Below, one piece after another: positions 1 through 64,000 of a DNA stretch of 64,000 nucleotides (position 1 is the stretch's first letter; every line of letters starts with the position of its first letter). The notes beneath the pieces were generated by a model. The model was not told where the DNA came from, did not search any database, and saw only the letters and a program-made list of their open reading frames with translations. A program made the translations under genes and the position numbers. This DNA is from Sphingomonas sp. (GTDB taxonomy: Bacteria; Pseudomonadota; Alphaproteobacteria; Sphingomonadales; Sphingomonadaceae). The stretch covers positions 186,001-250,000 of the forward strand of contig JABDNH010000003.1 in the NCBI GenBank assembly GCA_013001055.1, written 5' to 3'.

Positions 1-1
1 C

Positions 2-721
2 ACCAATTCGGCCAAATATGGCAGCCTGTCAGATAAAGGCGAAGTGACGATCCATTGGGCGCGCGATAATGAAGGCACGCTAACGATAGAATGGGAAGAA
101 CATGGCGGCCCCGCTGTCCAGAAGCCGATGCGCAAGGGCTTCGGCACGACCATCATCGAACATAGCGTTCCTTATGACCTTGGTGGTACGGCCAAGACGG
201 ATTTCGATCCGGCGGGCCTGAAAGCCATTTTCACGATCCCGACCAGACATCTTCATGACGGGCCAAAGCCGATGGAATCCCAAATGCCACCTTCTCCTTC
301 AAGCGCAAAAGACGGCGTGCCAGTGATCAAAAGCGAAGTCGATCCGGAGCTGCTCGCCGGCCAGCGGGTGTTACTGGTCGAAGACAGCCTTATCATCGCG
401 CTCGATGCCGAGGACATTCTGGTTCGGCTGGGCGCGCGCGACGTGGTCACCGAAGCAACAGTAGAAAACGCGCTGGCAGCGATCGATAAAGAAGAACCAG
501 ATTTCGCGCTGCTGGATATCAATCTCGGCGAACGCGACAGCTTCAGCGTTGCCGACGTCTTGCTGGCGAGAGATATCCCGTTCGTTTTTGCGTCAGGATA
601 TGGTGAGCAGGCCGCTTTGCCGGAACAGCATGCAGACCGTCTGGTCCTGCAAAAACCTTATACGATCGCTACTGTCTCGCGTCGCCTGACCGCTTGGAAA
701 GAGGGTGAGAACAAGGCCTAG
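2..721 (+). CDS. C-terminal part of an HWE/HisKA_2-type hybrid histidine kinase with a receiver domain (5' truncated by the window)
   Basis: Frame open from base 2 (TNSAKYGSLSDKGEV, N-box like), GFGTTIIEHSVPYDLGG G-box like; then receiver domain VLLVEDSLIIALDAEDIL...DFALLDINLG...VFASGY...LQKPY. Confidence 0.8.
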   Translation, partial: TNSAKYGSLSDKGEVTIHWARDNEGTLTIEWEEHGGPAVQKPMRKGFGTTIIEHSVPYDLGGTAKTDFDPAGLKAIFTIPTRHLHDGPKPMESQMPPSPSSAKDGVPVIKSEVDPELLAGQRVLLVEDSLIIALDAEDILVRLGARDVVTEATVENALAAIDKEEPDFALLDINLGERDSFSVADVLLARDIPFVFASGYGEQAALPEQHADRLVLQKPYTIATVSRRLTAWKEGENKA

Positions 722-1608
722 CGCGGGGAGTAATCGGTCTCGCCCGTCAGGCTCTTGTACACCGCTTCGACGAACTTCGCGCCGGTTATGAAGCCTTCCT
801 GCGTGTCATAGGGTTGCGTAAGGTCGCGGGACTGCACCTGCTCAAGACTTTCCCCGGCGTCGATACCTGCCTTCACGCCATCGCGGATGGCGATCAGCAT
901 GTCATGATAGGCCTGCAAATCCGCCCGGGTCGCAAGCGGGCCGTGACCGGGGATGATCCTGGTATCGGCATTGCTGTGGTCGAGCACGCGCTTGGCCGTC
1001 GCGATGACCCCCTCGATCGAGCCGCCGGCCTTGAGGTCGATATAGGGCCAGGTCACCTTGTTGAAAAACGTGTCGCCCATATGGACGACATTGGCGCCGC
1101 GCCAATGCACGATACTGTCGCCATCCGTATGAGCATGGTGCACGTGCATGACGTGAATTTCGTCGCCATTCCAGTGGAAGGTCACGCCGTCGGAAAAGGT
1201 GATGACCGGCAGGCCGCCGTCGCTGTCGCCTTCCTCGAGCGCCGCAGCAAGACGCGCGCGCACATTGTCATGCGCCATGATCAGCGTGCCGCCTTCACCG
1301 AGGTTCTCGTTACCGCCGGTGTGGTCGCCATGATAATGCGTGTTGAAGACGAAGCGGATCGGGTCGTCGTCGAGCGCCATGGCGGCGGCGACGATCTTGT
1401 CGGTCAGCGGAGCATACTGGTCATCAACGAGGATCGTACCGTCATCGCCATAGCTCACACCAATATTGCCGCCGGCACCGAAAAGCACTGCCACACCGGG
1501 GGCAATCTCCTGCGTTTCGATCTCAACGCCGGCAAAACGGTCCTGGTGAGCTGCCGTCGGCACGGTGACTGTAGCCACAGCGGTAGCAGCGAGAATGTGA
1601 CGGAACAT
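718..1608 (-). CDS. MBL-fold metallo-hydrolase with signal peptide
   Basis: MFRHILAATAVATVTVPTAAHQ signal; HYHGDHTGGNENL metal motif; IIPGHGPLA. Start trimmed from the longer ORF. Confidence 0.85.
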   Translation of the reverse strand: MFRHILAATAVATVTVPTAAHQDRFAGVEIETQEIAPGVAVLFGAGGNIGVSYGDDGTILVDDQYAPLTDKIVAAAMALDDDPIRFVFNTHYHGDHTGGNENLGEGGTLIMAHDNVRARLAAALEEGDSDGGLPVITFSDGVTFHWNGDEIHVMHVHHAHTDGDSIVHWRGANVVHMGDTFFNKVTWPYIDLKAGGSIEGVIATAKRVLDHSNADTRIIPGHGPLATRADLQAYHDMLIAIRDGVKAGIDAGESLEQVQSRDLTQPYDTQEGFITGAKFVEAVYKSLTGETDYSPR

Positions 1609-1651
1609 GTAAAGCCTCCCCGAAGAGTGATGGAGGCGTAACGAGGCGGGC

Positions 1652-2800
1652 TTACTCGTTGTTCCCCTCGAACAGGGTCTTGATACGCGCGAAGAAGCCC
1701 TGGCTTTGCGGGCATTCATCGCCTGTCTCGGTCTCGCGGAATTTCGCCAGCAGCTCTTTTTGCTTCTTGCTCATCCTGGTCGGGGTTTCGACGAGAATAC
1801 GCGCAACCATGTCACCGCGGCCCTTGCCCTGAAGCACGCTCATGCCTGCGCCGCGTTTCCGCAGCGCCTCTCCCGATTGCGTGCCCGCCGGAATCTTGAA
1901 GGCGATCTTCTCGCCATCGACGCCCGGAACCTCTATCTCGCCGCCCAAGGCTGCGGTGGTGAAACTTACCGGGCAATCGGCGACCAGTGTCGTACCCTCG
2001 CGCGCAAAAATTGGATGCCGCTTCATGTGTACGAACAGGTACAGGTCGCCCGCTGGCGACCCGCGCACCCCGGCTTCGCCCTCTCCGGCAACGCGGATGC
2101 GGGTGCCCTCGTCGACGCCCTTGGGTACCGTCACGGTCAGCTTGCGCTTCTTTAGCGATCGCCCTTCGCCATCACACTTGGGACACGGATCGGCGATCGT
2201 CTGGCCCGAGCCCATGCACACGGCGCAACCGCGCTCGACCACGAAGAAACCCTGCTGCGCGCGCACCCGTCCCGCCCCGCCACAAGCGTGGCAGACTTCG
2301 GGAGTGGACGCTCCTCGCGATCCGTTGCCACCGCAAGGTTCGCACGGCGCCAACGCATCGATCGTGATGGTCTTTTCAGCGCCCGCAAACGCTTCTTCCA
2401 ATGTCAGATCGAGATCGTAACGAAGATCGGACCCACGACCGACGTTGGCCGCGCCACCGCGGCCGCCGCCAGCGCGCTGCTGGTCCATAAAATCGCCGAA
2501 GATCGACGAGAAGATATCGGAGAAGTCCTGGGAACCACCGCCAAAGGGGCCCTGCCCGCCACCTGCTCCGCCGTTGGTGAAGGCTTCATGGCCGAACCGG
2601 TCATAGGCGGCGCGCCTCTGGTCGTCCTTGAGGCAGTCATAAGCCTCGTTCACGGCCTTGAACTTGGCCTCGGAAACCTTGCACCCGCCCTTGCGATCAG
2701 GGTGATGTTCCATCGCCAGCTTGCGATAGGCGCGCTTTATCGTGGCCGCGTCTGCATTGCGCGCCACGCCCAGCGTTTCATAATAATCGGTAGTTGTCAC
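1652..2800 (-). CDS. dnaJ: molecular chaperone DnaJ
   Basis: J domain with HPD, G/F region, four CxxCxGxG-type zinc repeats; adjacent to dnaK. Confidence 0.97.
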   Translation of the reverse strand: MTTTDYYETLGVARNADAATIKRAYRKLAMEHHPDRKGGCKVSEAKFKAVNEAYDCLKDDQRRAAYDRFGHEAFTNGGAGGGQGPFGGGSQDFSDIFSSIFGDFMDQQRAGGGRGGAANVGRGSDLRYDLDLTLEEAFAGAEKTITIDALAPCEPCGGNGSRGASTPEVCHACGGAGRVRAQQGFFVVERGCAVCMGSGQTIADPCPKCDGEGRSLKKRKLTVTVPKGVDEGTRIRVAGEGEAGVRGSPAGDLYLFVHMKRHPIFAREGTTLVADCPVSFTTAALGGEIEVPGVDGEKIAFKIPAGTQSGEALRKRGAGMSVLQGKGRGDMVARILVETPTRMSKKQKELLAKFRETETGDECPQSQGFFARIKTLFEGNNE

Positions 2801-2823
2801 TCAAACCCGCCCCGGTCGCTAAG

Positions 2824-2854
2824 CGGCGCCGACCGCTTACTCGCAGTCGGCGCC
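2824..2854. other. Perfect 9-bp inverted repeat between dnaK stop and dnaJ start
   Basis: ggcgccgac (2825-2833) / gtcggcgcc (2846-2854), no U-tract. Confidence 0.75.
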
Positions 2855-2861
2855 GTCATAC

Positions 2862-4802
<1,941 letters not shown>

Positions 4803-4873
4803 AAAATCTATCCCTCTCTCGAGCCCTGTTGAGCCGTCCCTTGGGAACGTGCAATGTAAGTTTCTGAGAGGCG

Positions 4874-4901
4874 ATATAGGTGCGCAATTTTCAACCACAA
4901 G
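4874..4901 (-). promoter_or_regulatory. Putative sigma-32 (RpoH) promoter of dnaK
   Basis: Minus strand CTTG-N17-CCTATAT, similar to the alphaproteobacterial RpoH pattern CTTG-N17/18-CYTATNT, about 70 nt upstream of the dnaK ATG. Confidence 0.5.
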
Positions 4902-4932
4902 GCTCAACCAGAAGTCTTGGAAATCAGCCGCA

Positions 4933-6141
4933 ATGTTGAGTTCGTTACGGGACGGTAACTGGCTTGGCATCGAGCGGACGCGGCGAATTGCGACGATCAT
5001 GCTGGGCCTGGGCGTGCTCTGGTTGGCGCTTTTATGGGGCACTGCCGACGGAACGATCGACCGCTTCGGACGCCCCGTCGGCGCCGATTTCAGCCAGGTC
5101 TATGCGGCCGGCCAGATGGTGTGGGCGGGCGATGCCGCCGGGGTTTGGAATTGGACCGCGCATGGCTTGGTGCAGCAAGCGATCCACGGATCGACCAATG
5201 TCGACCTTTACGGCTGGCATTATCCTCCGCCCTTCCTGCTCATCGCCGCACCGCTTGCGCTTTTACCCTATTGGGCAGCGCTGATTGTGTGGCAGACTGT
5301 GACGCTCGGTGCGTTCGCCCTGCTTGCGCGCGCCGCCATCGACCGAAAGGACTGGTGGCTCTGGATCCTCGGTGCGCCGGTCACCTTCATTTGCATCGGC
5401 CATGGACATAACGGCTTCCTCACCGCGGCGCTGTTCGGCGGCGGGATGCTCCTAATGGAAAAACGGCCCTGGGTAGCGGGGCTGCTGATCGGCGCGCTCG
5501 TCTACAAGCCGCATTTTGCGCTGCTTCTTCCACTTCTCTTGCTGGTCCTGCGCGCATGGCGCACCATTGCCGGTGCGGCAATCTCCAGCCTCGGCCTGAT
5601 TGCAATCACGCTTGCCATTTGGGGCTGGCCGGTCTGGCAGGCGTTCATCGACAGCCTCGACCTAACGCGCACGGTCATACTCGAAGAAGGCCGCACCGGC
5701 TTCTTCAAGATCATGAGCGCCTTTGCCTGGGTGCGCCTCTGGGGCGGCAGCGTCCCGCTCGCCTACGCCGCGCAGCTGCTTGTAACCATCATCGCCATCG
5801 GCACGACGCTCTGGCTTGCTACCAAGGGTCGCCCCGATCTTACAAAGGCTGCCGCAGCGACCGCCGCCTTGCTGGCAACGCCCTACCTGCTCGATTATGA
5901 CCTCGTCCTGCTCTTGGTCGCCACCTACTTCCTGTGGCGTGATGCGCAGACGCTCGGCTATCTCGATTGGGATCGAACCCTGATCGGCTGGAGCTGGGCC
6001 GCCCCGCTTTTTGCGCGCGTCGCGGCGCTGACCGCAGCGATTCCCCTCGGCCCGATATCGCTGATGCTGACGTTATGGGTTGCGGTACGACGCCTTAAGG
6101 CATCGCCATCCCGCCATTCACGTGAAGGGTCTGCCCCGTAA
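4933..6141 (+). CDS. GT87/DUF2029-type polytopic membrane protein
   Basis: Many hydrophobic segments; [25 protein letters not shown] and [25 protein letters not shown] typical of DUF2029. Confidence 0.75.
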
Positions 6142-6832
6142 TATAGCTGGCTTCGTCGCTAGCCAGATAGGCGACCGCAGCGCCGATATCGCCGCCCGTG
6201 CCCATCTTGCCCATCGGGATTCGCGACAGGATTGCATCGCGCTGCTTGTCGTCGAGCGAATCGGTCATCGCGCTTTCCATGAAGCCCGGCGCCACCGCGT
6301 TCACCGTGATCCCGCGGCTCGCGACTTCCTGCGCCAATGCCTTGCCCATGCCGACCAGGCCCGCCTTGGCCGCGACATAGTTCACCTGCCCCGGATTGCC
6401 CGTCTCACCCACGACCGAGCTGATATTGATAATGCGTCCGCCGCGCGCGCGCATCATCGGTTTGACGGCCGCACGCATCAGCCGGAAGGCAGCCTCAAGA
6501 TTGACCTTGATGACCTGCTCCCATTCCTCGTCCTTCATGCGCATCGCGAGATTATCGCGCGTAATGCCCGCATTATTGACGAGAATGTCGAGCTTGCCGA
6601 GCGCCTCGACCGCCGCGGGCACGAGCCCATCGACGCTTTCCGCATCCGACAAATCGGCCACCAACGTCACGTGATCGCCGCCAAGTTCGGCGGCAAAAGC
6701 CTTGAGCTTCTCCTCGTTCGAGCCCGACAGCGCGAGGCGCGCCCCCTGCGCCGCGAGCGCCTTCGAAATCTCCGAGCCCAGCCCGCCCGATGCACCCGTG
6801 ACGAGCGCGGTTTTACCTTCGAGTGAAAACAT
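6095..6832 (-). CDS. fabG: 3-oxoacyl-[acyl-carrier-protein] reductase
   Basis: SDR motifs TGASGGLGSEI, NNAGITRDNL, YVAAKAG; follows fabD with ATGA overlap. Confidence 0.93.
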   Translation of the reverse strand: MFSLEGKTALVTGASGGLGSEISKALAAQGARLALSGSNEEKLKAFAAELGGDHVTLVADLSDAESVDGLVPAAVEALGKLDILVNNAGITRDNLAMRMKDEEWEQVIKVNLEAAFRLMRAAVKPMMRARGGRIINISSVVGETGNPGQVNYVAAKAGLVGMGKALAQEVASRGITVNAVAPGFMESAMTDSLDDKQRDAILSRIPMGKMGTGGDIGAAVAYLASDEASYITGQTLHVNGGMAMP

Positions 6833-7755
6833 CAGACTTCCTTCGCAAATGCTTCGATATCATCCATCGACACGAGATTGACCGTCTCCGCGTCGGGCGC
6901 GATTTTCTTGACCATGGGGCCAAGCACCTTGCCGCCCACTTCGACGAACTGGGTGACACCCTGGTCGGCCATCCACGCCACGCTTTCGCGCCAGCGCACG
7001 CGGCCCGTCACCTGCGTCACCAGCTGGTCGCGGATCGCATCGACATCGGCGCCAGCCGACGCGGTGACGTTAGCAACCAGCGGGACGCTTGGGCTATGCA
7101 TGCTGGCCCGACCCAGCGCTTCGGCCATGCGGTCGGCGGCGGGCTGCATCAGCGAGCAATGAAAGGGCGCCGACACCGGCAGCTTGATCGCGCGCTTGGC
7201 ACCCATGTCCTTGGCGCGTTCGACGACGCGGTCGATGGCACCTGCATGGCCCGATAGCACCACCTGCCCCGGGTCGTTGTCATTGGCTACTTCGCATACT
7301 TCGCCTTCGGCGCAGGCTGCGGCAATCTCTTCTGCCATTGCGATATCGACGCCCAGCAGCGCCGCCATCGCACCGACGCCGACCGGCACCGCTGCCTGCA
7401 TCGCATTGCCGCGTATGCGCAAGAGCTTGGCCGTCTCGGCCAGTGCGAACGTTCCGGCTCCGCAAAGCGCGGAATACTCGCCGAGCGAGTGGCCAGCCAC
7501 AAAATCGGCATTGCCATCAAGATCGACTCCCAGCGTTCGCAACACCGCGATCGAGTGCGCCATGATTGCCGGCTGCGCGTTGGCCGTCATCGTCAGCTCG
7601 CCTGCTGGCCCCTCTGCCATCAGCTTGGCGAGATGCTGGCCCAGCGCCTCATCGACTTCGCCGAACACGTCTCGCGCGGCGCCGCTGGCGTCCGCCAACT
7701 CCACGCCCATGCCGACTTTCTGGCTGCCTTGACCCGGAAAAATAAATGCACGCAT
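6832..7755 (-). CDS. fabD: malonyl-CoA-ACP transacylase
   Basis: MRAFIFPGQGSQKVGMG, GHSLGEYSALCGAG, PVSAPFHCSLM. Confidence 0.95.
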   Translation of the reverse strand: MRAFIFPGQGSQKVGMGVELADASGAARDVFGEVDEALGQHLAKLMAEGPAGELTMTANAQPAIMAHSIAVLRTLGVDLDGNADFVAGHSLGEYSALCGAGTFALAETAKLLRIRGNAMQAAVPVGVGAMAALLGVDIAMAEEIAAACAEGEVCEVANDNDPGQVVLSGHAGAIDRVVERAKDMGAKRAIKLPVSAPFHCSLMQPAADRMAEALGRASMHSPSVPLVANVTASAGADVDAIRDQLVTQVTGRVRWRESVAWMADQGVTQFVEVGGKVLGPMVKKIAPDAETVNLVSMDDIEAFAKEV

Positions 7756-7966
7756 CGATGCGGACCTCCCTGTGTTTGGGCTCCGACTAGGAAGCAATGC
7801 GCGCACTGGCAAGAGCGTCTCGTCGCTTTTGCTGAACCATGCATAACGCTGCGGTCAGAAAAGGCTCACCCGACTCTTGCAATCGAATAAGCACGCACCA
7901 GATGGCGCGTCCAATAGGAATGGCACAGGGTTCAAAACCCGCCAAAAAAGGAATTGGAGTTTAGTA

Positions 7967-8563
7967 ATGAAGAAGTTTTTGTTCGCCGCTGCAGCGGCCA
8001 CCACTGCATTCGCTACGCCCGCGATGGCGCAGGACAGCCAGGCCGACTTCCACGCCGGCGCGACCGTTGGTTACCACCAGATCGAAACGATCGATTTCAA
8101 CGATATCGGTATCAACGCCGAAAGCGACATTGACGGCATGACCTACGGCGGCTTTGCCGGCGTCACTTTCCCGGTGGGCGAGCAGCTGTTTGCTGGCGCC
8201 GAAGGCGAATTCCGCTTCGGCACCGATGCCATCGACAACGAATATGGCGTCAGTGGCATGTTCGGCACGATGGTCGGCGAAAACACGCGCCTCTACGTGC
8301 GTGGCGGCTACCAGTGGATCGAATATGACATCGGTTCGATCGCCGAGGACGTTGCCGACGATCTCAACCTGTCGGGCGCCGATCGCGATGCCTTCATCGC
8401 CGGCGTAATCGACGGTGTCGGCAATGACGACAATGACAGCGGCTTCCTCGTGGGCGCCGGTGCGGACATCGGTCTTGGCGAAGCGGCGTTCCTTCGCCTT
8501 GGCGCCGACACGATCGAATTCGACACGCTGCGCCTGACCGCGGGTGTCGGCATCAAATTCTAG
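7967..8563 (+). CDS. outer-membrane beta-barrel protein
   Basis: Signal peptide MKKFLFAAAAATTAFATPAMAQ; alternating glycine/aromatic strands; terminal GVGIKF. Confidence 0.8.
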   Translation: MKKFLFAAAAATTAFATPAMAQDSQADFHAGATVGYHQIETIDFNDIGINAESDIDGMTYGGFAGVTFPVGEQLFAGAEGEFRFGTDAIDNEYGVSGMFGTMVGENTRLYVRGGYQWIEYDIGSIAEDVADDLNLSGADRDAFIAGVIDGVGNDDNDSGFLVGAGADIGLGEAAFLRLGADTIEFDTLRLTAGVGIKF

Positions 8564-8584
8564 GTCTTCCCCCAGACCCGGAAG

Positions 8585-8622
8585 AAAGGGGTCGGGCGCG
8601 TTCCTGCGTCCGGCCCCTTTTT
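8585..8622 (+). terminator. Rho-independent terminator
   Basis: ggggtcgggcgc/gcgtccggcccc stem followed by ttttta. Confidence 0.8.
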
Positions 8623-9766
8623 ATTGGCCGGCGGGCGGCTGCGCGAACCGGGCCTGCGGCAGATATCGCCGCAGTTTCGAGGCAAAGCTGCGCAGGCATA
8701 CTTCGCTCGTTCCCAATGGACCGGGCTCATACGCGCCGCTTTCCATGCCCGCCTGCACGCGCTCGATCAGCACCGTGTCCTCGGCATTCACCTGCCTGTT
8801 GATCCGCCAGTTGAGATAGCGTGCTGCACGCATCTCGCGCCGATTATCGGGCAGCGCGTAGCTGATCTCGCGGATCACCGTTTCGGTTGGGCTGACGGGC
8901 AGGAATTGCATGTAGTCCACCTGGTCCGGGTATATGTCGAACGCGACGTTGGGAAACAGTTTGAAATAGATCCACTTGCGCCGATGGGACGGCGGCAAAT
9001 GCGGCACCTCGGGAAGGAAATGCTGGTAGGCCCGCTCTGACGGATTGGCCGATGGCGTATCGCGCAAATCGCCCCACATCTTGTCGGCATGTTCGCGCGC
9101 CTCGATGCCATAGCTCTTGCCGAACAAGCGCGTCAGCCCGGGATGCCCTACCGAAATATGTAGCCCGTCCGAATAATTGTCGGCGATGGTTTTCCAATTC
9201 AATCGCCGCGGCCTGAGCGTTACCCGCCCGATCGGCTCCAGTTCCTCGAAGCGGTAAGGCGCGATTTCGTCCTGGTATGGCGCCATCATCTCGGCCACGC
9301 TCGGAGCGCCGCGTTCCAGCGTCACGAAGTAGAAGCCCTGCCATTCTTCCAGCGCCACCGGCTTAAGTCCCAGCCGTTCCTCATCGAGCGCCGGATAATC
9401 GGCGCGGCTCGGGACGCCCTTGAGCGCTCCCTCGCGGCTCCAGCTCCAACCATGATAGGGGCAGGTCAGCAGCTTGGCACAGCCACCGTGGTCATCGACG
9501 ATCCGGCTGCCGCGATGGCGGCAGACATTATGGAACGCGCGCACCGCTCCATCGTCGCCGCGGATGACGATCACGCTCTCGCCAAGATAGTCGAGCTTGC
9601 GCCAGTCGCCGGGGTTTGGGATTTCGCTCACGTGGCAAACAACCTGCGGCGCGGCCCTCAGGAAAGCGTTTTTCTCGGCTTCGAAGAATCCAGCGTCGTG
9701 ATAGACCCAGCCGGGAAGGCTCTCACCAGCCTGCGGATCGGGCTCTTCAAGACGTCGCGTCGCCAT
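8621..9766 (-). CDS. Rieske [2Fe-2S] aromatic ring-hydroxylating dioxygenase alpha subunit family
   Basis: CRHRGSRIVDDHGGCAKLLTCPYHGW Rieske motif; NWKTIADNYSDGLHISVGHPGL iron site. Start chosen at MATRRLEEP. Confidence 0.88.
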   Translation of the reverse strand: MATRRLEEPDPQAGESLPGWVYHDAGFFEAEKNAFLRAAPQVVCHVSEIPNPGDWRKLDYLGESVIVIRGDDGAVRAFHNVCRHRGSRIVDDHGGCAKLLTCPYHGWSWSREGALKGVPSRADYPALDEERLGLKPVALEEWQGFYFVTLERGAPSVAEMMAPYQDEIAPYRFEELEPIGRVTLRPRRLNWKTIADNYSDGLHISVGHPGLTRLFGKSYGIEAREHADKMWGDLRDTPSANPSERAYQHFLPEVPHLPPSHRRKWIYFKLFPNVAFDIYPDQVDYMQFLPVSPTETVIREISYALPDNRREMRAARYLNWRINRQVNAEDTVLIERVQAGMESGAYEPGPLGTSEVCLRSFASKLRRYLPQARFAQPPAGQ

Positions 9767-9928
9767 GTCCAAGGGCTTGCCACAGCGCGATAATTCCGGC
9801 AATGGGCGCCTCGCAGCATCGGACGGAAGCGATTCCGCCCCCACTTGTTGCATCGAATGACTAGACGACAGCCGGAGGGGCGTTTGCATGGTGCAGCGTC
9901 AGCGATCGGCCAAAATGAGAGAAGAAGC

Positions 9929-10276
9929 ATGGCGCTCTATGAGCACATCTTCCTCGCGCGTCAGGACCTTGCGCAAGCGCAGGTCGACACGATGACCGAG
10001 GAAGCGACCAAGATCATTGCCGATAATGGCGGCAAGGTGGTCGACACCGAAAATTGGGGCCTCAAGTCGATGGCCTACAAGATCCAGAAAAATCGCAAGG
10101 CGCATTATGTGATGCTCCGCCTCGACACGCCGCCCGCGGCGATCGCCGAACTGGAACGCCTCACCCGCGTCAACGAAGACATCGTGCGCTACATGACCAT
10201 CAAGGTTGAAGAGCACGAAGAAGGCCCCTCGGCCATGATGCGCAAGGAAAAGCGCGGAAAGAAGGAGCGTAACTAA
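9929..10276 (+). CDS. rpsF: 30S ribosomal protein S6
   Basis: [14 protein letters not shown]...[16 protein letters not shown]. Confidence 0.96.
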
Positions 10277-10500
10277 TGGCCCGTCCGTTTTTCCGCCGCC
10301 GCAAGTCCTGCCCGTTTTCCGGCAAGGACGCGCCCGTCATCGATTACAAGGACGTCCGCCTGCTTCAGGGGTTCACCTCCGAGCGTGGCAAGATCGTCCC
10401 GTCCCGCATCACCGCAGTGTCGGCCAAGAAGCAGCGCGAACTCGCCAAGGCGATCAAGCGCGCGCGTCACATCGGCCTCCTGCCCTACCTCGTGAAGTAA
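10276..10500 (+). CDS. rpsR: 30S ribosomal protein S18
   Basis: [10 protein letters not shown]...[55 protein letters not shown] overlap with rpsF. Confidence 0.98.
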
Positions 10501-10512
10501 GGAGAACTCGAC

Positions 10513-11250
10513 ATGGATGTGATCCTGCTTGAACGCGTCGAAAAGCTTGGCACCATCGGTGACGTTGTCACCGTGAAGAACGGTTATGCCCGTAACTTCC
10601 TGCTGCCCAACAAGAAGGCCCTGCGCGCCAACAAGGCGAACAAGGAAATCTTCGAAGCCAATCGCGAGCGTCTCGAAAAAGAAAACGCCGAAAAGCGCTC
10701 GGGCGCCGAGGCCGAAGGCAAAAAGATGGACGGCACCACGCTGGTCCTCATCCGCCAGGCCTCGAACACCGGCCAGTTGTACGGCTCGGTGTCGACCCGC
10801 GACATGGTCACCAGCATGAAGGAAGAAGGCTTCGACATCGAACGCAGCCAGGTCCAGCTGGTCCGCCCGATCAAGACCATCGGCATGCATGACGTGAATG
10901 TCGTGCTGCACCCCGAGGTCACCATCGTGGTCAAGGCTAACGTGGCCCGTTCGCCTGAAGAAGCCGAACTGCAGGCGCAGGGCGTCGACATCATCCAGCA
11001 GATGCTGGAAGATGAAGAAGAAGCGATCAAGGAAGCTGCCGAAGATGCAGCGCCGACGCTTGAGCCCGGCCAGGTCATCAACGAAGATGGCGAAGTCGAG
11101 CCTGCCGATGGTCCGGCTGTCGAGTCCGTGGAAGTTGTCGAAGCCGGCGCCGAAGCCGGTGACGAAGCTGGTGACGAAGCCGTTGCCGATGCAGCTCCCG
11201 AAGTGGAGGCTTCCGACGAGGAGGCCAAGAAGTCCGGCGAGGAAGAGTAA
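10513..11250 (+). CDS. rplI: 50S ribosomal protein L9 with a long acidic C-terminal extension
   Basis: MDVILLERVEKLGTIGDVVTVKNGYARNFLLPNKKA plus an E/A/D-rich tail. Confidence 0.96.
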   Translation: MDVILLERVEKLGTIGDVVTVKNGYARNFLLPNKKALRANKANKEIFEANRERLEKENAEKRSGAEAEGKKMDGTTLVLIRQASNTGQLYGSVSTRDMVTSMKEEGFDIERSQVQLVRPIKTIGMHDVNVVLHPEVTIVVKANVARSPEEAELQAQGVDIIQQMLEDEEEAIKEAAEDAAPTLEPGQVINEDGEVEPADGPAVESVEVVEAGAEAGDEAGDEAVADAAPEVEASDEEAKKSGEEE

Positions 11251-11281
11251 GCCTCGTCAGCTTCATCGCAGAATGAAAACA

Positions 11282-11316
11282 GGCCGTCCGCTCTTCAGCG
11301 GGCGGCCTTTTTCATT
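11282..11316 (+). terminator. Rho-independent terminator after rplI
   Basis: ggccgtccgct cttc agcgggcggcc ttttt. Confidence 0.9.
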
Positions 11317-11369
11317 GCGGAACGCCGAACGCTCTTCGCCCGTTATGTCCTTGAATAAGGAGATAAAGA

Positions 11370-11525
11370 ATGAGCAAGCACAAAGACGACAAACCCGAAG
11401 TCATGGAACGCCTGGAAGCGATGGAAGTCGATACGTTCGATCCCGTCGAGTATCAGGAAGAGGGCCAGGGCAAGCCGCACAAGGGCCTCAAGAAAGAGCT
11501 CAAGAAAGACGCGCGCCGCCGATGA
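11370..11525 (+). CDS. hypothetical small charged protein (51 aa)
   Basis: MSKHKDDKPEVMERLEAMEVDTFDPVEYQEEGQGKPHKGLKKELKKDARRR; AAGGAGA upstream; below the ORF-track cutoff. Confidence 0.6.
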   Translation: MSKHKDDKPEVMERLEAMEVDTFDPVEYQEEGQGKPHKGLKKELKKDARRR

Positions 11526-11656
11526 AGAAACGCAAGCCACTGGAACGCGAACAGGTAGCCAATGAAATGGCACCGGCGCTTCGGCGCGTTGATCGCATGG
11601 CTGCACTCGCCCCCGTTCGACCCAAAGCCGGCCCCTCGCCCGGCAAGCCGATCTAG
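11522..11656 (+). CDS. hypothetical small basic protein (44 aa)
   Basis: MKKRKPLEREQVANEMAPALRRVDRMAALAPVRPKAGPSPGKPI; ATGA overlap with the preceding small ORF. Confidence 0.5.
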   Translation: MKKRKPLEREQVANEMAPALRRVDRMAALAPVRPKAGPSPGKPI

Positions 11657-12414
11657 GCTGCCCAGGGCTTGCGAGGTGGTGACACGGCGCGGGTCAGCGC
11701 CCCGATCAATTCCGCCTCGAGCTTTGTTGTTTCGAACGTTGGCGACACACCAAGCTCGTCGCGAATCCTAGTCGCAAACTCGCGGTAGCGCTTGCGTATC
11801 GCTGCGGCATGGCCGCATTGATATTCGGCCACCATCGCAAATTGCAGGAAATCCTCATTGAGCGGGTCGATCCGTTGCAACCTGCGGATCAAAGGAAGCA
11901 ATTTGGGCCCATGCCCGAGATCCAACTGCTGGCGTACGTGTGCGGCCGCTTCTTCTACCATAGCTTCTGTCAGGCGAGCGCGTTCCTGCGCGAGCCAGCT
12001 ATCGAAACTTTCGGAGATACCGTCCAGGTCTTCGAGCGGCTCACATTCGCCGTCATCATCATCGCCCACGCTTAACCCTGCAATGCGGACCGCATTTTCA
12101 TCAAGTCGCGCATGGTGGCGATCGGCGATAATGGGCGAAGCGTCGCAGCCCGTAGCGCTGCGTACATCGCACAGTGCTTGGCGCAAGCTGGCGCGGGCAT
12201 GCGCTTCGTCGCTTTCCTGCCAAAGCATGGCCGCAAGTCTATCTCGCGGCACATTTTGCCCCTGTCGCCCGGCCAGGTATGCCAGCAGCGCACAAGCCTT
12301 GCGGCTTTGCGGCGTGACATTGCGCCCGCTCTGGATGTCGTGGATCGAAAAGCAGCCGGTCAGTCCCAGCTCCCAACGGCAGTTTGCCTCTGCATTCCCC
12401 GGCGCGGAAGCCAT
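11653..12414 (-). CDS. standalone BTAD-domain (SARP-like) transcriptional regulator
   Basis: SRKACALLAYLAGRQGQNVPRDRLAAMLW winged-helix start; RRLQRIDPLNEDFLQFAMVAEYQCGHAAAIRKRYREFATRIRDELGVSP BTAD motif. Confidence 0.75.
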   Translation of the reverse strand: MASAPGNAEANCRWELGLTGCFSIHDIQSGRNVTPQSRKACALLAYLAGRQGQNVPRDRLAAMLWQESDEAHARASLRQALCDVRSATGCDASPIIADRHHARLDENAVRIAGLSVGDDDDGECEPLEDLDGISESFDSWLAQERARLTEAMVEEAAAHVRQQLDLGHGPKLLPLIRRLQRIDPLNEDFLQFAMVAEYQCGHAAAIRKRYREFATRIRDELGVSPTFETTKLEAELIGALTRAVSPPRKPWAA

Positions 12415-12618
12415 GAGCTCCCCTCCTGTTCGTGCCGTGACGCAAGCACCGGATTACGTTTGTAGGCGGCGGCACGCGCGGGGCTAGGGGTACTTCGATG
12501 AACGGACGTAAGCTTCCGGCAATCGGTCGACAATTGTCGATGAACTGCCTTTAACGGATGCGCGATGGGCGCAAGGAGCCTGCCGGTCCCTTGCGCCCAC
12601 GTCCCTTGGAACAGGTCG

Positions 12619-12978
12619 TTAACGGTTGCTGGCGGCAACCACGAACGCTGCATCCACGGCATAAGCAAAGCCTTGAGCGGCACGATCGTGCAACGCATCG
12701 GCCTGCGCATATCCGTCGGCACGCGCAGTGGAATAACATTGCTGGCGCGCGGCGCGCTCGGAAAGCGTCGCTTGGTAATGCACCAGGCACATATCCTTGG
12801 CTGCGCCGCGAACCCGCTGCTTGAGCGTGTTCAGTCCGGCCTTGTCGGAGAGGTTGAGGTCTCCATAGACGACGCGCGCCTGGGGTGCATCGGACGAGCC
12901 GAAAACGGTGACCGGTTCGGCGATTGCGGGGGTGGCCAGGGATAGGGTTGCGGCGGCGATCAGAAACGTTTTCATCAT
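12619..12978 (-). CDS. UrcA-like exported protein
   Basis: MMKTFLIAAATLSLATPAIAEPVTVFG...RVVYGDLNLSDKAGLNTLKQRVRGAAKDMC. Confidence 0.75.
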   Translation of the reverse strand: MMKTFLIAAATLSLATPAIAEPVTVFGSSDAPQARVVYGDLNLSDKAGLNTLKQRVRGAAKDMCLVHYQATLSERAARQQCYSTARADGYAQADALHDRAAQGFAYAVDAAFVVAASNR

Positions 12979-13137
12979 TGCTCTCTCCATTTCTCGGACC
13001 GGCCAGTGGGGGCGACCGGATGCGAAGAGAGGTAGCGCGTGGCCATAGGGCCAGCCGTTCCTTTACCGTCAAAAAACCGTCGAACTAACCGCCGTTTGTC
13101 GATTGATGGGGCATGCCGACAGCATATGCACGACGTC

Positions 13138-13800
13138 CTAGTCGCGCGGCGCACCCATCTTTTCGAAAAAAGCGCGCTCGCGCGCCACCGAACCGGCAAG
13201 GCACGGATGCGCCAGCATTGAATCCGTCCATGCTTTCACTCTTGCAAAGCGCCCCTCGTCGATACTGACGCCCGCGTGGCTAAGATTTGCAAAAGGGCTG
13301 GCGAGCGAAATGTCGGCCAGGCTGAGCGAATCGCCGACCAGAAATGATCCCGCGTCAGGGACTTCGCGTTCAAGGTAGTCGAGGATGACCGGCAATTCGT
13401 CGGCTTCGGCCTTGTCTGCCATCTCGTCATCCCCAGGCATCTTCATGAAGACCGGGGCCACGACGCGGTTGAAGAAAATCTTGCCGCCAGTCGGCATCAA
13501 TACCGTGTCGGCATATTTGTCCCACCAGATCACGCGACCCCTGTCCTCCGCCGCGCCTGGGATCAGTGTCGGTTCGGGATGCCGTGCCTCTATATAATGG
13601 CAAATCGCACTACTATCGGCGAGTTTGTAGCCGTCATCGTCGATCGCCGGCATCTTGCCGAGCGGGCTCGCTGCGCGAAAGTCGGGGTCAGGATCCTGAA
13701 ATCCGACGGACTTCAGGTTGAAGTCGACCCCCTTGACCGTAAGCACCGCGATGACCTTGCGCACAAACGGGCTCATGCTCGACCCATAGACAATCATCAA
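13138..13800 (-). CDS. glutathione S-transferase family protein
   Basis: MIVYGSSMSPFVRKVIAVLTVKGVDF thioredoxin-like N-domain; LGKMPAIDDDGYKLADSSAICHYIE. Confidence 0.9.
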   Translation of the reverse strand: MMIVYGSSMSPFVRKVIAVLTVKGVDFNLKSVGFQDPDPDFRAASPLGKMPAIDDDGYKLADSSAICHYIEARHPEPTLIPGAAEDRGRVIWWDKYADTVLMPTGGKIFFNRVVAPVFMKMPGDDEMADKAEADELPVILDYLEREVPDAGSFLVGDSLSLADISLASPFANLSHAGVSIDEGRFARVKAWTDSMLAHPCLAGSVARERAFFEKMGAPRD

Positions 13801-13819
13801 TTGTGCTCCCTCGATCCGA

Positions 13820-14305
13820 TCAGTTTATCCGGTAATAATCGGCGACCCGATCAAGCGCTAGGGTCAGCACCAACTTGCCCGAGCGCGCGGGCCATCCAAG
13901 CGCGGTTTCCGCATCGCGCATCCCCTCGCCGGCACACGCAATCCGCCACAAGATATCGCCCAAACCGGGCCCCGCCTGGTGTAGCGCTTCCTCGAAGCGC
14001 CGCTTGGCATCGAGTGCACCTGCACCAAGGTCGGGCGCGCTACCGCGCGAACGGTCGCGGGTCGCAGGCATTGCGTCCCAGCGCATGGTAATCCGGCTGC
14101 CGAGCTGCGCGCGTTCCCAATCGCAGCGCAATTTCTCACCGGCCGCGAACTGCCGTTCGGAGACGTGGCCGCGCGCGCGCAGCCAACCGAGCGGACTTTC
14201 AAGTCGATTGACCGTGACGCTGCGTTTCCCGGCGTCGCGGCGACCGCCGGCTACTTCGCCTTGTAGTGCCACGTCTTCGAGCCATCTATTAGCGCGCGCC
14301 GTCAT
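13820..14305 (-). CDS. DUF6456-like protein
   Basis: MTARANRWLEDVALQGEVAGG...GLGDILWRIACAGEGMRDAETALGWPARSGKLVLTLALDRVADYY. Confidence 0.6.
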   Translation of the reverse strand: MTARANRWLEDVALQGEVAGGRRDAGKRSVTVNRLESPLGWLRARGHVSERQFAAGEKLRCDWERAQLGSRITMRWDAMPATRDRSRGSAPDLGAGALDAKRRFEEALHQAGPGLGDILWRIACAGEGMRDAETALGWPARSGKLVLTLALDRVADYYRIN

Positions 14306-14405
14306 GTCATTTCTCCTGTTTGCCGGTTCGAATCGAAGAAAGGACTTGCCATGAACGGTTATCTGTAGGACAGAAGAAAAACCGATTTGGTTCAAGAGGT
14401 GAACG

Positions 14406-14969
14406 ATGATCAGCCGAATTCGTGACGTTCGCAAAGCAAAGCGCATGACGCTCGACGACGTCGCCAAGGCATGTGATCCACCCACGACACCCCAAACGAT
14501 CGGGCGCCTCGAAACCGGGATGCGCACTTTGTCCGTCGACTGGATCAACCGCATCGCCGCCGCATTGGGGGTCGAGGCAAGCGCGCTGGTGGTGAGTGAA
14601 GATCGCGAAGATATCGGCATTGCTGCCGTGCTTGGCGCCAACGGCGTGAGGGCCCCGCGCCGAGCGGGCATCGTCGTGCCCCCCAGCGCTTCATCGGACC
14701 AGGTCGCCATCAGCGTCGCAACCGGGATCGGCGACTATCGTGCCGGCGATGAAATCTGGTGTCGCAAGGTCGCGCCTGCCGATTACGGCAAAGCCTTGAA
14801 CCGGGACGTTCTTGTCCCTCGACCCGCGGGCCGCTTCCTGTTCGGCCGCCTGATCGACCAGGGAGATGGTCAGTTGTTGATCCTGCCGCTGGGCGCTGGC
14901 CAACGGCAAAGCGTGGTCAAGGATCCGGAATGGGCCGCAGTAGCGGAAACGCTGGTGCGTAAACTTTAG
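14406..14969 (+). CDS. XRE-family helix-turn-helix regulator
   Basis: N-terminal HTH: MISRIRDVRKAKRMTLDDVAKACDPPTTPQTIGRLETGMRTLSVDWINRIAAALGV. Confidence 0.8.
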   Translation: MISRIRDVRKAKRMTLDDVAKACDPPTTPQTIGRLETGMRTLSVDWINRIAAALGVEASALVVSEDREDIGIAAVLGANGVRAPRRAGIVVPPSASSDQVAISVATGIGDYRAGDEIWCRKVAPADYGKALNRDVLVPRPAGRFLFGRLIDQGDGQLLILPLGAGQRQSVVKDPEWAAVAETLVRKL

Positions 14970-15478
14970 GCGCCTTTGACGTCTTCCAGGGTCTCGAGCA
15001 CTCCGCGCCCCTCCTTTTTGCCGATCGTGCTGAGCGTGCCATCGGCTTCCAGCACCACCGCAGCCACCTCGTCCAATCGCCCGAACCCGCCATCGCGTAG
15101 AACCTGCATGAGATCGCCGCGCGTCACGCGCTCGTCCTTGAGCGCCTGTTCATCGATGACGCCGTCCTTGAGCAGGATGCGAGGGCAAGCGCGGATCAGG
15201 TCCTGAAAAGCATTCGATCGCACCGACAACCAGCTCACCATCGTCTGCATTACGATCAGCACCCCCATCGCCAATGCTGCCTGCGCAAGCGCAAGGTCTG
15301 TCGCAGTCAGCGCGTTGGCAAGGATCGAGCCGATCGCGATCGTCACGACGAAATCGAAGGCGTTGAGCTTGGCAAGGCTGCGTTTGCCGCCAAGGCGCAG
15401 GAACAGGATGAGCAGACCATAGGCAACAAGCCCGGGGCCAAGCACGCGTAACAAGTTCTGGGGATCAGCTAACCACAT
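14966..15478 (-). CDS. DUF421 (YetF-like) membrane protein
   Basis: LFLRLGGKRSLAKLNAFDFVVTIAIGSILANAL; PRILLKDGVID. Confidence 0.85.
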   Translation of the reverse strand: MWLADPQNLLRVLGPGLVAYGLLILFLRLGGKRSLAKLNAFDFVVTIAIGSILANALTATDLALAQAALAMGVLIVMQTMVSWLSVRSNAFQDLIRACPRILLKDGVIDEQALKDERVTRGDLMQVLRDGGFGRLDEVAAVVLEADGTLSTIGKKEGRGVLETLEDVKGA

Positions 15479-15512
15479 GCAGCCTCAACGGATTGGCGTG
15501 CACAATGTGCCA

Positions 15513-15588
15513 TGGTGGGCGGTGACGGGCTCGAACCGCCGACCCTCTCGGTGTAAACGAGATGCTCTACCAACTGAGCTAACCGCCC
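15513..15588 (-). tRNA. tRNA-Val (anticodon TAC), CCA encoded
   Basis: GGGCGGTTAGCTCAGTTGGTAGAGCATCTCGTTTACACCGAGAGGGTCGGCGGTTCGAACCCGTCACCGCCCACCA; loop TTTACAC. Confidence 0.97.
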
Positions 15589-15635
15589 TTATTGCGAGCG
15601 GCTCCCTAGCCGCAATGACGGGCCTCGCGCAAGCC

Positions 15636-16619
15636 TCAAGCCTGGGCGTTGGCGAAATAAGCGTGCATGGCCGCGCGCGCATCGGGCTCCAGCTCCAGGA
15701 AGACCCGCCGTCCGTCTCGCGCATCGGGGCGCCTGCGAAAGATCTCGCGCTGGCACATCGTGCGGATCCAGCGCAGCGCTGTCGTTGGCGGCACATTGGC
15801 GGCCATGCAGAGCGCACTGACAGGCACGTCCTGCCGCTTGAGGTCTGCCTCGGTCAGCTCCAGCAGCATGTCCCACGCCGGGTCGGAGAATAAGGTGCGA
15901 TCGAAATGGTCGAAGCGCCTGCGACGCGCCTGGATTTCGCGCCGCACTTGTTCGGCATGAACGGACCCAGGCGACGCTGCGGGTTTATCGGTTCTCACCG
16001 CCGGCCCGCTTGGCTGCGTCAGCATGGCAAGCGACGAAGCTATTCGCGCCACTTCCTGCGCAAGCCGCTCCAGATCGGCGCCTACTCCGGCCTCATTGGC
16101 CTCGCGGGCACCGGAAAGCAGCGCCTTGTTGCGCGCCTGCAGCAACGCGAGCGCGGTCATCTTCTCGCCGACATCGGGATCGACCAGTATTTCCACTTCG
16201 GCGCCATCCAGCCGCGCGGTGGTCATGTCGAGCATCGCGTACGGAATGACGATTGTCGCCGGAACGCCGCAAAGCGCATTCTCCAGTCCCGACAGCCAGG
16301 TCTCGATCTGGGCATCATCGCGTGACAATTCGATCCACACCGGCGCCCCCGGCCCGTCGAGCCTCGCAGTTTCAACCCGTTGCGGCCTGGAGACGGCCAC
16401 TCCCTCACCCATCAGGAACACATAGGCCTCGCGGCCATTCCTGTCCTCGTCACTGATCAAAAGGATCTGTCCATCGCGCTCACGCGCATATTCGGGCCCG
16501 GCCATCACTTCCCCACGGGTGCGCAGGCGCTTGCATGCCGCGCGCTGCCATTGTCCGAGCAGCGCCGAGACTAGTCCGTAATGGAGCGAACACAACCGTC
16601 TCGCCACCATTTCGGACAT
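15636..16619 (-). CDS. hypothetical protein with C-terminal MarR-like winged helix
   Basis: DLKRQDVPVSALCMAANVPPTTALRWIRTMCQREIFRRRPDARDGRRVFLELEP; true start may be MAGPEYARE at 16505. Confidence 0.65.
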   Translation of the reverse strand: MSEMVARRLCSLHYGLVSALLGQWQRAACKRLRTRGEVMAGPEYARERDGQILLISDEDRNGREAYVFLMGEGVAVSRPQRVETARLDGPGAPVWIELSRDDAQIETWLSGLENALCGVPATIVIPYAMLDMTTARLDGAEVEILVDPDVGEKMTALALLQARNKALLSGAREANEAGVGADLERLAQEVARIASSLAMLTQPSGPAVRTDKPAASPGSVHAEQVRREIQARRRRFDHFDRTLFSDPAWDMLLELTEADLKRQDVPVSALCMAANVPPTTALRWIRTMCQREIFRRRPDARDGRRVFLELEPDARAAMHAYFANAQA

Positions 16620-16662
16620 TCATTTAGCCGCCCGCTTACGCCTGCGCGCCTACGCCCGCGCC

Positions 16663-16935
16663 ATGGACGTGATCCCACCCACGCACCGAGCCGCCGCTCG
16701 CGCGCAATGGCTCAACGCCTTGGAAGCTGCGCTCGATCATTGCGACGCGCTCGCCCGTACGCTGCGCAATTGCGCGGAGGATAGTCAGCAGGCCGAAGTG
16801 CTGCGCCGCGATATTGCCGCCGCAAAGGAAGAGATTTCGCGCATCCGCCGCGCGCGTCCGTTGGGCATTGGCGAGAACAGCCGACCTGTCGCCCAGTCCA
16901 GCCTCGCTACATGGCGCGGCAACCGGATCGACTAG
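16663..16935 (+). CDS. hypothetical protein
   Basis: 90-aa helical ORF ending in a 4-nt overlap with cysQ. Confidence 0.5.
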   Translation: MDVIPPTHRAAARAQWLNALEAALDHCDALARTLRNCAEDSQQAEVLRRDIAAAKEEISRIRRARPLGIGENSRPVAQSSLATWRGNRID

Positions 16936-17720
16936 GCGTTGATCGCGGGAGCCTTCCAGCCGCCCGTCGCGCAGAAACCGGGATTAAGATAGGCCTTCTT
17001 GCCATACTGCAGCGGCGTGCCGTCCATGCCGTCGCACCGGCCACCTGCGGCAAGCAAGATTGCGTGACCCGCAGCAGTGTCCCATTCGCTGGTTGGTCCG
17101 ACGCGCGGATAGATGTCGGCTTGCCCTTCGGCGAGGATTGTGAACTTCAGGCTCGAACCAAATTCCTCGCGTTCCACCGGCTCTCCTGGGAAAGCGCGCT
17201 CCAGATAGTCGATCGCTCCTTGCGTGAAGTGCGAGCGGGAGGTTAGCGCGACCAGAGGACGGCCACGGTCGCGGGTGGAAATGGCGCGTCGCTGCCCGTC
17301 AACCTCAACGAGCGGACTGCCGCCTGCACGCCCCAGATGCAGTTTGCCCGACGCCGGCGCGAAGATGACGCCGAGTGTCGGGACGCCGTTTTCGATCAGC
17401 CCGATATTGACGGTGTAATCGGGTCGGCCCTCGACGAAGGCCTTGGTTCCGTCGAGCGCATCGACAAGGAAGAAAGTGTCTTCATGGGGCGGGATATTTC
17501 CCGCCTCGACTTGCTCTTCGGCGACCACCGGCACATCGGGCACAAACCGGCGCAACGCATCGAGGAGTACCGCTTCCGACGCATGATCGGCGTCGGTCAC
17601 GGGCGAAGCATCGGTCTTCTTTTCGGCGGTGAAGCCCTTGCGAACCACCTCGAGGATGACGGCGCCCGCTTCGCGCGCCGCCTCCCCGAGCTGGTTCATC
17701 AATTTCTCGTCGGCGATCAA
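16932..17720 (-). CDS. cysQ: 3'(2'),5'-bisphosphate nucleotidase CysQ / inositol monophosphatase family
   Basis: KKTDASPVTDADHASEAVLLDAL, PVVAEEQ, FFLVDALDGTKAFVEGRPDYTVNIGLI. Confidence 0.9.
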   Translation of the reverse strand: MIADEKLMNQLGEAAREAGAVILEVVRKGFTAEKKTDASPVTDADHASEAVLLDALRRFVPDVPVVAEEQVEAGNIPPHEDTFFLVDALDGTKAFVEGRPDYTVNIGLIENGVPTLGVIFAPASGKLHLGRAGGSPLVEVDGQRRAISTRDRGRPLVALTSRSHFTQGAIDYLERAFPGEPVEREEFGSSLKFTILAEGQADIYPRVGPTSEWDTAAGHAILLAAGGRCDGMDGTPLQYGKKAYLNPGFCATGGWKAPAINA

Positions 17721-18496
17721 CGCGGCGCCATGCGGATACCGCCATCGAGGCGAATGGCTTCCGCGTTGAGATAGGGCGTCGCACAGATGAAGGACGCGAG
17801 GTCCGCATATTCCTCGGCCTTTCCGAGGCGCTTGGGAAACGGCACCTGCTGACCCAGCGCGTCCTGCACCTTTTCGGGCATCATCGCGACCATCGGCGTC
17901 TTGAATACGCCCGGCAGGATGGTGTTGACGCGCACGCCGTCATTCATGAGGTCGCGCGCGATCGGCAGCGCCATCGCCAGCACGCCGCCTTTGGAGGCCG
18001 AATACGCCGCCTGTCCGATCTGCCCGTCCTGCGCCGCGACGCTGGCGGTATTGATGATGCAGCCACGCTCGCCGTCTTCCAGCGGGTCAAGACCGACCAT
18101 ACCCTGCGCCGAATGCGCAATGCATCGGAACGAGCCGATAAGGTTGATGTTGATGGCCAGCTCGAACTGGATCATCGGGTAGAGCAGTCGCTCGCCCGTT
18201 TCCTTGTTGGTGCCGACCGTCTTGGCGGCATTGGCCACGCCCGCGCAGTTGACCAGGATGCGCTCCTGCCCATGCGCTTCTCGCGCTTTTTCGAACCCGG
18301 ACTTAACGCTGTCGTCGCTGGTCACATCGACTTCGCAGAACACACCGCCGATTTCGTCGGCGACCTTCGCGCCAGCATCCGCGTTGCGGTCAAAAATCGC
18401 GACCTTCGCACCCTGCGAGGCGAGCTTGCGCGCCGTAGCTTCACCGAGCCCCGAGGCGCCGCCGGTCACGACTGCGGCCATGCCATTCACGTCCAT
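17717..18496 (-). CDS. SDR oxidoreductase (3-hydroxyacyl-CoA dehydrogenase type)
   Basis: VVTGGASGLGEATARKLASQGAKVAIFD; YSASKGG; 17bHSD10-like FELAININLIGSFRC. Confidence 0.88.
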   Translation of the reverse strand: MDVNGMAAVVTGGASGLGEATARKLASQGAKVAIFDRNADAGAKVADEIGGVFCEVDVTSDDSVKSGFEKAREAHGQERILVNCAGVANAAKTVGTNKETGERLLYPMIQFELAININLIGSFRCIAHSAQGMVGLDPLEDGERGCIINTASVAAQDGQIGQAAYSASKGGVLAMALPIARDLMNDGVRVNTILPGVFKTPMVAMMPEKVQDALGQQVPFPKRLGKAEEYADLASFICATPYLNAEAIRLDGGIRMAPR

Positions 18497-18650
18497 CCGT
18501 CCATCCTTTGCATATTGTGAACTCGCCCCCGCTTAGGCGGGCGCGCACGGAATGCCAAGCCGCCCCTGCCCCGACTGCTCCGAGGGCCGAGATTCGACCG
18601 ACTCGACCCCAAAGGTGTATGATGCGCAGCGGCTATCAAGGAGAGCCGCC

Positions 18651-19250
18651 ATGCCACATCCATATCTACATGCACTGCTTGGCGCCGCTGCCGCCAGCCT
18701 GTTGGCGAGCGCCGCCGGTGCCGGTCCCGTCTTCCTCAAGATCGACGACATCGAAGGCGAGTCCACCGACGCCGATCACAAGGACTGGATCGTCATTGAA
18801 TCGGTCAGCTTCCCCAGCGCTTCGCCCGATGGCGAATTCTGGTTCGAAGGGTTGCGGCCAGGCGCCGCGCAAGACGCCAAACCGCGGCTGCGAGCGCGAA
18901 GCCGCCAAGTGGAGCGGGCCAGTCCGCGGCTGAGCCAGGCATCCAACAGCGGCAAGGCCAAGGTCGTAATGCACCGCCCGCTAGCCAAGGGCACTCCGCT
19001 GATGGTCGTTGCCGGTCACTTCGCCAGCTGCAAGCCGGGCCAGATGCACGACGCCTTGCGCATCCGTTCGGACGATGGCGAATGGCTGCTGACGGGGGCG
19101 CGAGTAGAAGGTTGTGCCAAGACCATTGCGTCCAGCGGCGACGCCGATGACCGTCCGACCGAAGAAGTGGCCTTCTATTACAACAAAATCGCCTTCAGCT
19201 ATGACAAGCGCGATCCCGTGATCAAAGGCAGCAAGATAAACGAGAATTAG
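18651..19250 (+). CDS. exported Hcp-fold-like protein (Hcp1/COG3157 resemblance)
   Basis: Signal peptide then PVFLKIDDIEGESTDADHKDWIVIESVSF and C-terminal EEVAFYYNKIAFSYDKRD. Confidence 0.65.
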   Translation: MPHPYLHALLGAAAASLLASAAGAGPVFLKIDDIEGESTDADHKDWIVIESVSFPSASPDGEFWFEGLRPGAAQDAKPRLRARSRQVERASPRLSQASNSGKAKVVMHRPLAKGTPLMVVAGHFASCKPGQMHDALRIRSDDGEWLLTGARVEGCAKTIASSGDADDRPTEEVAFYYNKIAFSYDKRDPVIKGSKINEN

Positions 19251-21115
19251 GCGTCCTCAGATACCGCTTCGACCCGCGCCAGCAGCGTTTCCACCTGAAC
19301 CTGCTGGCCGGGTTCGGCAGCCAACTCGGTGATCGCGCCATCGAAGGGCGCGGTAAGCGAATGCTCCATCTTCATCGCTTCTAACGTCATCAACTTTTGT
19401 CCTGCGACAACCTTTTCGCCTTCGGAAATATCGACATTGATGACTTTTCCGGGCATCGGGGCGAGAATGGCACCGTCGCTGGCGATACCCGCGGCCCCTG
19501 CCCGCGTCGACAACGCAAATTCGGTCGCTTCGCCATCGACGAACAGCACGACGCGCTCACCGTCATCGAAGCCGGAAGCCGGGAGTGTCTCAGTAGAGTC
19601 AGCCAGATCGATCGAGCGCGTTTCACCTTTGTACGTTAGCGATACGGAGGTGCGAGGAGCCGCATTCATTCGAAATCCCGCCAGCGGCTGCGCGTCCGGC
19701 TCGGCGACTGCAATCATTGCCGCAGTCTGCCAGTGCGCATCAGTCGGACCTGATCGTGGTATCAGGTCTTCTTCGTGCGCTGCAATGAAGCCCGTATCCA
19801 GCTTCGCATCGACGAAGTCGTCATGCGTTACCGCGCGCTTCAGGAAGGCCGCGTTGGTGCGCACCGGCCATATTTCCAGCTCTTCGATCAGCATCGAAAG
19901 TTTGCCGATGGCATTTTCTCGGTTCCGGCCGTGCGCAACCAGCTTTGCGATCATCGGGTCATAGTGAGGACTGATGTCGTCGCCTTCTTCGACACCGGTT
20001 TCGACTCGACCGACGTCACCCAACTCGAAATGCTCCAGCTTTCCAGTCGACGGCAGAAACCCAGACGCCGGGTCTTCGGCGTATAGCCGCGCCTCGATCG
20101 CATGACCGTTGATGCTGAGCTCGTCCTGCCCCAGCGGCACCTTCTCTCCCGCAGCAGCGCGCAGCTGCCATTCGACCAGGTCGACGCCGGTAATCTCTTC
20201 GGTCACCGGATGTTCGACCTGCAGGCGGGTGTTCATTTCCATGAAGTAGATGCGGTCGGCGCGTAGACCTTCGGATGCGTCCGCGATGAACTCCACCGTG
20301 CCCGCGCCTTCATAATTCACTGCTTCGCCCGCACGCACCGCAGCCGCGCACACTTCGGCGCGTGTTTCCTCATCCATGCCGGGCGCTGGCGCTTCCTCGA
20401 TCACCTTCTGGTGGCGGCGCTGGAGCGAGCAATCGCGTTCGAACAGGTGCACCACGGTACCATGGCTGTCGCCGAACAGCTGCACCTCGATATGGCGCGG
20501 GCTTTCGATCCATTTTTCGAGGATCACGACATCGTTACCGAAGCTCGCCTTGGCCTCGCGCCGGCAACTTTCCAGCGCGTCTTCGAAATTCCCGGGATCA
20601 TCGACCTTGCGCATGCCCTTGCCGCCGCCCCCCGCGACCGCCTTGATCAGCACCGGATAGCCGATCTTTTCGGCTTCGGCCTTCAACGTCGCGACCGACT
20701 GGTCATCGCCCATGTAGCCCGGCGTCACGGGCACCCCAGCCTCAGCCATCAGTTTCTTGGCGGCGTCCTTCAAGCCCATCGCGCGGATGCTATCGGGCTT
20801 GGGGCCGACCCACACCAGCCCCGCATCGATTACCGCCTGCGCAAAGTCCGCATTTTCAGACAGGAAACCATAGCCAGGGTGGATCGCCTCGGCGCCCGTT
20901 GCCTTGGCCGCCGCGATGATCTTGTCACCGCAAAGATAGCTCTCGGCCGAAGGCGCCGGTCCGATGCACACCGCCTCGTCCGCCATGCGGACGTGCAGCG
21001 CTTTCGCATCGGCCTCCGAATAGACGGCGACGCATTCGATCCCCATGGCCTGCGCAGTGCGCATGACCCGGCACGCAATCTCGCCGCGATTGGCGATCAG
21101 GAGTTTTGCAAACAT
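19247..21115 (-). CDS. mccA: methylcrotonyl-CoA carboxylase biotin-containing alpha subunit (or related acyl-CoA carboxylase)
   Basis: MFAKLLIANRGEIACRVMRTAQAMGI; ATP-grasp GGGGKGM; C-terminal biotin motif LEAMKMEHSLTAP; near mccB and ivd. Confidence 0.85.
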   Translation of the reverse strand: MFAKLLIANRGEIACRVMRTAQAMGIECVAVYSEADAKALHVRMADEAVCIGPAPSAESYLCGDKIIAAAKATGAEAIHPGYGFLSENADFAQAVIDAGLVWVGPKPDSIRAMGLKDAAKKLMAEAGVPVTPGYMGDDQSVATLKAEAEKIGYPVLIKAVAGGGGKGMRKVDDPGNFEDALESCRREAKASFGNDVVILEKWIESPRHIEVQLFGDSHGTVVHLFERDCSLQRRHQKVIEEAPAPGMDEETRAEVCAAAVRAGEAVNYEGAGTVEFIADASEGLRADRIYFMEMNTRLQVEHPVTEEITGVDLVEWQLRAAAGEKVPLGQDELSINGHAIEARLYAEDPASGFLPSTGKLEHFELGDVGRVETGVEEGDDISPHYDPMIAKLVAHGRNRENAIGKLSMLIEELEIWPVRTNAAFLKRAVTHDDFVDAKLDTGFIAAHEEDLIPRSGPTDAHWQTAAMIAVAEPDAQPLAGFRMNAAPRTSVSLTYKGETRSIDLADSTETLPASGFDDGERVVLFVDGEATEFALSTRAGAAGIASDGAILAPMPGKVINVDISEGEKVVAGQKLMTLEAMKMEHSLTAPFDGAITELAAEPGQQVQVETLLARVEAVSEDA

Positions 21116-21148
21116 GGGCCATCGCTTATCGGGCAGAGCGGTCGTGGT

Positions 21149-22405
21149 CTAGGGGGCGCAGGCCTCCGGGAAGATGTCGCCGCGGATCGTCTGGCCCTCG
21201 CGCATGCCGCCGAGCACATTGCGCCAGCCGTACCAGCTTCCTTCAGGGTTGAACCGCATGACGATAAAGCTCGCCTCCTGCCCGGGCGCGATCCGCCCAA
21301 CGTCGCGTTCGGGAAAAGCCAGCTCGATACCGTTGGTAGTGCCGATTTCGATCAACTCCGCGCCCGAATACAGCCCGGTCGAATGCAGTATGTCGAGTTC
21401 GCTGAGCGCTGTCGCGCCGCCGCGGTCGGCGCCCGCTGCGATGCGCACGCCTGCCGCCATCAACAGCGACAGATTGTGCCGCCAGATCCCCCGCGCTGCT
21501 TCCAGCTCCTCGCCGAAAAGAGCGTTGAAGCCCACCGCCAGCGTCGGCACCACGAAAACCTCGTTTTGCGCCGCGATGGCCGCGTCTTCGGCGGTGATCA
21601 TCAGCCGCTCGGGGTCCTCCCCGCGAGGCCACGCGCCCGGCATGTGCACCATTGCATGCACGCCCGCTTCCGCGGCGAGCCGGAAATCGGCGCGGCTGTT
21701 GACATGAACAACAGGATGCAGTCCGGCTTCGCGCGCGAAATGCACGGCATGGCGGAAATTCTTGGCGGTCAGGCCGGTGGAGTCCGGTTGTTCGTGATGG
21801 GTCAGATAGAGTTTGATATGGCTCGCGCCCTGCCGCTTCACTTCGGCAACGGCGGCGCGTGCGTCTGCCTCGTTCGACACCTCGTGATAGGCCCGTCCGG
21901 CAAGCTCTTCCTTGCTCATCGGGTAAACGCCCCAGTCGACCAGTTGTTCGTACAGCGGGCGCGGATGGCCGCCTGCTCCGGTCAGGCCGCCGCCCGTATA
22001 GCTGCCATCGACCGTCTCATGACTGGTCGGAAGCGCGTCATCGAAACGGATGTTGTTGGGGTTCAGCACGAAATAGATGCCCTGATCGAGATAGTCCGAA
22101 TGACTGCGCGCACCCGATGGGCGCGGTTCATCGATCATATGCGTGTGGACGTCCGCCAAAGGCGGCAGGATCGTCCAGCGGGCCGCATTCAACCGCTCGG
22201 CACCTTCGGGCACATGCGTGACAAAACGCCCATTGGAAACCGCGAGGTCGCGTGTCTCGAAGCCTGTCCCAGTGAAGACAGTCGCGCCTTCGAGGACGAT
22301 GTCGCAGCGCGCCGCGTCCTGCGCCAATGCGGCTTCGCTGCCGAGCGTCGCATAAATCCCCGCACTTGCTCCCAGTAACAGCCAGATCCGATAGGTCATC
22401 CACAT
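21149..22405 (-). CDS. exported amidohydrolase family protein
   Basis: Signal peptide MWMTYRIWLLLGASAGIYATLGSEAALAQ; PPLADVHTHMIDEP metal motif. Confidence 0.8.
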   Translation of the reverse strand: MWMTYRIWLLLGASAGIYATLGSEAALAQDAARCDIVLEGATVFTGTGFETRDLAVSNGRFVTHVPEGAERLNAARWTILPPLADVHTHMIDEPRPSGARSHSDYLDQGIYFVLNPNNIRFDDALPTSHETVDGSYTGGGLTGAGGHPRPLYEQLVDWGVYPMSKEELAGRAYHEVSNEADARAAVAEVKRQGASHIKLYLTHHEQPDSTGLTAKNFRHAVHFAREAGLHPVVHVNSRADFRLAAEAGVHAMVHMPGAWPRGEDPERLMITAEDAAIAAQNEVFVVPTLAVGFNALFGEELEAARGIWRHNLSLLMAAGVRIAAGADRGGATALSELDILHSTGLYSGAELIEIGTTNGIELAFPERDVGRIAPGQEASFIVMRFNPEGSWYGWRNVLGGMREGQTIRGDIFPEACAP

Positions 22406-22497
22406 GCCAAAATTCCTTTCGCCGCGCTTATGATCGTCGAGCCGGTACGCTTCCGGGAAAAGCTGCGAATCGACACAATCTTCGGTGAACGGACAGT

Positions 22498-23295
22498 CTA
22501 AAGTGTGCGTTCGCGCAGGATTTTGGCACCGGCGCGGCTGGCAATGACGGAGTCGCTGCCTGCCAGATGCACGCTGATTCGTCCCGAACCCGCCGGTTCG
22601 CACCGCACCACGCGATCGAGGTTGACGATGGCCGAGCGGTGCACGCGCACGAAGTTATCGGGCAGGTCGCTTTCAAATTCGCCGAGACGACGGCGCACGA
22701 GGTGATCGCCTTTGGCGGTACGCACTTCGCAATAATCGTCCGCCGCGACAATGGCGATGATCTCTCCGGGTTCGATCGTCACCATTTCATCGCCGGTCCT
22801 GAGCAGAAGTCGCTCGGGCAATTTGCGTGTAGGCTCGTCTACCGGCATGGCTGGTTCCTTGATCGCCGCGTGCACCAGTCCCGCCAATGCGCCGTAAAGG
22901 GCAAAGCCCTGGAAATATTGCCACAAAAAGGCGGGCCCGCGGAACGGCTCGATTTGCGCGCCGGTCGCCAGGCTGCCATAGGACCACCCCTGCATGGTGA
23001 TATTTATGATATACCAGGCCAGTGCGAAAACCGCGCCCGCCAACACGTGAAAGCCCAGCAACGCGCTCGGCGAGAAACGTGGCAGCCACCGCTTCATCGG
23101 CCATGCAAACAAAGCGCCGGTGATAAAAGCGCTGAGCGTGTTGATAATGGTCGAAGGCAGCACCCGCGGATTGAGGTTTCCGCCCGAGAAGATCAGGTAA
23201 TAGCCCAAAGTGAGCAAAAGCAGCCCAAGCCCCCACGGCAAGAGGATCGGCGCGCGCCTGAAGGCGGCAGCAAGCTTGGTGTCGAATCTGTTCAT
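22498..23295 (-). CDS. membrane-anchored LytTR-family transcriptional regulator
   Basis: Several N-terminal TM segments; C-terminal LytTR: IIAIVAADDYCEVRTAKGDHLVRRRLGEFESDLPDNFVRVHRSAIVNLDRV. Confidence 0.85.
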   Translation of the reverse strand: MNRFDTKLAAAFRRAPILLPWGLGLLLLTLGYYLIFSGGNLNPRVLPSTIINTLSAFITGALFAWPMKRWLPRFSPSALLGFHVLAGAVFALAWYIINITMQGWSYGSLATGAQIEPFRGPAFLWQYFQGFALYGALAGLVHAAIKEPAMPVDEPTRKLPERLLLRTGDEMVTIEPGEIIAIVAADDYCEVRTAKGDHLVRRRLGEFESDLPDNFVRVHRSAIVNLDRVVRCEPAGSGRISVHLAGSDSVIASRAGAKILRERTL

Positions 23296-23337
23296 CGCCG
23301 CAGCCACGCTAGCGCATGGCGCGCAGATGCCAAGATT

Positions 23338-23718
23338 CTAGTGTTTTGCCTGTCGAATGATTTCGCCGGTAATCGAAAACACGGCACTGCCAGCGACCAG
23401 ACCGAGCAAGAGAGCCAGCCCCGACAGGGTGGACGCCCATGCCTTCGCTGTCTCGGACAAGAAATTCACGCTGCGGAAAACCGCGAAGCCCATCGAGCTG
23501 CCTGCCATCAGGATCGAATAGCGCCCCAATACCGCGCCGACGTATCCGCTCTGTTCGCGACAACGCCGCGCTTCGTCGCGCACCCAGCCGTAGCCGCCGC
23601 GCAGCACTTCCGGGATTTCCCGTCGAAGGTAAGAGATAAGGATCACGACGAGCGCGATCAGAGAGGAGATACGGATCAAGTTGATCTCGGCGGCAGGCGC
23701 GCTGATGAGTTCAGTCAT
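23338..23718 (-). CDS. hypothetical membrane protein
   Basis: Two TM segments; 2-nt spacing to upstream ORF. Confidence 0.65.
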   Translation of the reverse strand: MTELISAPAAEINLIRISSLIALVVILISYLRREIPEVLRGGYGWVRDEARRCREQSGYVGAVLGRYSILMAGSSMGFAVFRSVNFLSETAKAWASTLSGLALLLGLVAGSAVFSITGEIIRQAKH

Positions 23719-23720
23719 CG

Positions 23721-23972
23721 TCAGCGCTTCCGTGCCAGCAGGATCAGCAAGGTGACAGTGAAGAGGAAGAAGACACCAGCAAGGCCCGCATAGGCCGCAA
23801 AATAGTCCTCCGTCGGCCAGCAGGACGCGCTGCGCGCACCCTCGCACGCCCGCCCGTCATGCGCTTGAAACGCTAGCCATGCGAGCACCAGCGTCGGCAG
23901 CCCAAACAGCCCGACAATTCCGGCGAAAGCGCAACCTTTGTTGGTGGAGTGGCGATATCGAACTTCAGACAC
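23721..23972 (-). CDS. hypothetical small membrane protein
   Basis: CAFAGIVGLFGLPTLVLAWLAF and AGVFFLFTVTLLILLARKR. Confidence 0.65.
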   Translation of the reverse strand: MSEVRYRHSTNKGCAFAGIVGLFGLPTLVLAWLAFQAHDGRACEGARSASCWPTEDYFAAYAGLAGVFFLFTVTLLILLARKR

Positions 23973-24297
23973 TGATCTTGGCCCATATCAGATGGCCGGG
24001 GCCTTGGTCATTTCCGTTGAGATAACCGAGCAACGCCTCCAGCACGTCTTCCCGGTCAACCTTGTCCACGGGGAGCGGGCCGCCCTCCTTTTCGGCGCGA
24101 TAATGGTGTTCCGCGCCGCCCGTCCGTTTTTCCAACCACCAGCCGTCATCATGGGCAAGCGTTTGCATATAATGATCTTCGTCGTTCTCGATTATGACAA
24201 AGCGATTTCGCGTCGCATCGGCCGCGCTTTCCAATGCGGCCCGAACGTCCTCAGCGTCAGGATTGTCGGACCAGCCATGCCGAGTGCGCATCAACAT
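23965..24297 (-). CDS. hypothetical protein
   Basis: 110-aa ORF, 3 nt downstream of mccB and overlapping the next ORF by 8 nt. Confidence 0.6.
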   Translation of the reverse strand: MLMRTRHGWSDNPDAEDVRAALESAADATRNRFVIIENDEDHYMQTLAHDDGWWLEKRTGGAEHHYRAEKEGGPLPVDKVDREDVLEALLGYLNGNDQGPGHLIWAKISV

Positions 24298-24300
24298 TGA

Positions 24301-25905
24301 TTACATCCTGAACACGCCGAATTTCGGCTGGTCGGGTACGGACGCATTCAAGCAGGCCGCGAAGGCCAGTCCCAACACGTCGCGCGTCTGCGCTGGATCG
24401 ATAATACCGTCGTCCCACAGCCGCGCGGTGGCGTGCCAGGGGTTGCCCTCATCCTCATATTTCTGGCGGATCGGGGCCTTGAATTCTTCGGCTTCTTCCG
24501 CGCTCCATTTGTCTGCATCGCGGTGCACGGTCGCGAGCACGCTTGCCGCCTGCTCCCCGCCCATCACGCTGATGCGCGAATTGGGCCAGCTGAACAGGAA
24601 ATTGGGCGAATAGGCCCGCCCCGCCATGCCATAATTGCCCGCGCCAAAGCTGCCGCCGATCAACACCGTGATCTTGGGCACCTGCGCGGTCGCCACCGCG
24701 GTCACCAGCTTGGCGCCGTGTTTGGCGATTCCCTCGGCCTCGTATTTGCCGCCCACCATGAAGCCCGAGATATTCTGCAGGAACAGCAGCGGGATCTTGC
24801 GCTGCGCGGCCAGCTCGATGAAGTGCGCGCCCTTCACCGCGCTCTCTGAGAACAGCACACCATTATTGGCGAGGATAGCGACCGGTATGCCATGGATATG
24901 CGCAAAGCCGCACACCAGCGATTGCCCGTACAGCGCCTTGAACTCGTTAAACTCCGAGCCGTCGACAATCCGCGCAATCACTTCGTGGACGTCATAAGGC
25001 GCGCGCACGTCTTCAGGAATGATCGAATAAAGCTCTTCAGGATCGAACTTCGGCGGGCGGGCTTCGGCAAAGTTGAGATCCGCATTTTCTGCCCCGCCGG
25101 GCACGGTCGACAAAATATCGCGAACTATGGTCAGTGCGTGCTCGTCATTCTCGGCGAGGTGATCGACCACGCCAGATTTCTTGGCATGGAGCGCGCCGCC
25201 GCCCAGGTCCTCGGCCGAAATCTCTTCGCCCGTCGCGGCCTTCACCAGCGGCGGCCCGGCAAGGAAGATCGTGCCCTGTTCCTTCACGATGACGCTCTCA
25301 TCGCTCATCGCGGGCACATAGGCGCCTCCCGCGGTGCAGCTGCCCATGACGCAAGCGACCTGCGGAATGCCCTTCGCGCTGAGGTTGGCCTGGTTGTAGA
25401 ATATCCGCCCGAAATGATCGCGGTCGGGAAACACCTCCGCCTGGTGCGGCAAGTTCGCGCCGCCGGAATCGACGAGGTAGATGCACGGTAAACGGTTCTG
25501 CTCGGCAATTTCCTGCGCGCGCAGGTGTTTCTTCACCGTCATCGGGTAATAGGTACCACCCTTCACGGTGGCATCATTGCACACGATCATGGCCTGCCGG
25601 CCCGATACGCGGCCGATGCCGGCGATCACGCCAGCGCCCGGTACTTCGCCGCCATACATGTCGCACGCCGCCAATTGCCCGATCTCCAGAAAGGGCGAGC
25701 CCGGATCGAGCAACCGCTCGACCCGATCGCGCGGCAGCAATTTGCCGCGCGACAGATGCCTTTCGCGCGAACGTTCTGAGCCACCCACGGCGGCCTCGGC
25801 GACGTCTTCGCGCAATTTCTGCGCGAGTTCACGGTTATGCTTGGCGCGGGCCTTTGCTTCGGGCCCGTCCATGTCGATCTTGCTGGTCAGGGTCGGTGCA
25901 CTCAT
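24301..25905 (-). CDS. mccB: methylcrotonyl-CoA carboxylase carboxyltransferase (beta) subunit
   Basis: [105 protein letters not shown]. Confidence 0.93.
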
Positions 25906-25943
25906 GGCCTAGCGGCCTAGCGAACCGGCTTCGACTTGCAAAG

Positions 25944-26789
25944 CTATTGCGCGATATTCCGCTCGGCGCGCTCCTTGACATAGGCGATTATGGCGTCGCG
26001 TTCGCGGTCGGTCAGGTAGGAGAAATGCTCGACCCCAACGAGGCTCATCAGCCCCAGGTCGCGCCCATCCTTGCCGATGCCTTCGGTAAGAAGACGCCGC
26101 AGTTCTGCATTCGAGTAGGCCCCTGCGATATCGAGGTTTGGCGCGAAATCAGGCGAACCTCCAAGTGCAGGTCCGTGACATTCGGCACATGTCGTGGCTG
26201 TGAGGTAGCGCCCCCATTCGCGCGCTTCTCCAAGATCGTCCATCTGCGTAGCATTGAACTGCCTAACCTGCTCACCGCTCGTCGTCAGCGCGCCAGCATC
26301 CACCATCGCTTGTGCCGCCGGTTTGATCTCGGTCGGCGGAGTCGGTTCTCCCGATGGCGGTACGGTTCGAAGATAGGCGATCAGCGCGTCCATGTCGGGC
26401 TCACTCAGGCGATTAATCACGCCCGAAGGCATCAACCACATATCGCCGCGCGTCGGATGGACACCCTTTCGCAGCAGCAATCGCAGCTCGCCATCGTCCA
26501 TCTTGGGCAATTCGGTCGTCAGGTTCGAAGCGTAAATGCCATCGAGCGGCGGCTCGAAATCGCCCATATTGCCGCCCTCGAGATTGACGCGATGACACCC
26601 CTTACACCCGAGAATGTGACTGAGCCTCTCGCCGTGAGCGATGCGTGCACTGGCCTCTGTCGCCATCGCTCCTTCGAAGGCCAGCGCCGCCGTCGCAGCC
26701 TGCCCAGCATCGGCTTCGCTCTCTACCGGCGATTCATTGGAACACGCAAACAGGCTGGCACCTGCCAGCAGGACGAGAAACTGGCGCAT
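25944..26789 (-). CDS. di-haem c-type cytochrome lipoprotein
   Basis: Lipobox GASLFAC; CKGCH and CAECH. Confidence 0.88.
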   Translation of the reverse strand: MRQFLVLLAGASLFACSNESPVESEADAGQAATAALAFEGAMATEASARIAHGERLSHILGCKGCHRVNLEGGNMGDFEPPLDGIYASNLTTELPKMDDGELRLLLRKGVHPTRGDMWLMPSGVINRLSEPDMDALIAYLRTVPPSGEPTPPTEIKPAAQAMVDAGALTTSGEQVRQFNATQMDDLGEAREWGRYLTATTCAECHGPALGGSPDFAPNLDIAGAYSNAELRRLLTEGIGKDGRDLGLMSLVGVEHFSYLTDRERDAIIAYVKERAERNIAQ

Positions 26790-26846
26790 CCTGCATCTCC
26801 CCTACATCTTGCAGCGGTTTAACACAGGTTAATGTGAGTCGCCAGC

Positions 26847-27689
26847 CTATTCGGCCTTTTCGGGCGGCCCCAGCGCCACCAGATAATCGAGCAACGCATC
26901 CCTTTCCGCGTCCTCCAGCGACGACAGATTGCGCACTGCCACGAACTTCATCACGCCATGGCTCATGCCATCGTCGCGCGTCCCCGTGCGCAGCAGCATG
27001 GCCAGCCGCTCACGCCCCAAGGCGGAAACACCCGTCAGCGGCGGCGCGCTCGACGTGCCTTGCAGCGCCGCGCCGTGGCATTCGGAACACGTGACCGAGG
27101 CCACATAGCGCCCCAGCGCCAGCGCATTGCCCCGATCAGGGGGGAGATTGCGCCGGTATTCTTCGACCAAGGCTGGCGACTGGTCGATGATGCCGTAATC
27201 GAGCAACGCACCGGTCGCCTCGCCCCCGCGCGGCAGCGGCCAGTCGCGCCCGGCGGGTTCCAGGGTCCGCAGGAAAGCGATCAGCGCGTCTGTGTCGGGC
27301 GCGCTCAACCGCTGTAGTGTCTTGGCCGGCATGTACCAAAGCGCATCGCGCCGCGGATGCACGCCTTCGCGCATCAGTTTGATCAGCTGTTCGTCGGTCA
27401 GATCGGGCATCCGCCGCGTGAGGTTGGACGCGAAGATGAATCCGCCGTCGGGATCATCGCTATAATTGCCGCCGCGATAGTCCGCCCCGTGGCAACTGTT
27501 GCAGCCAAGAACGACGCTGAGCCGCTTGCCATGATCGCGCTTGGCATCGCCTGTGGCAGCTTCGGCGCCGACAAAGCTTGCCGGCATCGCTGCGGGCGCG
27601 GCTTCGACCGACGCTGGATCCTCGACGGGCATCGTACATCCGGCCAGCAGGCTGGCCAAAATCATAGAAACCAACGGGCGCATGGGCAT
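26847..27689 (-). CDS. di-haem c-type cytochrome lipoprotein (paralogue of 25944-26789)
   Basis: Lipobox SLLAGC; CNSCH and CSECH. Confidence 0.88.
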   Translation of the reverse strand: MPMRPLVSMILASLLAGCTMPVEDPASVEAAPAAMPASFVGAEAATGDAKRDHGKRLSVVLGCNSCHGADYRGGNYSDDPDGGFIFASNLTRRMPDLTDEQLIKLMREGVHPRRDALWYMPAKTLQRLSAPDTDALIAFLRTLEPAGRDWPLPRGGEATGALLDYGIIDQSPALVEEYRRNLPPDRGNALALGRYVASVTCSECHGAALQGTSSAPPLTGVSALGRERLAMLLRTGTRDDGMSHGVMKFVAVRNLSSLEDAERDALLDYLVALGPPEKAE

Positions 27690-27753
27690 CCTCCCTGATT
27701 AACTGGGACTATACTACGAAACCAATTGGCCCGCCGCCTTGAGCAGGATCAAA

Positions 27754-28914
27754 CTAGCCCCCGGCGCCCACCAGCTCGCGACCGATCAGCATGCGGCGGA
27801 TTTCGTTGGTGCCCGCGCCGATGTCGAGCAGCTTGGCATCGCGCATGTAGCGTTCGACCGGCCAGTCCTTGGTGTAGCCCGCGCCGCCAAGCGCCTGCAC
27901 GGCTTCGCCCGCTACCTTGAACGCGCTTTCGCTCGCCAGCAGGATCGCACCCGCCGCATCGAAACGCGTCGTCTTGCCCGCATCGCAATTCTTGGCGACG
28001 GTATAGACATAGGCCCGCGCCGAATTGAGCGCGACATACATGTCGGCGACCTTCGCCTGGATCAGCTGGAAATTGCCGATCGGCGTGTCGAACTGCTTGC
28101 GCTCGCGCACATATGGCAGAACCACATCGAGGCAGGCCTGCATGATACCGAGCTGGATGCCCGACAGCACTGTGCGCTCGTAATCGAGCCCGCTCATCAG
28201 CACCGCAACGCCGCCATTGACCGGGCCCATCACGCGATCTTCGGGTACGAAACAGTCGTTGAAGACCAACTCCGAAGTCGGCGAACCGCGCATTCCCACC
28301 TTGTCGATTTTCTGACCGATCGAGAATCCTTCATCGTCCTTCTCGATCAGGAAGGTGGTGATGCCGCGCGAGCCTTCGCCTGTCTTGGCATAGACGACCA
28401 ACGTCTCGGCATAGGCGCCATTGGTAATCCAGAACTTGGTGCCGTTGAGGCGATAGCCGCCATCGACCTTGTCGGCCTTCAGCTTCATGCCGACGACGTC
28501 CGAGCCCGCACCCGCCTCGCTCATTGCCAGCGCACCGACATGCTCGCCCGAAATCAGGCCCGGCAGATATTTCTCTTTTTGCTCGGGGTTCGCCCACTTG
28601 GCGATCTGGTTGATACACAGGTTGGTGTGCGCACCATAAGAAAGACCGACCGACGCGGAGGCGCGTGCAATTTCTTCCTGCGCCACGCAATGTTCCAGAT
28701 AGCCGAGCCCCAACCCGCCATCGTCTTCGGGGACGGTAATGCCGTGCAGGCCGAGCTCACCCATTTGCGGCCAGAGCTCGATCGGAAAGCGGTCTTCGCG
28801 GTCGATTTCCTCTGCAATAGGCTCGATCTTGTCCATCGAGAAGCGGCGCGTGAGGTCGCGGATCTCGTCCGCCATTTCCCCGAGCTGGAAGTCGAGGCCG
28901 GGCATGTCGTTCAT
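27754..28914 (-). CDS. ivd: isovaleryl-CoA dehydrogenase
   Basis: Acyl-CoA dehydrogenase MAMSEAGAGSDVVGMKLKA-type; SVGLSYGAHTNLCINQIAKW; ALGGAGYTKDWPVERYMRDAKLLDIGAGTNEIRRMLIGREL. Confidence 0.93.
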   Translation of the reverse strand: MNDMPGLDFQLGEMADEIRDLTRRFSMDKIEPIAEEIDREDRFPIELWPQMGELGLHGITVPEDDGGLGLGYLEHCVAQEEIARASASVGLSYGAHTNLCINQIAKWANPEQKEKYLPGLISGEHVGALAMSEAGAGSDVVGMKLKADKVDGGYRLNGTKFWITNGAYAETLVVYAKTGEGSRGITTFLIEKDDEGFSIGQKIDKVGMRGSPTSELVFNDCFVPEDRVMGPVNGGVAVLMSGLDYERTVLSGIQLGIMQACLDVVLPYVRERKQFDTPIGNFQLIQAKVADMYVALNSARAYVYTVAKNCDAGKTTRFDAAGAILLASESAFKVAGEAVQALGGAGYTKDWPVERYMRDAKLLDIGAGTNEIRRMLIGRELVGAGG

Positions 28915-28974
28915 GGGGTGTTTTCTCCTGTTCGCGCCGCGCCTAGCATTGGCTGCGCTTGGGCGACAAGAGGA

Positions 28975-29400
28975 TTAGCCTTCCGGTGATGGGACCATCG
29001 TAGCAGGCCGCAATTCGCCGCGATGGCAAGTGTAGCAGGTCACCCGGTTCTCGCTCATGTCCGTCAGGCTTACTCGTTCTTCTCCGGGCAGTTTTTCATC
29101 CATGTTGAGCTTGTGCGTCAGCAGCAGCATCTGGCGCGCACGTTCCTTGGCGGGCTTGGCGTCGCTTTCGAAGTCGTAAGTCGACAAGGGTGCGCCTTCT
29201 TCGCCGACATGGCAGTAGGAACAACGCACGCCCAGCGATTGCGCGAAATGTTTCATCAGCTCGGTACGCGCTCCCCGGTCCATGTCCGCTGGCAGGACAT
29301 TCTTGCTCTCATGCTCGGCCGCGTCGGGATGGGCGATCGCCATCGACAAACCCATGGTGCAAAGTCCGGCCGACAGCACCGCCGCTGCAATCTTGCGCAT
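28975..29400 (-). CDS. c-type cytochrome, reaction-centre cytochrome subunit (CytoC_RC)-like
   Basis: Signal peptide; LMKHFAQSLGVRCSYCHVG and CYTCHRG. Confidence 0.75.
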   Translation of the reverse strand: MRKIAAAVLSAGLCTMGLSMAIAHPDAAEHESKNVLPADMDRGARTELMKHFAQSLGVRCSYCHVGEEGAPLSTYDFESDAKPAKERARQMLLLTHKLNMDEKLPGEERVSLTDMSENRVTCYTCHRGELRPATMVPSPEG

Positions 29401-29590
29401 TTCCGTACCTCCCGATTTCAAGCGAACGCTACTCCCACAAGTAGCGGCGACGCAAGGTGCAGCACGACCGGCGTGTCAAATACCGCCCTAGAGAACATTC
29501 TCGTCCGATCGGAACACTCAGGACTCGATTTTGGGCGTCGCGAGACCTACGTAGCGCACGAAGCAATTCTAAACGACCGGAGCCCGACCA

Positions 29591-30769
29591 ATGACCGACA
29601 CCGTTATTCTTTCCTATGCCCGCACTCCGATGGGATCGATGCAGGGCGCACTTGCGGACGCCAGTGCGACGGATCTGGGCGCCACCGCGGTTAAGGCCGC
29701 GGTTGAGCGTGCCGGTGTCGACGGCGACAAGATCGACCGTATCTACATGGGCTGCGTGCTGCCCGCGGGCCTCGGTCAGGCCCCGGCGCGCCAGGCGGCG
29801 CTAAAAGCTGGCCTGCCCAAATCGGTGCAGGCCACCACCGTCAACAAGGTTTGCGGCAGCGGCATGCAAACGGTCATCCAGGCCGACGAAGCGATCAAGG
29901 CGGGCAATGCCACCACGATCATCGCGGGCGGCATGGAGAGCATGACCAACGCGCCTTACCTGTTGAAGAAGCACCGCTCGGGCGCGCGCATCGGGCACGA
30001 TACCGCCTATGACCACATGTTCCTCGACGGTCTCGAAGACGCTTATGACCAGGGCCGCGCCATGGGCACCTTCGCGCAGGATACGGCCAACGAGTACCAG
30101 CTGACCCGCGAGGATATGGACGAATATTCCATCGAAAGCCTCGCCCGCGCCCAGCGCGCGATCAGCGAAGGTGACTTTGCCGACGAAGTCGTCCCCGTCA
30201 CGATGAGCACGCGCAAGGGCGATGTGGTTGTCGATACCGACGAAGCGCCTGGCCGCGGCCGCCCCGACAAGATCCCGACGCTGCGCCCAGCCTTTGCCAA
30301 GGACGGCACGATTACCGCTGCCACCAGCTCGTCCATCTCGGACGGCGCGGCTGCTGTCGTCGTCACTTCGCGCGATGCTGCCGAAGCCGCAGGCAAAACG
30401 CCGGTCGCGCATATCGTCGCCACCGCCGCGCATGCGCGCGAGCCCAAGGACTTCACGGTCGCCCCCATCGGCGCGATCGAAAAGGTGCTCGAGAAAGCCG
30501 GCTGGGACGTCGCCGATGTCGACCTGTGGGAGATCAACGAAGCCTTTGCATGCGTCGCCATGTTCGCGATGAAGGACATCGGCATCCCGCATGACAAGAT
30601 CAACGTGAATGGTGGTGGCACCGCGCTAGGTCACCCGATCGGCGCTAGCGGCACACGCATCATCGTCACGCTCTTGAACGCGCTAAAGAAACGCGGGCTC
30701 AAGAAGGGCGTCGCGTCGCTGTGCATCGGCGGCGGCGAAGCCACCGCGATCGCGCTTGAACTGGCCTAA
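29591..30769 (+). CDS. acetyl-CoA C-acetyltransferase (thiolase)
   Basis: NKVCGSGMQTVIQADEAI; NVNGGGTALGHPIGASGTRI; SLCIGGGEATA. Confidence 0.93.
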   Translation: MTDTVILSYARTPMGSMQGALADASATDLGATAVKAAVERAGVDGDKIDRIYMGCVLPAGLGQAPARQAALKAGLPKSVQATTVNKVCGSGMQTVIQADEAIKAGNATTIIAGGMESMTNAPYLLKKHRSGARIGHDTAYDHMFLDGLEDAYDQGRAMGTFAQDTANEYQLTREDMDEYSIESLARAQRAISEGDFADEVVPVTMSTRKGDVVVDTDEAPGRGRPDKIPTLRPAFAKDGTITAATSSSISDGAAAVVVTSRDAAEAAGKTPVAHIVATAAHAREPKDFTVAPIGAIEKVLEKAGWDVADVDLWEINEAFACVAMFAMKDIGIPHDKINVNGGGTALGHPIGASGTRIIVTLLNALKKRGLKKGVASLCIGGGEATAIALELA

Positions 30770-30790
30770 CGCCCGGCCTCGATAATGATA

Positions 30791-30826
30791 GAGCCCTCTT
30801 CGCCATGGCGGAGAGGGCTTTTTTGT
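30791..30826 (+). terminator. Rho-independent terminator
   Basis: agccctct / agagggct stem followed by tttttt. Confidence 0.85.
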
Positions 30827-30973
30827 TGGTCACAAAAGATCATCAGCTTCCCTGGATCCGGCTGGTGAACCCAGAACGCCAGCGCCCAGATCTGAGCCCA
30901 GCTTCGACATTCGCCTAACTGAAATCATTATGCTATGTCCCCCTTTCTCTGAACAGAGGGGGAGAAGCACGAC

Positions 30974-31387
30974 ATGAAGAAATTGATCCTTTTAGCGGGC
31001 GCTGCAACGCTTGCCGCCTGCTCGGCGAACGATAGCGCCTATGACGATGAAGAAGCGGTCGACGAGACCGCTATGGAAGACACCGCGATGGAGGAAGCCG
31101 CGCTGGCACCCGATGGCGGGCCGATCGCCGGTACTTACGAAGTGACGCCCGAAGAAGGCGATGCGTGGACCACGGCGATCGCCGCAGATGGCTCGTATAC
31201 GACCACCTATGCCGATGGCACCGTGGAAACCGGTACGATGGCCATGCAGGACGAAATGACCGCCTGCTTTGACAATGCGGCCGATGAGGAAGGCCCGATG
31301 TGCAGCGAAAGCAGCATCGGCGAAGACGGTGCCTGGACTGCAACCGGTGAACGGGGCACGGTGACGGTCGCACGTGTCGAAGGCTAG
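30974..31387 (+). CDS. small lipoprotein (family A, copy 1)
   Basis: LAGAATLAAC lipobox; DGSYTTTYADGTVETGT...CFDN...CSES...DGAWTATGERGTVTVARVEG. Confidence 0.75.
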   Translation: MKKLILLAGAATLAACSANDSAYDDEEAVDETAMEDTAMEEAALAPDGGPIAGTYEVTPEEGDAWTTAIAADGSYTTTYADGTVETGTMAMQDEMTACFDNAADEEGPMCSESSIGEDGAWTATGERGTVTVARVEG

Positions 31388-31411
31388 GCACTAATTTGAC
31401 AGACCGATCGG

Positions 31412-31445
31412 AAAGGGGCGGCCACATGTGTGCCGCCCCTTTTTG
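31412..31445 (+). terminator. Rho-independent terminator
   Basis: aggggcggc / gccgcccct stem followed by tttt. Confidence 0.85.
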
Positions 31446-31543
31446 CATTTCACATTAACCATTTATCGTCCCGAAGCGGGATAACGTTTGAACGCGCCGC
31501 TGTAGCTGTTTGTTATTGCCTCAAACGACTTTGAGGACAGAAC

Positions 31544-31996
31544 ATGAAACAGCTCATTATTGCTTCGACTGCAGTGCTCGCGCTTTCCGCCTGCGGCGAG
31601 GCCGAACCGAGCCTGGAACCGCTCGACGAAACCGCAATTCCCGAGAGTGAGACCGATCTCGCCGGCGAGGTGAAGGACGCCGACCCGCGTTTTGCCGACA
31701 CGGCTTGGGAATGGCAGTCTGCCGAAGCCACCATCGTGACCACCAATCTCGATGCCGCCGGCACCTATCGCACCGCGGGAGCAGGCGAACTGCTCGACCA
31801 GGGGCGATGGCAGGTCAAGGATGATCGGCTGTGCTTCGACAGCGAACTGCTCGACGACGAACCCGGCTGCTTCCTCGCCAAAAAATTCTATCCGCTCGAC
31901 GTCGGCGAAACGTGGGAGACGGAAAATGACGATGGCGAAACCGCCCGTTTCACCCGCGTCGCCTACCAACCGATTGCCTTCATTCCTGCGGGCTAA
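31544..31996 (+). CDS. small lipoprotein (family A, divergent copy 2)
   Basis: TAVLALSAC lipobox; AAGTYRTAGAG...RLCFDSE...PGCF. Confidence 0.7.
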   Translation: MKQLIIASTAVLALSACGEAEPSLEPLDETAIPESETDLAGEVKDADPRFADTAWEWQSAEATIVTTNLDAAGTYRTAGAGELLDQGRWQVKDDRLCFDSELLDDEPGCFLAKKFYPLDVGETWETENDDGETARFTRVAYQPIAFIPAG

Positions 31997-32037
31997 TTGC
32001 GCTGGCCATGATGGCGCGGCAATCGCATAAGGGGCGC

Positions 32038-32421
32038 ATGAAATATGCGCTCCTGCTCCTCGGGCTTCCCGCCCTGCTACCCGCGTGCTCGAACGACACG
32101 ATCGATGAGGGTGACAACGTCGTGATACTCGATAGCGGTGTGAGTAGCGGACCCACAGGCGTTGGCAGCTTCGAGGTCATCGTAGACGGCGAATTGATGG
32201 GCACGACCGACATCGAGCCCGATGGTCGCTACGCGTCGAAATACGCCGACGGCACCGTTGTCACCGGCCAGATCAGGCGCGAATCCGGCACGCGCGTCTG
32301 CTTCCTGCCCGATGGCGACTATGAGACCACCTGTTTCAGCGAGGGCGATACGCGCCCCGATGGCAGCTACGAAGTGGTCGGCGATGACGGTTCGGCCGCC
32401 ACGATCCGGCCGGCCGGTTGA
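32038..32421 (+). CDS. small lipoprotein (family A, copy 3)
   Basis: LPALLPAC lipobox; DGRYASKYADGTVVTGQ...RVCF...TTCFSEGDTRPDGSYEVVGDDGSAATIRPAG. Confidence 0.72.
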   Translation: MKYALLLLGLPALLPACSNDTIDEGDNVVILDSGVSSGPTGVGSFEVIVDGELMGTTDIEPDGRYASKYADGTVVTGQIRRESGTRVCFLPDGDYETTCFSEGDTRPDGSYEVVGDDGSAATIRPAG

Positions 32422-32427
32422 AGAAAT

Positions 32428-32901
32428 CTATTCGAACGTCTCGCCTGGATCGACGCCCCACAGCACGTCTTGCGAGACCCAGCCATCGCGGCTGTCGTCC
32501 ATCACCATCAGGCAGAAGGTGCCGTTGCATTCGTCCAGTTTGCCGACCACGCCCGGTTCTGCGCGATAGCGTATCGGTGCTTCGAAATCGGGCGTCACGT
32601 AAAGCGGAACGGCCTCGTCGCCCCGGATCATCCCGGTGCGCCGCTCCGAAAGTAGGGCAACCGCCATCCAGCCGGTTTCGCCGTCCGGATCGGTAATCTT
32701 GCGCCAATTGTCATAGCGCTGCGTGATTCTCACCGGCAGGTCGCGGCGCTGATACTTCCAGGTCGCGGGATAGGTCTTGCCGGGCCCCGTGCGCATCAGC
32801 GCTTCACCCGAACTGATCGACGCCCAATATTGGACGTCCTCGGCCTCTTGAGCCGCTGCCGGCGCCGCCAGCATCAGAAGTAGGACCGCCCAGCGCGTCA
32901 T
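32428..32901 (-). CDS. exported SH3-domain protein
   Basis: Signal peptide; LMRTGPGKTYPATWKYQRRDLPVRITQRYDNWRKI bacterial SH3 repeat. Confidence 0.8.
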   Translation of the reverse strand: MTRWAVLLLMLAAPAAAQEAEDVQYWASISSGEALMRTGPGKTYPATWKYQRRDLPVRITQRYDNWRKITDPDGETGWMAVALLSERRTGMIRGDEAVPLYVTPDFEAPIRYRAEPGVVGKLDECNGTFCLMVMDDSRDGWVSQDVLWGVDPGETFE

Positions 32902-34304
32902 GCGCCGGTCAGGATCCGGTCGACCAATTGCTTCACCGTCGGCACGAAGCCATTCGAGTAGAAGGGGTCGGACTTGAAGCGGAACGCCGAGTGGCCCGCA
33001 AACATGAGGTTTTCGTCCACCGGGCCGCCGTGCGCGATATCCTGCAGCGTTTTCTGGATGCAGAACGAACGCGGATCGGCCAGTCGCCCGGTCGTGTTTT
33101 TCTCATTGTCCGCCCAGCTCGAAAAGCTGCACTGCGAGAGGCAACCCATGCAATCGGCCTGGTCCTTGCGGATTTCCTTCATTTCTTCGGGCGTGACAAA
33201 GATCAGCGTATCTTCGGGCGTCTTCATTGCCTCGGTAAAGCCGGCGCCATGCCATTCGCGCGCATGGTTGAGGTCGCCCTTGGTGACCCAGAATTGCTTC
33301 CTGCTCTTGACGCCAACATCGAGCGTGAACTTGTGCTCGCCGACTTCTTCCTTGGTGAACGCGATCTGGCGCTGCGACCGCGCCTCGAGGTTGCGCAGGA
33401 ACGGATTGCGCACTGCGGAAGAATAGAAGCCGGTGGGGCTGAATTTGTGGAGAAGGATATCGCCTTCCTCCAGCGTCATCAGCCGCGCCTTCCACTCGGG
33501 CGGGATCGGGCTTTCCTGGGTCAGCAGCGGCCGGGTGCCGAACTGGAAAGCGATGGCGCCTAGTTCCTCATTGTCGATCCAGTCGTTCCATTCGTCGAGG
33601 CGCCAGACGCCGCCTGCCATGATGATCGGCACCTCTTCCGACACGCCCTCGGCGCGCATCATCTTTCGAAGCTCGGCGACGCGCGGATACGGGTCCTGCG
33701 GCTTCTTGGGGTCTTCGGCATTGGACAGGCCGTTATGCCCGCCTGCCAGCCACGGATCTTCATAGACGACTGCGGCCAAGCCTTCTTCGAACTTCGAATA
33801 GGCCCGCTTCCAGAGCGCGCGGAAGGCGCGGCCCGAGGAAACGATGGGGAGATATTTCACCCCGTACTGTGCCGCGATTTCCGAAAGCTTGTAGGGCATT
33901 CCTGCACCGCAGGTGACCCCGTCGACCAGCCCCTTGCAGCGCTCTAGAACGCCGTGCAGCACGCGCTGCGCGCCGCCCATTTCCCACAACACATTGATAT
34001 TGATCGCGCCCTTGCCCGATGCAACGTCGTAGGCGCGCTCGACCTGCGCGCTCGCGCCGTCGATGGCGTACTGGATCAGCTCTTCGTGGCGCCCGCGCCG
34101 CGTCATCTCTTCATAGACCTGCGGGACGATGCGTCCTTCGGCGTCATAGCTGTCGGCATTGACCGCGCTGACCGTGCCGATCCCCCCGGCAGCGGCCCAG
34201 GCGCCCGACGATGCATGATTGGTCGCCGAAACGCCCTTGCCACCCTCGATCAACGGCCAGACTTCCTTGCCGTTATACTGGATGGGCTTCAAACCCTTGA
34301 ACAA
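32898..34304 (-). CDS. nitronate monooxygenase-type flavin oxidoreductase with C-terminal Cys-rich segment; probable TTG start
   Basis: LFKGLKPIQYNGKEVWPLIEGGKGVSATNHASSGAWAAAGGIGTVSAVN; CMGCLSQCSFSSW; AGGAGAG upstream of TTG. Confidence 0.8.
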   Translation of the reverse strand: MFKGLKPIQYNGKEVWPLIEGGKGVSATNHASSGAWAAAGGIGTVSAVNADSYDAEGRIVPQVYEEMTRRGRHEELIQYAIDGASAQVERAYDVASGKGAININVLWEMGGAQRVLHGVLERCKGLVDGVTCGAGMPYKLSEIAAQYGVKYLPIVSSGRAFRALWKRAYSKFEEGLAAVVYEDPWLAGGHNGLSNAEDPKKPQDPYPRVAELRKMMRAEGVSEEVPIIMAGGVWRLDEWNDWIDNEELGAIAFQFGTRPLLTQESPIPPEWKARLMTLEEGDILLHKFSPTGFYSSAVRNPFLRNLEARSQRQIAFTKEEVGEHKFTLDVGVKSRKQFWVTKGDLNHAREWHGAGFTEAMKTPEDTLIFVTPEEMKEIRKDQADCMGCLSQCSFSSWADNEKNTTGRLADPRSFCIQKTLQDIAHGGPVDENLMFAGHSAFRFKSDPFYSNGFVPTVKQLVDRILTGA

Positions 34305-34358
34305 AATACTCTCCTGTGTTGGCGACGCTATAGGCCGCCGATGCCCTAGGGGCAATCA

Positions 34359-35201
34359 CTACTGCAAGGCGTAATCGAGCCCGATATCCACGGCCTCGCT
34401 GCCCATCGTTATGCGGCTGGTCGAGATATAGTCGACCCCCGTTTCGGCGACCGCGCGTATGGTGTCGAGAGTGATCCCGCCCGAGGCTTCCAGCGGCACC
34501 CGTCCGGCAACAAGCGCGACTGCTTCGCGCAGCACCGCGGGCGGCATGTTGTCGAGCAGCAGGCGATCTGCACCCGCCATCAGCGCCGGTTCGATCTGGT
34601 CGAGACGATCGACTTCAACCTGCACCCGAAGACCATGATTGCCGGCCTTTGCCGCTGCAACCGTCTTCGCCACGTCGCCGCCATTCACGGCGATATGATT
34701 GTCCTTGATGAGCAGCCCGTCATCCATGCGCATGCGGTGGTTGGTCGCACCGCCCATCTTGCTCGCATATTTGGACAGAGCGCGAAGCCCGGGGATTGTC
34801 TTGCGCGTATCGAGAACCTTGGCACCCGTGCCCTCGATCGCTTGCGCATAGCGCCGCGCCATTGTCGCGATCCCGCACAGCACCTGCAGCGTGTTGAGCG
34901 CCGATCGCTCCGCCGCCAGCATCGCGCGCGCATTACCCGATAGGTGCATCAGATCGGTCCCCGCAGGCACGCGGTCGCCATCGGCTACCAATCGTTTGAC
35001 GCTGATGTCAGGATCGAGCGTTTCGAAGAACGCTGCCGCCACTCCAATGCCCGCGATGACGATATCTTCGCGCGTATCCATGACGGCCGTAAATTTCGCG
35101 TCGGCGGCAATCGTGTTGTTGCTGGTGACATCGCCGCCCTCCCCCAGATCCTCGGCCAGGACGCTGCGGACATAAGCTTCAAGGTCGAAATTCTCGATCA
35201 T
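34359..35201 (-). CDS. nadC: nicotinate-nucleotide pyrophosphorylase (carboxylating)
   Basis: LAEDLGEGGDVTSNNTI; VLDTRKTIPGLRALSKYASKMGGATNHRMRMDDGLLIKDNHI. Confidence 0.95.
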   Translation of the reverse strand: MIENFDLEAYVRSVLAEDLGEGGDVTSNNTIAADAKFTAVMDTREDIVIAGIGVAAAFFETLDPDISVKRLVADGDRVPAGTDLMHLSGNARAMLAAERSALNTLQVLCGIATMARRYAQAIEGTGAKVLDTRKTIPGLRALSKYASKMGGATNHRMRMDDGLLIKDNHIAVNGGDVAKTVAAAKAGNHGLRVQVEVDRLDQIEPALMAGADRLLLDNMPPAVLREAVALVAGRVPLEASGGITLDTIRAVAETGVDYISTSRITMGSEAVDIGLDYALQ

Positions 35202-35226
35202 GCGATCCCCTTTTCGACCGTTGGCG

Positions 35227-36102
35227 CTAATCGCTCTCGACGTCGCGGGCAAGCTGCGCGACGACGCTCGCCGCGCTAGCCTCGGTCGGCTGCCAATGCG
35301 CCTCGTCATGATCGCGCAGATAGCGGTGCTGGCGACGCTCGACAAAATTGTCGCCGTCCCAGCCGATCACGCGGATATGGCAGTCGGTACGATGCGCGTT
35401 TATGATGTTGAAACTTGGCGGTTCGGTCCGCAGCCTTGTCGAAAAAGCAGTGCCCGCCTGGATCGCCAGCGCGCTGCCGTCGCCATGTGGCAGGTCGAGC
35501 GTGCGATGCACGCTGCTGGTGTGGTTGTGCCCCGTCAGCACGAGGTCGATGCCGACATCGTCTGTCGCATTGACCACGGCCATCTGGTTCTGGATCGCAT
35601 CGCCCGGATCGTCGCCGCGCGGTAGTTCCCACAACGGGTGATGACACATCAGGACGCGCAGGGCGTCATCCGCCGCGCTGGCGAACCTCTCGCGCATCAT
35701 CTGGATTTGGTCTTCGGAAATCTTGCCGTTCTTTACCACCAGGCCGCGCGCCGAATTGAGGCCCAGGATCGCCAGCCCGGGCTCTTCATGCCACCAGTTG
35801 CGGTGCTCTTCGCCCATATATCTGTCCCAGCGCCCGTGCGGCTTGACGAAGCGCTCGAACAGGTTGACCGCGGGGACATCGTGGTTGCCGGGTACGAACA
35901 GTACCTTGTGTCCATGGCCCTCGATCTTGTCGAGCCACGCTTCGGCCAGGTCGAATTCTTCCTTGGATGCCCACTGGGTGAGGTCGCCCGCAACGAGCAC
36001 GAGATCGGCGTCGGCTTTGGCTATCCATCGTTCGCAAGCATCAACGATATGGTCCTCGTGGATGCCGAAATGAATGTCGGACAAGTGTACAAATGTATGC
36101 AT
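35227..36102 (-). CDS. metallophosphoesterase (CpdA-like)
   Basis: HLSDIHFG, LVAGDLTQ, VPGNHDVP, CHHPLWELP, TGHNH. Confidence 0.9.
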   Translation of the reverse strand: MHTFVHLSDIHFGIHEDHIVDACERWIAKADADLVLVAGDLTQWASKEEFDLAEAWLDKIEGHGHKVLFVPGNHDVPAVNLFERFVKPHGRWDRYMGEEHRNWWHEEPGLAILGLNSARGLVVKNGKISEDQIQMMRERFASAADDALRVLMCHHPLWELPRGDDPGDAIQNQMAVVNATDDVGIDLVLTGHNHTSSVHRTLDLPHGDGSALAIQAGTAFSTRLRTEPPSFNIINAHRTDCHIRVIGWDGDNFVERRQHRYLRDHDEAHWQPTEASAASVVAQLARDVESD

Positions 36103-36158
36103 AATTCCCGAACGCACGAAGGCTGACTTTCGTTCACCCCCGCGCTATCGCTGGCTCC

Positions 36159-37226
36159 ATGGATCGCACCACAGACAATAGCGGCACCCGCGAGGTCGCC
36201 GACGCGCTCAAATTTGAAACGGCTGCGCTCGAATATTGGATGCGCGCAAATGTCGATGGCTATCACGGCCCGATGGAGGTCAGCCAGTTCAAAGGGGGCC
36301 AGTCCAACCCGACCTACAAGATCGACACGCCGGGCGCCTCTTACGTGCTGCGGCGCAAGCCGCCGGGCAAATTGCTACCGGGCGCGCACGCGGTCGAGCG
36401 CGAATATCGCGTGATGAAGGCGCTCGGCGCACAAGACTTTCCCGTCCCGAAGGTACACTATCTATGTGAAGACGAAGAGATCATCGGCACGCCCTTCTTC
36501 GTCATGGACATGGTATCGGGCCGCATAATCTGGGAAGCGCAATTCCCGATGATGGAGAAGGCCGAACGCGCCGCGCACTTCGACGCGATGAACGCGACGA
36601 TAGCCAAGCTCCATAACTACAAGCCAGCCGCGATCGACCTTGGCGACTACGGAAAGGGCGAGAAATTCGTTGCCCGCCAGGTCGAACGTTGGAGCGACAA
36701 TTATCGCAGGGACGTCGATGCAGGCCGCAATGAGCACATGGACTTGCTGGTGGACTGGCTACACGACAATGCACCCGACATGGATGAACCCGTGCGGCTC
36801 ATTCACGGCGATTTTCGTTGTGACAACATGATCTTCGACGCGCAGAAGCCCGAAGTGCTTGCCGTGCTGGACTGGGAGCTGTCGACGCTGGGCGATCCCG
36901 CCGCCGACTTTGCCTATCACCTCATGATGTACCGCGTGCCCGCGGGCGTCTTCCGCGGTATCCAGGGTCTCGATTTCGACGAGCTCGGTATCCCGAGCGA
37001 GGACGACTATGTCGCGCGCTATTGCGAGCGCACGGGGCGCGATGGCCTGCCGCAGCTTGACTACCTGATCGTCTACAACCTGTTCCGGCTGGCGGGCATC
37101 ATCCACGGCATCAAGGGCCGCGTCGTACGCGGAAACGCATCGAGCGCCCACGCGGCGCAAACCGCGAAGGCGCTCGAACCGTTGGCCGCGCTGGCGTGGC
37201 AGCAAGCCCAGACAGCGCGGCTCTAA
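36159..37226 (+). CDS. phosphotransferase family protein (ACAD10/11-APH-like)
   Basis: FKGGQSNPTYKIDTPGASYVLRRKPPGKLLPGAHAVEREYRVMKAL; LIHGDFRCDNMIFD; LAVLDWELSTLGDPAADFAY. Confidence 0.9.
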   Translation: MDRTTDNSGTREVADALKFETAALEYWMRANVDGYHGPMEVSQFKGGQSNPTYKIDTPGASYVLRRKPPGKLLPGAHAVEREYRVMKALGAQDFPVPKVHYLCEDEEIIGTPFFVMDMVSGRIIWEAQFPMMEKAERAAHFDAMNATIAKLHNYKPAAIDLGDYGKGEKFVARQVERWSDNYRRDVDAGRNEHMDLLVDWLHDNAPDMDEPVRLIHGDFRCDNMIFDAQKPEVLAVLDWELSTLGDPAADFAYHLMMYRVPAGVFRGIQGLDFDELGIPSEDDYVARYCERTGRDGLPQLDYLIVYNLFRLAGIIHGIKGRVVRGNASSAHAAQTAKALEPLAALAWQQAQTARL

Positions 37227-37230
37227 CTTC

Positions 37231-39414
37231 CTATTCGTCGTCCCCGGTCGGGAAACCGCGACGCTCGAGCAGTGCCTCCACTTCGGGATCGCGGCCGCGG
37301 AATTTGCGATAGGCCTCGGCCCGGTCGGTGGCGTTGCCCGTCGCCAGCACGTGGATGCGGAAGGCATCGGCAATGCGGCGGTCATAAACGTCGCCAGTGC
37401 TCTCGAAATAGGCCCACGTATCGGCGTCCATCGTTTCCGACCAAAGGTAGCTGTAATAGCCCGCCGAATAGGCGTCCGAGGAGAAGAGGTGATTGAACTG
37501 CGGCAGGCGGTGACGCATCACCGTTTCTTCGGGCATGTTCAGCCGCTCGAGCGTCTCGCGCTCGAACGCATCGACATCGACATCGCCATCGGGATCGGTG
37601 TGCAGCGCCATGTCGACCAGCGCCGACGAGAGATACTGCACGGTCGCATAGCCTTCGCCGAAGGTGCTCGACGCTTCGATCTTGTCGAGCAATTCCTGCG
37701 GCATCGGTTCGCCCGTTTCATAATGCACGGCAAAGCGTTCGAGGATCGGCTTCGACAGCAGCCAATTCTCGTTCACCTGGCTCGGATATTCGACAAAATC
37801 GCGCTGCGCGCCTTGCAACGACGGGTAGTCCACATCGACCAGCATGTAGTGGATGGCGTGACCGAACTCGTGCCACAGCGTCGCGGCGTCATCGAGGCTG
37901 ATCAGCACCGGCTCGCCCGGTCCCGGCTTGTTGAAATTGTTGTTGTTGGTCCACAGCCCCGGCGCACCGCCTTCCATCTCGGTCTCGAGACGGAAGCTGT
38001 TCATCCACGCGCCCGAGCGTTTCCCATCACGCGCATAGGTGTCGAAATAGAACACGCCAAGCACTTCGCCGCTTTTCGAATTGGTCACTTCGAAGGTGCG
38101 GACATCGGGGTGATAGACCGGAACGGCGCCGGTGTTCTCGGTCAACTTGAGATCGTAAAGCTGTTCGGCCGACCAGAACATGCCGTCGATCATGTTGTTG
38201 AGCTCGAAATAGGGCTTCAGCTCGTCAGCGCTAAGATCGTACTTCGCTTCGCGCAGTTTCTCGAGATAGTAGAGATAATCCCACGGCTCGATCTCGCTGA
38301 GACCGTCTTGCGCGGCGAACTCCATCATCTCCGCGACTTCTTCATCGACACGCGCGACGGCGGCCGGCCAGACGCGGTTCATGAGGTCCATCGCCCGTTC
38401 GGGGCTACCCGCCATCGTGTCCTGCATGCGCCAGTCGGCATGGCTTTCGTAGCCCAGCAGATCGGCGCGCTCGGCGCGGATCTTCACGATCTTTGCGATG
38501 ATTTCGTTGGTGTCATTGGCATCGCCATTGTCCCCGCGATTGACGAATTTGCGCCAAATTTCCTCGCGCAGCGCACGATCGGTCGCACCGGTGAGCACCG
38601 GGTCGACCATCGAACGTGTATTCTTGATGGCATAGGTGCCCTCGGGCAGGTCGTTCGCCCGCGCCAGCGCCAGCGCAGCGCTCTTCACGTCGGCCGGAAC
38701 GCCTTCCATCCGCGCCTCGGGCACAGCGGTATAAGTGCTTTCATCGGCAAGCACGCGCTTGGAAAATTCGCTGAACAGACCCGCCAGTTCCTGGTTGTAT
38801 GCCGACAGCTGCTCCTTGCCCGCCTCATCGAGCAGCGCGCCGCCGCGCACATAGGCATCGTAGCGACGCGTCAGAACGCGCATCTGCTGGTCGGTCAGTC
38901 CAAGGCTGTCACGGCGATCATGCAGATACTTGATCCGGTCGAACAGATCCTGGTTCAACGTCACCTGGTCGAACGCGGCCGACAGGCGCGGGCTCCACTT
39001 GGCGTTCAGGTCCTGCACTTCGGGGCTCGATAGATTGTTAGCCCATAGGCCGGTGATTGCGGTGACGCGGCCCAGCCTCTCGCCCGAAAGCTCCAGCGGA
39101 TCGATCGTGTTCGCCCAGGTCGGCGTTTCGGGATTGGTCGCAATCGCCATGACTTCGGCGAGATATTCGTCGATTGCGACCTGCATCGCCTCATCGACCT
39201 GGCTCAGTTCATACTGGTCCCACTGCGGCACGCCTCCGTAGGGTCCGGTCCACTCCGCCAGCAGCGGATTGCTGACGGCAGCTTCGGCTTGCATCATGTC
39301 GGCCGCCTCGACGGCAAACGCTTCGGCGGTGGCGATCGCCTTGTCCTCGCCGATCGTCCCGCAGGCGCCGAGCGCGAGCGTGGCAGTCGAGGTAAAAAGC
39401 AGCTTCTTCAGCAT
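37231..39414 (-). CDS. dcp: M3-family peptidyl-dipeptidase, lipoprotein
   Basis: Lipobox TLALGAC; zinc motif LWHEFGHAIHYML. Confidence 0.92.
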   Translation of the reverse strand: MLKKLLFTSTATLALGACGTIGEDKAIATAEAFAVEAADMMQAEAAVSNPLLAEWTGPYGGVPQWDQYELSQVDEAMQVAIDEYLAEVMAIATNPETPTWANTIDPLELSGERLGRVTAITGLWANNLSSPEVQDLNAKWSPRLSAAFDQVTLNQDLFDRIKYLHDRRDSLGLTDQQMRVLTRRYDAYVRGGALLDEAGKEQLSAYNQELAGLFSEFSKRVLADESTYTAVPEARMEGVPADVKSAALALARANDLPEGTYAIKNTRSMVDPVLTGATDRALREEIWRKFVNRGDNGDANDTNEIIAKIVKIRAERADLLGYESHADWRMQDTMAGSPERAMDLMNRVWPAAVARVDEEVAEMMEFAAQDGLSEIEPWDYLYYLEKLREAKYDLSADELKPYFELNNMIDGMFWSAEQLYDLKLTENTGAVPVYHPDVRTFEVTNSKSGEVLGVFYFDTYARDGKRSGAWMNSFRLETEMEGGAPGLWTNNNNFNKPGPGEPVLISLDDAATLWHEFGHAIHYMLVDVDYPSLQGAQRDFVEYPSQVNENWLLSKPILERFAVHYETGEPMPQELLDKIEASSTFGEGYATVQYLSSALVDMALHTDPDGDVDVDAFERETLERLNMPEETVMRHRLPQFNHLFSSDAYSAGYYSYLWSETMDADTWAYFESTGDVYDRRIADAFRIHVLATGNATDRAEAYRKFRGRDPEVEALLERRGFPTGDDE

Positions 39415-39476
39415 AAAGGTCTCTCCGGTTTGAATAATTTCGCCGCTTGTGGCGCAGCGGCGGTCAACGCGCAAGG

Positions 39477-39968
39477 TCAGGCGAATTGCATCAGCCGCAC
39501 GTCGATCGCGATGCCGTCGTCGCGCTTTTCCTGTACGAAGCGCCGCACGTCACCAAGGGGCACGCGATGTACGAGAATGTCTTCGCTGGCGGTGCCGCCA
39601 CCTGCACCAACTTTTTCAAGGTCATGCGCGCGGACAAGATGGAAGCTTTCGCTGACCATGCCGGGCGAGGAAAAGTAACGGCCGACATATTCGATGCGGC
39701 CAGCCCGATAACCCGTCTCCTCTTCGAGCTCGCGGATCGCGGCAGCCTCTGGCGTGTCGTCTTCGCCGCCATCATCATCGCCGATGAGTCCCGCGGGAAA
39801 TTCGATGCAGCGCTGCTTCAAGGGTGCGCGATACTGCTCCACCAGCAGGATATCACCATCGATGATCGCCTCGATCGCGACCGCGCTCATTCCCCCGACG
39901 CGGCCGACATATTCCCAACCGTCATCGTCATGCATTTCGAGATAGTTGCCGCGCCAGACGCTGGTCAT
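39477..39968 (-). CDS. NUDIX hydrolase (ADP-ribose pyrophosphatase-like)
   Basis: EFPAGLIGDDDGGEDDTPEAAAIRELEEETGYRA Nudix box. Confidence 0.9.
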   Translation of the reverse strand: MTSVWRGNYLEMHDDDGWEYVGRVGGMSAVAIEAIIDGDILLVEQYRAPLKQRCIEFPAGLIGDDDGGEDDTPEAAAIRELEEETGYRAGRIEYVGRYFSSPGMVSESFHLVRAHDLEKVGAGGGTASEDILVHRVPLGDVRRFVQEKRDDGIAIDVRLMQFA

Positions 39969-40636
39969 AGTTCGATGAGCTTATCGGGAATTTCGTTGGT
40001 GTCGTCCGATGATTTGGGGAAATGCTCGGCCAGCACATCGCCGATTTCCTCGATGCAATTGCATATCCCGTCGACCACGCGGCCTTCTTTGAGCGGCCCC
40101 AACAGCGCGATCATCGCCTCGGCCCAAGTATCGGGTTCGACCACTTCGCTGATTGCATCGTCATGCACGATTTCGGCGCGATGCTCACCCATCGACAGAT
40201 AGATGAGGATACCGGTGCGCCCGATCGTCCGCCGCTCGGCCCCCGCCTTGTAGATATCGATGGCGCGCCGCCGCACCCGCCGCGTCTTGGTCGACCCCGG
40301 CGTCAGTGCGAGCCTAAGCGGCATGTGGCGCATGATCCCCAGCACGCCCAGAAATAGCGCCAGCGCGATCCCCAGCAGCAGCGTCAGCTGCCCCTGTAGC
40401 GTTGGCTCGGCCCAGCTATCGAACATCCAGACATAAGGCCGCGTCAGGATCTGAGGCCAGATCGACACCGCCCCCAGCCACAGGAAGGTCGCCAGCACCG
40501 CAAAGTGCAGCGCGACATCGTGATATTTGTCCGAATACTCGGTGGTGACCGCGATAATCTCGCCGTCCGACAGCAATTCCGCCTTGGCAATCGCTTCGGA
40601 TACGCGCTTGTGATCATCTTGCGTCATATCGCGCAT
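39965..40636 (-). CDS. TPM-domain membrane protein
   Basis: TM segments; GRTGILIYLSMGEHRAEIVHDDAISEVVEPDTWAEAM. Confidence 0.75.
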   Translation of the reverse strand: MRDMTQDDHKRVSEAIAKAELLSDGEIIAVTTEYSDKYHDVALHFAVLATFLWLGAVSIWPQILTRPYVWMFDSWAEPTLQGQLTLLLGIALALFLGVLGIMRHMPLRLALTPGSTKTRRVRRRAIDIYKAGAERRTIGRTGILIYLSMGEHRAEIVHDDAISEVVEPDTWAEAMIALLGPLKEGRVVDGICNCIEEIGDVLAEHFPKSSDDTNEIPDKLIEL

Positions 40637-41518
40637 TTACCAACCCCCCGAGGCGCCGCCGCCCCCAAATCCGCCGCCGCCAAAGCCGCCACCGAAGCCG
40701 CCGCCGCCGCCGAAGCCACCAAAACCGCCGCCGCCAAACCCACCACCGCCGCGGGTCGCAATACGGGTCGCCGCATCGATGCCCCACAGCAGCACGGCCA
40801 GATCGCCGCTATCCATGCCCTTGCGACGCCGCCGCTTGCCCTTATTGCCTTTGCCGCGATAGCGCCTGCCGCCAGCCGACCGCGCGATGCTGAGCACGAC
40901 GAACAGCACGATCATGACAATCATGATGACACTGCCACCGGCAACCTTGGCCGCACCGTCGCGGCTGGTCGAGCGTTCCGCAGCGAGTTCGTCGGCACGC
41001 GCCTGCGCTTCTTCGGGGGTCAGCGCGAGACTTTCGAGCATCGCGTCGGTCCCCGCATCGAAGCCCGCGTAAAAGTTACCCGCCTTGAAGGCCGGCTCGA
41101 TCTGGTTGCGGATGATCCGTCCGCTGATGATGTCGGGCAGGAAAACGCGCGCACCATAGCCTGTCTCGATCCGGATGCGCCGCTCCTCGCGCGCCACGAT
41201 CAGCAATACGCCGTCATCGCGCTCGGCATCGCCGACGCCCCATTCGCGCCCCAGCTGATAGCCATAATTTTCGATCGTCGAGCCCTGCAGGTCCTGCTGC
41301 GTCACGATATAGATTGGCCTGTCCGTCGCCTCGAAACTGTCCTGCAATTTCTGGTTGAGCGCCAATTCTTCCTGGTCCGACAGGAATTCGCCCTGATCGA
41401 GAATCCAGCTATCTTGCGGCGGCGCGGGAAAATCGAGATCCTGTGCAGATGCGGGCGCAGAGAGCGCTGCAAGGAGCAACGCCCAACCGGCAACTATGTG
41501 CGTAATAAGCGCTTTCAC
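40637..41518 (-). CDS. TPM-domain protein, YgcG-like, with Gly-rich C-terminus
   Basis: GVLLIVAREERRIRIETGYGARVFLPDIISGRIIRNQIEPAFKAGNFYAG; terminal GGGGFGGGGFGGFGGGGGFGG. Confidence 0.88.
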   Translation of the reverse strand: MKALITHIVAGWALLLAALSAPASAQDLDFPAPPQDSWILDQGEFLSDQEELALNQKLQDSFEATDRPIYIVTQQDLQGSTIENYGYQLGREWGVGDAERDDGVLLIVAREERRIRIETGYGARVFLPDIISGRIIRNQIEPAFKAGNFYAGFDAGTDAMLESLALTPEEAQARADELAAERSTSRDGAAKVAGGSVIMIVMIVLFVVLSIARSAGGRRYRGKGNKGKRRRRKGMDSGDLAVLLWGIDAATRIATRGGGGFGGGGFGGFGGGGGFGGGFGGGGFGGGGASGGW

Positions 41519-42112
41519 TTACTGGTCGAAATCGACGGTCGGCGCTTCTTCCGCGCCCTCGGCGGCTTCGAACGGCACCTTGGGCTCGGCGTCGTAGAAG
41601 ACCTTCGCACCGATGGCGTCGGGGAAAGTACGGATGGTCGTATTATACTGCCGCACTTCCTCGTTATAATCGCGCCGCGCCACGAGGATCGAATTCTCCG
41701 TCCCTTCGAGCTGCACCATCAGGTCGGCGAAACGCTCCTGGCTGGCAAGCTGCGGATAGCGTTCCATGATCACCGTGCCGAGCAGGCTGCGCGCATTGGC
41801 CAGCTGGCCCTGCGCATTCGCATAGGCTTGCACCGCCTCGGGATTGTCGAGCTGGTCGGGGCTGAGCTGCGCCGACGTCGCGCTGGCGCGCGCTTCGGTG
41901 ATCTGCGTCAGGATCTGCTCTTCGCTATCGGCTGCCGCCTGCACCGTCTCGACAAGGTTGCCGATGAGATCGTTGCGACGCTGATACTCGGCCTGCAGAT
42001 TCCCGAATGCCGCATTCACTTCCTCTTCGGCCGTGGGCACGCTGTTGAGGCCGCAACCGGCAAGGCTAAGCGCGGCAATCGGGGCCAGAATGGCCAGACG
42101 AAGTTTGCTCAT
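41519..42112 (-). CDS. lemA: LemA family protein
   Basis: CGLNSVPTAEEEVNAAFGNLQAEYQRRNDLIGNLVETVQ. Confidence 0.92.
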   Translation of the reverse strand: MSKLRLAILAPIAALSLAGCGLNSVPTAEEEVNAAFGNLQAEYQRRNDLIGNLVETVQAAADSEEQILTQITEARASATSAQLSPDQLDNPEAVQAYANAQGQLANARSLLGTVIMERYPQLASQERFADLMVQLEGTENSILVARRDYNEEVRQYNTTIRTFPDAIGAKVFYDAEPKVPFEAAEGAEEAPTVDFDQ

Positions 42113-42237
42113 ATTTCGAATTTCCCCATTTTTGTACTGTGTTACCCTAATAGGTAGGTATTGGAGGCCCCCCTTTCAATGTCGGAAAAATTTCATAAGG
42201 TGCCCATCGTCATCAAAATGAAGGGGGAATACAGGGC

Positions 42238-42666
42238 ATGTTGAAAGAATTTCGCGATTTTATCGCCAAGGGCAATGTCATCGATCTTGCTGTCGCGGTC
42301 ATTATCGGCGGCGCCTTTGCGCTCATCACCGCCAGCCTGACGGACGATATCATCATGCCGATCGTCGGCGCAATCTTCGGTGGCGCGGACTTCTCCAATT
42401 ACTTCACGCTCCTCAGCGACCTGCCAGAAGGATTCGAGGGAAACCCGAACAGCTATGCCGATCTCAAGGAAGCCGGCGCTGCGGTTGTCGGCTGGGGTCA
42501 ATTCATCACCGTGGTGATCAACTTCCTGATCCTCGCCTTCATCATTTTCATCATGGTCAAGCAGGTGAACAAGATGATCGCCAAGAAGGAAGAAGAAGCC
42601 GCCGATCCGGGTCCCAGCGAGACCGACCTCCTCAAGGAGATCCGCGACCTCCTCAAGAAGGACTAG
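42238..42666 (+). CDS. mscL: large-conductance mechanosensitive channel MscL
   Basis: [49 protein letters not shown]. Confidence 0.96.
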
Positions 42667-42682
42667 TTCCAATCAAAGGTAA

Positions 42683-42711
42683 GGGCGCGGTCGGACATGA
42701 CCGCGCCTTTT
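42683..42711 (+). terminator. Rho-independent terminator after mscL
   Basis: ggcgcggtc / gaccgcgcc stem followed by tttt. Confidence 0.8.
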
Positions 42712-42718
42712 CGTACCT

Positions 42719-44743
42719 CTATTTCGGCATACCGCTAAAGCCCGCCGCCGCGCGCAGCTCATCGCCGTCCATGACATAGCCGTCGCTGACCACCGTCACG
42801 ACGCGGCGCAGCGCGCCAAGCTCTTCGCTCACGTCGCCATCGACCAGCACCATGTCGGCTTCCTTGCCGATGGTGATCGAGCCGGTGCGATCGTCGATTC
42901 CCACCAGCATGGCGGGGTAAAGCGTCGCGGTGCGCAGCGCCTCCTCCTTGGACAAGCCGGCAATTTCGTAGATCTCGATCTCGCGGACCAGTTCGAGCCC
43001 ATAGCCATCGGTGCCGGCCACCATCTTGATACCGTTGTCATCGAGCTTGCCGATAAGGTCGAGCATCTTCTGATAGCTTTTGCGCATATCATCGCGCGTC
43101 AGGTCGCCGAACAGCGGGTACCCCCCTTGGTTGAGCTGGCGTTCGAATACTGCGGGCAAGGTGCCAGCATAGGGTTGGTACGCCGGGGCCAGCTGCGGAT
43201 CGGTATAGGTGAAGCTGCCTTCGAAGATCATGATTGTCGGATCGACCCACGTGCCGCGCTCCTTGAGCAATGCAACAAAGTCGCTCATCACCTCGCCGTC
43301 GAGATCGACGTCCTTGGCATATTGCGCCGGCCCCTCGAAACGCGCCGCGGTGTTGGAGATATCGACCACGCTTTGCGGCAGCGCTTCCATCATGATGAAG
43401 TTGAGGTGCGTGACCTCGTCATACCCTGCCTTCACCGCCTCGGAGGGCCGCATCGTCGCGGGAACGTGGCCAAGGACATTGAGACCCAACCGGTGGGCCT
43501 CCTCGGCGGCCGGTGCGATCCAATCGGGGTTCATCGATGTGTAGAATTTCACGCCCCAGAGCCCGTTTTCATGCGCCTTGCGCACCGCGGCAATCGTCTC
43601 TTCCTCGCTTGACACAAGGTCGGCGCCCTGCGCGGAGAGCGGGTGCCTCTGGTCGATGATGGGGGTCCCGAATATCTCGGGCGCCACGATCCTGCCTTCG
43701 CGCTGCGCGGCGCCGAACCTCACCAGTTCGGCCGTACCGTTGCCCGGGCTACGGATGCTGGTCATCCCCGTTGCCATGTTTGCGAGCAGGTCATAGCCGT
43801 TGGAGAAATGTTTGTGCGCATCCCACAGGCCCGGCACCAGACTTTTGCCGGTGCCGTCGACCACCCGCCAGCCATTGCGCGGTGATATGCTGCCGACCGG
43901 GCCGACGGCCACGATCTTGCCATCGACCGCGGCAACCGACTGGTTAGGGACGAAAGCTCCGGCTTCGGCGTCGAACAGTAACACATTGTGAAACAGCACG
44001 GGTGCGCGTGCTTCTTCGGTCAGGAAGCGAGCTGCGATCGCCTCGGTCGCCTCTGCGGCCGCGTCTTCCTGCACGGCCTTGAGAGTCATGAAGTGCTCTT
44101 CATAGCCCTCGCGCATCAGTCCCATCCAGTTGATGGTAGCCAGATGGCGGCCGTCCTGGTCGAGCCAGACAGGCGTCGGATTGGTGGTGAGCCCGTCGAT
44201 GAACATAAGCTGCGCAGTAATGTCGCCATCATCGTCCTCGATGTCGACCGAAGGACCCATGCGCCTGGTTGCCTTGCCAGTGGGCAACAGGTCTACGTCA
44301 CCCGTCGGATACAGATATTCAGCCAGCAGCCCGAAGATCGCTTCGGGGCCGCCTCTGGGCAAATAGAAGCCTGAATCGCCCTCGCCCTGGTCAGCACCGC
44401 TATCCCAGCGCAGCTTGCCACCCTCGTTTGCCAGCGTTTCCGCGGCGTCGCCCGACGGCGTGACCCCGCGTATTTCAAGGCCGTGGATCCGGCCGTCCGG
44501 TCCAAGTTCGACCAGCGCATCGGTCTCGGTGATCCAGCCGCGCAAACTCTGCGATTTGCGAAACGCCTCTTCACCGCCTTGGGTGGTCCAGCGCCATTCG
44601 CTGCCGTGCTTATTGGTTTCCGAAACGATGATATATTGGGTCGCATTCTCGGGCGGCTCGAAGAGTTCGTCCTTGGGTACCGGTTGCGCCAATGCAGCGG
44701 TGGAAACAAAAAGTCCCGCAGTAAAAAGCGCCAGACGACCCAT
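42719..44743 (-). CDS. exported amidohydrolase family protein
   Basis: Signal peptide MGRLALFTAGLFVSTAALAQP; SLVPGLWDAHKHFS; MVAGTDGYG. Confidence 0.82.
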   Translation of the reverse strand: MGRLALFTAGLFVSTAALAQPVPKDELFEPPENATQYIIVSETNKHGSEWRWTTQGGEEAFRKSQSLRGWITETDALVELGPDGRIHGLEIRGVTPSGDAAETLANEGGKLRWDSGADQGEGDSGFYLPRGGPEAIFGLLAEYLYPTGDVDLLPTGKATRRMGPSVDIEDDDGDITAQLMFIDGLTTNPTPVWLDQDGRHLATINWMGLMREGYEEHFMTLKAVQEDAAAEATEAIAARFLTEEARAPVLFHNVLLFDAEAGAFVPNQSVAAVDGKIVAVGPVGSISPRNGWRVVDGTGKSLVPGLWDAHKHFSNGYDLLANMATGMTSIRSPGNGTAELVRFGAAQREGRIVAPEIFGTPIIDQRHPLSAQGADLVSSEEETIAAVRKAHENGLWGVKFYTSMNPDWIAPAAEEAHRLGLNVLGHVPATMRPSEAVKAGYDEVTHLNFIMMEALPQSVVDISNTAARFEGPAQYAKDVDLDGEVMSDFVALLKERGTWVDPTIMIFEGSFTYTDPQLAPAYQPYAGTLPAVFERQLNQGGYPLFGDLTRDDMRKSYQKMLDLIGKLDDNGIKMVAGTDGYGLELVREIEIYEIAGLSKEEALRTATLYPAMLVGIDDRTGSITIGKEADMVLVDGDVSEELGALRRVVTVVSDGYVMDGDELRAAAGFSGMPK

Positions 44744-44913
44744 ATTGATTCTCCCCTTCTTGACAGGCGAAACCATGCGCCTGCCCCTTGCTATCCGCAA
44801 GCGATTGAAGCGCCTACTTTAAATAAGGGTTCAATCTTGAAGATTAACTTGTTATAAGTCTTGCTTTCGGGGGCCGCCCATTTGCGGCGCGTCGCACAGG
44901 GAGTAAACGAAGC

Positions 44914-45186
44914 ATGTTCAAGAAATTTGCCACTGCGGCTGCAGCGCTGTCGCTGGTTGCCAGCACGAGCATCGCCAGCGCCGAAACGCGCCCGGCTGCC
45001 GCCGTTCCGGTTGTCGCCGCAAGCAGCGGCGCCGGCGCTTCGAACGCGATGCTGTATGATGACGATGACGGGTTTGAAGCCATCTATATCATCATCGGCG
45101 CCGTCATTATCGTGGCAGCTATCGCGTTCCTGATCGAGCAGGGTCTCGATGACGAAGATGACGATCTGCCGGTCAGCCTCGGCTAA
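44914..45186 (+). CDS. small exported membrane protein with acidic patches
   Basis: MFKKFATAAAALSLVASTSIASA signal; AIYIIIGAVIIVAAIAFLI TM; DDEDDD tail. Confidence 0.7.
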   Translation: MFKKFATAAAALSLVASTSIASAETRPAAAVPVVAASSGAGASNAMLYDDDDGFEAIYIIIGAVIIVAAIAFLIEQGLDDEDDDLPVSLG

Positions 45187-45211
45187 ACCTTTCGCGCTTC
45201 GCTAGCGCAGG

Positions 45212-45250
45212 GAAAAAAAGGAGCGGCCCGATGCGGCGGCTCCTTTTTTG
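45212..45250. terminator. Bidirectional terminator between the 44914 gene and the tmRNA
   Basis: aaaaaaggagc (45214-45224) / gctcctttttt (45239-45249). Confidence 0.8.
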
Positions 45251-45269
45251 TGCCTGAATGCGATGGAAA

Positions 45270-45625
45270 AAGTGGAGGGTTTCTGTTGCCCGGTACCCTC
45301 CGAACCGCTGGAATCCCCTTCTGTTGCCCGGTGGGGTCCGACCGCGCTTAAGACTTTGTAACTTTCGCCGTTAGGCTAATCGTTACGCAGCAATAGCGAG
45401 CGCCTCGTTATCGTTGGCACTTGTGAATATGAGCCGTCACGGTGGTCTCATACCGATCGGCAACCGAGCCTTTATTACACGCGTCGATCCTGTTTCACCC
45501 CCATCAGCAACCGCGTAAAACTGCGGTATTCGCGGCTGGTGGTGGAGGTGCCGGGGTACTGCCCCCCGGGTCCGCAATGCCTATTCCACTCGATCATCTA
45601 CCGACATAGCTGGCAAGCCAGCGAG
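45270..45625 (-). ncRNA. ssrA: tmRNA, circularly permuted two-piece alphaproteobacterial type
   Basis: Minus strand: acceptor piece ends CACCTCC-A-CCA at 45540; coding piece begins GGGGGTGAAACAGGATCGACGC at 45502 (7-bp acceptor stem GGGGGTG/CACCTCC); tag GCC AAC GAT AAC GAG GCG CTC GCT ATT GCT GCG TAA (ANDNEALAIAA*) at 45383-45418. Confidence 0.95.
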
Positions 45626-45746
45626 ACCAAGATAAGCACTATATGGTTGACAAACAACCATCATGACCGTTCGATACGCGGCGAGGAACCCTGGCGGTCC
45701 ATCCGCGTTGGAGCCTCGATTGGTAATGAGGACAGGAAGATAACTA

Positions 45747-45959
45747 TTGCGTGACGGGCGCAAAAGGTTGGTACTTCTCGCGGCGCCGTTGGCGCTGCTT
45801 TCGCTGTTGGCTTGCGGTGGAGACGCCGAAGGCACGTTGGCGGAGGGCGAGTATGATCCGGATGCGCCCAGCCTCGAGGAGGTCAGCAGTGATGCTGAGC
45901 TCGCCAATACAAATGACTCCATCGAGGAGCCCGTGGCCAATTCAGAGGTCGCGGAATAA
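45747..45959 (+). CDS. small acidic lipoprotein (family B, TTG start)
   Basis: LALLSLLAC lipobox; no Lys/Arg after Cys. Confidence 0.6.
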   Translation: MRDGRKRLVLLAAPLALLSLLACGGDAEGTLAEGEYDPDAPSLEEVSSDAELANTNDSIEEPVANSEVAE

Positions 45960-46011
45960 GGGCCCGCAAGAGGTCCGCATGTTCCAAAAATTCGAAGAAG
46001 GGGATTTTATT

Positions 46012-46260
46012 ATGAAGAAAGTTGTATTCGCCGTAGTCGGTGCCACCGCTCTTGGCCTTGCTGCCTGCAATCCGTCGGAAGACGCTGCTGGCGACGCCGT
46101 AGCCGAAGAAGCCGAAGCCCAGGAAGAAATTCTGGAAGAAGCTGCTGAAGGCGCAGAAGCAATGGGTGACGAAGCCACTGCCGAAGCGCTCGAAGAGCAG
46201 GCCGAACAGGTCGACGAAGCCGGTGAAGTTGCTGAAGAAGTCGCCGAAGGCGATATGTAA
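46012..46260 (+). CDS. small acidic lipoprotein (family B)
   Basis: MKKVVFAVVGATALGLAAC lipobox; Glu/Ala-rich, no Lys/Arg after Cys. Confidence 0.75.
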   Translation: MKKVVFAVVGATALGLAACNPSEDAAGDAVAEEAEAQEEILEEAAEGAEAMGDEATAEALEEQAEQVDEAGEVAEEVAEGDM

Positions 46261-46290
46261 TTCAATAATTCGTTGAATAGGAAAATTATC

Positions 46291-46527
46291 ATGAAGAAGA
46301 CTGTTTTCGCAATTGCCGGCGTTGCCGCCCTGGGCATGGCTGCCTGCTCGAACACCGAAGATGCTGCCAGCGACGTCGATGAGGCGATGGAAGCCGACGC
46401 CGAAGCGATGGACGACGAGATCGAAGCTGCTGGCGATGAGCTTGAAGCCGATACCGAGGCGACCGTTGAAGAAGCTGGTGACGAAGCTGCCGAAGCCGGT
46501 GCCGAAATCGAAGAAGCGACCGAATAG
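46291..46527 (+). CDS. small acidic lipoprotein (family B)
   Basis: MKKTVFAIAGVAALGMAAC lipobox; no Lys/Arg after Cys. Confidence 0.75.
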   Translation: MKKTVFAIAGVAALGMAACSNTEDAASDVDEAMEADAEAMDDEIEAAGDELEADTEATVEEAGDEAAEAGAEIEEATE

Positions 46528-46558
46528 TCGCTTTCTCGACCGATAAGGATTTGTTCAG

Positions 46559-46813
46559 ATGAAAAAACTGACCTTTGCGATGATGGGTGGCGTTGCGCTG
46601 ACGATTGCTGCCTGTTCCGGCACCGAAGAAGCGGCTGAAGAAGCCATGGAAAACGATGTCGGAGCGGAAGAAATTCTCGACAACGCCATCGAGGCTTCGA
46701 ACGAGGTCCTCGAAGAAGTGGTCGAGGAAGCAGAGCCGACGGCTCCGCCGCCCATTGCCGAAGAGGATCTTACGGTCGAGGATCAGGGCACCGAAGACGT
46801 TCCTGGCATGTAA
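46559..46813 (+). CDS. small acidic lipoprotein (family B)
   Basis: MKKLTFAMMGGVALTIAAC lipobox; no Lys/Arg after Cys. Confidence 0.75.
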   Translation: MKKLTFAMMGGVALTIAACSGTEEAAEEAMENDVGAEEILDNAIEASNEVLEEVVEEAEPTAPPPIAEEDLTVEDQGTEDVPGM

Positions 46814-46837
46814 GCCGCGCGTCTTTCGGACCAAAAA

Positions 46838-46868
46838 GAGGGGTCGGGCATTGTCCGGCCCCTTTTTT
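46838..46868 (+). terminator. Rho-independent terminator
   Basis: ggggtcggg/tccggcccc-type stem followed by tttttt. Confidence 0.85.
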
Positions 46869-46897
46869 GTCGCCGAGATGAGCGCTAGGCCCGGTCC

Positions 46898-47530
46898 ATG
46901 GATGACGCCAAACCTGCTGCCACGCTGATCGTCCTGCGCGATGCACCGAGCGGCCCACCTGAAATGCTGATGGTACGCCGCGATCGCGCCATGGCATTTG
47001 CGGCAGGTGCCTGGGTATGGCCTGGCGGACGCGTCGATCCGGAAGACCGTCTGGCCGCATTGGATGATCTCCACGCCGCGCAGATCGCTGCGGTTCGTGA
47101 AGCCACCGAAGAAGTTGCCATGCCGGCGCTCGATCCCAAGAGCCTCGTCCCCTTCGCCCGCTGGCTCCCCAAGTTCAACGTCGAGCGACGTTTCGACACC
47201 TGGTTCTTCCTGGCGCGCGCGCCGCGAGTCGACTGGACGCTCGATCTTCAGGACGGCGAGATTATCGATGCAATGTGGACTAGCGCACAGGCCATGCTGG
47301 ATCGGATTGCCTGCGGCGACGCCAGCGCCATCTTTCCCACGGTGCGCAACCTCGAGCGGCTTGCAGGGTTCGCGTCCATCGATGAAGCCTTCGCCGATGC
47401 CGCCGCGCACCCGACCGACCCCATCACCCCGTGGATCGAGACGCGAAACGGGGTAGATCATATCGTGATTCCCGAAGGGATGGGCTACCCGGTTACCGCA
47501 GAACCGCTGACCACCGCCACGCGTGCCTGA
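46898..47530 (+). CDS. NUDIX hydrolase
   Basis: MVRRDRAMAFAAGAWVWPGGRVDPEDR; AAVREATEEVAMPA. Confidence 0.85.
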   Translation: MDDAKPAATLIVLRDAPSGPPEMLMVRRDRAMAFAAGAWVWPGGRVDPEDRLAALDDLHAAQIAAVREATEEVAMPALDPKSLVPFARWLPKFNVERRFDTWFFLARAPRVDWTLDLQDGEIIDAMWTSAQAMLDRIACGDASAIFPTVRNLERLAGFASIDEAFADAAAHPTDPITPWIETRNGVDHIVIPEGMGYPVTAEPLTTATRA

Positions 47531-48260
47531 TCGCTTCCCCTGGAAAGGCTTGCTTATCCTCGCCTTGCTGGCGGCCGTGGCCATCGTCGGGTGGCGCGAA
47601 TATCAGCGATTGTTGCGCGAAGAGCCGCAACTCTTTCCTTGGACCCCGCTCGATCTGAACGATCCGGTTGGCAGTTTTACCGATGACAAGCTTGCCGCGC
47701 TGACAACGGATGCCCCGCGCTGCCGCGCGCTGCTCGAGGCGGCGGGAACTGGCGATGTACCGGCCCCAGCGATGGCGGCCGACACACCACAATGCGGCTA
47801 TCAAGACGGTATCCGCCTCGGTGCCGGCGACGGGTCTCGGCTGGACTATGGTGTTTCAATCACCGCCTGTCCCGTGGCCGCAGCACTCGCCCTGTGGGAG
47901 CGCGATATCCTCCAGCCTGCCGCAGCCCGTCATCTGGGATCCGCTGTCGTGCGCGTGCGCACGCTCGGCAGCTACAGTTGTCGACGCCTATATGGCCGTG
48001 CCGACGGCGCATGGAGTGAGCACGCCACCGCGAATGCCATCGACATATCGGGCTTTGATCTGGCCGATGGGCGCACCCTGACGCTGTCCGGCAACTGGGA
48101 CGGAACGCCTGGAGAAGCCGCCTTCCTGCGAGAGGTGCGCGATGGCGCCTGCACGCTTTTCCGCACGACCCTGTCACCCGATTACAACGCCGCGCACGCC
48201 GACCATCTTCATTTTGACATGGCCTCGGGACGCCCAGCGGGGTGGTCGATTTGCCGTTAG
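47523..48260 (+). CDS. extensin-family (extensin-like C-terminal) protein
   Basis: N-terminal TM; CGYQDGIRL, YSCRRLYGRADGAWSEHATANAIDISGFDLADGRTLTL, AHADHLHFDM. Confidence 0.85.
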   Translation: MPDRFPWKGLLILALLAAVAIVGWREYQRLLREEPQLFPWTPLDLNDPVGSFTDDKLAALTTDAPRCRALLEAAGTGDVPAPAMAADTPQCGYQDGIRLGAGDGSRLDYGVSITACPVAAALALWERDILQPAAARHLGSAVVRVRTLGSYSCRRLYGRADGAWSEHATANAIDISGFDLADGRTLTLSGNWDGTPGEAAFLREVRDGACTLFRTTLSPDYNAAHADHLHFDMASGRPAGWSICR

Positions 48261-48303
48261 AGGCGAGTCGCGCCTACGCCACACCCTGAGTCGCTGCGCT
48301 GCA

Positions 48304-48338
48304 ACAAAAAAGGGCCGCGGTTTCCCGCGACCCCTTCT
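48304..48338 (-). terminator. Terminator between extensin-like and SWIB genes
   Basis: Minus strand ggggtcgcgg gaaa ccgcggccc tttttt. Confidence 0.65.
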
Positions 48339-48355
48339 TGTCGATGATAGCGCCT

Positions 48356-48619
48356 CTAGCTGAGGTGCTTCGACAAATGTTTGTTCATTTCGAACATGGT
48401 GACCTTGTCCTGCCCGAAAATCGGACGGAGTTTGTCGTCAGCCATGATTTCCCGCTTATTCTGCGGATTTTGAAGATTATTAGCTTTGATGTACGTCCAC
48501 ATTTTCGAGACGACTTCGCTGCGCGGCAGCGGGGCGGGTCCCACGATTGCCGCCAGTTCGGACGACGGGGTTACCGGACGTGCAAGTCCACCACCTGCTT
48601 TGCGCTTTGAATCTGCCAT
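48356..48619 (-). CDS. SWIB/MDM2-domain protein
   Basis: LPRSEVVSKMWTYIKANNLQNPQNKREIMADDKLRPIFGQDKVTMFEMNKHLSKHL. Confidence 0.88.
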   Translation of the reverse strand: MADSKRKAGGGLARPVTPSSELAAIVGPAPLPRSEVVSKMWTYIKANNLQNPQNKREIMADDKLRPIFGQDKVTMFEMNKHLSKHLS

Positions 48620-48737
48620 TTGTTTTGGCCCTCCTGTTATTGTCATGAAAAAGTAGAGCGGGCTTTTCCTTCTTTGCCAAGAGAGAGAATCGCAAATTGT
48701 GGATAAGTTTTTCCCTTAGGCGCCCCTTAGGGCCGGT

Positions 48738-49565
48738 TTAGGCAGTCCGCGGGCCGAAAGGGACGATCTTGTTGGCTGCGTCATGACCGATATCAGCACT
48801 TCCGCCGTGTCGGATTCCCGACAGTTCGCACCAGCTTTTGACCATATCATCGAGCCCCTGCCCGAAAGGTACGTCATTCTCCGGAACGTCGCTGAAACGG
48901 CCATGCCGCAATCGCGCGACCCCGCGCACCTCCTCCTGCCCCGTGACGTGAAGAAGTGCACGGTCGGTGGCGTATAGATATTCGCCGACATCCTCGATCA
49001 GCAAGTCGACGCCGGTCAGCGTCGGCGCCATCGGTGTGCCGACGAGATGCGATAATACGGTGAGATTGAACGCCATGGCGGGAAGGCCTGGCGAAAGCCC
49101 AGGCTCAAGCGTCGCCTCGTCGCGCCGCATCAGCCACGCTAGCGCGCGGTCGAGCGCTTCTTCGCCGCCTTCGCGCGCGGCATCCTGTGGCATTGGTCCG
49201 TGCACCACGGCGCAGCCGACCTTGTGTAGCGCGGCGAGCAGAAAACCGGCGTCAGAGTACCCCATGTATGCCTTGCCCCGCGCAGCCTCAGGTAAGTCAG
49301 CCATCGCCGCTTCGGCGATCCGCCCTGCCCCGTAGCCGCCGCGCGCAAACCAGACCGCATCGACACGCTCATCCGCCATGACCCGACGCAGCGCATCCAG
49401 ACGCTCGGCATCGCTTCCGGCGAAATGCCCGTCATCGGCAAAACATTGAGGGTGCACGATCAGCTCGGCACCGGCGGCTTCGGCACGCGCCTGCACCAAC
49501 GGCACCAGCGATGCGTCCAACGCGCGCCCCGGTGCGACGACAGCAATGGTGGATGCCTTGCCCAT
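48738..49565 (-). CDS. S66-family LD-carboxypeptidase
   Basis: IAVVAPGRALDASL; DAVWFARGGYGAGRIAE; GYSDAGFLLAAL; LLIEDVGEYLYATDRAL. Confidence 0.85.
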   Translation of the reverse strand: MGKASTIAVVAPGRALDASLVPLVQARAEAAGAELIVHPQCFADDGHFAGSDAERLDALRRVMADERVDAVWFARGGYGAGRIAEAAMADLPEAARGKAYMGYSDAGFLLAALHKVGCAVVHGPMPQDAAREGGEEALDRALAWLMRRDEATLEPGLSPGLPAMAFNLTVLSHLVGTPMAPTLTGVDLLIEDVGEYLYATDRALLHVTGQEEVRGVARLRHGRFSDVPENDVPFGQGLDDMVKSWCELSGIRHGGSADIGHDAANKIVPFGPRTA

Positions 49566-49593
49566 ACACGCGCAATCGCATAGCGCGGAGCTA

Positions 49594-50973
49594 ATGACCA
49601 ACCACTATTTCTTCTGCGGCATTGGCGGCTCCGGAATGCTCCCGCTCGCTGCCATTTTGCGCGCCCGCGGTGCCAAGGTCTCGGGTTCGGATCGCAGTCT
49701 CGATGCGGGACGCATTGCGCCCAAGTTCGACTATCTGCGCAGTATGGGGATCGAGCTATTTGCGCAGGACGGTAGCGGACTGGCCGAGGGGATGACGTTG
49801 GTCGCCAGCGCGGCGGTCGAGGACACGGTGCCCGACATGGTCCGCGCAACCGAGCTTGGGCTTGATCGTGTGACCCGCCCCGAACTTCTTTCGCAGCAGT
49901 TGAACGCCGCCGCGAAATCGATCGCCATCGGCGGCACCAGCGGGAAATCGACGGTCACCGGTATGGTCGCCTGGATGCTGGTAGCCACGGGCCGCGAACC
50001 CACTGTCATGAATGGCGGCGTGATGAAGAATTTTGCGTCGCCCAGCGCACCCTTTGCTTCGGCCTTGTCGGGCGATCCCGACCTGTTTGTAGCCGAGGTC
50101 GACGAAAGCGATGGATCGATCGCGCTCTATACGCCTACGGTAGCGATCGTGAATAATGTCAGCCTCGACCATAAATCGATGGAGGAATTGCGGTCGCTGT
50201 TCGGCAATTTTCTCGATGCGGCTGATAAGGGCGCGGTCAATCGTGACGATGCCGAGGCGCTCGCGCTCGCAGAAGGCCGCGACCACGTTGCAACCTTCGG
50301 CTTCGACGGCGAAGCAACCTACCGCGGTTCTGATCTCCATCTCGAAGATATGGGGCTCACCTTCACGCTGCGGGCCAGGGGCGAGGTGGTGCCGGTCGCG
50401 CTTCCCATGCGCGGTCGCCACAATGCCGAGAACGCGTTGGCCGCGCTTGCGGCCGTCGGTGAACTCGGCGTCCCGCTCGAACAGGCTGCGGGCGCTTTGG
50501 CGCGCTTCCTGGGCCTCAAGCGCCGCCTCGAAAAAGTCGGCGAGGTTGCGGGCGTCGCGGTATATGACGATTTCGGCCACAATCCGGACAAGGTGCGCGC
50601 CACGTTACGCACGCTTTCCCACGATCCGCTGCTCATCATGTTCCAGCCGCACGGCTATGGTCCCTTGAAGCAGATGGGCGAGGAATTGGCTGCCGTCTTT
50701 GCCGAGCATCTCAAGTCCGGCGACAAGCTCTACTTTCCCGATCCCGTCTATCACGGCGGGACTGCAGACAAATCGCGCGGGTCGGACTGGTTGTCTGCCG
50801 AGGTCAGGAGAAATGGCGGCCAGGCGACGCACATTCCCGATCGGGACATCATCGCCGCGCGGCTTGCCGAAGAGGCCGAGCCGGGCGACACGATCCTTGT
50901 CATGGGAGCGCGCGACGATAGCCTGATCGCCTATGCGCAAGGCATTGTCGCGAGCCTTGCCGAGCGAAGCTGA
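49594..50973 (+). CDS. Mur ligase family protein, Mpl-like
   Basis: FFCGIGGSGMLPLAAILRARGAKVSGSD; AIGGTSGKSTVTGMVAWML; VYDDFGHNPDKVRATL. Confidence 0.85.
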   Translation: MTNHYFFCGIGGSGMLPLAAILRARGAKVSGSDRSLDAGRIAPKFDYLRSMGIELFAQDGSGLAEGMTLVASAAVEDTVPDMVRATELGLDRVTRPELLSQQLNAAAKSIAIGGTSGKSTVTGMVAWMLVATGREPTVMNGGVMKNFASPSAPFASALSGDPDLFVAEVDESDGSIALYTPTVAIVNNVSLDHKSMEELRSLFGNFLDAADKGAVNRDDAEALALAEGRDHVATFGFDGEATYRGSDLHLEDMGLTFTLRARGEVVPVALPMRGRHNAENALAALAAVGELGVPLEQAAGALARFLGLKRRLEKVGEVAGVAVYDDFGHNPDKVRATLRTLSHDPLLIMFQPHGYGPLKQMGEELAAVFAEHLKSGDKLYFPDPVYHGGTADKSRGSDWLSAEVRRNGGQATHIPDRDIIAARLAEEAEPGDTILVMGARDDSLIAYAQGIVASLAERS

Positions 50974-51344
50974 TGCCGCGCGCTGTCGGGTGGATTTTGA
51001 ACGAAGAGGATCGCTCACGCCTGCTCGAGCGTTTCCCCCCACGATATGCCAAGACCATCGCCCACCACGTCACCTTGTCGGGTCACAAGGCCGCCAAACC
51101 GGTTCCTGGCCCGGCAAGTTTTGAAGTCGTCGGTCATGCCGATGACGGCCGCGGGATCGAGGCGCTGGTCGTGACGTGCGATGGCAAAACCGAACGCCCC
51201 GACGGAAGCACCTACCATGTCACTTGGTCGCTCGACCCCGCCAGCGGGCTTGCCCCTAAGCACAGCAACGATCTGATCGCCGAAGCGGGATGGGCGCCGG
51301 TCGAGCCGTCGATCACCTTCGATGCGGAGCCTGGCTTACTGTGA
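50973..51344 (+). CDS. hypothetical protein with two HxT motifs
   Basis: KTIAHHVTLSGH and GSTYHVTWSL; TGATG overlap with the upstream gene. Confidence 0.65.
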   Translation: MPRAVGWILNEEDRSRLLERFPPRYAKTIAHHVTLSGHKAAKPVPGPASFEVVGHADDGRGIEALVVTCDGKTERPDGSTYHVTWSLDPASGLAPKHSNDLIAEAGWAPVEPSITFDAEPGLL

Positions 51345-51823
51345 CACAGCTTTTCCTGGATGTAGACGGCGTGCTTGCCGATTTCGATGGCGGTGTGGTG
51401 CGTATTACGGGACTACCCCCCGAAGAACTTGAAAAGCAGCGTGGGCGCGGTGGTTTCTGGAAAGCGCTGGCGCGCGCCGAGGGGTTCTATGCCAACCTGG
51501 ATCCCCTGCCCGGTGCGCCTCAGATGGTCGAGCAGCTGCGTCATCTCGAGCCTATCCTGCTGACTGGCCTGCCGCTCGGCAAATGGGCGGCCCCGCAGAA
51601 GCGCAAATGGGCGAAGCAGCACTTCCCCGACCTAAAAATCGTCACCTGCATGGCGCGTGACAAATGGCGCTATGCCCGCCCCGGTGATGTATTGGTGGAT
51701 GATCGCGAGAAAGCCCGCAATCCCTGGGTCGAAAAGGGCAAGGGCCGCTTCGTGCTGCACCGCAGTCCCGAAACGACCCTTGAAGAATTGAGCTGGATTT
51801 TTCCGTCCGTCAGCACCGCTTAG
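51341..51823 (+). CDS. HAD-superfamily / 5'-nucleotidase (NT5C)-like protein, GTG start
   Basis: LFLDVDGVLADFDGGV; LTGLPLGKWAAPQKRKW; VLVDDREKARNPW. Confidence 0.8.
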   Translation: MTQLFLDVDGVLADFDGGVVRITGLPPEELEKQRGRGGFWKALARAEGFYANLDPLPGAPQMVEQLRHLEPILLTGLPLGKWAAPQKRKWAKQHFPDLKIVTCMARDKWRYARPGDVLVDDREKARNPWVEKGKGRFVLHRSPETTLEELSWIFPSVSTA

Positions 51824-52371
51824 GCGGCTGCGGGTTCGACCTTGCTTACCCATTCGGGCCAGAAAACCGGTTCGCGCGTCGACCAGCCGGGTGCGGTCGC
51901 GGCGCTCTCGCTGATCGACTGCAGCAGCGTGCGGCGGCGATCGGGATGCAGATGCGGCAGCGACGCCGCGCCGCAAAAAGCGCTGGGCAGCCACGGGCGC
52001 ACCGCTGCACCCAAAAGACGTTCATAAAGGAAACGATAGGGCGCAAAGGCCAGCAGACGGTCCTGGCCGAGGTCGAAAGCCGACATCGTCACCAGTTCGC
52101 CGAAAAAGGGTTCGAGCATGTCGAGACCGCTGTCGTCGGGGATGTCCGAGCGTACGGGGTCGATATGCCGGTAGATGCGCGCCTGCGCATTGATCGACGC
52201 AGCCTCGATTTCGTCACGCGCCCAGGTGTCGAGCGGATCGGCGCTGCGATTGAATGCAATGTCGAGCGACCGTCGGATGTAGCGCTGCGTAGCTTTTGCA
52301 AAGCCCGCAAACTCCTTCATCTCGCTGATGAGCATTGCGCCTGTCGCGCCAGTGCCCTTCGCCTTCGACAT
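51820..52371 (-). CDS. hypothetical protein
   Basis: About 183 aa; start MSKAKGTG. Confidence 0.6.
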   Translation of the reverse strand: MSKAKGTGATGAMLISEMKEFAGFAKATQRYIRRSLDIAFNRSADPLDTWARDEIEAASINAQARIYRHIDPVRSDIPDDSGLDMLEPFFGELVTMSAFDLGQDRLLAFAPYRFLYERLLGAAVRPWLPSAFCGAASLPHLHPDRRRTLLQSISESAATAPGWSTREPVFWPEWVSKVEPAAA

Positions 52372-52415
52372 CATCAATCTCCTTACTTTACAAGGAGATC
52401 TTAGGCCGACGATCG

Positions 52416-52452
52416 TTAGCGTTACGTTAACTATGCGTTAGCGCGACATTAA
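52416..52452. promoter_or_regulatory. Four half-sites TTAG-N7-TTAA-N7-TTAG-N7-TTAA, CtrA-like array
   Basis: Half-sites begin at 52416, 52427, 52438, 52449, all 11 bp apart. Confidence 0.5.
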
Positions 52453-52611
52453 CCCGCCGACCTGATCCCCCACCCGGGATATGGAGCGAGTGAAGCCGCA
52501 AGCGGCTTGGGATACAACCATAGTTTGCGATCGCGACGCGCATTCGCCGGCAACTGTGTGAATTTGGCAACGATCTGAACAGGTTATTGATTACCCGTAT
52601 CAAAACCGTGT

Positions 52612-52800
52612 CTATTCTTCCTCACCCGTCACTGGGTCGCCGCGATAGGCGCCTGGTTGGGTGGACGAGGGCGGATCGCTGGCGTCCATCGATTCATCGC
52701 TGCCGAGATCGACCTGCAGGTCCTCGTTCTCGGGATGTTTGCGCACCTTCTTTTCCAGTTCCGCGCTCGGTTCGTCCTTGGGCTTGTGATCGGTCATCAT
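52612..52800 (-). CDS. hypothetical small hydrophilic protein
   Basis: MMTDHKPKDEPSAELEKKVRKHPENEDLQVDLGSDESMDASDPPSSTQPGAYRGDPVTGEEE. Confidence 0.55.
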   Translation of the reverse strand: MMTDHKPKDEPSAELEKKVRKHPENEDLQVDLGSDESMDASDPPSSTQPGAYRGDPVTGEEE

Positions 52801-52843
52801 CGGGCTCCTTCAGTCGTTTTTACTCCAACGAGCCGGCGCGCTG

Positions 52844-54154
52844 TTGCGTTCCGAATTCGACCAGTGGATGCGACGCTTCTACCAGCGCCTCGCTGGCCCC
52901 TTTCCCCGGTTACGCGCTGGGCGTACACCTGCATTCATGCAGCATTCAGCGATTCAAGGTGGTCGGCGTACGTTCGGGGACCTCGGTTTTGCCGCCAAGA
53001 CCATCGGCGCGGTGTGGGCGATCTACATCGTCACCGTCGTCGTGCGCGCCATCCTCTCGGGCGATTTCGATGCCGTGATCATGAACCGCGCGCCGACGAT
53101 CATCACCGGCGTTCTTCTGACCTTTGGCATCTATTTTGCGATCCATTCGGTAGCCGAAGGCGCGGGCGTCAAGCGCCGCACTATCGTGGCCGCCGTGGCC
53201 AGCATCTTTGCCGCCATCGGCCAAGGACTTGCATTCATGCTGCTTGCTCCGCTGATGAACGACAGCAAAGCCGAATATCGCGTCCAGGCACGCGAAGGCG
53301 CCGTCATCGTCCAGCGCGGGCAGGAAATCACCATCAACCGCACAGCCGACGAGCCGCTTGTCCTGACCTTGCCGCGGATCGACGAGCTCGACACGATGGA
53401 CAAGGCGCGGATCGCCGCCGATGCCGCGGTCATCTGGCTCTTCTTCTTTGCCGCGTGGAGCGCCGTTTACATCGCCGGCGTTTCGACTGCGCAGGTCGCC
53501 GAAGGCCGCCGCCGCCTCGCTGCCGCCGAAGCAGCGGCCCAGGCCGCCCAGGTTCGTGCGCTGCGCTACCAGGTCAATCCGCACTTCCTCTTCAATACGC
53601 TCAACAGCCTGTCGTCGCTGGTCATGACGGGCCGCACCGAACGCGCCGAAAGCATGCTGATGGCACTGTCGACTTTCTTCCGCACATCGCTATCGCTCGA
53701 CCCCGCTGAGAGCGTCAGCCTTGCCGAAGAAATCGATCTGCAACGCCTCTACCTCGATATCGAACAAGCGCGCTTCCCCAGCCGGCTCAGCGTCAACATC
53801 GACGTGCCCGACCATCTCTCGCAAGTCGAAGTTCCGGCGCTCATCCTTCAGCCCATCGTCGAGAACGCCATCAAATATGGCGTCAGCCAGACGCGCGAGA
53901 AGGTGACGATCACCATCGCCGCCAAGCCGCTCGGCGATGGACGCATCCAGATCGACGTCCATAATACTTTGCCCCAAGACGTGTCGGCCGACCGGCCACG
54001 CCCGACCGGTACCGGCACCGGCCTCACCAATGTGTGCCAGCGGCTCGAAACCCATTTCGGCGGCCGCGCCGATTGCCGCTTTGGTGCCGTGAGCGACGGC
54101 TACAAGGTTTCAATCGCGGTTCCAGCCCATTCCAACGAGGAAGATGATGACTGA
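52844..54154 (+). CDS. LytS-type sensor histidine kinase
   Basis: TM segments; LRYQVNPHFLFNTLNSLSSLV; PALILQPIVENAIKYG; GTGTGLTNVCQRL; start uncertain. Confidence 0.88.
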   Translation: MRSEFDQWMRRFYQRLAGPFPRLRAGRTPAFMQHSAIQGGRRTFGDLGFAAKTIGAVWAIYIVTVVVRAILSGDFDAVIMNRAPTIITGVLLTFGIYFAIHSVAEGAGVKRRTIVAAVASIFAAIGQGLAFMLLAPLMNDSKAEYRVQAREGAVIVQRGQEITINRTADEPLVLTLPRIDELDTMDKARIAADAAVIWLFFFAAWSAVYIAGVSTAQVAEGRRRLAAAEAAAQAAQVRALRYQVNPHFLFNTLNSLSSLVMTGRTERAESMLMALSTFFRTSLSLDPAESVSLAEEIDLQRLYLDIEQARFPSRLSVNIDVPDHLSQVEVPALILQPIVENAIKYGVSQTREKVTITIAAKPLGDGRIQIDVHNTLPQDVSADRPRPTGTGTGLTNVCQRLETHFGGRADCRFGAVSDGYKVSIAVPAHSNEEDDD

Positions 54155-54899
54155 CAAATTGACGGTGCTCGTCGCCGATGACGAGCCGCTGGCAGCCGAG
54201 CGCCTGCAGATACTGATCGAGCGCATGGACGGGCTCGAACTCGTCGGTATCGCCGAAGATGGCGATGAAGCCGTTGCCAAGGCAAACGAGCTCAAGCCCG
54301 ACATCCTCCTGCTCGACATCGCAATGCCCGGCCTCGACGGGATCGAAGTCGCTCGTGCGCTTGGCAAGCAGCAGGAGCCGCCCGCGGTAATCTTCGTCAC
54401 CGCCTTCGACCAGTTCGCTGTCGCCGCCTTCGAGGTTGCGGCGGTCGATTATGTCATGAAGCCGGTCGATCAGGATCGGCTCGTCACCGCGATCGATCGC
54501 GCCAGGGCGGCGATCGAAACGCGTGAAGAAGACGCCGCTGCGCCTGCCACCGGCGAAGAGAAAAGTCCGTGGCTCGAGGAATTCTGGGCGAGCGACCTGT
54601 CGGGTCTCGTGCGCATCGCCGCGCGCGACATCGAACGCGTGACGGCAGAACGCGACTATATGCGCCTCCATGTCGGCCAACGAAGCTGGCTGATCCACCA
54701 TTCGATGACGGCGTTGGAAGAGGGGCTCGACCCGTCGGTCTTCGTGCGTCTCCATCGCTCCGCAATGGTTCGCCGTGACTTCATTGCCGGTTTTTCGCGC
54801 AACGCGTCAGGCCGGTGGGTCGCCCGCCTGGCAGACGGCACCGAACAACCCGTCGGCCGTCTCTACAGCGAAAAAGTCCGTGAGATTGCCGCCCGCTGA
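54144..54899 (+). CDS. LytTR-family response regulator
   Basis: Receiver VLVADDEPLAAERLQIL, LLLDIAMPGLDG; LytTR YMRLHVGQRSWLIHHSMTALEEGLDPSVFVRLHRSAMV; 11-nt overlap with kinase. Confidence 0.92.
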   Translation: MMTDKLTVLVADDEPLAAERLQILIERMDGLELVGIAEDGDEAVAKANELKPDILLLDIAMPGLDGIEVARALGKQQEPPAVIFVTAFDQFAVAAFEVAAVDYVMKPVDQDRLVTAIDRARAAIETREEDAAAPATGEEKSPWLEEFWASDLSGLVRIAARDIERVTAERDYMRLHVGQRSWLIHHSMTALEEGLDPSVFVRLHRSAMVRRDFIAGFSRNASGRWVARLADGTEQPVGRLYSEKVREIAAR

Positions 54900-54967
54900 A
54901 GCGGGCTTCGCAGAATGACAATGGGTGCCGCCCCCAAAGGAGGCGACGCCCTATACTCGGTAATCAC

Positions 54968-55714
54968 TTATTCGGGTTTGACGAAGATATGCACGAAGCG
55001 GCTTGTTTTGCCCGCAATCGCCTCATCGAACACGTTCCGCGACAAATCGTCGTCGTTGTTCACGAGGGCATCGTTAGTGCCTTTCAGATAGAGGCCGGCG
55101 TCCCCGAACAATTCGATGATCGCCGCCGGATCGATCCGGTGCAACGCATTGACCTGCGCCCGCGGATCGTCCGTCGGCGCGCCGCGATGATCGATCAGCA
55201 GTAGCTTGCCACCAGGCGCCAGCGCATCGGCAACCTCCTGTGCATGCGCGGCAGGATCCATCTCGGGAATGTCGAACCGCTCGCTGACGAACCAGAAGTC
55301 GTGCGCATTGAGATTGAGGATGATGAAATCGTAGGCGTCGTCCTCGAAGCTCATATCCTCGAAACGCCCCGACGCGACATCGCCGTGGGGATGAGCCTCC
55401 ACGAAGGCCCCGGTCGCGGCCTGCGCCGGTTCGCCGAAGAATTGCGTTGGCTGCCAGATCGTGTAGCGACCCTCGCTGCCGATCGCGGGGGCGACAATCT
55501 CGGCCCAATAAAGATTGGCACCGAAGATATCGAGCACGCGGTCACCCTGCTCGACCCCCGCCCATTGCAACAACTCGACCGGTTTGCGGCTGGCATCGAG
55601 CGCGACGTTACGTTCGCTCCGCGTCTCCGCAGCAGCGCTCTTGGCGACGTCGGCGGGCGCCGCCATGGCCGCGGATGCCATCATCAAGGCGACCACCGAA
55701 ATAAGCGGTTTCAT
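54968..55714 (-). CDS. methyltransferase-fold protein with N-terminal signal peptide
   Basis: MKPLISVVALMMASAAMAAPAD signal; GDRVLDIFGANLYWAEIVAPAIG; ALAPGGKLLLIDHRG. Confidence 0.75.
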   Translation of the reverse strand: MKPLISVVALMMASAAMAAPADVAKSAAAETRSERNVALDASRKPVELLQWAGVEQGDRVLDIFGANLYWAEIVAPAIGSEGRYTIWQPTQFFGEPAQAATGAFVEAHPHGDVASGRFEDMSFEDDAYDFIILNLNAHDFWFVSERFDIPEMDPAAHAQEVADALAPGGKLLLIDHRGAPTDDPRAQVNALHRIDPAAIIELFGDAGLYLKGTNDALVNNDDDLSRNVFDEAIAGKTSRFVHIFVKPE

Positions 55715-55810
55715 ATCATTCTCCCCTTTTGTTGCAGTCCCGGCTTAGACCTTGCGGAACAATTTGCGCAGGGCACCATCGCTCAATCGGCGAAGCGCCC
55801 TGGTCGTTCG

Positions 55811-56110
55811 TCAATTGGCGAACTTGCGCATCTGTTCCAGGACCCATGACGAGTCGACATCCTTGCCCACCATGTTCCAGCCGATGAAGGCCAAAATGAT
55901 GAGCCAAAAGGGAAAGCCGCAGCCCGACTGGTTGTTCTTCCTATCGCTGCGCTGCCCCCAATTCGCTGGCCAACTTGCCTTACGATCCGAGGTGCGCGCC
56001 TTAGGCGACGTGATGCGCTGCCACTTGGGCAGATCCGGTACATTGACGCCGCGGCGTTTTAGTCCCGGGATATGCGGAATATGAGTGGGGCGTCGTTGCA
56101 CGAGAGCCAC
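55811..56110 (-). CDS. hypothetical small membrane protein (start uncertain, GTG proposed)
   Basis: LPKWQRITSPKART...GCGFPFWLIILAFIGWNMVGKDVDSSWVLEQMRKFAN. Confidence 0.45.
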   Translation of the reverse strand: MALVQRRPTHIPHIPGLKRRGVNVPDLPKWQRITSPKARTSDRKASWPANWGQRSDRKNNQSGCGFPFWLIILAFIGWNMVGKDVDSSWVLEQMRKFAN

Positions 56111-56181
56111 CCTGCGCCAGCACCGCGTCCCGCACAAGCAATCAGTTAGCTGCCGCAAGCGCAAACGCGACGCCCAAACGG

Positions 56182-56211
56182 AAAAGGGGACCAGCATTGC
56201 TGCTGGTCCCC
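56182..56211 (-). terminator. Strong Rho-independent terminator on the minus strand
   Basis: 10-bp perfect stem ggggaccagc (56186-56195) / gctggtcccc (56202-56211), tttt 3' on the minus strand. Confidence 0.85.
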
Positions 56212-56700
56212 TCTGCGCCGAGCATGGTTTGCCGGTCTTTGCTTCCGTTCGTCCCGAAGGACAACTTTCCACAATCCTTGCGCACCCACTCAGGCGTCGC
56301 TTCCGTGCCGATTGGCCTCCGTGAGGAGCCAATGCTTTCCTTCCGGCTAGCGCAGGTTCCCCTTGCGGTTCCCCTCGCTTTTCCTTCCGGTCCGCATCGG
56401 CCTGGTCATGCAAGCATGCCCACAGCCACTCGGACTTCCGCGGCCCTTCTTGGGCTAGCTCCTTCGCGCCGCTTGACCATTGCCGAAGCTCCGGTCTGCG
56501 CTGCGACAGGAAGACTAGCTCTTCCGGCGCCATCCAACCGACTGGTCTACGTCAGTTCCACGGGGCCTCCCGGAGGAGGCTTACAGACCTGACAAGCGCC
56601 TGTCGGCGGAGATCGGTACTTGGTGATCCCTTCCCCCGAGGGGGCCGGGCACTTCGTCCCGATCACGAGTATTGTTATGCACGACCCCATGACCCGTTCC
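56186..56700 (-). ncRNA. Candidate large structured non-coding RNA, family not recognised
   Basis: About 500 nt without convincing coding potential, many local hairpins on the minus strand, ends at the strong terminator. Confidence 0.5.
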
Positions 56701-56724
56701 AACGCCCGAAACGGTGTTTCAGCC

Positions 56725-56733
56725 TGTGGATAA
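56725..56733. promoter_or_regulatory. Consensus 9-mer DnaA box
   Basis: TGTGGATAA (TTATCCACA on minus strand). Confidence 0.45.
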
Positions 56734-56907
56734 CGTGGATATCGTGTGTAAGTCGGGGAATTTTGGGGAACATCCCCATTTCAGCCGCGCCTCTAACCTC
56801 CGAAAAGTCGATTCGCAAGCCTGATTCGCCGCGAATCGATGTAAGATTTCACATCGAACCGGCTCTGCCCTCAATTTCGATGGCAGCCCTTTACGCGTGT
56901 TGCCTCT

Positions 56908-59271
56908 ATGTTCCCTCGACCCTATCTGTCTGTGGTGACCGAATCCCTGCCACAACCGACCGAGGTCCCTGACGACGCGCCCTGGCTCGCCGACCTCAAC
57001 GCGCCGCAGCGCGATGCCGTGCTGACGACCGAGGGGCCCGTCCTCATGCTCGCGGGGGCGGGTACGGGTAAGACGCGCGCGCTGACCAGCCGTCTCGCCC
57101 ACATCATCGCGACGCGGCGTGCCTGGCCGAGCCAGATCCTGGCGGTGACCTTTACCAACAAGGCTGCGCGCGAGATGCGCGAGCGCATCAGCGACATCAC
57201 CGGCGGCGCGGTCGAGGGTATGCCCTATCTCGGCACCTTTCACTCGGTGTGCGCACGCATGCTGCGCAGTCATGCCGAACTCGTCGGGCTGCAAAGCAAT
57301 TTCACCATTATCGATACGGACGACCAGCTTCGCCTGCTCAAGCAGTTGATCCAAGCCTCCAACATCGACGACAAGAGATGGCCCGCCCGGCAGCTCGCCG
57401 GCCTAATCGATGAATGGAAGAACAAAGGCGTCACGCCGGACAAGGTCAGCGCTGCCGATGCGGAAGCCTATGCCAACGGCAAGGGCGCCGACCTATATAA
57501 GCAATATCAGCAGCGCCTGCGCGATGTGAACGCCGCCGACTTTGGCGACCTGCTGCTCCACATGCTGCAAATCTTCAAGCAGCATGCCGACGTGCTCGAA
57601 AGCTATCGCAAGCGCTTTAGGTACATCCTCGTCGATGAATATCAGGATACCAATGGCAGCCAGTATGAATGGCTCCGCCTCCTTGCCGCTCCGCGCAACA
57701 ATATCTGCTGCGTCGGCGATGACGACCAGTCGATCTATTCGTGGCGCGGCGCGGAGGTCGCCAACATCCTGCGTTTCGAGAAAGACTTTCCCGACGCCAA
57801 AATCATCCGCCTCGAACAGAATTACCGCAGCACCGGCCACATCCTTGCCGCGGCCAGCGGCGTCATCGCGCACAACGGCTCGCGCCTCGGCAAGACGCTC
57901 TGGACCGAGGCCGACATGGGCGAAAAGGTCAAGGTCGTCGGCGTGTGGGACGGCCCCGAAGAAGCCCGCCGCGTCGGCGAGGAAATCGAGAACCATGTGT
58001 CGAAGGGCGGCAGCCTCAACGATATCGCCATCCTGGTGCGCGCCCAGCACCAGACACGCCTTTTTGAAGACCGTTTCATTTCGATCGGCATCGATTATCA
58101 GATCATCGGGGGCTTTCGCTTCTACGAGCGCGCCGAGATCCGCGACGCCATCGCCTATTTGCGCCTCATCCACCAGCCGCAAGATGACCTCGCCTTCGAT
58201 CGCATCGTCAACACACCCAAGCGCGGCCTAGGTGACAAGGCGGTGCAGACAATCCACCGCTTCGCCCGCGCGGAAAGGCAGCCGCTACTCATGGCCGCCG
58301 CAAATATCCTAGACACGGACGAGCTGCGCCCCGCCGCGCGCAACAGCCTCGCCCGCTTCGTTGGCGACATTGCGCGCTGGCGGCAGATGTATGGCAGCAA
58401 GGGTGACGAAGACGGCATCACGCCGTCCGAGCTTATGCAGGTCGTCATGGACGAATGCGGCTATACCGGCATGCTGCAGGCCGACAAAAGCGCCGAAGCC
58501 GCTGGCCGCCTCGACAACCTGTCCGAGCTGGCGCGCGCGATGGAAGAATATGACACGCTCGAAAGCTTTCTCGAACATGTCAGCCTCGTCATGGATAACG
58601 ATGCCAACAAGAAGGGCGAGCGCGTAACCATCATGACGATCCACGCCGCCAAGGGGCTGGAATTCCCGCTGGTCTTCCTCGCCGGCTGGGAAGAAGGGCT
58701 CTTCCCCTCGCAGCGTGCGCTCGACGAAGGGGGCATCGCGAGTCTCGAGGAAGAACGCCGACTTGCCTATGTCGCGATCACGCGCGCGCGCGAAAAGGCG
58801 ATGATTTTCCATGCCGCCAATCGCCAGATCTATGGCCAGTGGACCAGCAGCATTCCCAGCCGCTTTGTCGATGAACTGCCCGAGGATCACATCGAGACCG
58901 AGGAGACGATGACCGGCGGCGCCTCGCTCTGGCAGGCGCAGTTCAGCGCGCATGACGATCCCTTCGCGCACGTCGCCCGTCCCTCGCGCCGCGGCCCCGG
59001 CTTCCAGCGCGCGCTCAGGAGCGATGGGCTGTCGCGCGAGGAAAAGATGATCCGCTCCAAACGCGCCCAAGGCCCCGTGATCGAAGCCAAGGCGAGCGCT
59101 GTCAGCCTTGGTAATAGGGGCCGCGATGACCTCGAACTGGGTCAGCGTGTCTTCCACCAGAAATTCGGCTACGGCACGATCACCGTCATCGAAGGAAACA
59201 AGCTCGAAGTCGATTTTGAACATTCGGGCAGCAAGCGCGTCCTCGACAGCTTCGTCACCGCCGAGATCTAA
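56908..59271 (+). CDS. ATP-dependent DNA helicase UvrD/PcrA
   Basis: LNAPQRDAVLTTEGPVLMLAGAGTGKTRALTSR; VDEYQDTNGSQYEWLRLL; CCVGDDDQSIYSWRGA; TIHAAKGLEFPLVFL; LAYVAITRARE. Confidence 0.96.
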   Translation: MFPRPYLSVVTESLPQPTEVPDDAPWLADLNAPQRDAVLTTEGPVLMLAGAGTGKTRALTSRLAHIIATRRAWPSQILAVTFTNKAAREMRERISDITGGAVEGMPYLGTFHSVCARMLRSHAELVGLQSNFTIIDTDDQLRLLKQLIQASNIDDKRWPARQLAGLIDEWKNKGVTPDKVSAADAEAYANGKGADLYKQYQQRLRDVNAADFGDLLLHMLQIFKQHADVLESYRKRFRYILVDEYQDTNGSQYEWLRLLAAPRNNICCVGDDDQSIYSWRGAEVANILRFEKDFPDAKIIRLEQNYRSTGHILAAASGVIAHNGSRLGKTLWTEADMGEKVKVVGVWDGPEEARRVGEEIENHVSKGGSLNDIAILVRAQHQTRLFEDRFISIGIDYQIIGGFRFYERAEIRDAIAYLRLIHQPQDDLAFDRIVNTPKRGLGDKAVQTIHRFARAERQPLLMAAANILDTDELRPAARNSLARFVGDIARWRQMYGSKGDEDGITPSELMQVVMDECGYTGMLQADKSAEAAGRLDNLSELARAMEEYDTLESFLEHVSLVMDNDANKKGERVTIMTIHAAKGLEFPLVFLAGWEEGLFPSQRALDEGGIASLEEERRLAYVAITRAREKAMIFHAANRQIYGQWTSSIPSRFVDELPEDHIETEETMTGGASLWQAQFSAHDDPFAHVARPSRRGPGFQRALRSDGLSREEKMIRSKRAQGPVIEAKASAVSLGNRGRDDLELGQRVFHQKFGYGTITVIEGNKLEVDFEHSGSKRVLDSFVTAEI

Positions 59272-59395
59272 GCGCGCCCGGTGCGCCCGCCGCCTTACCC
59301 ATCACCCACCCGCGTCATCGCGAGGGTTCGCCCCCCCGCTTTCCCGGGCTCGGATTGATCATCAATGGCCGCCCCCCTGAGCCGCACTCAGGACG

Positions 59396-59986
59396 CTATA
59401 CTCGTACCCGCCGGTCTAGCGCCACGAAGAGGAGCGCCAGCAGGAAGAACGCCGCGGATAGACCCGCAATACTTGCCAGTGCGCCCGGCCAGCCTTGCTC
59501 GATCGGATTGAGAAACCAATAGGCATACCAGCCGTCCACCGCGCCGCGCGCCAATGCATACGCACAATAGCCGATCGGCCAGGCCATGGCCCAGGCCGCA
59601 TCGCGTACGCCCAGCGATCCATCGCGCGCGGCGAACCATGTGGCGACAAAAAATAGAGGCTGAGTCGTGTGTAGCCCGACATCCGCAACTAGCACCCAAC
59701 CCTGCGGGTCCCATAAGGACGCCAGAAGCACCCAGTAGGCAATGCCGACAAAGGCGATACCCACCGCCATGGCAAGACGCACCCGAGCACTGGTCAGCCA
59801 GCCTTCCCGCCCCACCGCCATCGCGGTCGCCACCACCGCAACGGCGATGTTCGTCAGGATCGTGAAGAAACCGACAAAGCGCCAAAGGCCGCCTGCGATC
59901 CCCATCTCGGGAACCATCAGCCAGAGCCGCAGCAGCAGGACGGCCCATCCAGCAATGGCGGTAACAGCAGCAATCTTGCGAATCAT
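59396..59986 (-). CDS. Pr6Pr-like integral membrane protein
   Basis: Six hydrophobic segments; LWRFVGFFTILTNIAVAVVATAMA; GWYAYWFLNPIEQGWPGAL. Confidence 0.75.
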   Translation of the reverse strand: MIRKIAAVTAIAGWAVLLLRLWLMVPEMGIAGGLWRFVGFFTILTNIAVAVVATAMAVGREGWLTSARVRLAMAVGIAFVGIAYWVLLASLWDPQGWVLVADVGLHTTQPLFFVATWFAARDGSLGVRDAAWAMAWPIGYCAYALARGAVDGWYAYWFLNPIEQGWPGALASIAGLSAAFFLLALLFVALDRRVRV

Positions 59987-60019
59987 GATGCCATCCTAGC
60001 GCAGGATTAGCGCCAGTCA

Positions 60020-62008
60020 CTACTCCATCGGCGTGTAGATATATTCATGCTGTGCATCGGCCAGCACCAGTGTGCCATCGTCGCGCATCAGGATCGGCAC
60101 TCCGCGCAGGAAACTGGGCTCGAACGTCACGAAGCTCGTCGAGCCATCTTCTTCCTTACGCGTCGCCACTTCGGCTCGGCCGTTGGGAAAGTCGAAGAAG
60201 AGCCGGTCGCCCTCGGTCACCACCGACAGCTGGCCCAGCGCATCGTTGGTGTAGGCGGGGGCAAGCTTCGCGACCATGTCGGCGTTCGCCGGCCTATCGA
60301 GCTTTTCCCAGAATTTCGGGAAGGCCTCTTCCATCTGCTCGACAGCGCGTTCGATATCGTTTGCCGCATCGGGTTCGTCGCCAAAGACCAGCTCGTTAAA
60401 ACGATCGAAGCTTTCGGCAATGAGCCCCATCCCGCCGCTGCCATTGGTCAGCATCACGATAGCAATGCCGCGGTCGGTATAGACCTGGTAATTGCTCTGG
60501 TAGCCGAAGGTCGAACCGCCATGGAAGGTGGTGGGAAGTCCTTTCACCTCGCCGGTCATGATACCCATGCCGTAATGGCTGTCGGCGCCCATCGCGACCT
60601 GCGGCGCGCGGCGATCGAAGACGGCGGCCTCGGGCATTACCCGCTCGCCCGCCGTGTTGACCCCGCCGCTCATTTCGTTGGCGACATATTTGGCAAAGCT
60701 GTCGATATCCGCCCACAGCGCCCCCGCCGGGCGGACGGGATAGATGGCCTCGTTGAAATCGACCGTGTGTGCAGCCGCATTCATCTCGGCATCGAGACCG
60801 TGGGGCGCGGCATAATTACCCGCCGCCGCTTCGGAAACGCGGAAGGTGACATTGTCCATGCCGAGCGGCGCGAAGACGCGCTCCTGCATGGCGCGGTCAT
60901 AGGCAGCGCCCACTTCCATGTCGGGGTACAGCACGTGCCCTGCGACATAGCCCGCCGCCGCCGCGATGGTGTTGTTATACTGGAAGAGCTCGCCAAAATC
61001 GGTCGTCGGCTGCGTGGCAGCCAACAGGTCGAAAGTGTTCGACGCGGGCGTCCCCTCCGGCTGGTTGAGCACCCATTCGAGGTCCTTACGCGGCAGGCCG
61101 GTACACGCGCAGATGAGATGCTTGACCAGGACCTTCTCGGTCGTTGCGGCATCACCGAGCTTGAAATCGGCCATGTAGTTGGTGACCGGCTGGTCGTAGG
61201 CGATGAGCCCGTCTTCGACCATCGTGCCGATCAGCAGCGTGGTCATGCCCTTGGTGTTAGAGCCGACCATGAAGAGCGTGTCGGTATCCACCGGTTCGCC
61301 CGTCTCGACGCTTTTGACGCCAAGGCCCGCGCTATGGACGATCTGGCCATTCTTGATGATGGCGACCGCCGCGCCGGGGATTTTGAGATCGGCCATCGCG
61401 CCTTCGATAAAGCCGGTCCATTCGGCGATCAGCGCGGGCGTCAATTCTGCTGTGGGATTGTCGGCAAGGCTGACTTCCTCGAAATCGCCCGGCTTGAGGC
61501 CCGCATTGAACTGGCCGAATTGCGCGCCGCGGCGTTCCGCCGTCGCCAGCGCGATATCGGCAAAGATCGCCGTCCATTGACCGTTCTTGAGCAGGGCGAC
61601 GGCCTGCGCGAAGCGGCGCTCGGCCGGCGGATAGGGATAGTTTGCAACATAGCCTGATTCCCAGCCTTGATTGCCGGGGATCTCGGTCTCGTTGGCGGCT
61701 GTGAGCGAGAAGTCGGGATTGACAATCGCCCAGCCCTTGGCGATCGCGTCGGGTCCGTCTTCAGCACCCTCGATTTCGACCAGCGTGATGCTGCTGTCGC
61801 CTTCGGGCAGCGTGAAGACATAAGTGCCGTTTTCGACTGTCATCGTCCAATCATCGGGGATGACGTATTCCGTGCCGCGTGGGGTGGTGGCAGGCGCCTG
61901 CGCGTTGGCCTCCTGCACCGTGGAAAGTGCGGCGGCGGGCGCTAAGGCAAGCGGCGCTGCGGCTGCACTAAGGAATAGCGCAGCGCGCACGGTTGCAGTG
62001 ATTTTCAT
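60020..62008 (-). CDS. serine hydrolase (beta-lactamase/class C PBP-like)
   Basis: Signal peptide; LFMVGSNTKGMTTLLIGTMVEDG (SxxK-like STNTK region); YNNTIAAAAGYV; FHGGSTFGYQS. Confidence 0.85.
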   Translation of the reverse strand: MKITATVRAALFLSAAAAPLALAPAAALSTVQEANAQAPATTPRGTEYVIPDDWTMTVENGTYVFTLPEGDSSITLVEIEGAEDGPDAIAKGWAIVNPDFSLTAANETEIPGNQGWESGYVANYPYPPAERRFAQAVALLKNGQWTAIFADIALATAERRGAQFGQFNAGLKPGDFEEVSLADNPTAELTPALIAEWTGFIEGAMADLKIPGAAVAIIKNGQIVHSAGLGVKSVETGEPVDTDTLFMVGSNTKGMTTLLIGTMVEDGLIAYDQPVTNYMADFKLGDAATTEKVLVKHLICACTGLPRKDLEWVLNQPEGTPASNTFDLLAATQPTTDFGELFQYNNTIAAAAGYVAGHVLYPDMEVGAAYDRAMQERVFAPLGMDNVTFRVSEAAAGNYAAPHGLDAEMNAAAHTVDFNEAIYPVRPAGALWADIDSFAKYVANEMSGGVNTAGERVMPEAAVFDRRAPQVAMGADSHYGMGIMTGEVKGLPTTFHGGSTFGYQSNYQVYTDRGIAIVMLTNGSGGMGLIAESFDRFNELVFGDEPDAANDIERAVEQMEEAFPKFWEKLDRPANADMVAKLAPAYTNDALGQLSVVTEGDRLFFDFPNGRAEVATRKEEDGSTSFVTFEPSFLRGVPILMRDDGTLVLADAQHEYIYTPME

Positions 62009-62152
62009 GATGTTCCCCCTAGAATTGGCTCTTGCGTCGATCCAACAACAGGGAGACGGCAAAGTCCATCACGGGACGGCAAGCCGCATCGCTATTCGAC
62101 CAACGGTGACGAGTTCGAGCCCTGGCGGCCCCTGCGCTAAGGCAGTAGAGCG

Positions 62153-62329
62153 CTAGCTGCAGGCATAGCCGCCCGCGTCGACCCCGTCGTAGGTCAGCGT
62201 GCAAAAACCGTCCGCGATGTCTTCGTCAACGGCCCAGCGATTTTTCGCCGGTACGATGTCTCCGGTCACGATTGGCACCAGCAGCGCCACCATGATGACC
62301 ATCGCCATGTTGCTCATTAGCAGTCGCAT
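62153..62329 (-). CDS. hypothetical 58-aa small exported/membrane protein
   Basis: MRLLMSNMAMVIMVALLVPIVTGDIVPAKNRWAVDEDIADGFCTLTYDGVDAGGYACS; missed by the track's length cutoff. Confidence 0.5.
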   Translation of the reverse strand: MRLLMSNMAMVIMVALLVPIVTGDIVPAKNRWAVDEDIADGFCTLTYDGVDAGGYACS

Positions 62330-62557
62330 CTTCCATCCCCTTTCGACAAAGCTGTTGTATGCCGGACCCGCGCGAACATCCTTGGAAGATGATGAAAAGA
62401 TTCTGAAAACTTAATCAGGGTTAGTTTTCGCGGCACGTCGAGACATTGATGCCACACCGGCTGCATAACGATTTCCTCAACGTTTTTAGGGGGTTCCATC
62501 ACGCGGCACTTAAAGATAACCCTGTTTGCAGCGTAATTGGGGTTGGGGAACTGGGCC

Positions 62558-62878
62558 GTGGCCGACATTTTCATTTCGTACAAGAAGGAAGACCGGAAGG
62601 TTACCGAGGCGCTTGCGGCCGCGCTTGAGGCCGAAGGTCTGAGCGTTTGGTGGGACAATGCGCTCAATCCGAAAGCGGCTTGGGACTCGATTATCGAGCA
62701 GGAAATCGCTGCGGCGAGGAAGGTGCTCGTCTTGTGGAGCCCGCGCGCGGTCAAGTCGGACTGGGTGCGCTCGGAAGCCCATTATGCGCAAGATCATGGC
62801 AAGATGGTGCCAGTGAAGATTGAGGAGTGCACGCTACCCCTCGCCTTCATGCTTCGCCAGGCGGTGGGACTTGTCTAG
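62558..62878 (+). CDS. TIR-domain protein, N-terminal fragment (probable GTG start)
   Basis: VADIFISYKKEDRKVTEALAAALEAEGLSVWWDNALNPKAAWDSIIEQEIAAARKVLVLWSPRAVKSDWVRSEA; ends at TAG 62876-62878. Confidence 0.85.
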   Translation: MADIFISYKKEDRKVTEALAAALEAEGLSVWWDNALNPKAAWDSIIEQEIAAARKVLVLWSPRAVKSDWVRSEAHYAQDHGKMVPVKIEECTLPLAFMLRQAVGLV

Positions 62879-64000
62879 CCAGGACTTCTCTCAATCCAAT
62901 CCCGAGTGGCAGCGCCTCCTCGAGTGGATTGCGGAGAAAGATAGCGCGCGCGTCACGAGTGAGCAGCTTGGCGAAGCGACACCAGCGCCCCGGCTCAAGA
63001 ACAAAAGCTGGCTCGGCCCCAGGAAGCGACCGGCCATCGCCTTTGGGCTTGCCGGACTGATCGCCATTGGCGCTGCGGGCTTCAGCTTTTTGGGCGCTGG
63101 GCAGGCCGAGCCGGAACTACCCCAGCCGGACGTGGTGATCGACCTGTTCGAATCACGGTCGGACATCATCCCGGCTGGCTTTGTGCAGACCATGCACGAT
63201 GAAATGGCGACCGATTTCTCTGCGTCCTCGCGCATAACACCCGAAGACGGGGACGGTACGCGGCGGCTCGACGCGTACCAGCTTCAAGGCTCGATTGACG
63301 CAACCGACGAAGACGTGCGTATTTTTGCGCGCATTTTTGCCCCCGGCATCGATGGCCCCGTGCTGACGACGCGCATGGAGCGGCCGACCGAACAGATGGA
63401 CGCGCTACCGCTGACCGTCGGCAGCAGGCTAGCCAGCCTCATGCGCTGCGTAGCGACCGCTAGCGACAGCACCGGGAGCGATATCGTTCGCTTGCCCGAG
63501 CCCGCGATCAAACCGTGGGCCGATTTTTGCCGCATGACGACTGTCGAAAGTGCCGATATGGGATCGCGCGTTGCCACGCTGCGGAGCGTGGTTGAAGCGG
63601 CGCCCGACTTTGCCAATGGTTGGGCCAATCTCGGCGAGAATCTTGTTTGGGCGAGCCGCGGCAGAGGCGACGAAGGCCGCGCGATGGTTGCCGAAGCCGA
63701 GGCCGCGCTGGACAGGGCGATCGAGCTCGATGACACTACTGCCAAGGCCTATGCCGTCAAAGCGCTAATCGCGCTCGGGATCACCACCGGCAGTTTCGAC
63801 ACAGACAGTCAGGCCACGACATTGGGCAATTTCGATGAATGGGAGAGGCTTGCGCAGCAATCGCTTGACGCACGACCGAGCGATTGCGGCTGCGAAGGCC
63901 CGCAATATGCCCGCGCCAAGCAAATCCTCGGTCAGCCGTCACAAGCCTTGCCGTTGTATCGCCAGGCTGTGAACCAGGACCGCCGTAACATGGGCCATCT
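62868..64000 (+). pseudogene. C-terminal part of the TIR protein in another frame: linker, TM segment, TPR-like region; open to the window end
   Basis: Frame from 62868 reads DLSSQDFSQSNPEWQRLLEWIAEKDSARV...AIAFGLAGLIAIGAAGFSFLG...PDFANGWANLGENLVWA...ALDRAIELDDTTAKAYAVKALIAL with no stop to 64000. Confidence 0.65.

Follow-up and report, generated by a model that had tools for sequence, protein, structure and literature searches.

The DNA analysed here, a window of 64,000 nucleotides from the Sphingomonas sp. genome G000 (G000:C17:186001-250000), ends in what is, judged from its sequence and that of its relatives, one TIR-TM-TPR gene and not two. The gene is interrupted by a single extra base, which divides it between two reading frames. 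The most likely account of this break, and a probable one, is that a dispensable gene has recently acquired a real loss-of-function mutation. The G000 assembly comprises 2.08 Mb in 25 contigs, and is 99.34% complete and 2.09% contaminated.

One gene in two reading frames

The features that make up the locus, in window coordinates and all on the forward strand, are the following:

62558..62878, + strand: ORF of 106 aa with a Pfam TIR_2 domain, from GTG 62558 to TAG 62876-62878; the last TIR helix is lost
62866..62868, + strand: GGG at which the frame changes, with one extra base compared to intact relatives, located by frame-aware alignment to G017 and by a switch in codon bias
62868..64000, and on to 64547 outside the window, + strand: second half of the gene, with the end of the TIR domain, a linker, the TM helix, a periplasmic domain and the TPRs
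62871..62873, + strand: in-frame TTG, a candidate internal start of the second half, with a Shine-Dalgarno-like AGGCGG upstream
about 63036-63092, + strand: transmembrane helix IAFGLAGLIAIGAAGFSFL, with a Kyte-Doolittle mean of 2.1 over 19 residues

As the preliminary description had stated, the TIR ORF stops at 62878, directly after LRQAVGLV. The TPR frame is one base out of phase with this ORF; its last upstream stop is at 62814, and it is open to the end of the window. The earlier observation that this frame stays open for more than 1.1 kb to the window edge was therefore correct, and extension past position 64000 led to a stop at 64547 (L002:3048). With a codon-usage model trained on this contig, the TIR frame was preferred until about position 62860 and the TPR frame afterwards. 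When the G000 DNA was aligned in a frame-aware manner to the intact 657-aa protein of G017, the alignment extended over 649 codons, 326 of them identical (326/649), with 0 stops. Exactly one +1 frameshift was needed, at GGG 62866-62868, which restores the sequence LRQAVDLSS...NPEW..LL.W. The agreement between alignment and coding potential on the frame switch is far beyond chance, and both confirm the earlier proposal that a single-base frameshift at this GGG splits one TIR-TM-TPR gene.

The second half was used as a query against 71 genomes of the genus. The best homologue was that of G017 (44% identity, full-length), an orthologue that adjoins the same L,D-transpeptidase-like gene as the G000 copy. 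Other close homologues were present in G072, G086 and G075 (two copies in the latter), at 31-36% identity, and only a minority of the 71 genomes had a close homologue at all. In each of these five cases the match lies within one ORF of 655-718 aa with the TIR domain at its start; a continuous TIR-TPR ORF is present in G017, G072, G086 and G075, and is absent in G000. The comparison with full-length TIR-TPR homologues that had been proposed in the preliminary description identifies the two G000 halves as one gene of the G017 type, and the five single ORFs refute a genuine fission as the conserved state of the family. Divergence from G017 is greatest at third codon positions in both halves, as expected if the sequence had been under selection at the protein level until recently.

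Domains and relatives of the protein

The first half matched the Pfam TIR_2 profile with E=4.5e-23 and 82.5 bits, above the curated cut-off of 28. The broken G000 ORF covers positions 1-99 of the 122 in the profile, whereas the intact G017 protein covers 1-115; the G000 ORF does not reach a complete TIR_2 domain that includes the last helix. In TIR NADases, the Glu after a conserved Trp is the catalytic residue. The putative catalytic Glu is kept in the window ORF, within an SDWVRSE motif, and W69 and E73 (G017 numbering) are invariant in six homologues. The cytoplasmic TIR of the intact protein may be an NADase.

The preliminary description had also assigned a TM helix and TPR-like helices to the second half. 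The TM helix is supported by hydropathy, while the TPR matches are clear in the homologues and weak in G000: TPR_19 and TPR_14 matched 6/6 homologues scanned, but in the G000 copy, which aligns to G017 along its length, both fell under their cut-offs. The region between the TM helix and the TPRs looks TolB-like by inspection only, with no profile in support of that reading. In the intact protein, the TPR domain probably senses across the membrane and would signal to the cytoplasmic TIR. The identity to G017 is about 79% in the TIR half and only about 43% in the TPR half, and the lower value may reflect a fast-evolving sensor.

The only solved chain matched by sequence was PDB 3h16 (entry "TIR protein"; E=4.3e-05), which we take to be PdTIR. 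The match spans the first 73 TIR residues, up to the conserved Glu; however, the similarity is remote, and the matched chain has 154 aa and lacks the TM-TPR body. There is also similarity between the TIR domain and Thoeris ThsB (Pfam ThsB_TIR, E=3.5e-06; PADLOC ThsB, E=1.3e-05), but ThsB is a stand-alone TIR, whereas the G000 gene has a TM-TPR architecture. Inspection by eye of the ORFs on either side revealed neither the ThsA that would define a Thoeris system nor any other defence partner. The same search that returned the close homologues also found the homologous TM-TPR body in CadC-type winged-helix and class III cyclase proteins of the same genus, in which the N-terminal domain in place of the TIR was Trans_reg_C (L017 and L046) or Guanylate_cyc (L008). 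By these matches, the intact protein is an ordinary TIR-TM-TPR member of a family whose TIR is replaceable by a cyclase or winged-helix domain. In PMC7075850, TIR group 6 is described as large proteins with an N-terminal TIR and C-terminal TPRs, mainly actinobacterial. Compared to the group as described there, the present protein is alike in having an N-terminal TIR followed by C-terminal TPRs in about 650-700 aa, and differs in that the G000 copy is frame-broken and that a TM helix lies between TIR and TPR. Among the titles listed by literature searches, none described a broken TIR-TPR gene from bacteria.

Surroundings and dispensability

Judged by sequence, the flanking ORFs are serine hydrolase-like and L,D-transpeptidase-like. 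G034 is the closest relative: its L,D-transpeptidase shares 93% identity with the G000 one, and the identity in both flanks is about 80-90%. Between the flanks, however, G034 has no counterpart of the segment from about 62425 to 64560, only about 80 bases that bear no convincing similarity to it. At this locus, G017 has DNA similarity to the gene, and none was seen in G012, G018 or G061. Since the closest relative lacks the whole gene, the gene is dispensable; its absence from G034, together with the presence of a close homologue in only a minority of the genus, means that its loss is tolerated. G000 itself has an intact TIR-TPR paralogue at G000:C15 (L030). No RNA families or tRNAs were found near the gene, and a search of plasmids matched the TIR part only, at 35-37% identity.

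Just 3' of the gene, at the window equivalent of about 64565-64596 (L002:3066-3097), there is a terminator-like inverted repeat, which is also conserved in G034 despite the missing gene. Farther downstream, and likewise outside the window, the stretch equivalent to 64633-64877 (L002:3134-3378) matches all five relatives compared and includes a short ORF on the minus strand, ending EEKRKAKMRAEAEAKKPIELADA.

Origin of the frameshift

Most likely, the extra base is truly in the genome and the function of the gene has been lost. A one-base insertion at GGG 62866-62868 would end translation after the TIR beta strands, and the membrane-anchored sensor would thereby be lost; what remains would be a shortened TIR that lacks its last helix, the TM helix and the TPRs. 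No other lesion was found in the approximately 2 kb of the gene, and the event must therefore be either very recent or not real. The latter reading, an isolated mistake in sequencing or assembly (a consensus error) with an unbroken gene in the living strain, would account for the lack of a second lesion and for two halves that both look intact by codon bias and protein conservation, and the assembly, with its 25 contigs, is fragmented. We nevertheless consider it rather unlikely. The run consists of just three Gs and is not a typical error-prone homopolymer, the site is well within its contig, which is 296 kb long and whose nearer end is about 47 kb away, and frameshifts are not in excess in the neighbouring genes.

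This last point comes from a frameshift survey in which about 395 kb of G000 was set against 400 kb from G017 and another 400 kb from G034, with real genes sorted from shadow ORFs partly by eye. The G000 sequence consisted of contig C17 in full, window included, plus seven further contigs in whole or in part. Against G017, multi-frame matches were seen for 8/210 genes (about 210 compared), and on inspection a clean single-base shift judged to be in a real gene was seen in the TIR-TPR gene alone. Between G000 and G034, there were 31/628 frame-change candidates in one direction and 31/635 in the other; most candidates in the survey resemble shadow ORFs or 5' extensions. Because the candidates are equal in both directions, the surveyed sequence is not generally indel-rich. 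The surveyed stretch is without an excess of frameshifts, which is compatible with one local error. A real loss is favoured over a lone error, since there is no general indel problem and the gene is absent from G034. A protein scan and a DNA pattern scan of genome_contigs and a pattern scan of viral_contigs, from which near-identical genomes may be left out, yielded no usable near-identical copies of the site.

Recoding is a far less probable source of the two frames. That both frames are open and coding would fit a programmed +1 shift of the ribosome or phase variation in the G run, but we consider either extremely improbable. The site reads GCG GTG GGA CTT GTC TAG, in which the only homopolymer run is the GGG; no prfB-like or other slippery motif was recognised in it by eye, and homopolymers of at least 5 in the gene are all more than 200 bases downstream. 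Phase variation is very unlikely on these grounds. Programmed frameshifting, for which a slippery site and a break conserved in homologues would be expected, finds no support either, as the protein is encoded in a single frame in all five close homologues. Among the TIR-bearing relatives inspected, two more, both distant, have their TIR and TPR parts split between frames. In G032 (L014), a fragmented assembly, the break is in the region after the TIR; in G090 (L043), a fragmented, 70%-complete assembly, there are three shifts, the first of them near the TIR end. We considered these as recurrences of the G000 break and rejected them, since the breaks are at other positions. Because they lie elsewhere, and L043 has several, a shared programmed site is not inferred.

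The frameshift could also have produced an accidental functional fission, in which a soluble TIR is made together with a separate TM-TPR protein by reinitiation at TTG 62871, overlapping the TIR stop. This codon starts 5 bases before the TAG, behind a strong SD-like sequence whose anti-SD duplex of -10.3 is attained by 0.27% of random TTGs, and neither half shows decay. However, the SD-like bases are also the codons of a conserved Gln-Ala-Val, and their strength at the same place in five close, intact relatives varies from -0.9 to -9.0. The codon equivalent to the TTG is CTG, CTC or CTT in the five close homologues, with no ATG, GTG or TTG start; the TIR half is missing its last helix; and 0/5 of the closest homologues are split. 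A functional split using TTG 62871 is possible but unsupported, and we regard such a fission as improbable. The corresponding single step, by which a membrane-tethered TIR sensor would become a soluble TIR co-translated with a TM-TPR receptor that lacks the TIR and starts at TTG 62871, seems more improbable still. Among the four causes that the preliminary description had left unranked, phase variation and a programmed shift thus fall away, the former as very unlikely and the latter as unsupported, while a sequence error remains beside a real loss.

Annotation should treat the locus as a single TIR-TPR gene with a broken frame, and not as a soluble TIR next to a separate membrane protein. It also illustrates, on a small scale, how a TIR sensor gene turns over: G000 carries a broken copy, G034 has none, and a less closely related species in the genus has an intact one. 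Most likely, the G000 frameshift does not represent a new two-part system, but a freshly broken copy of a dispensable gene, or a local sequence error.
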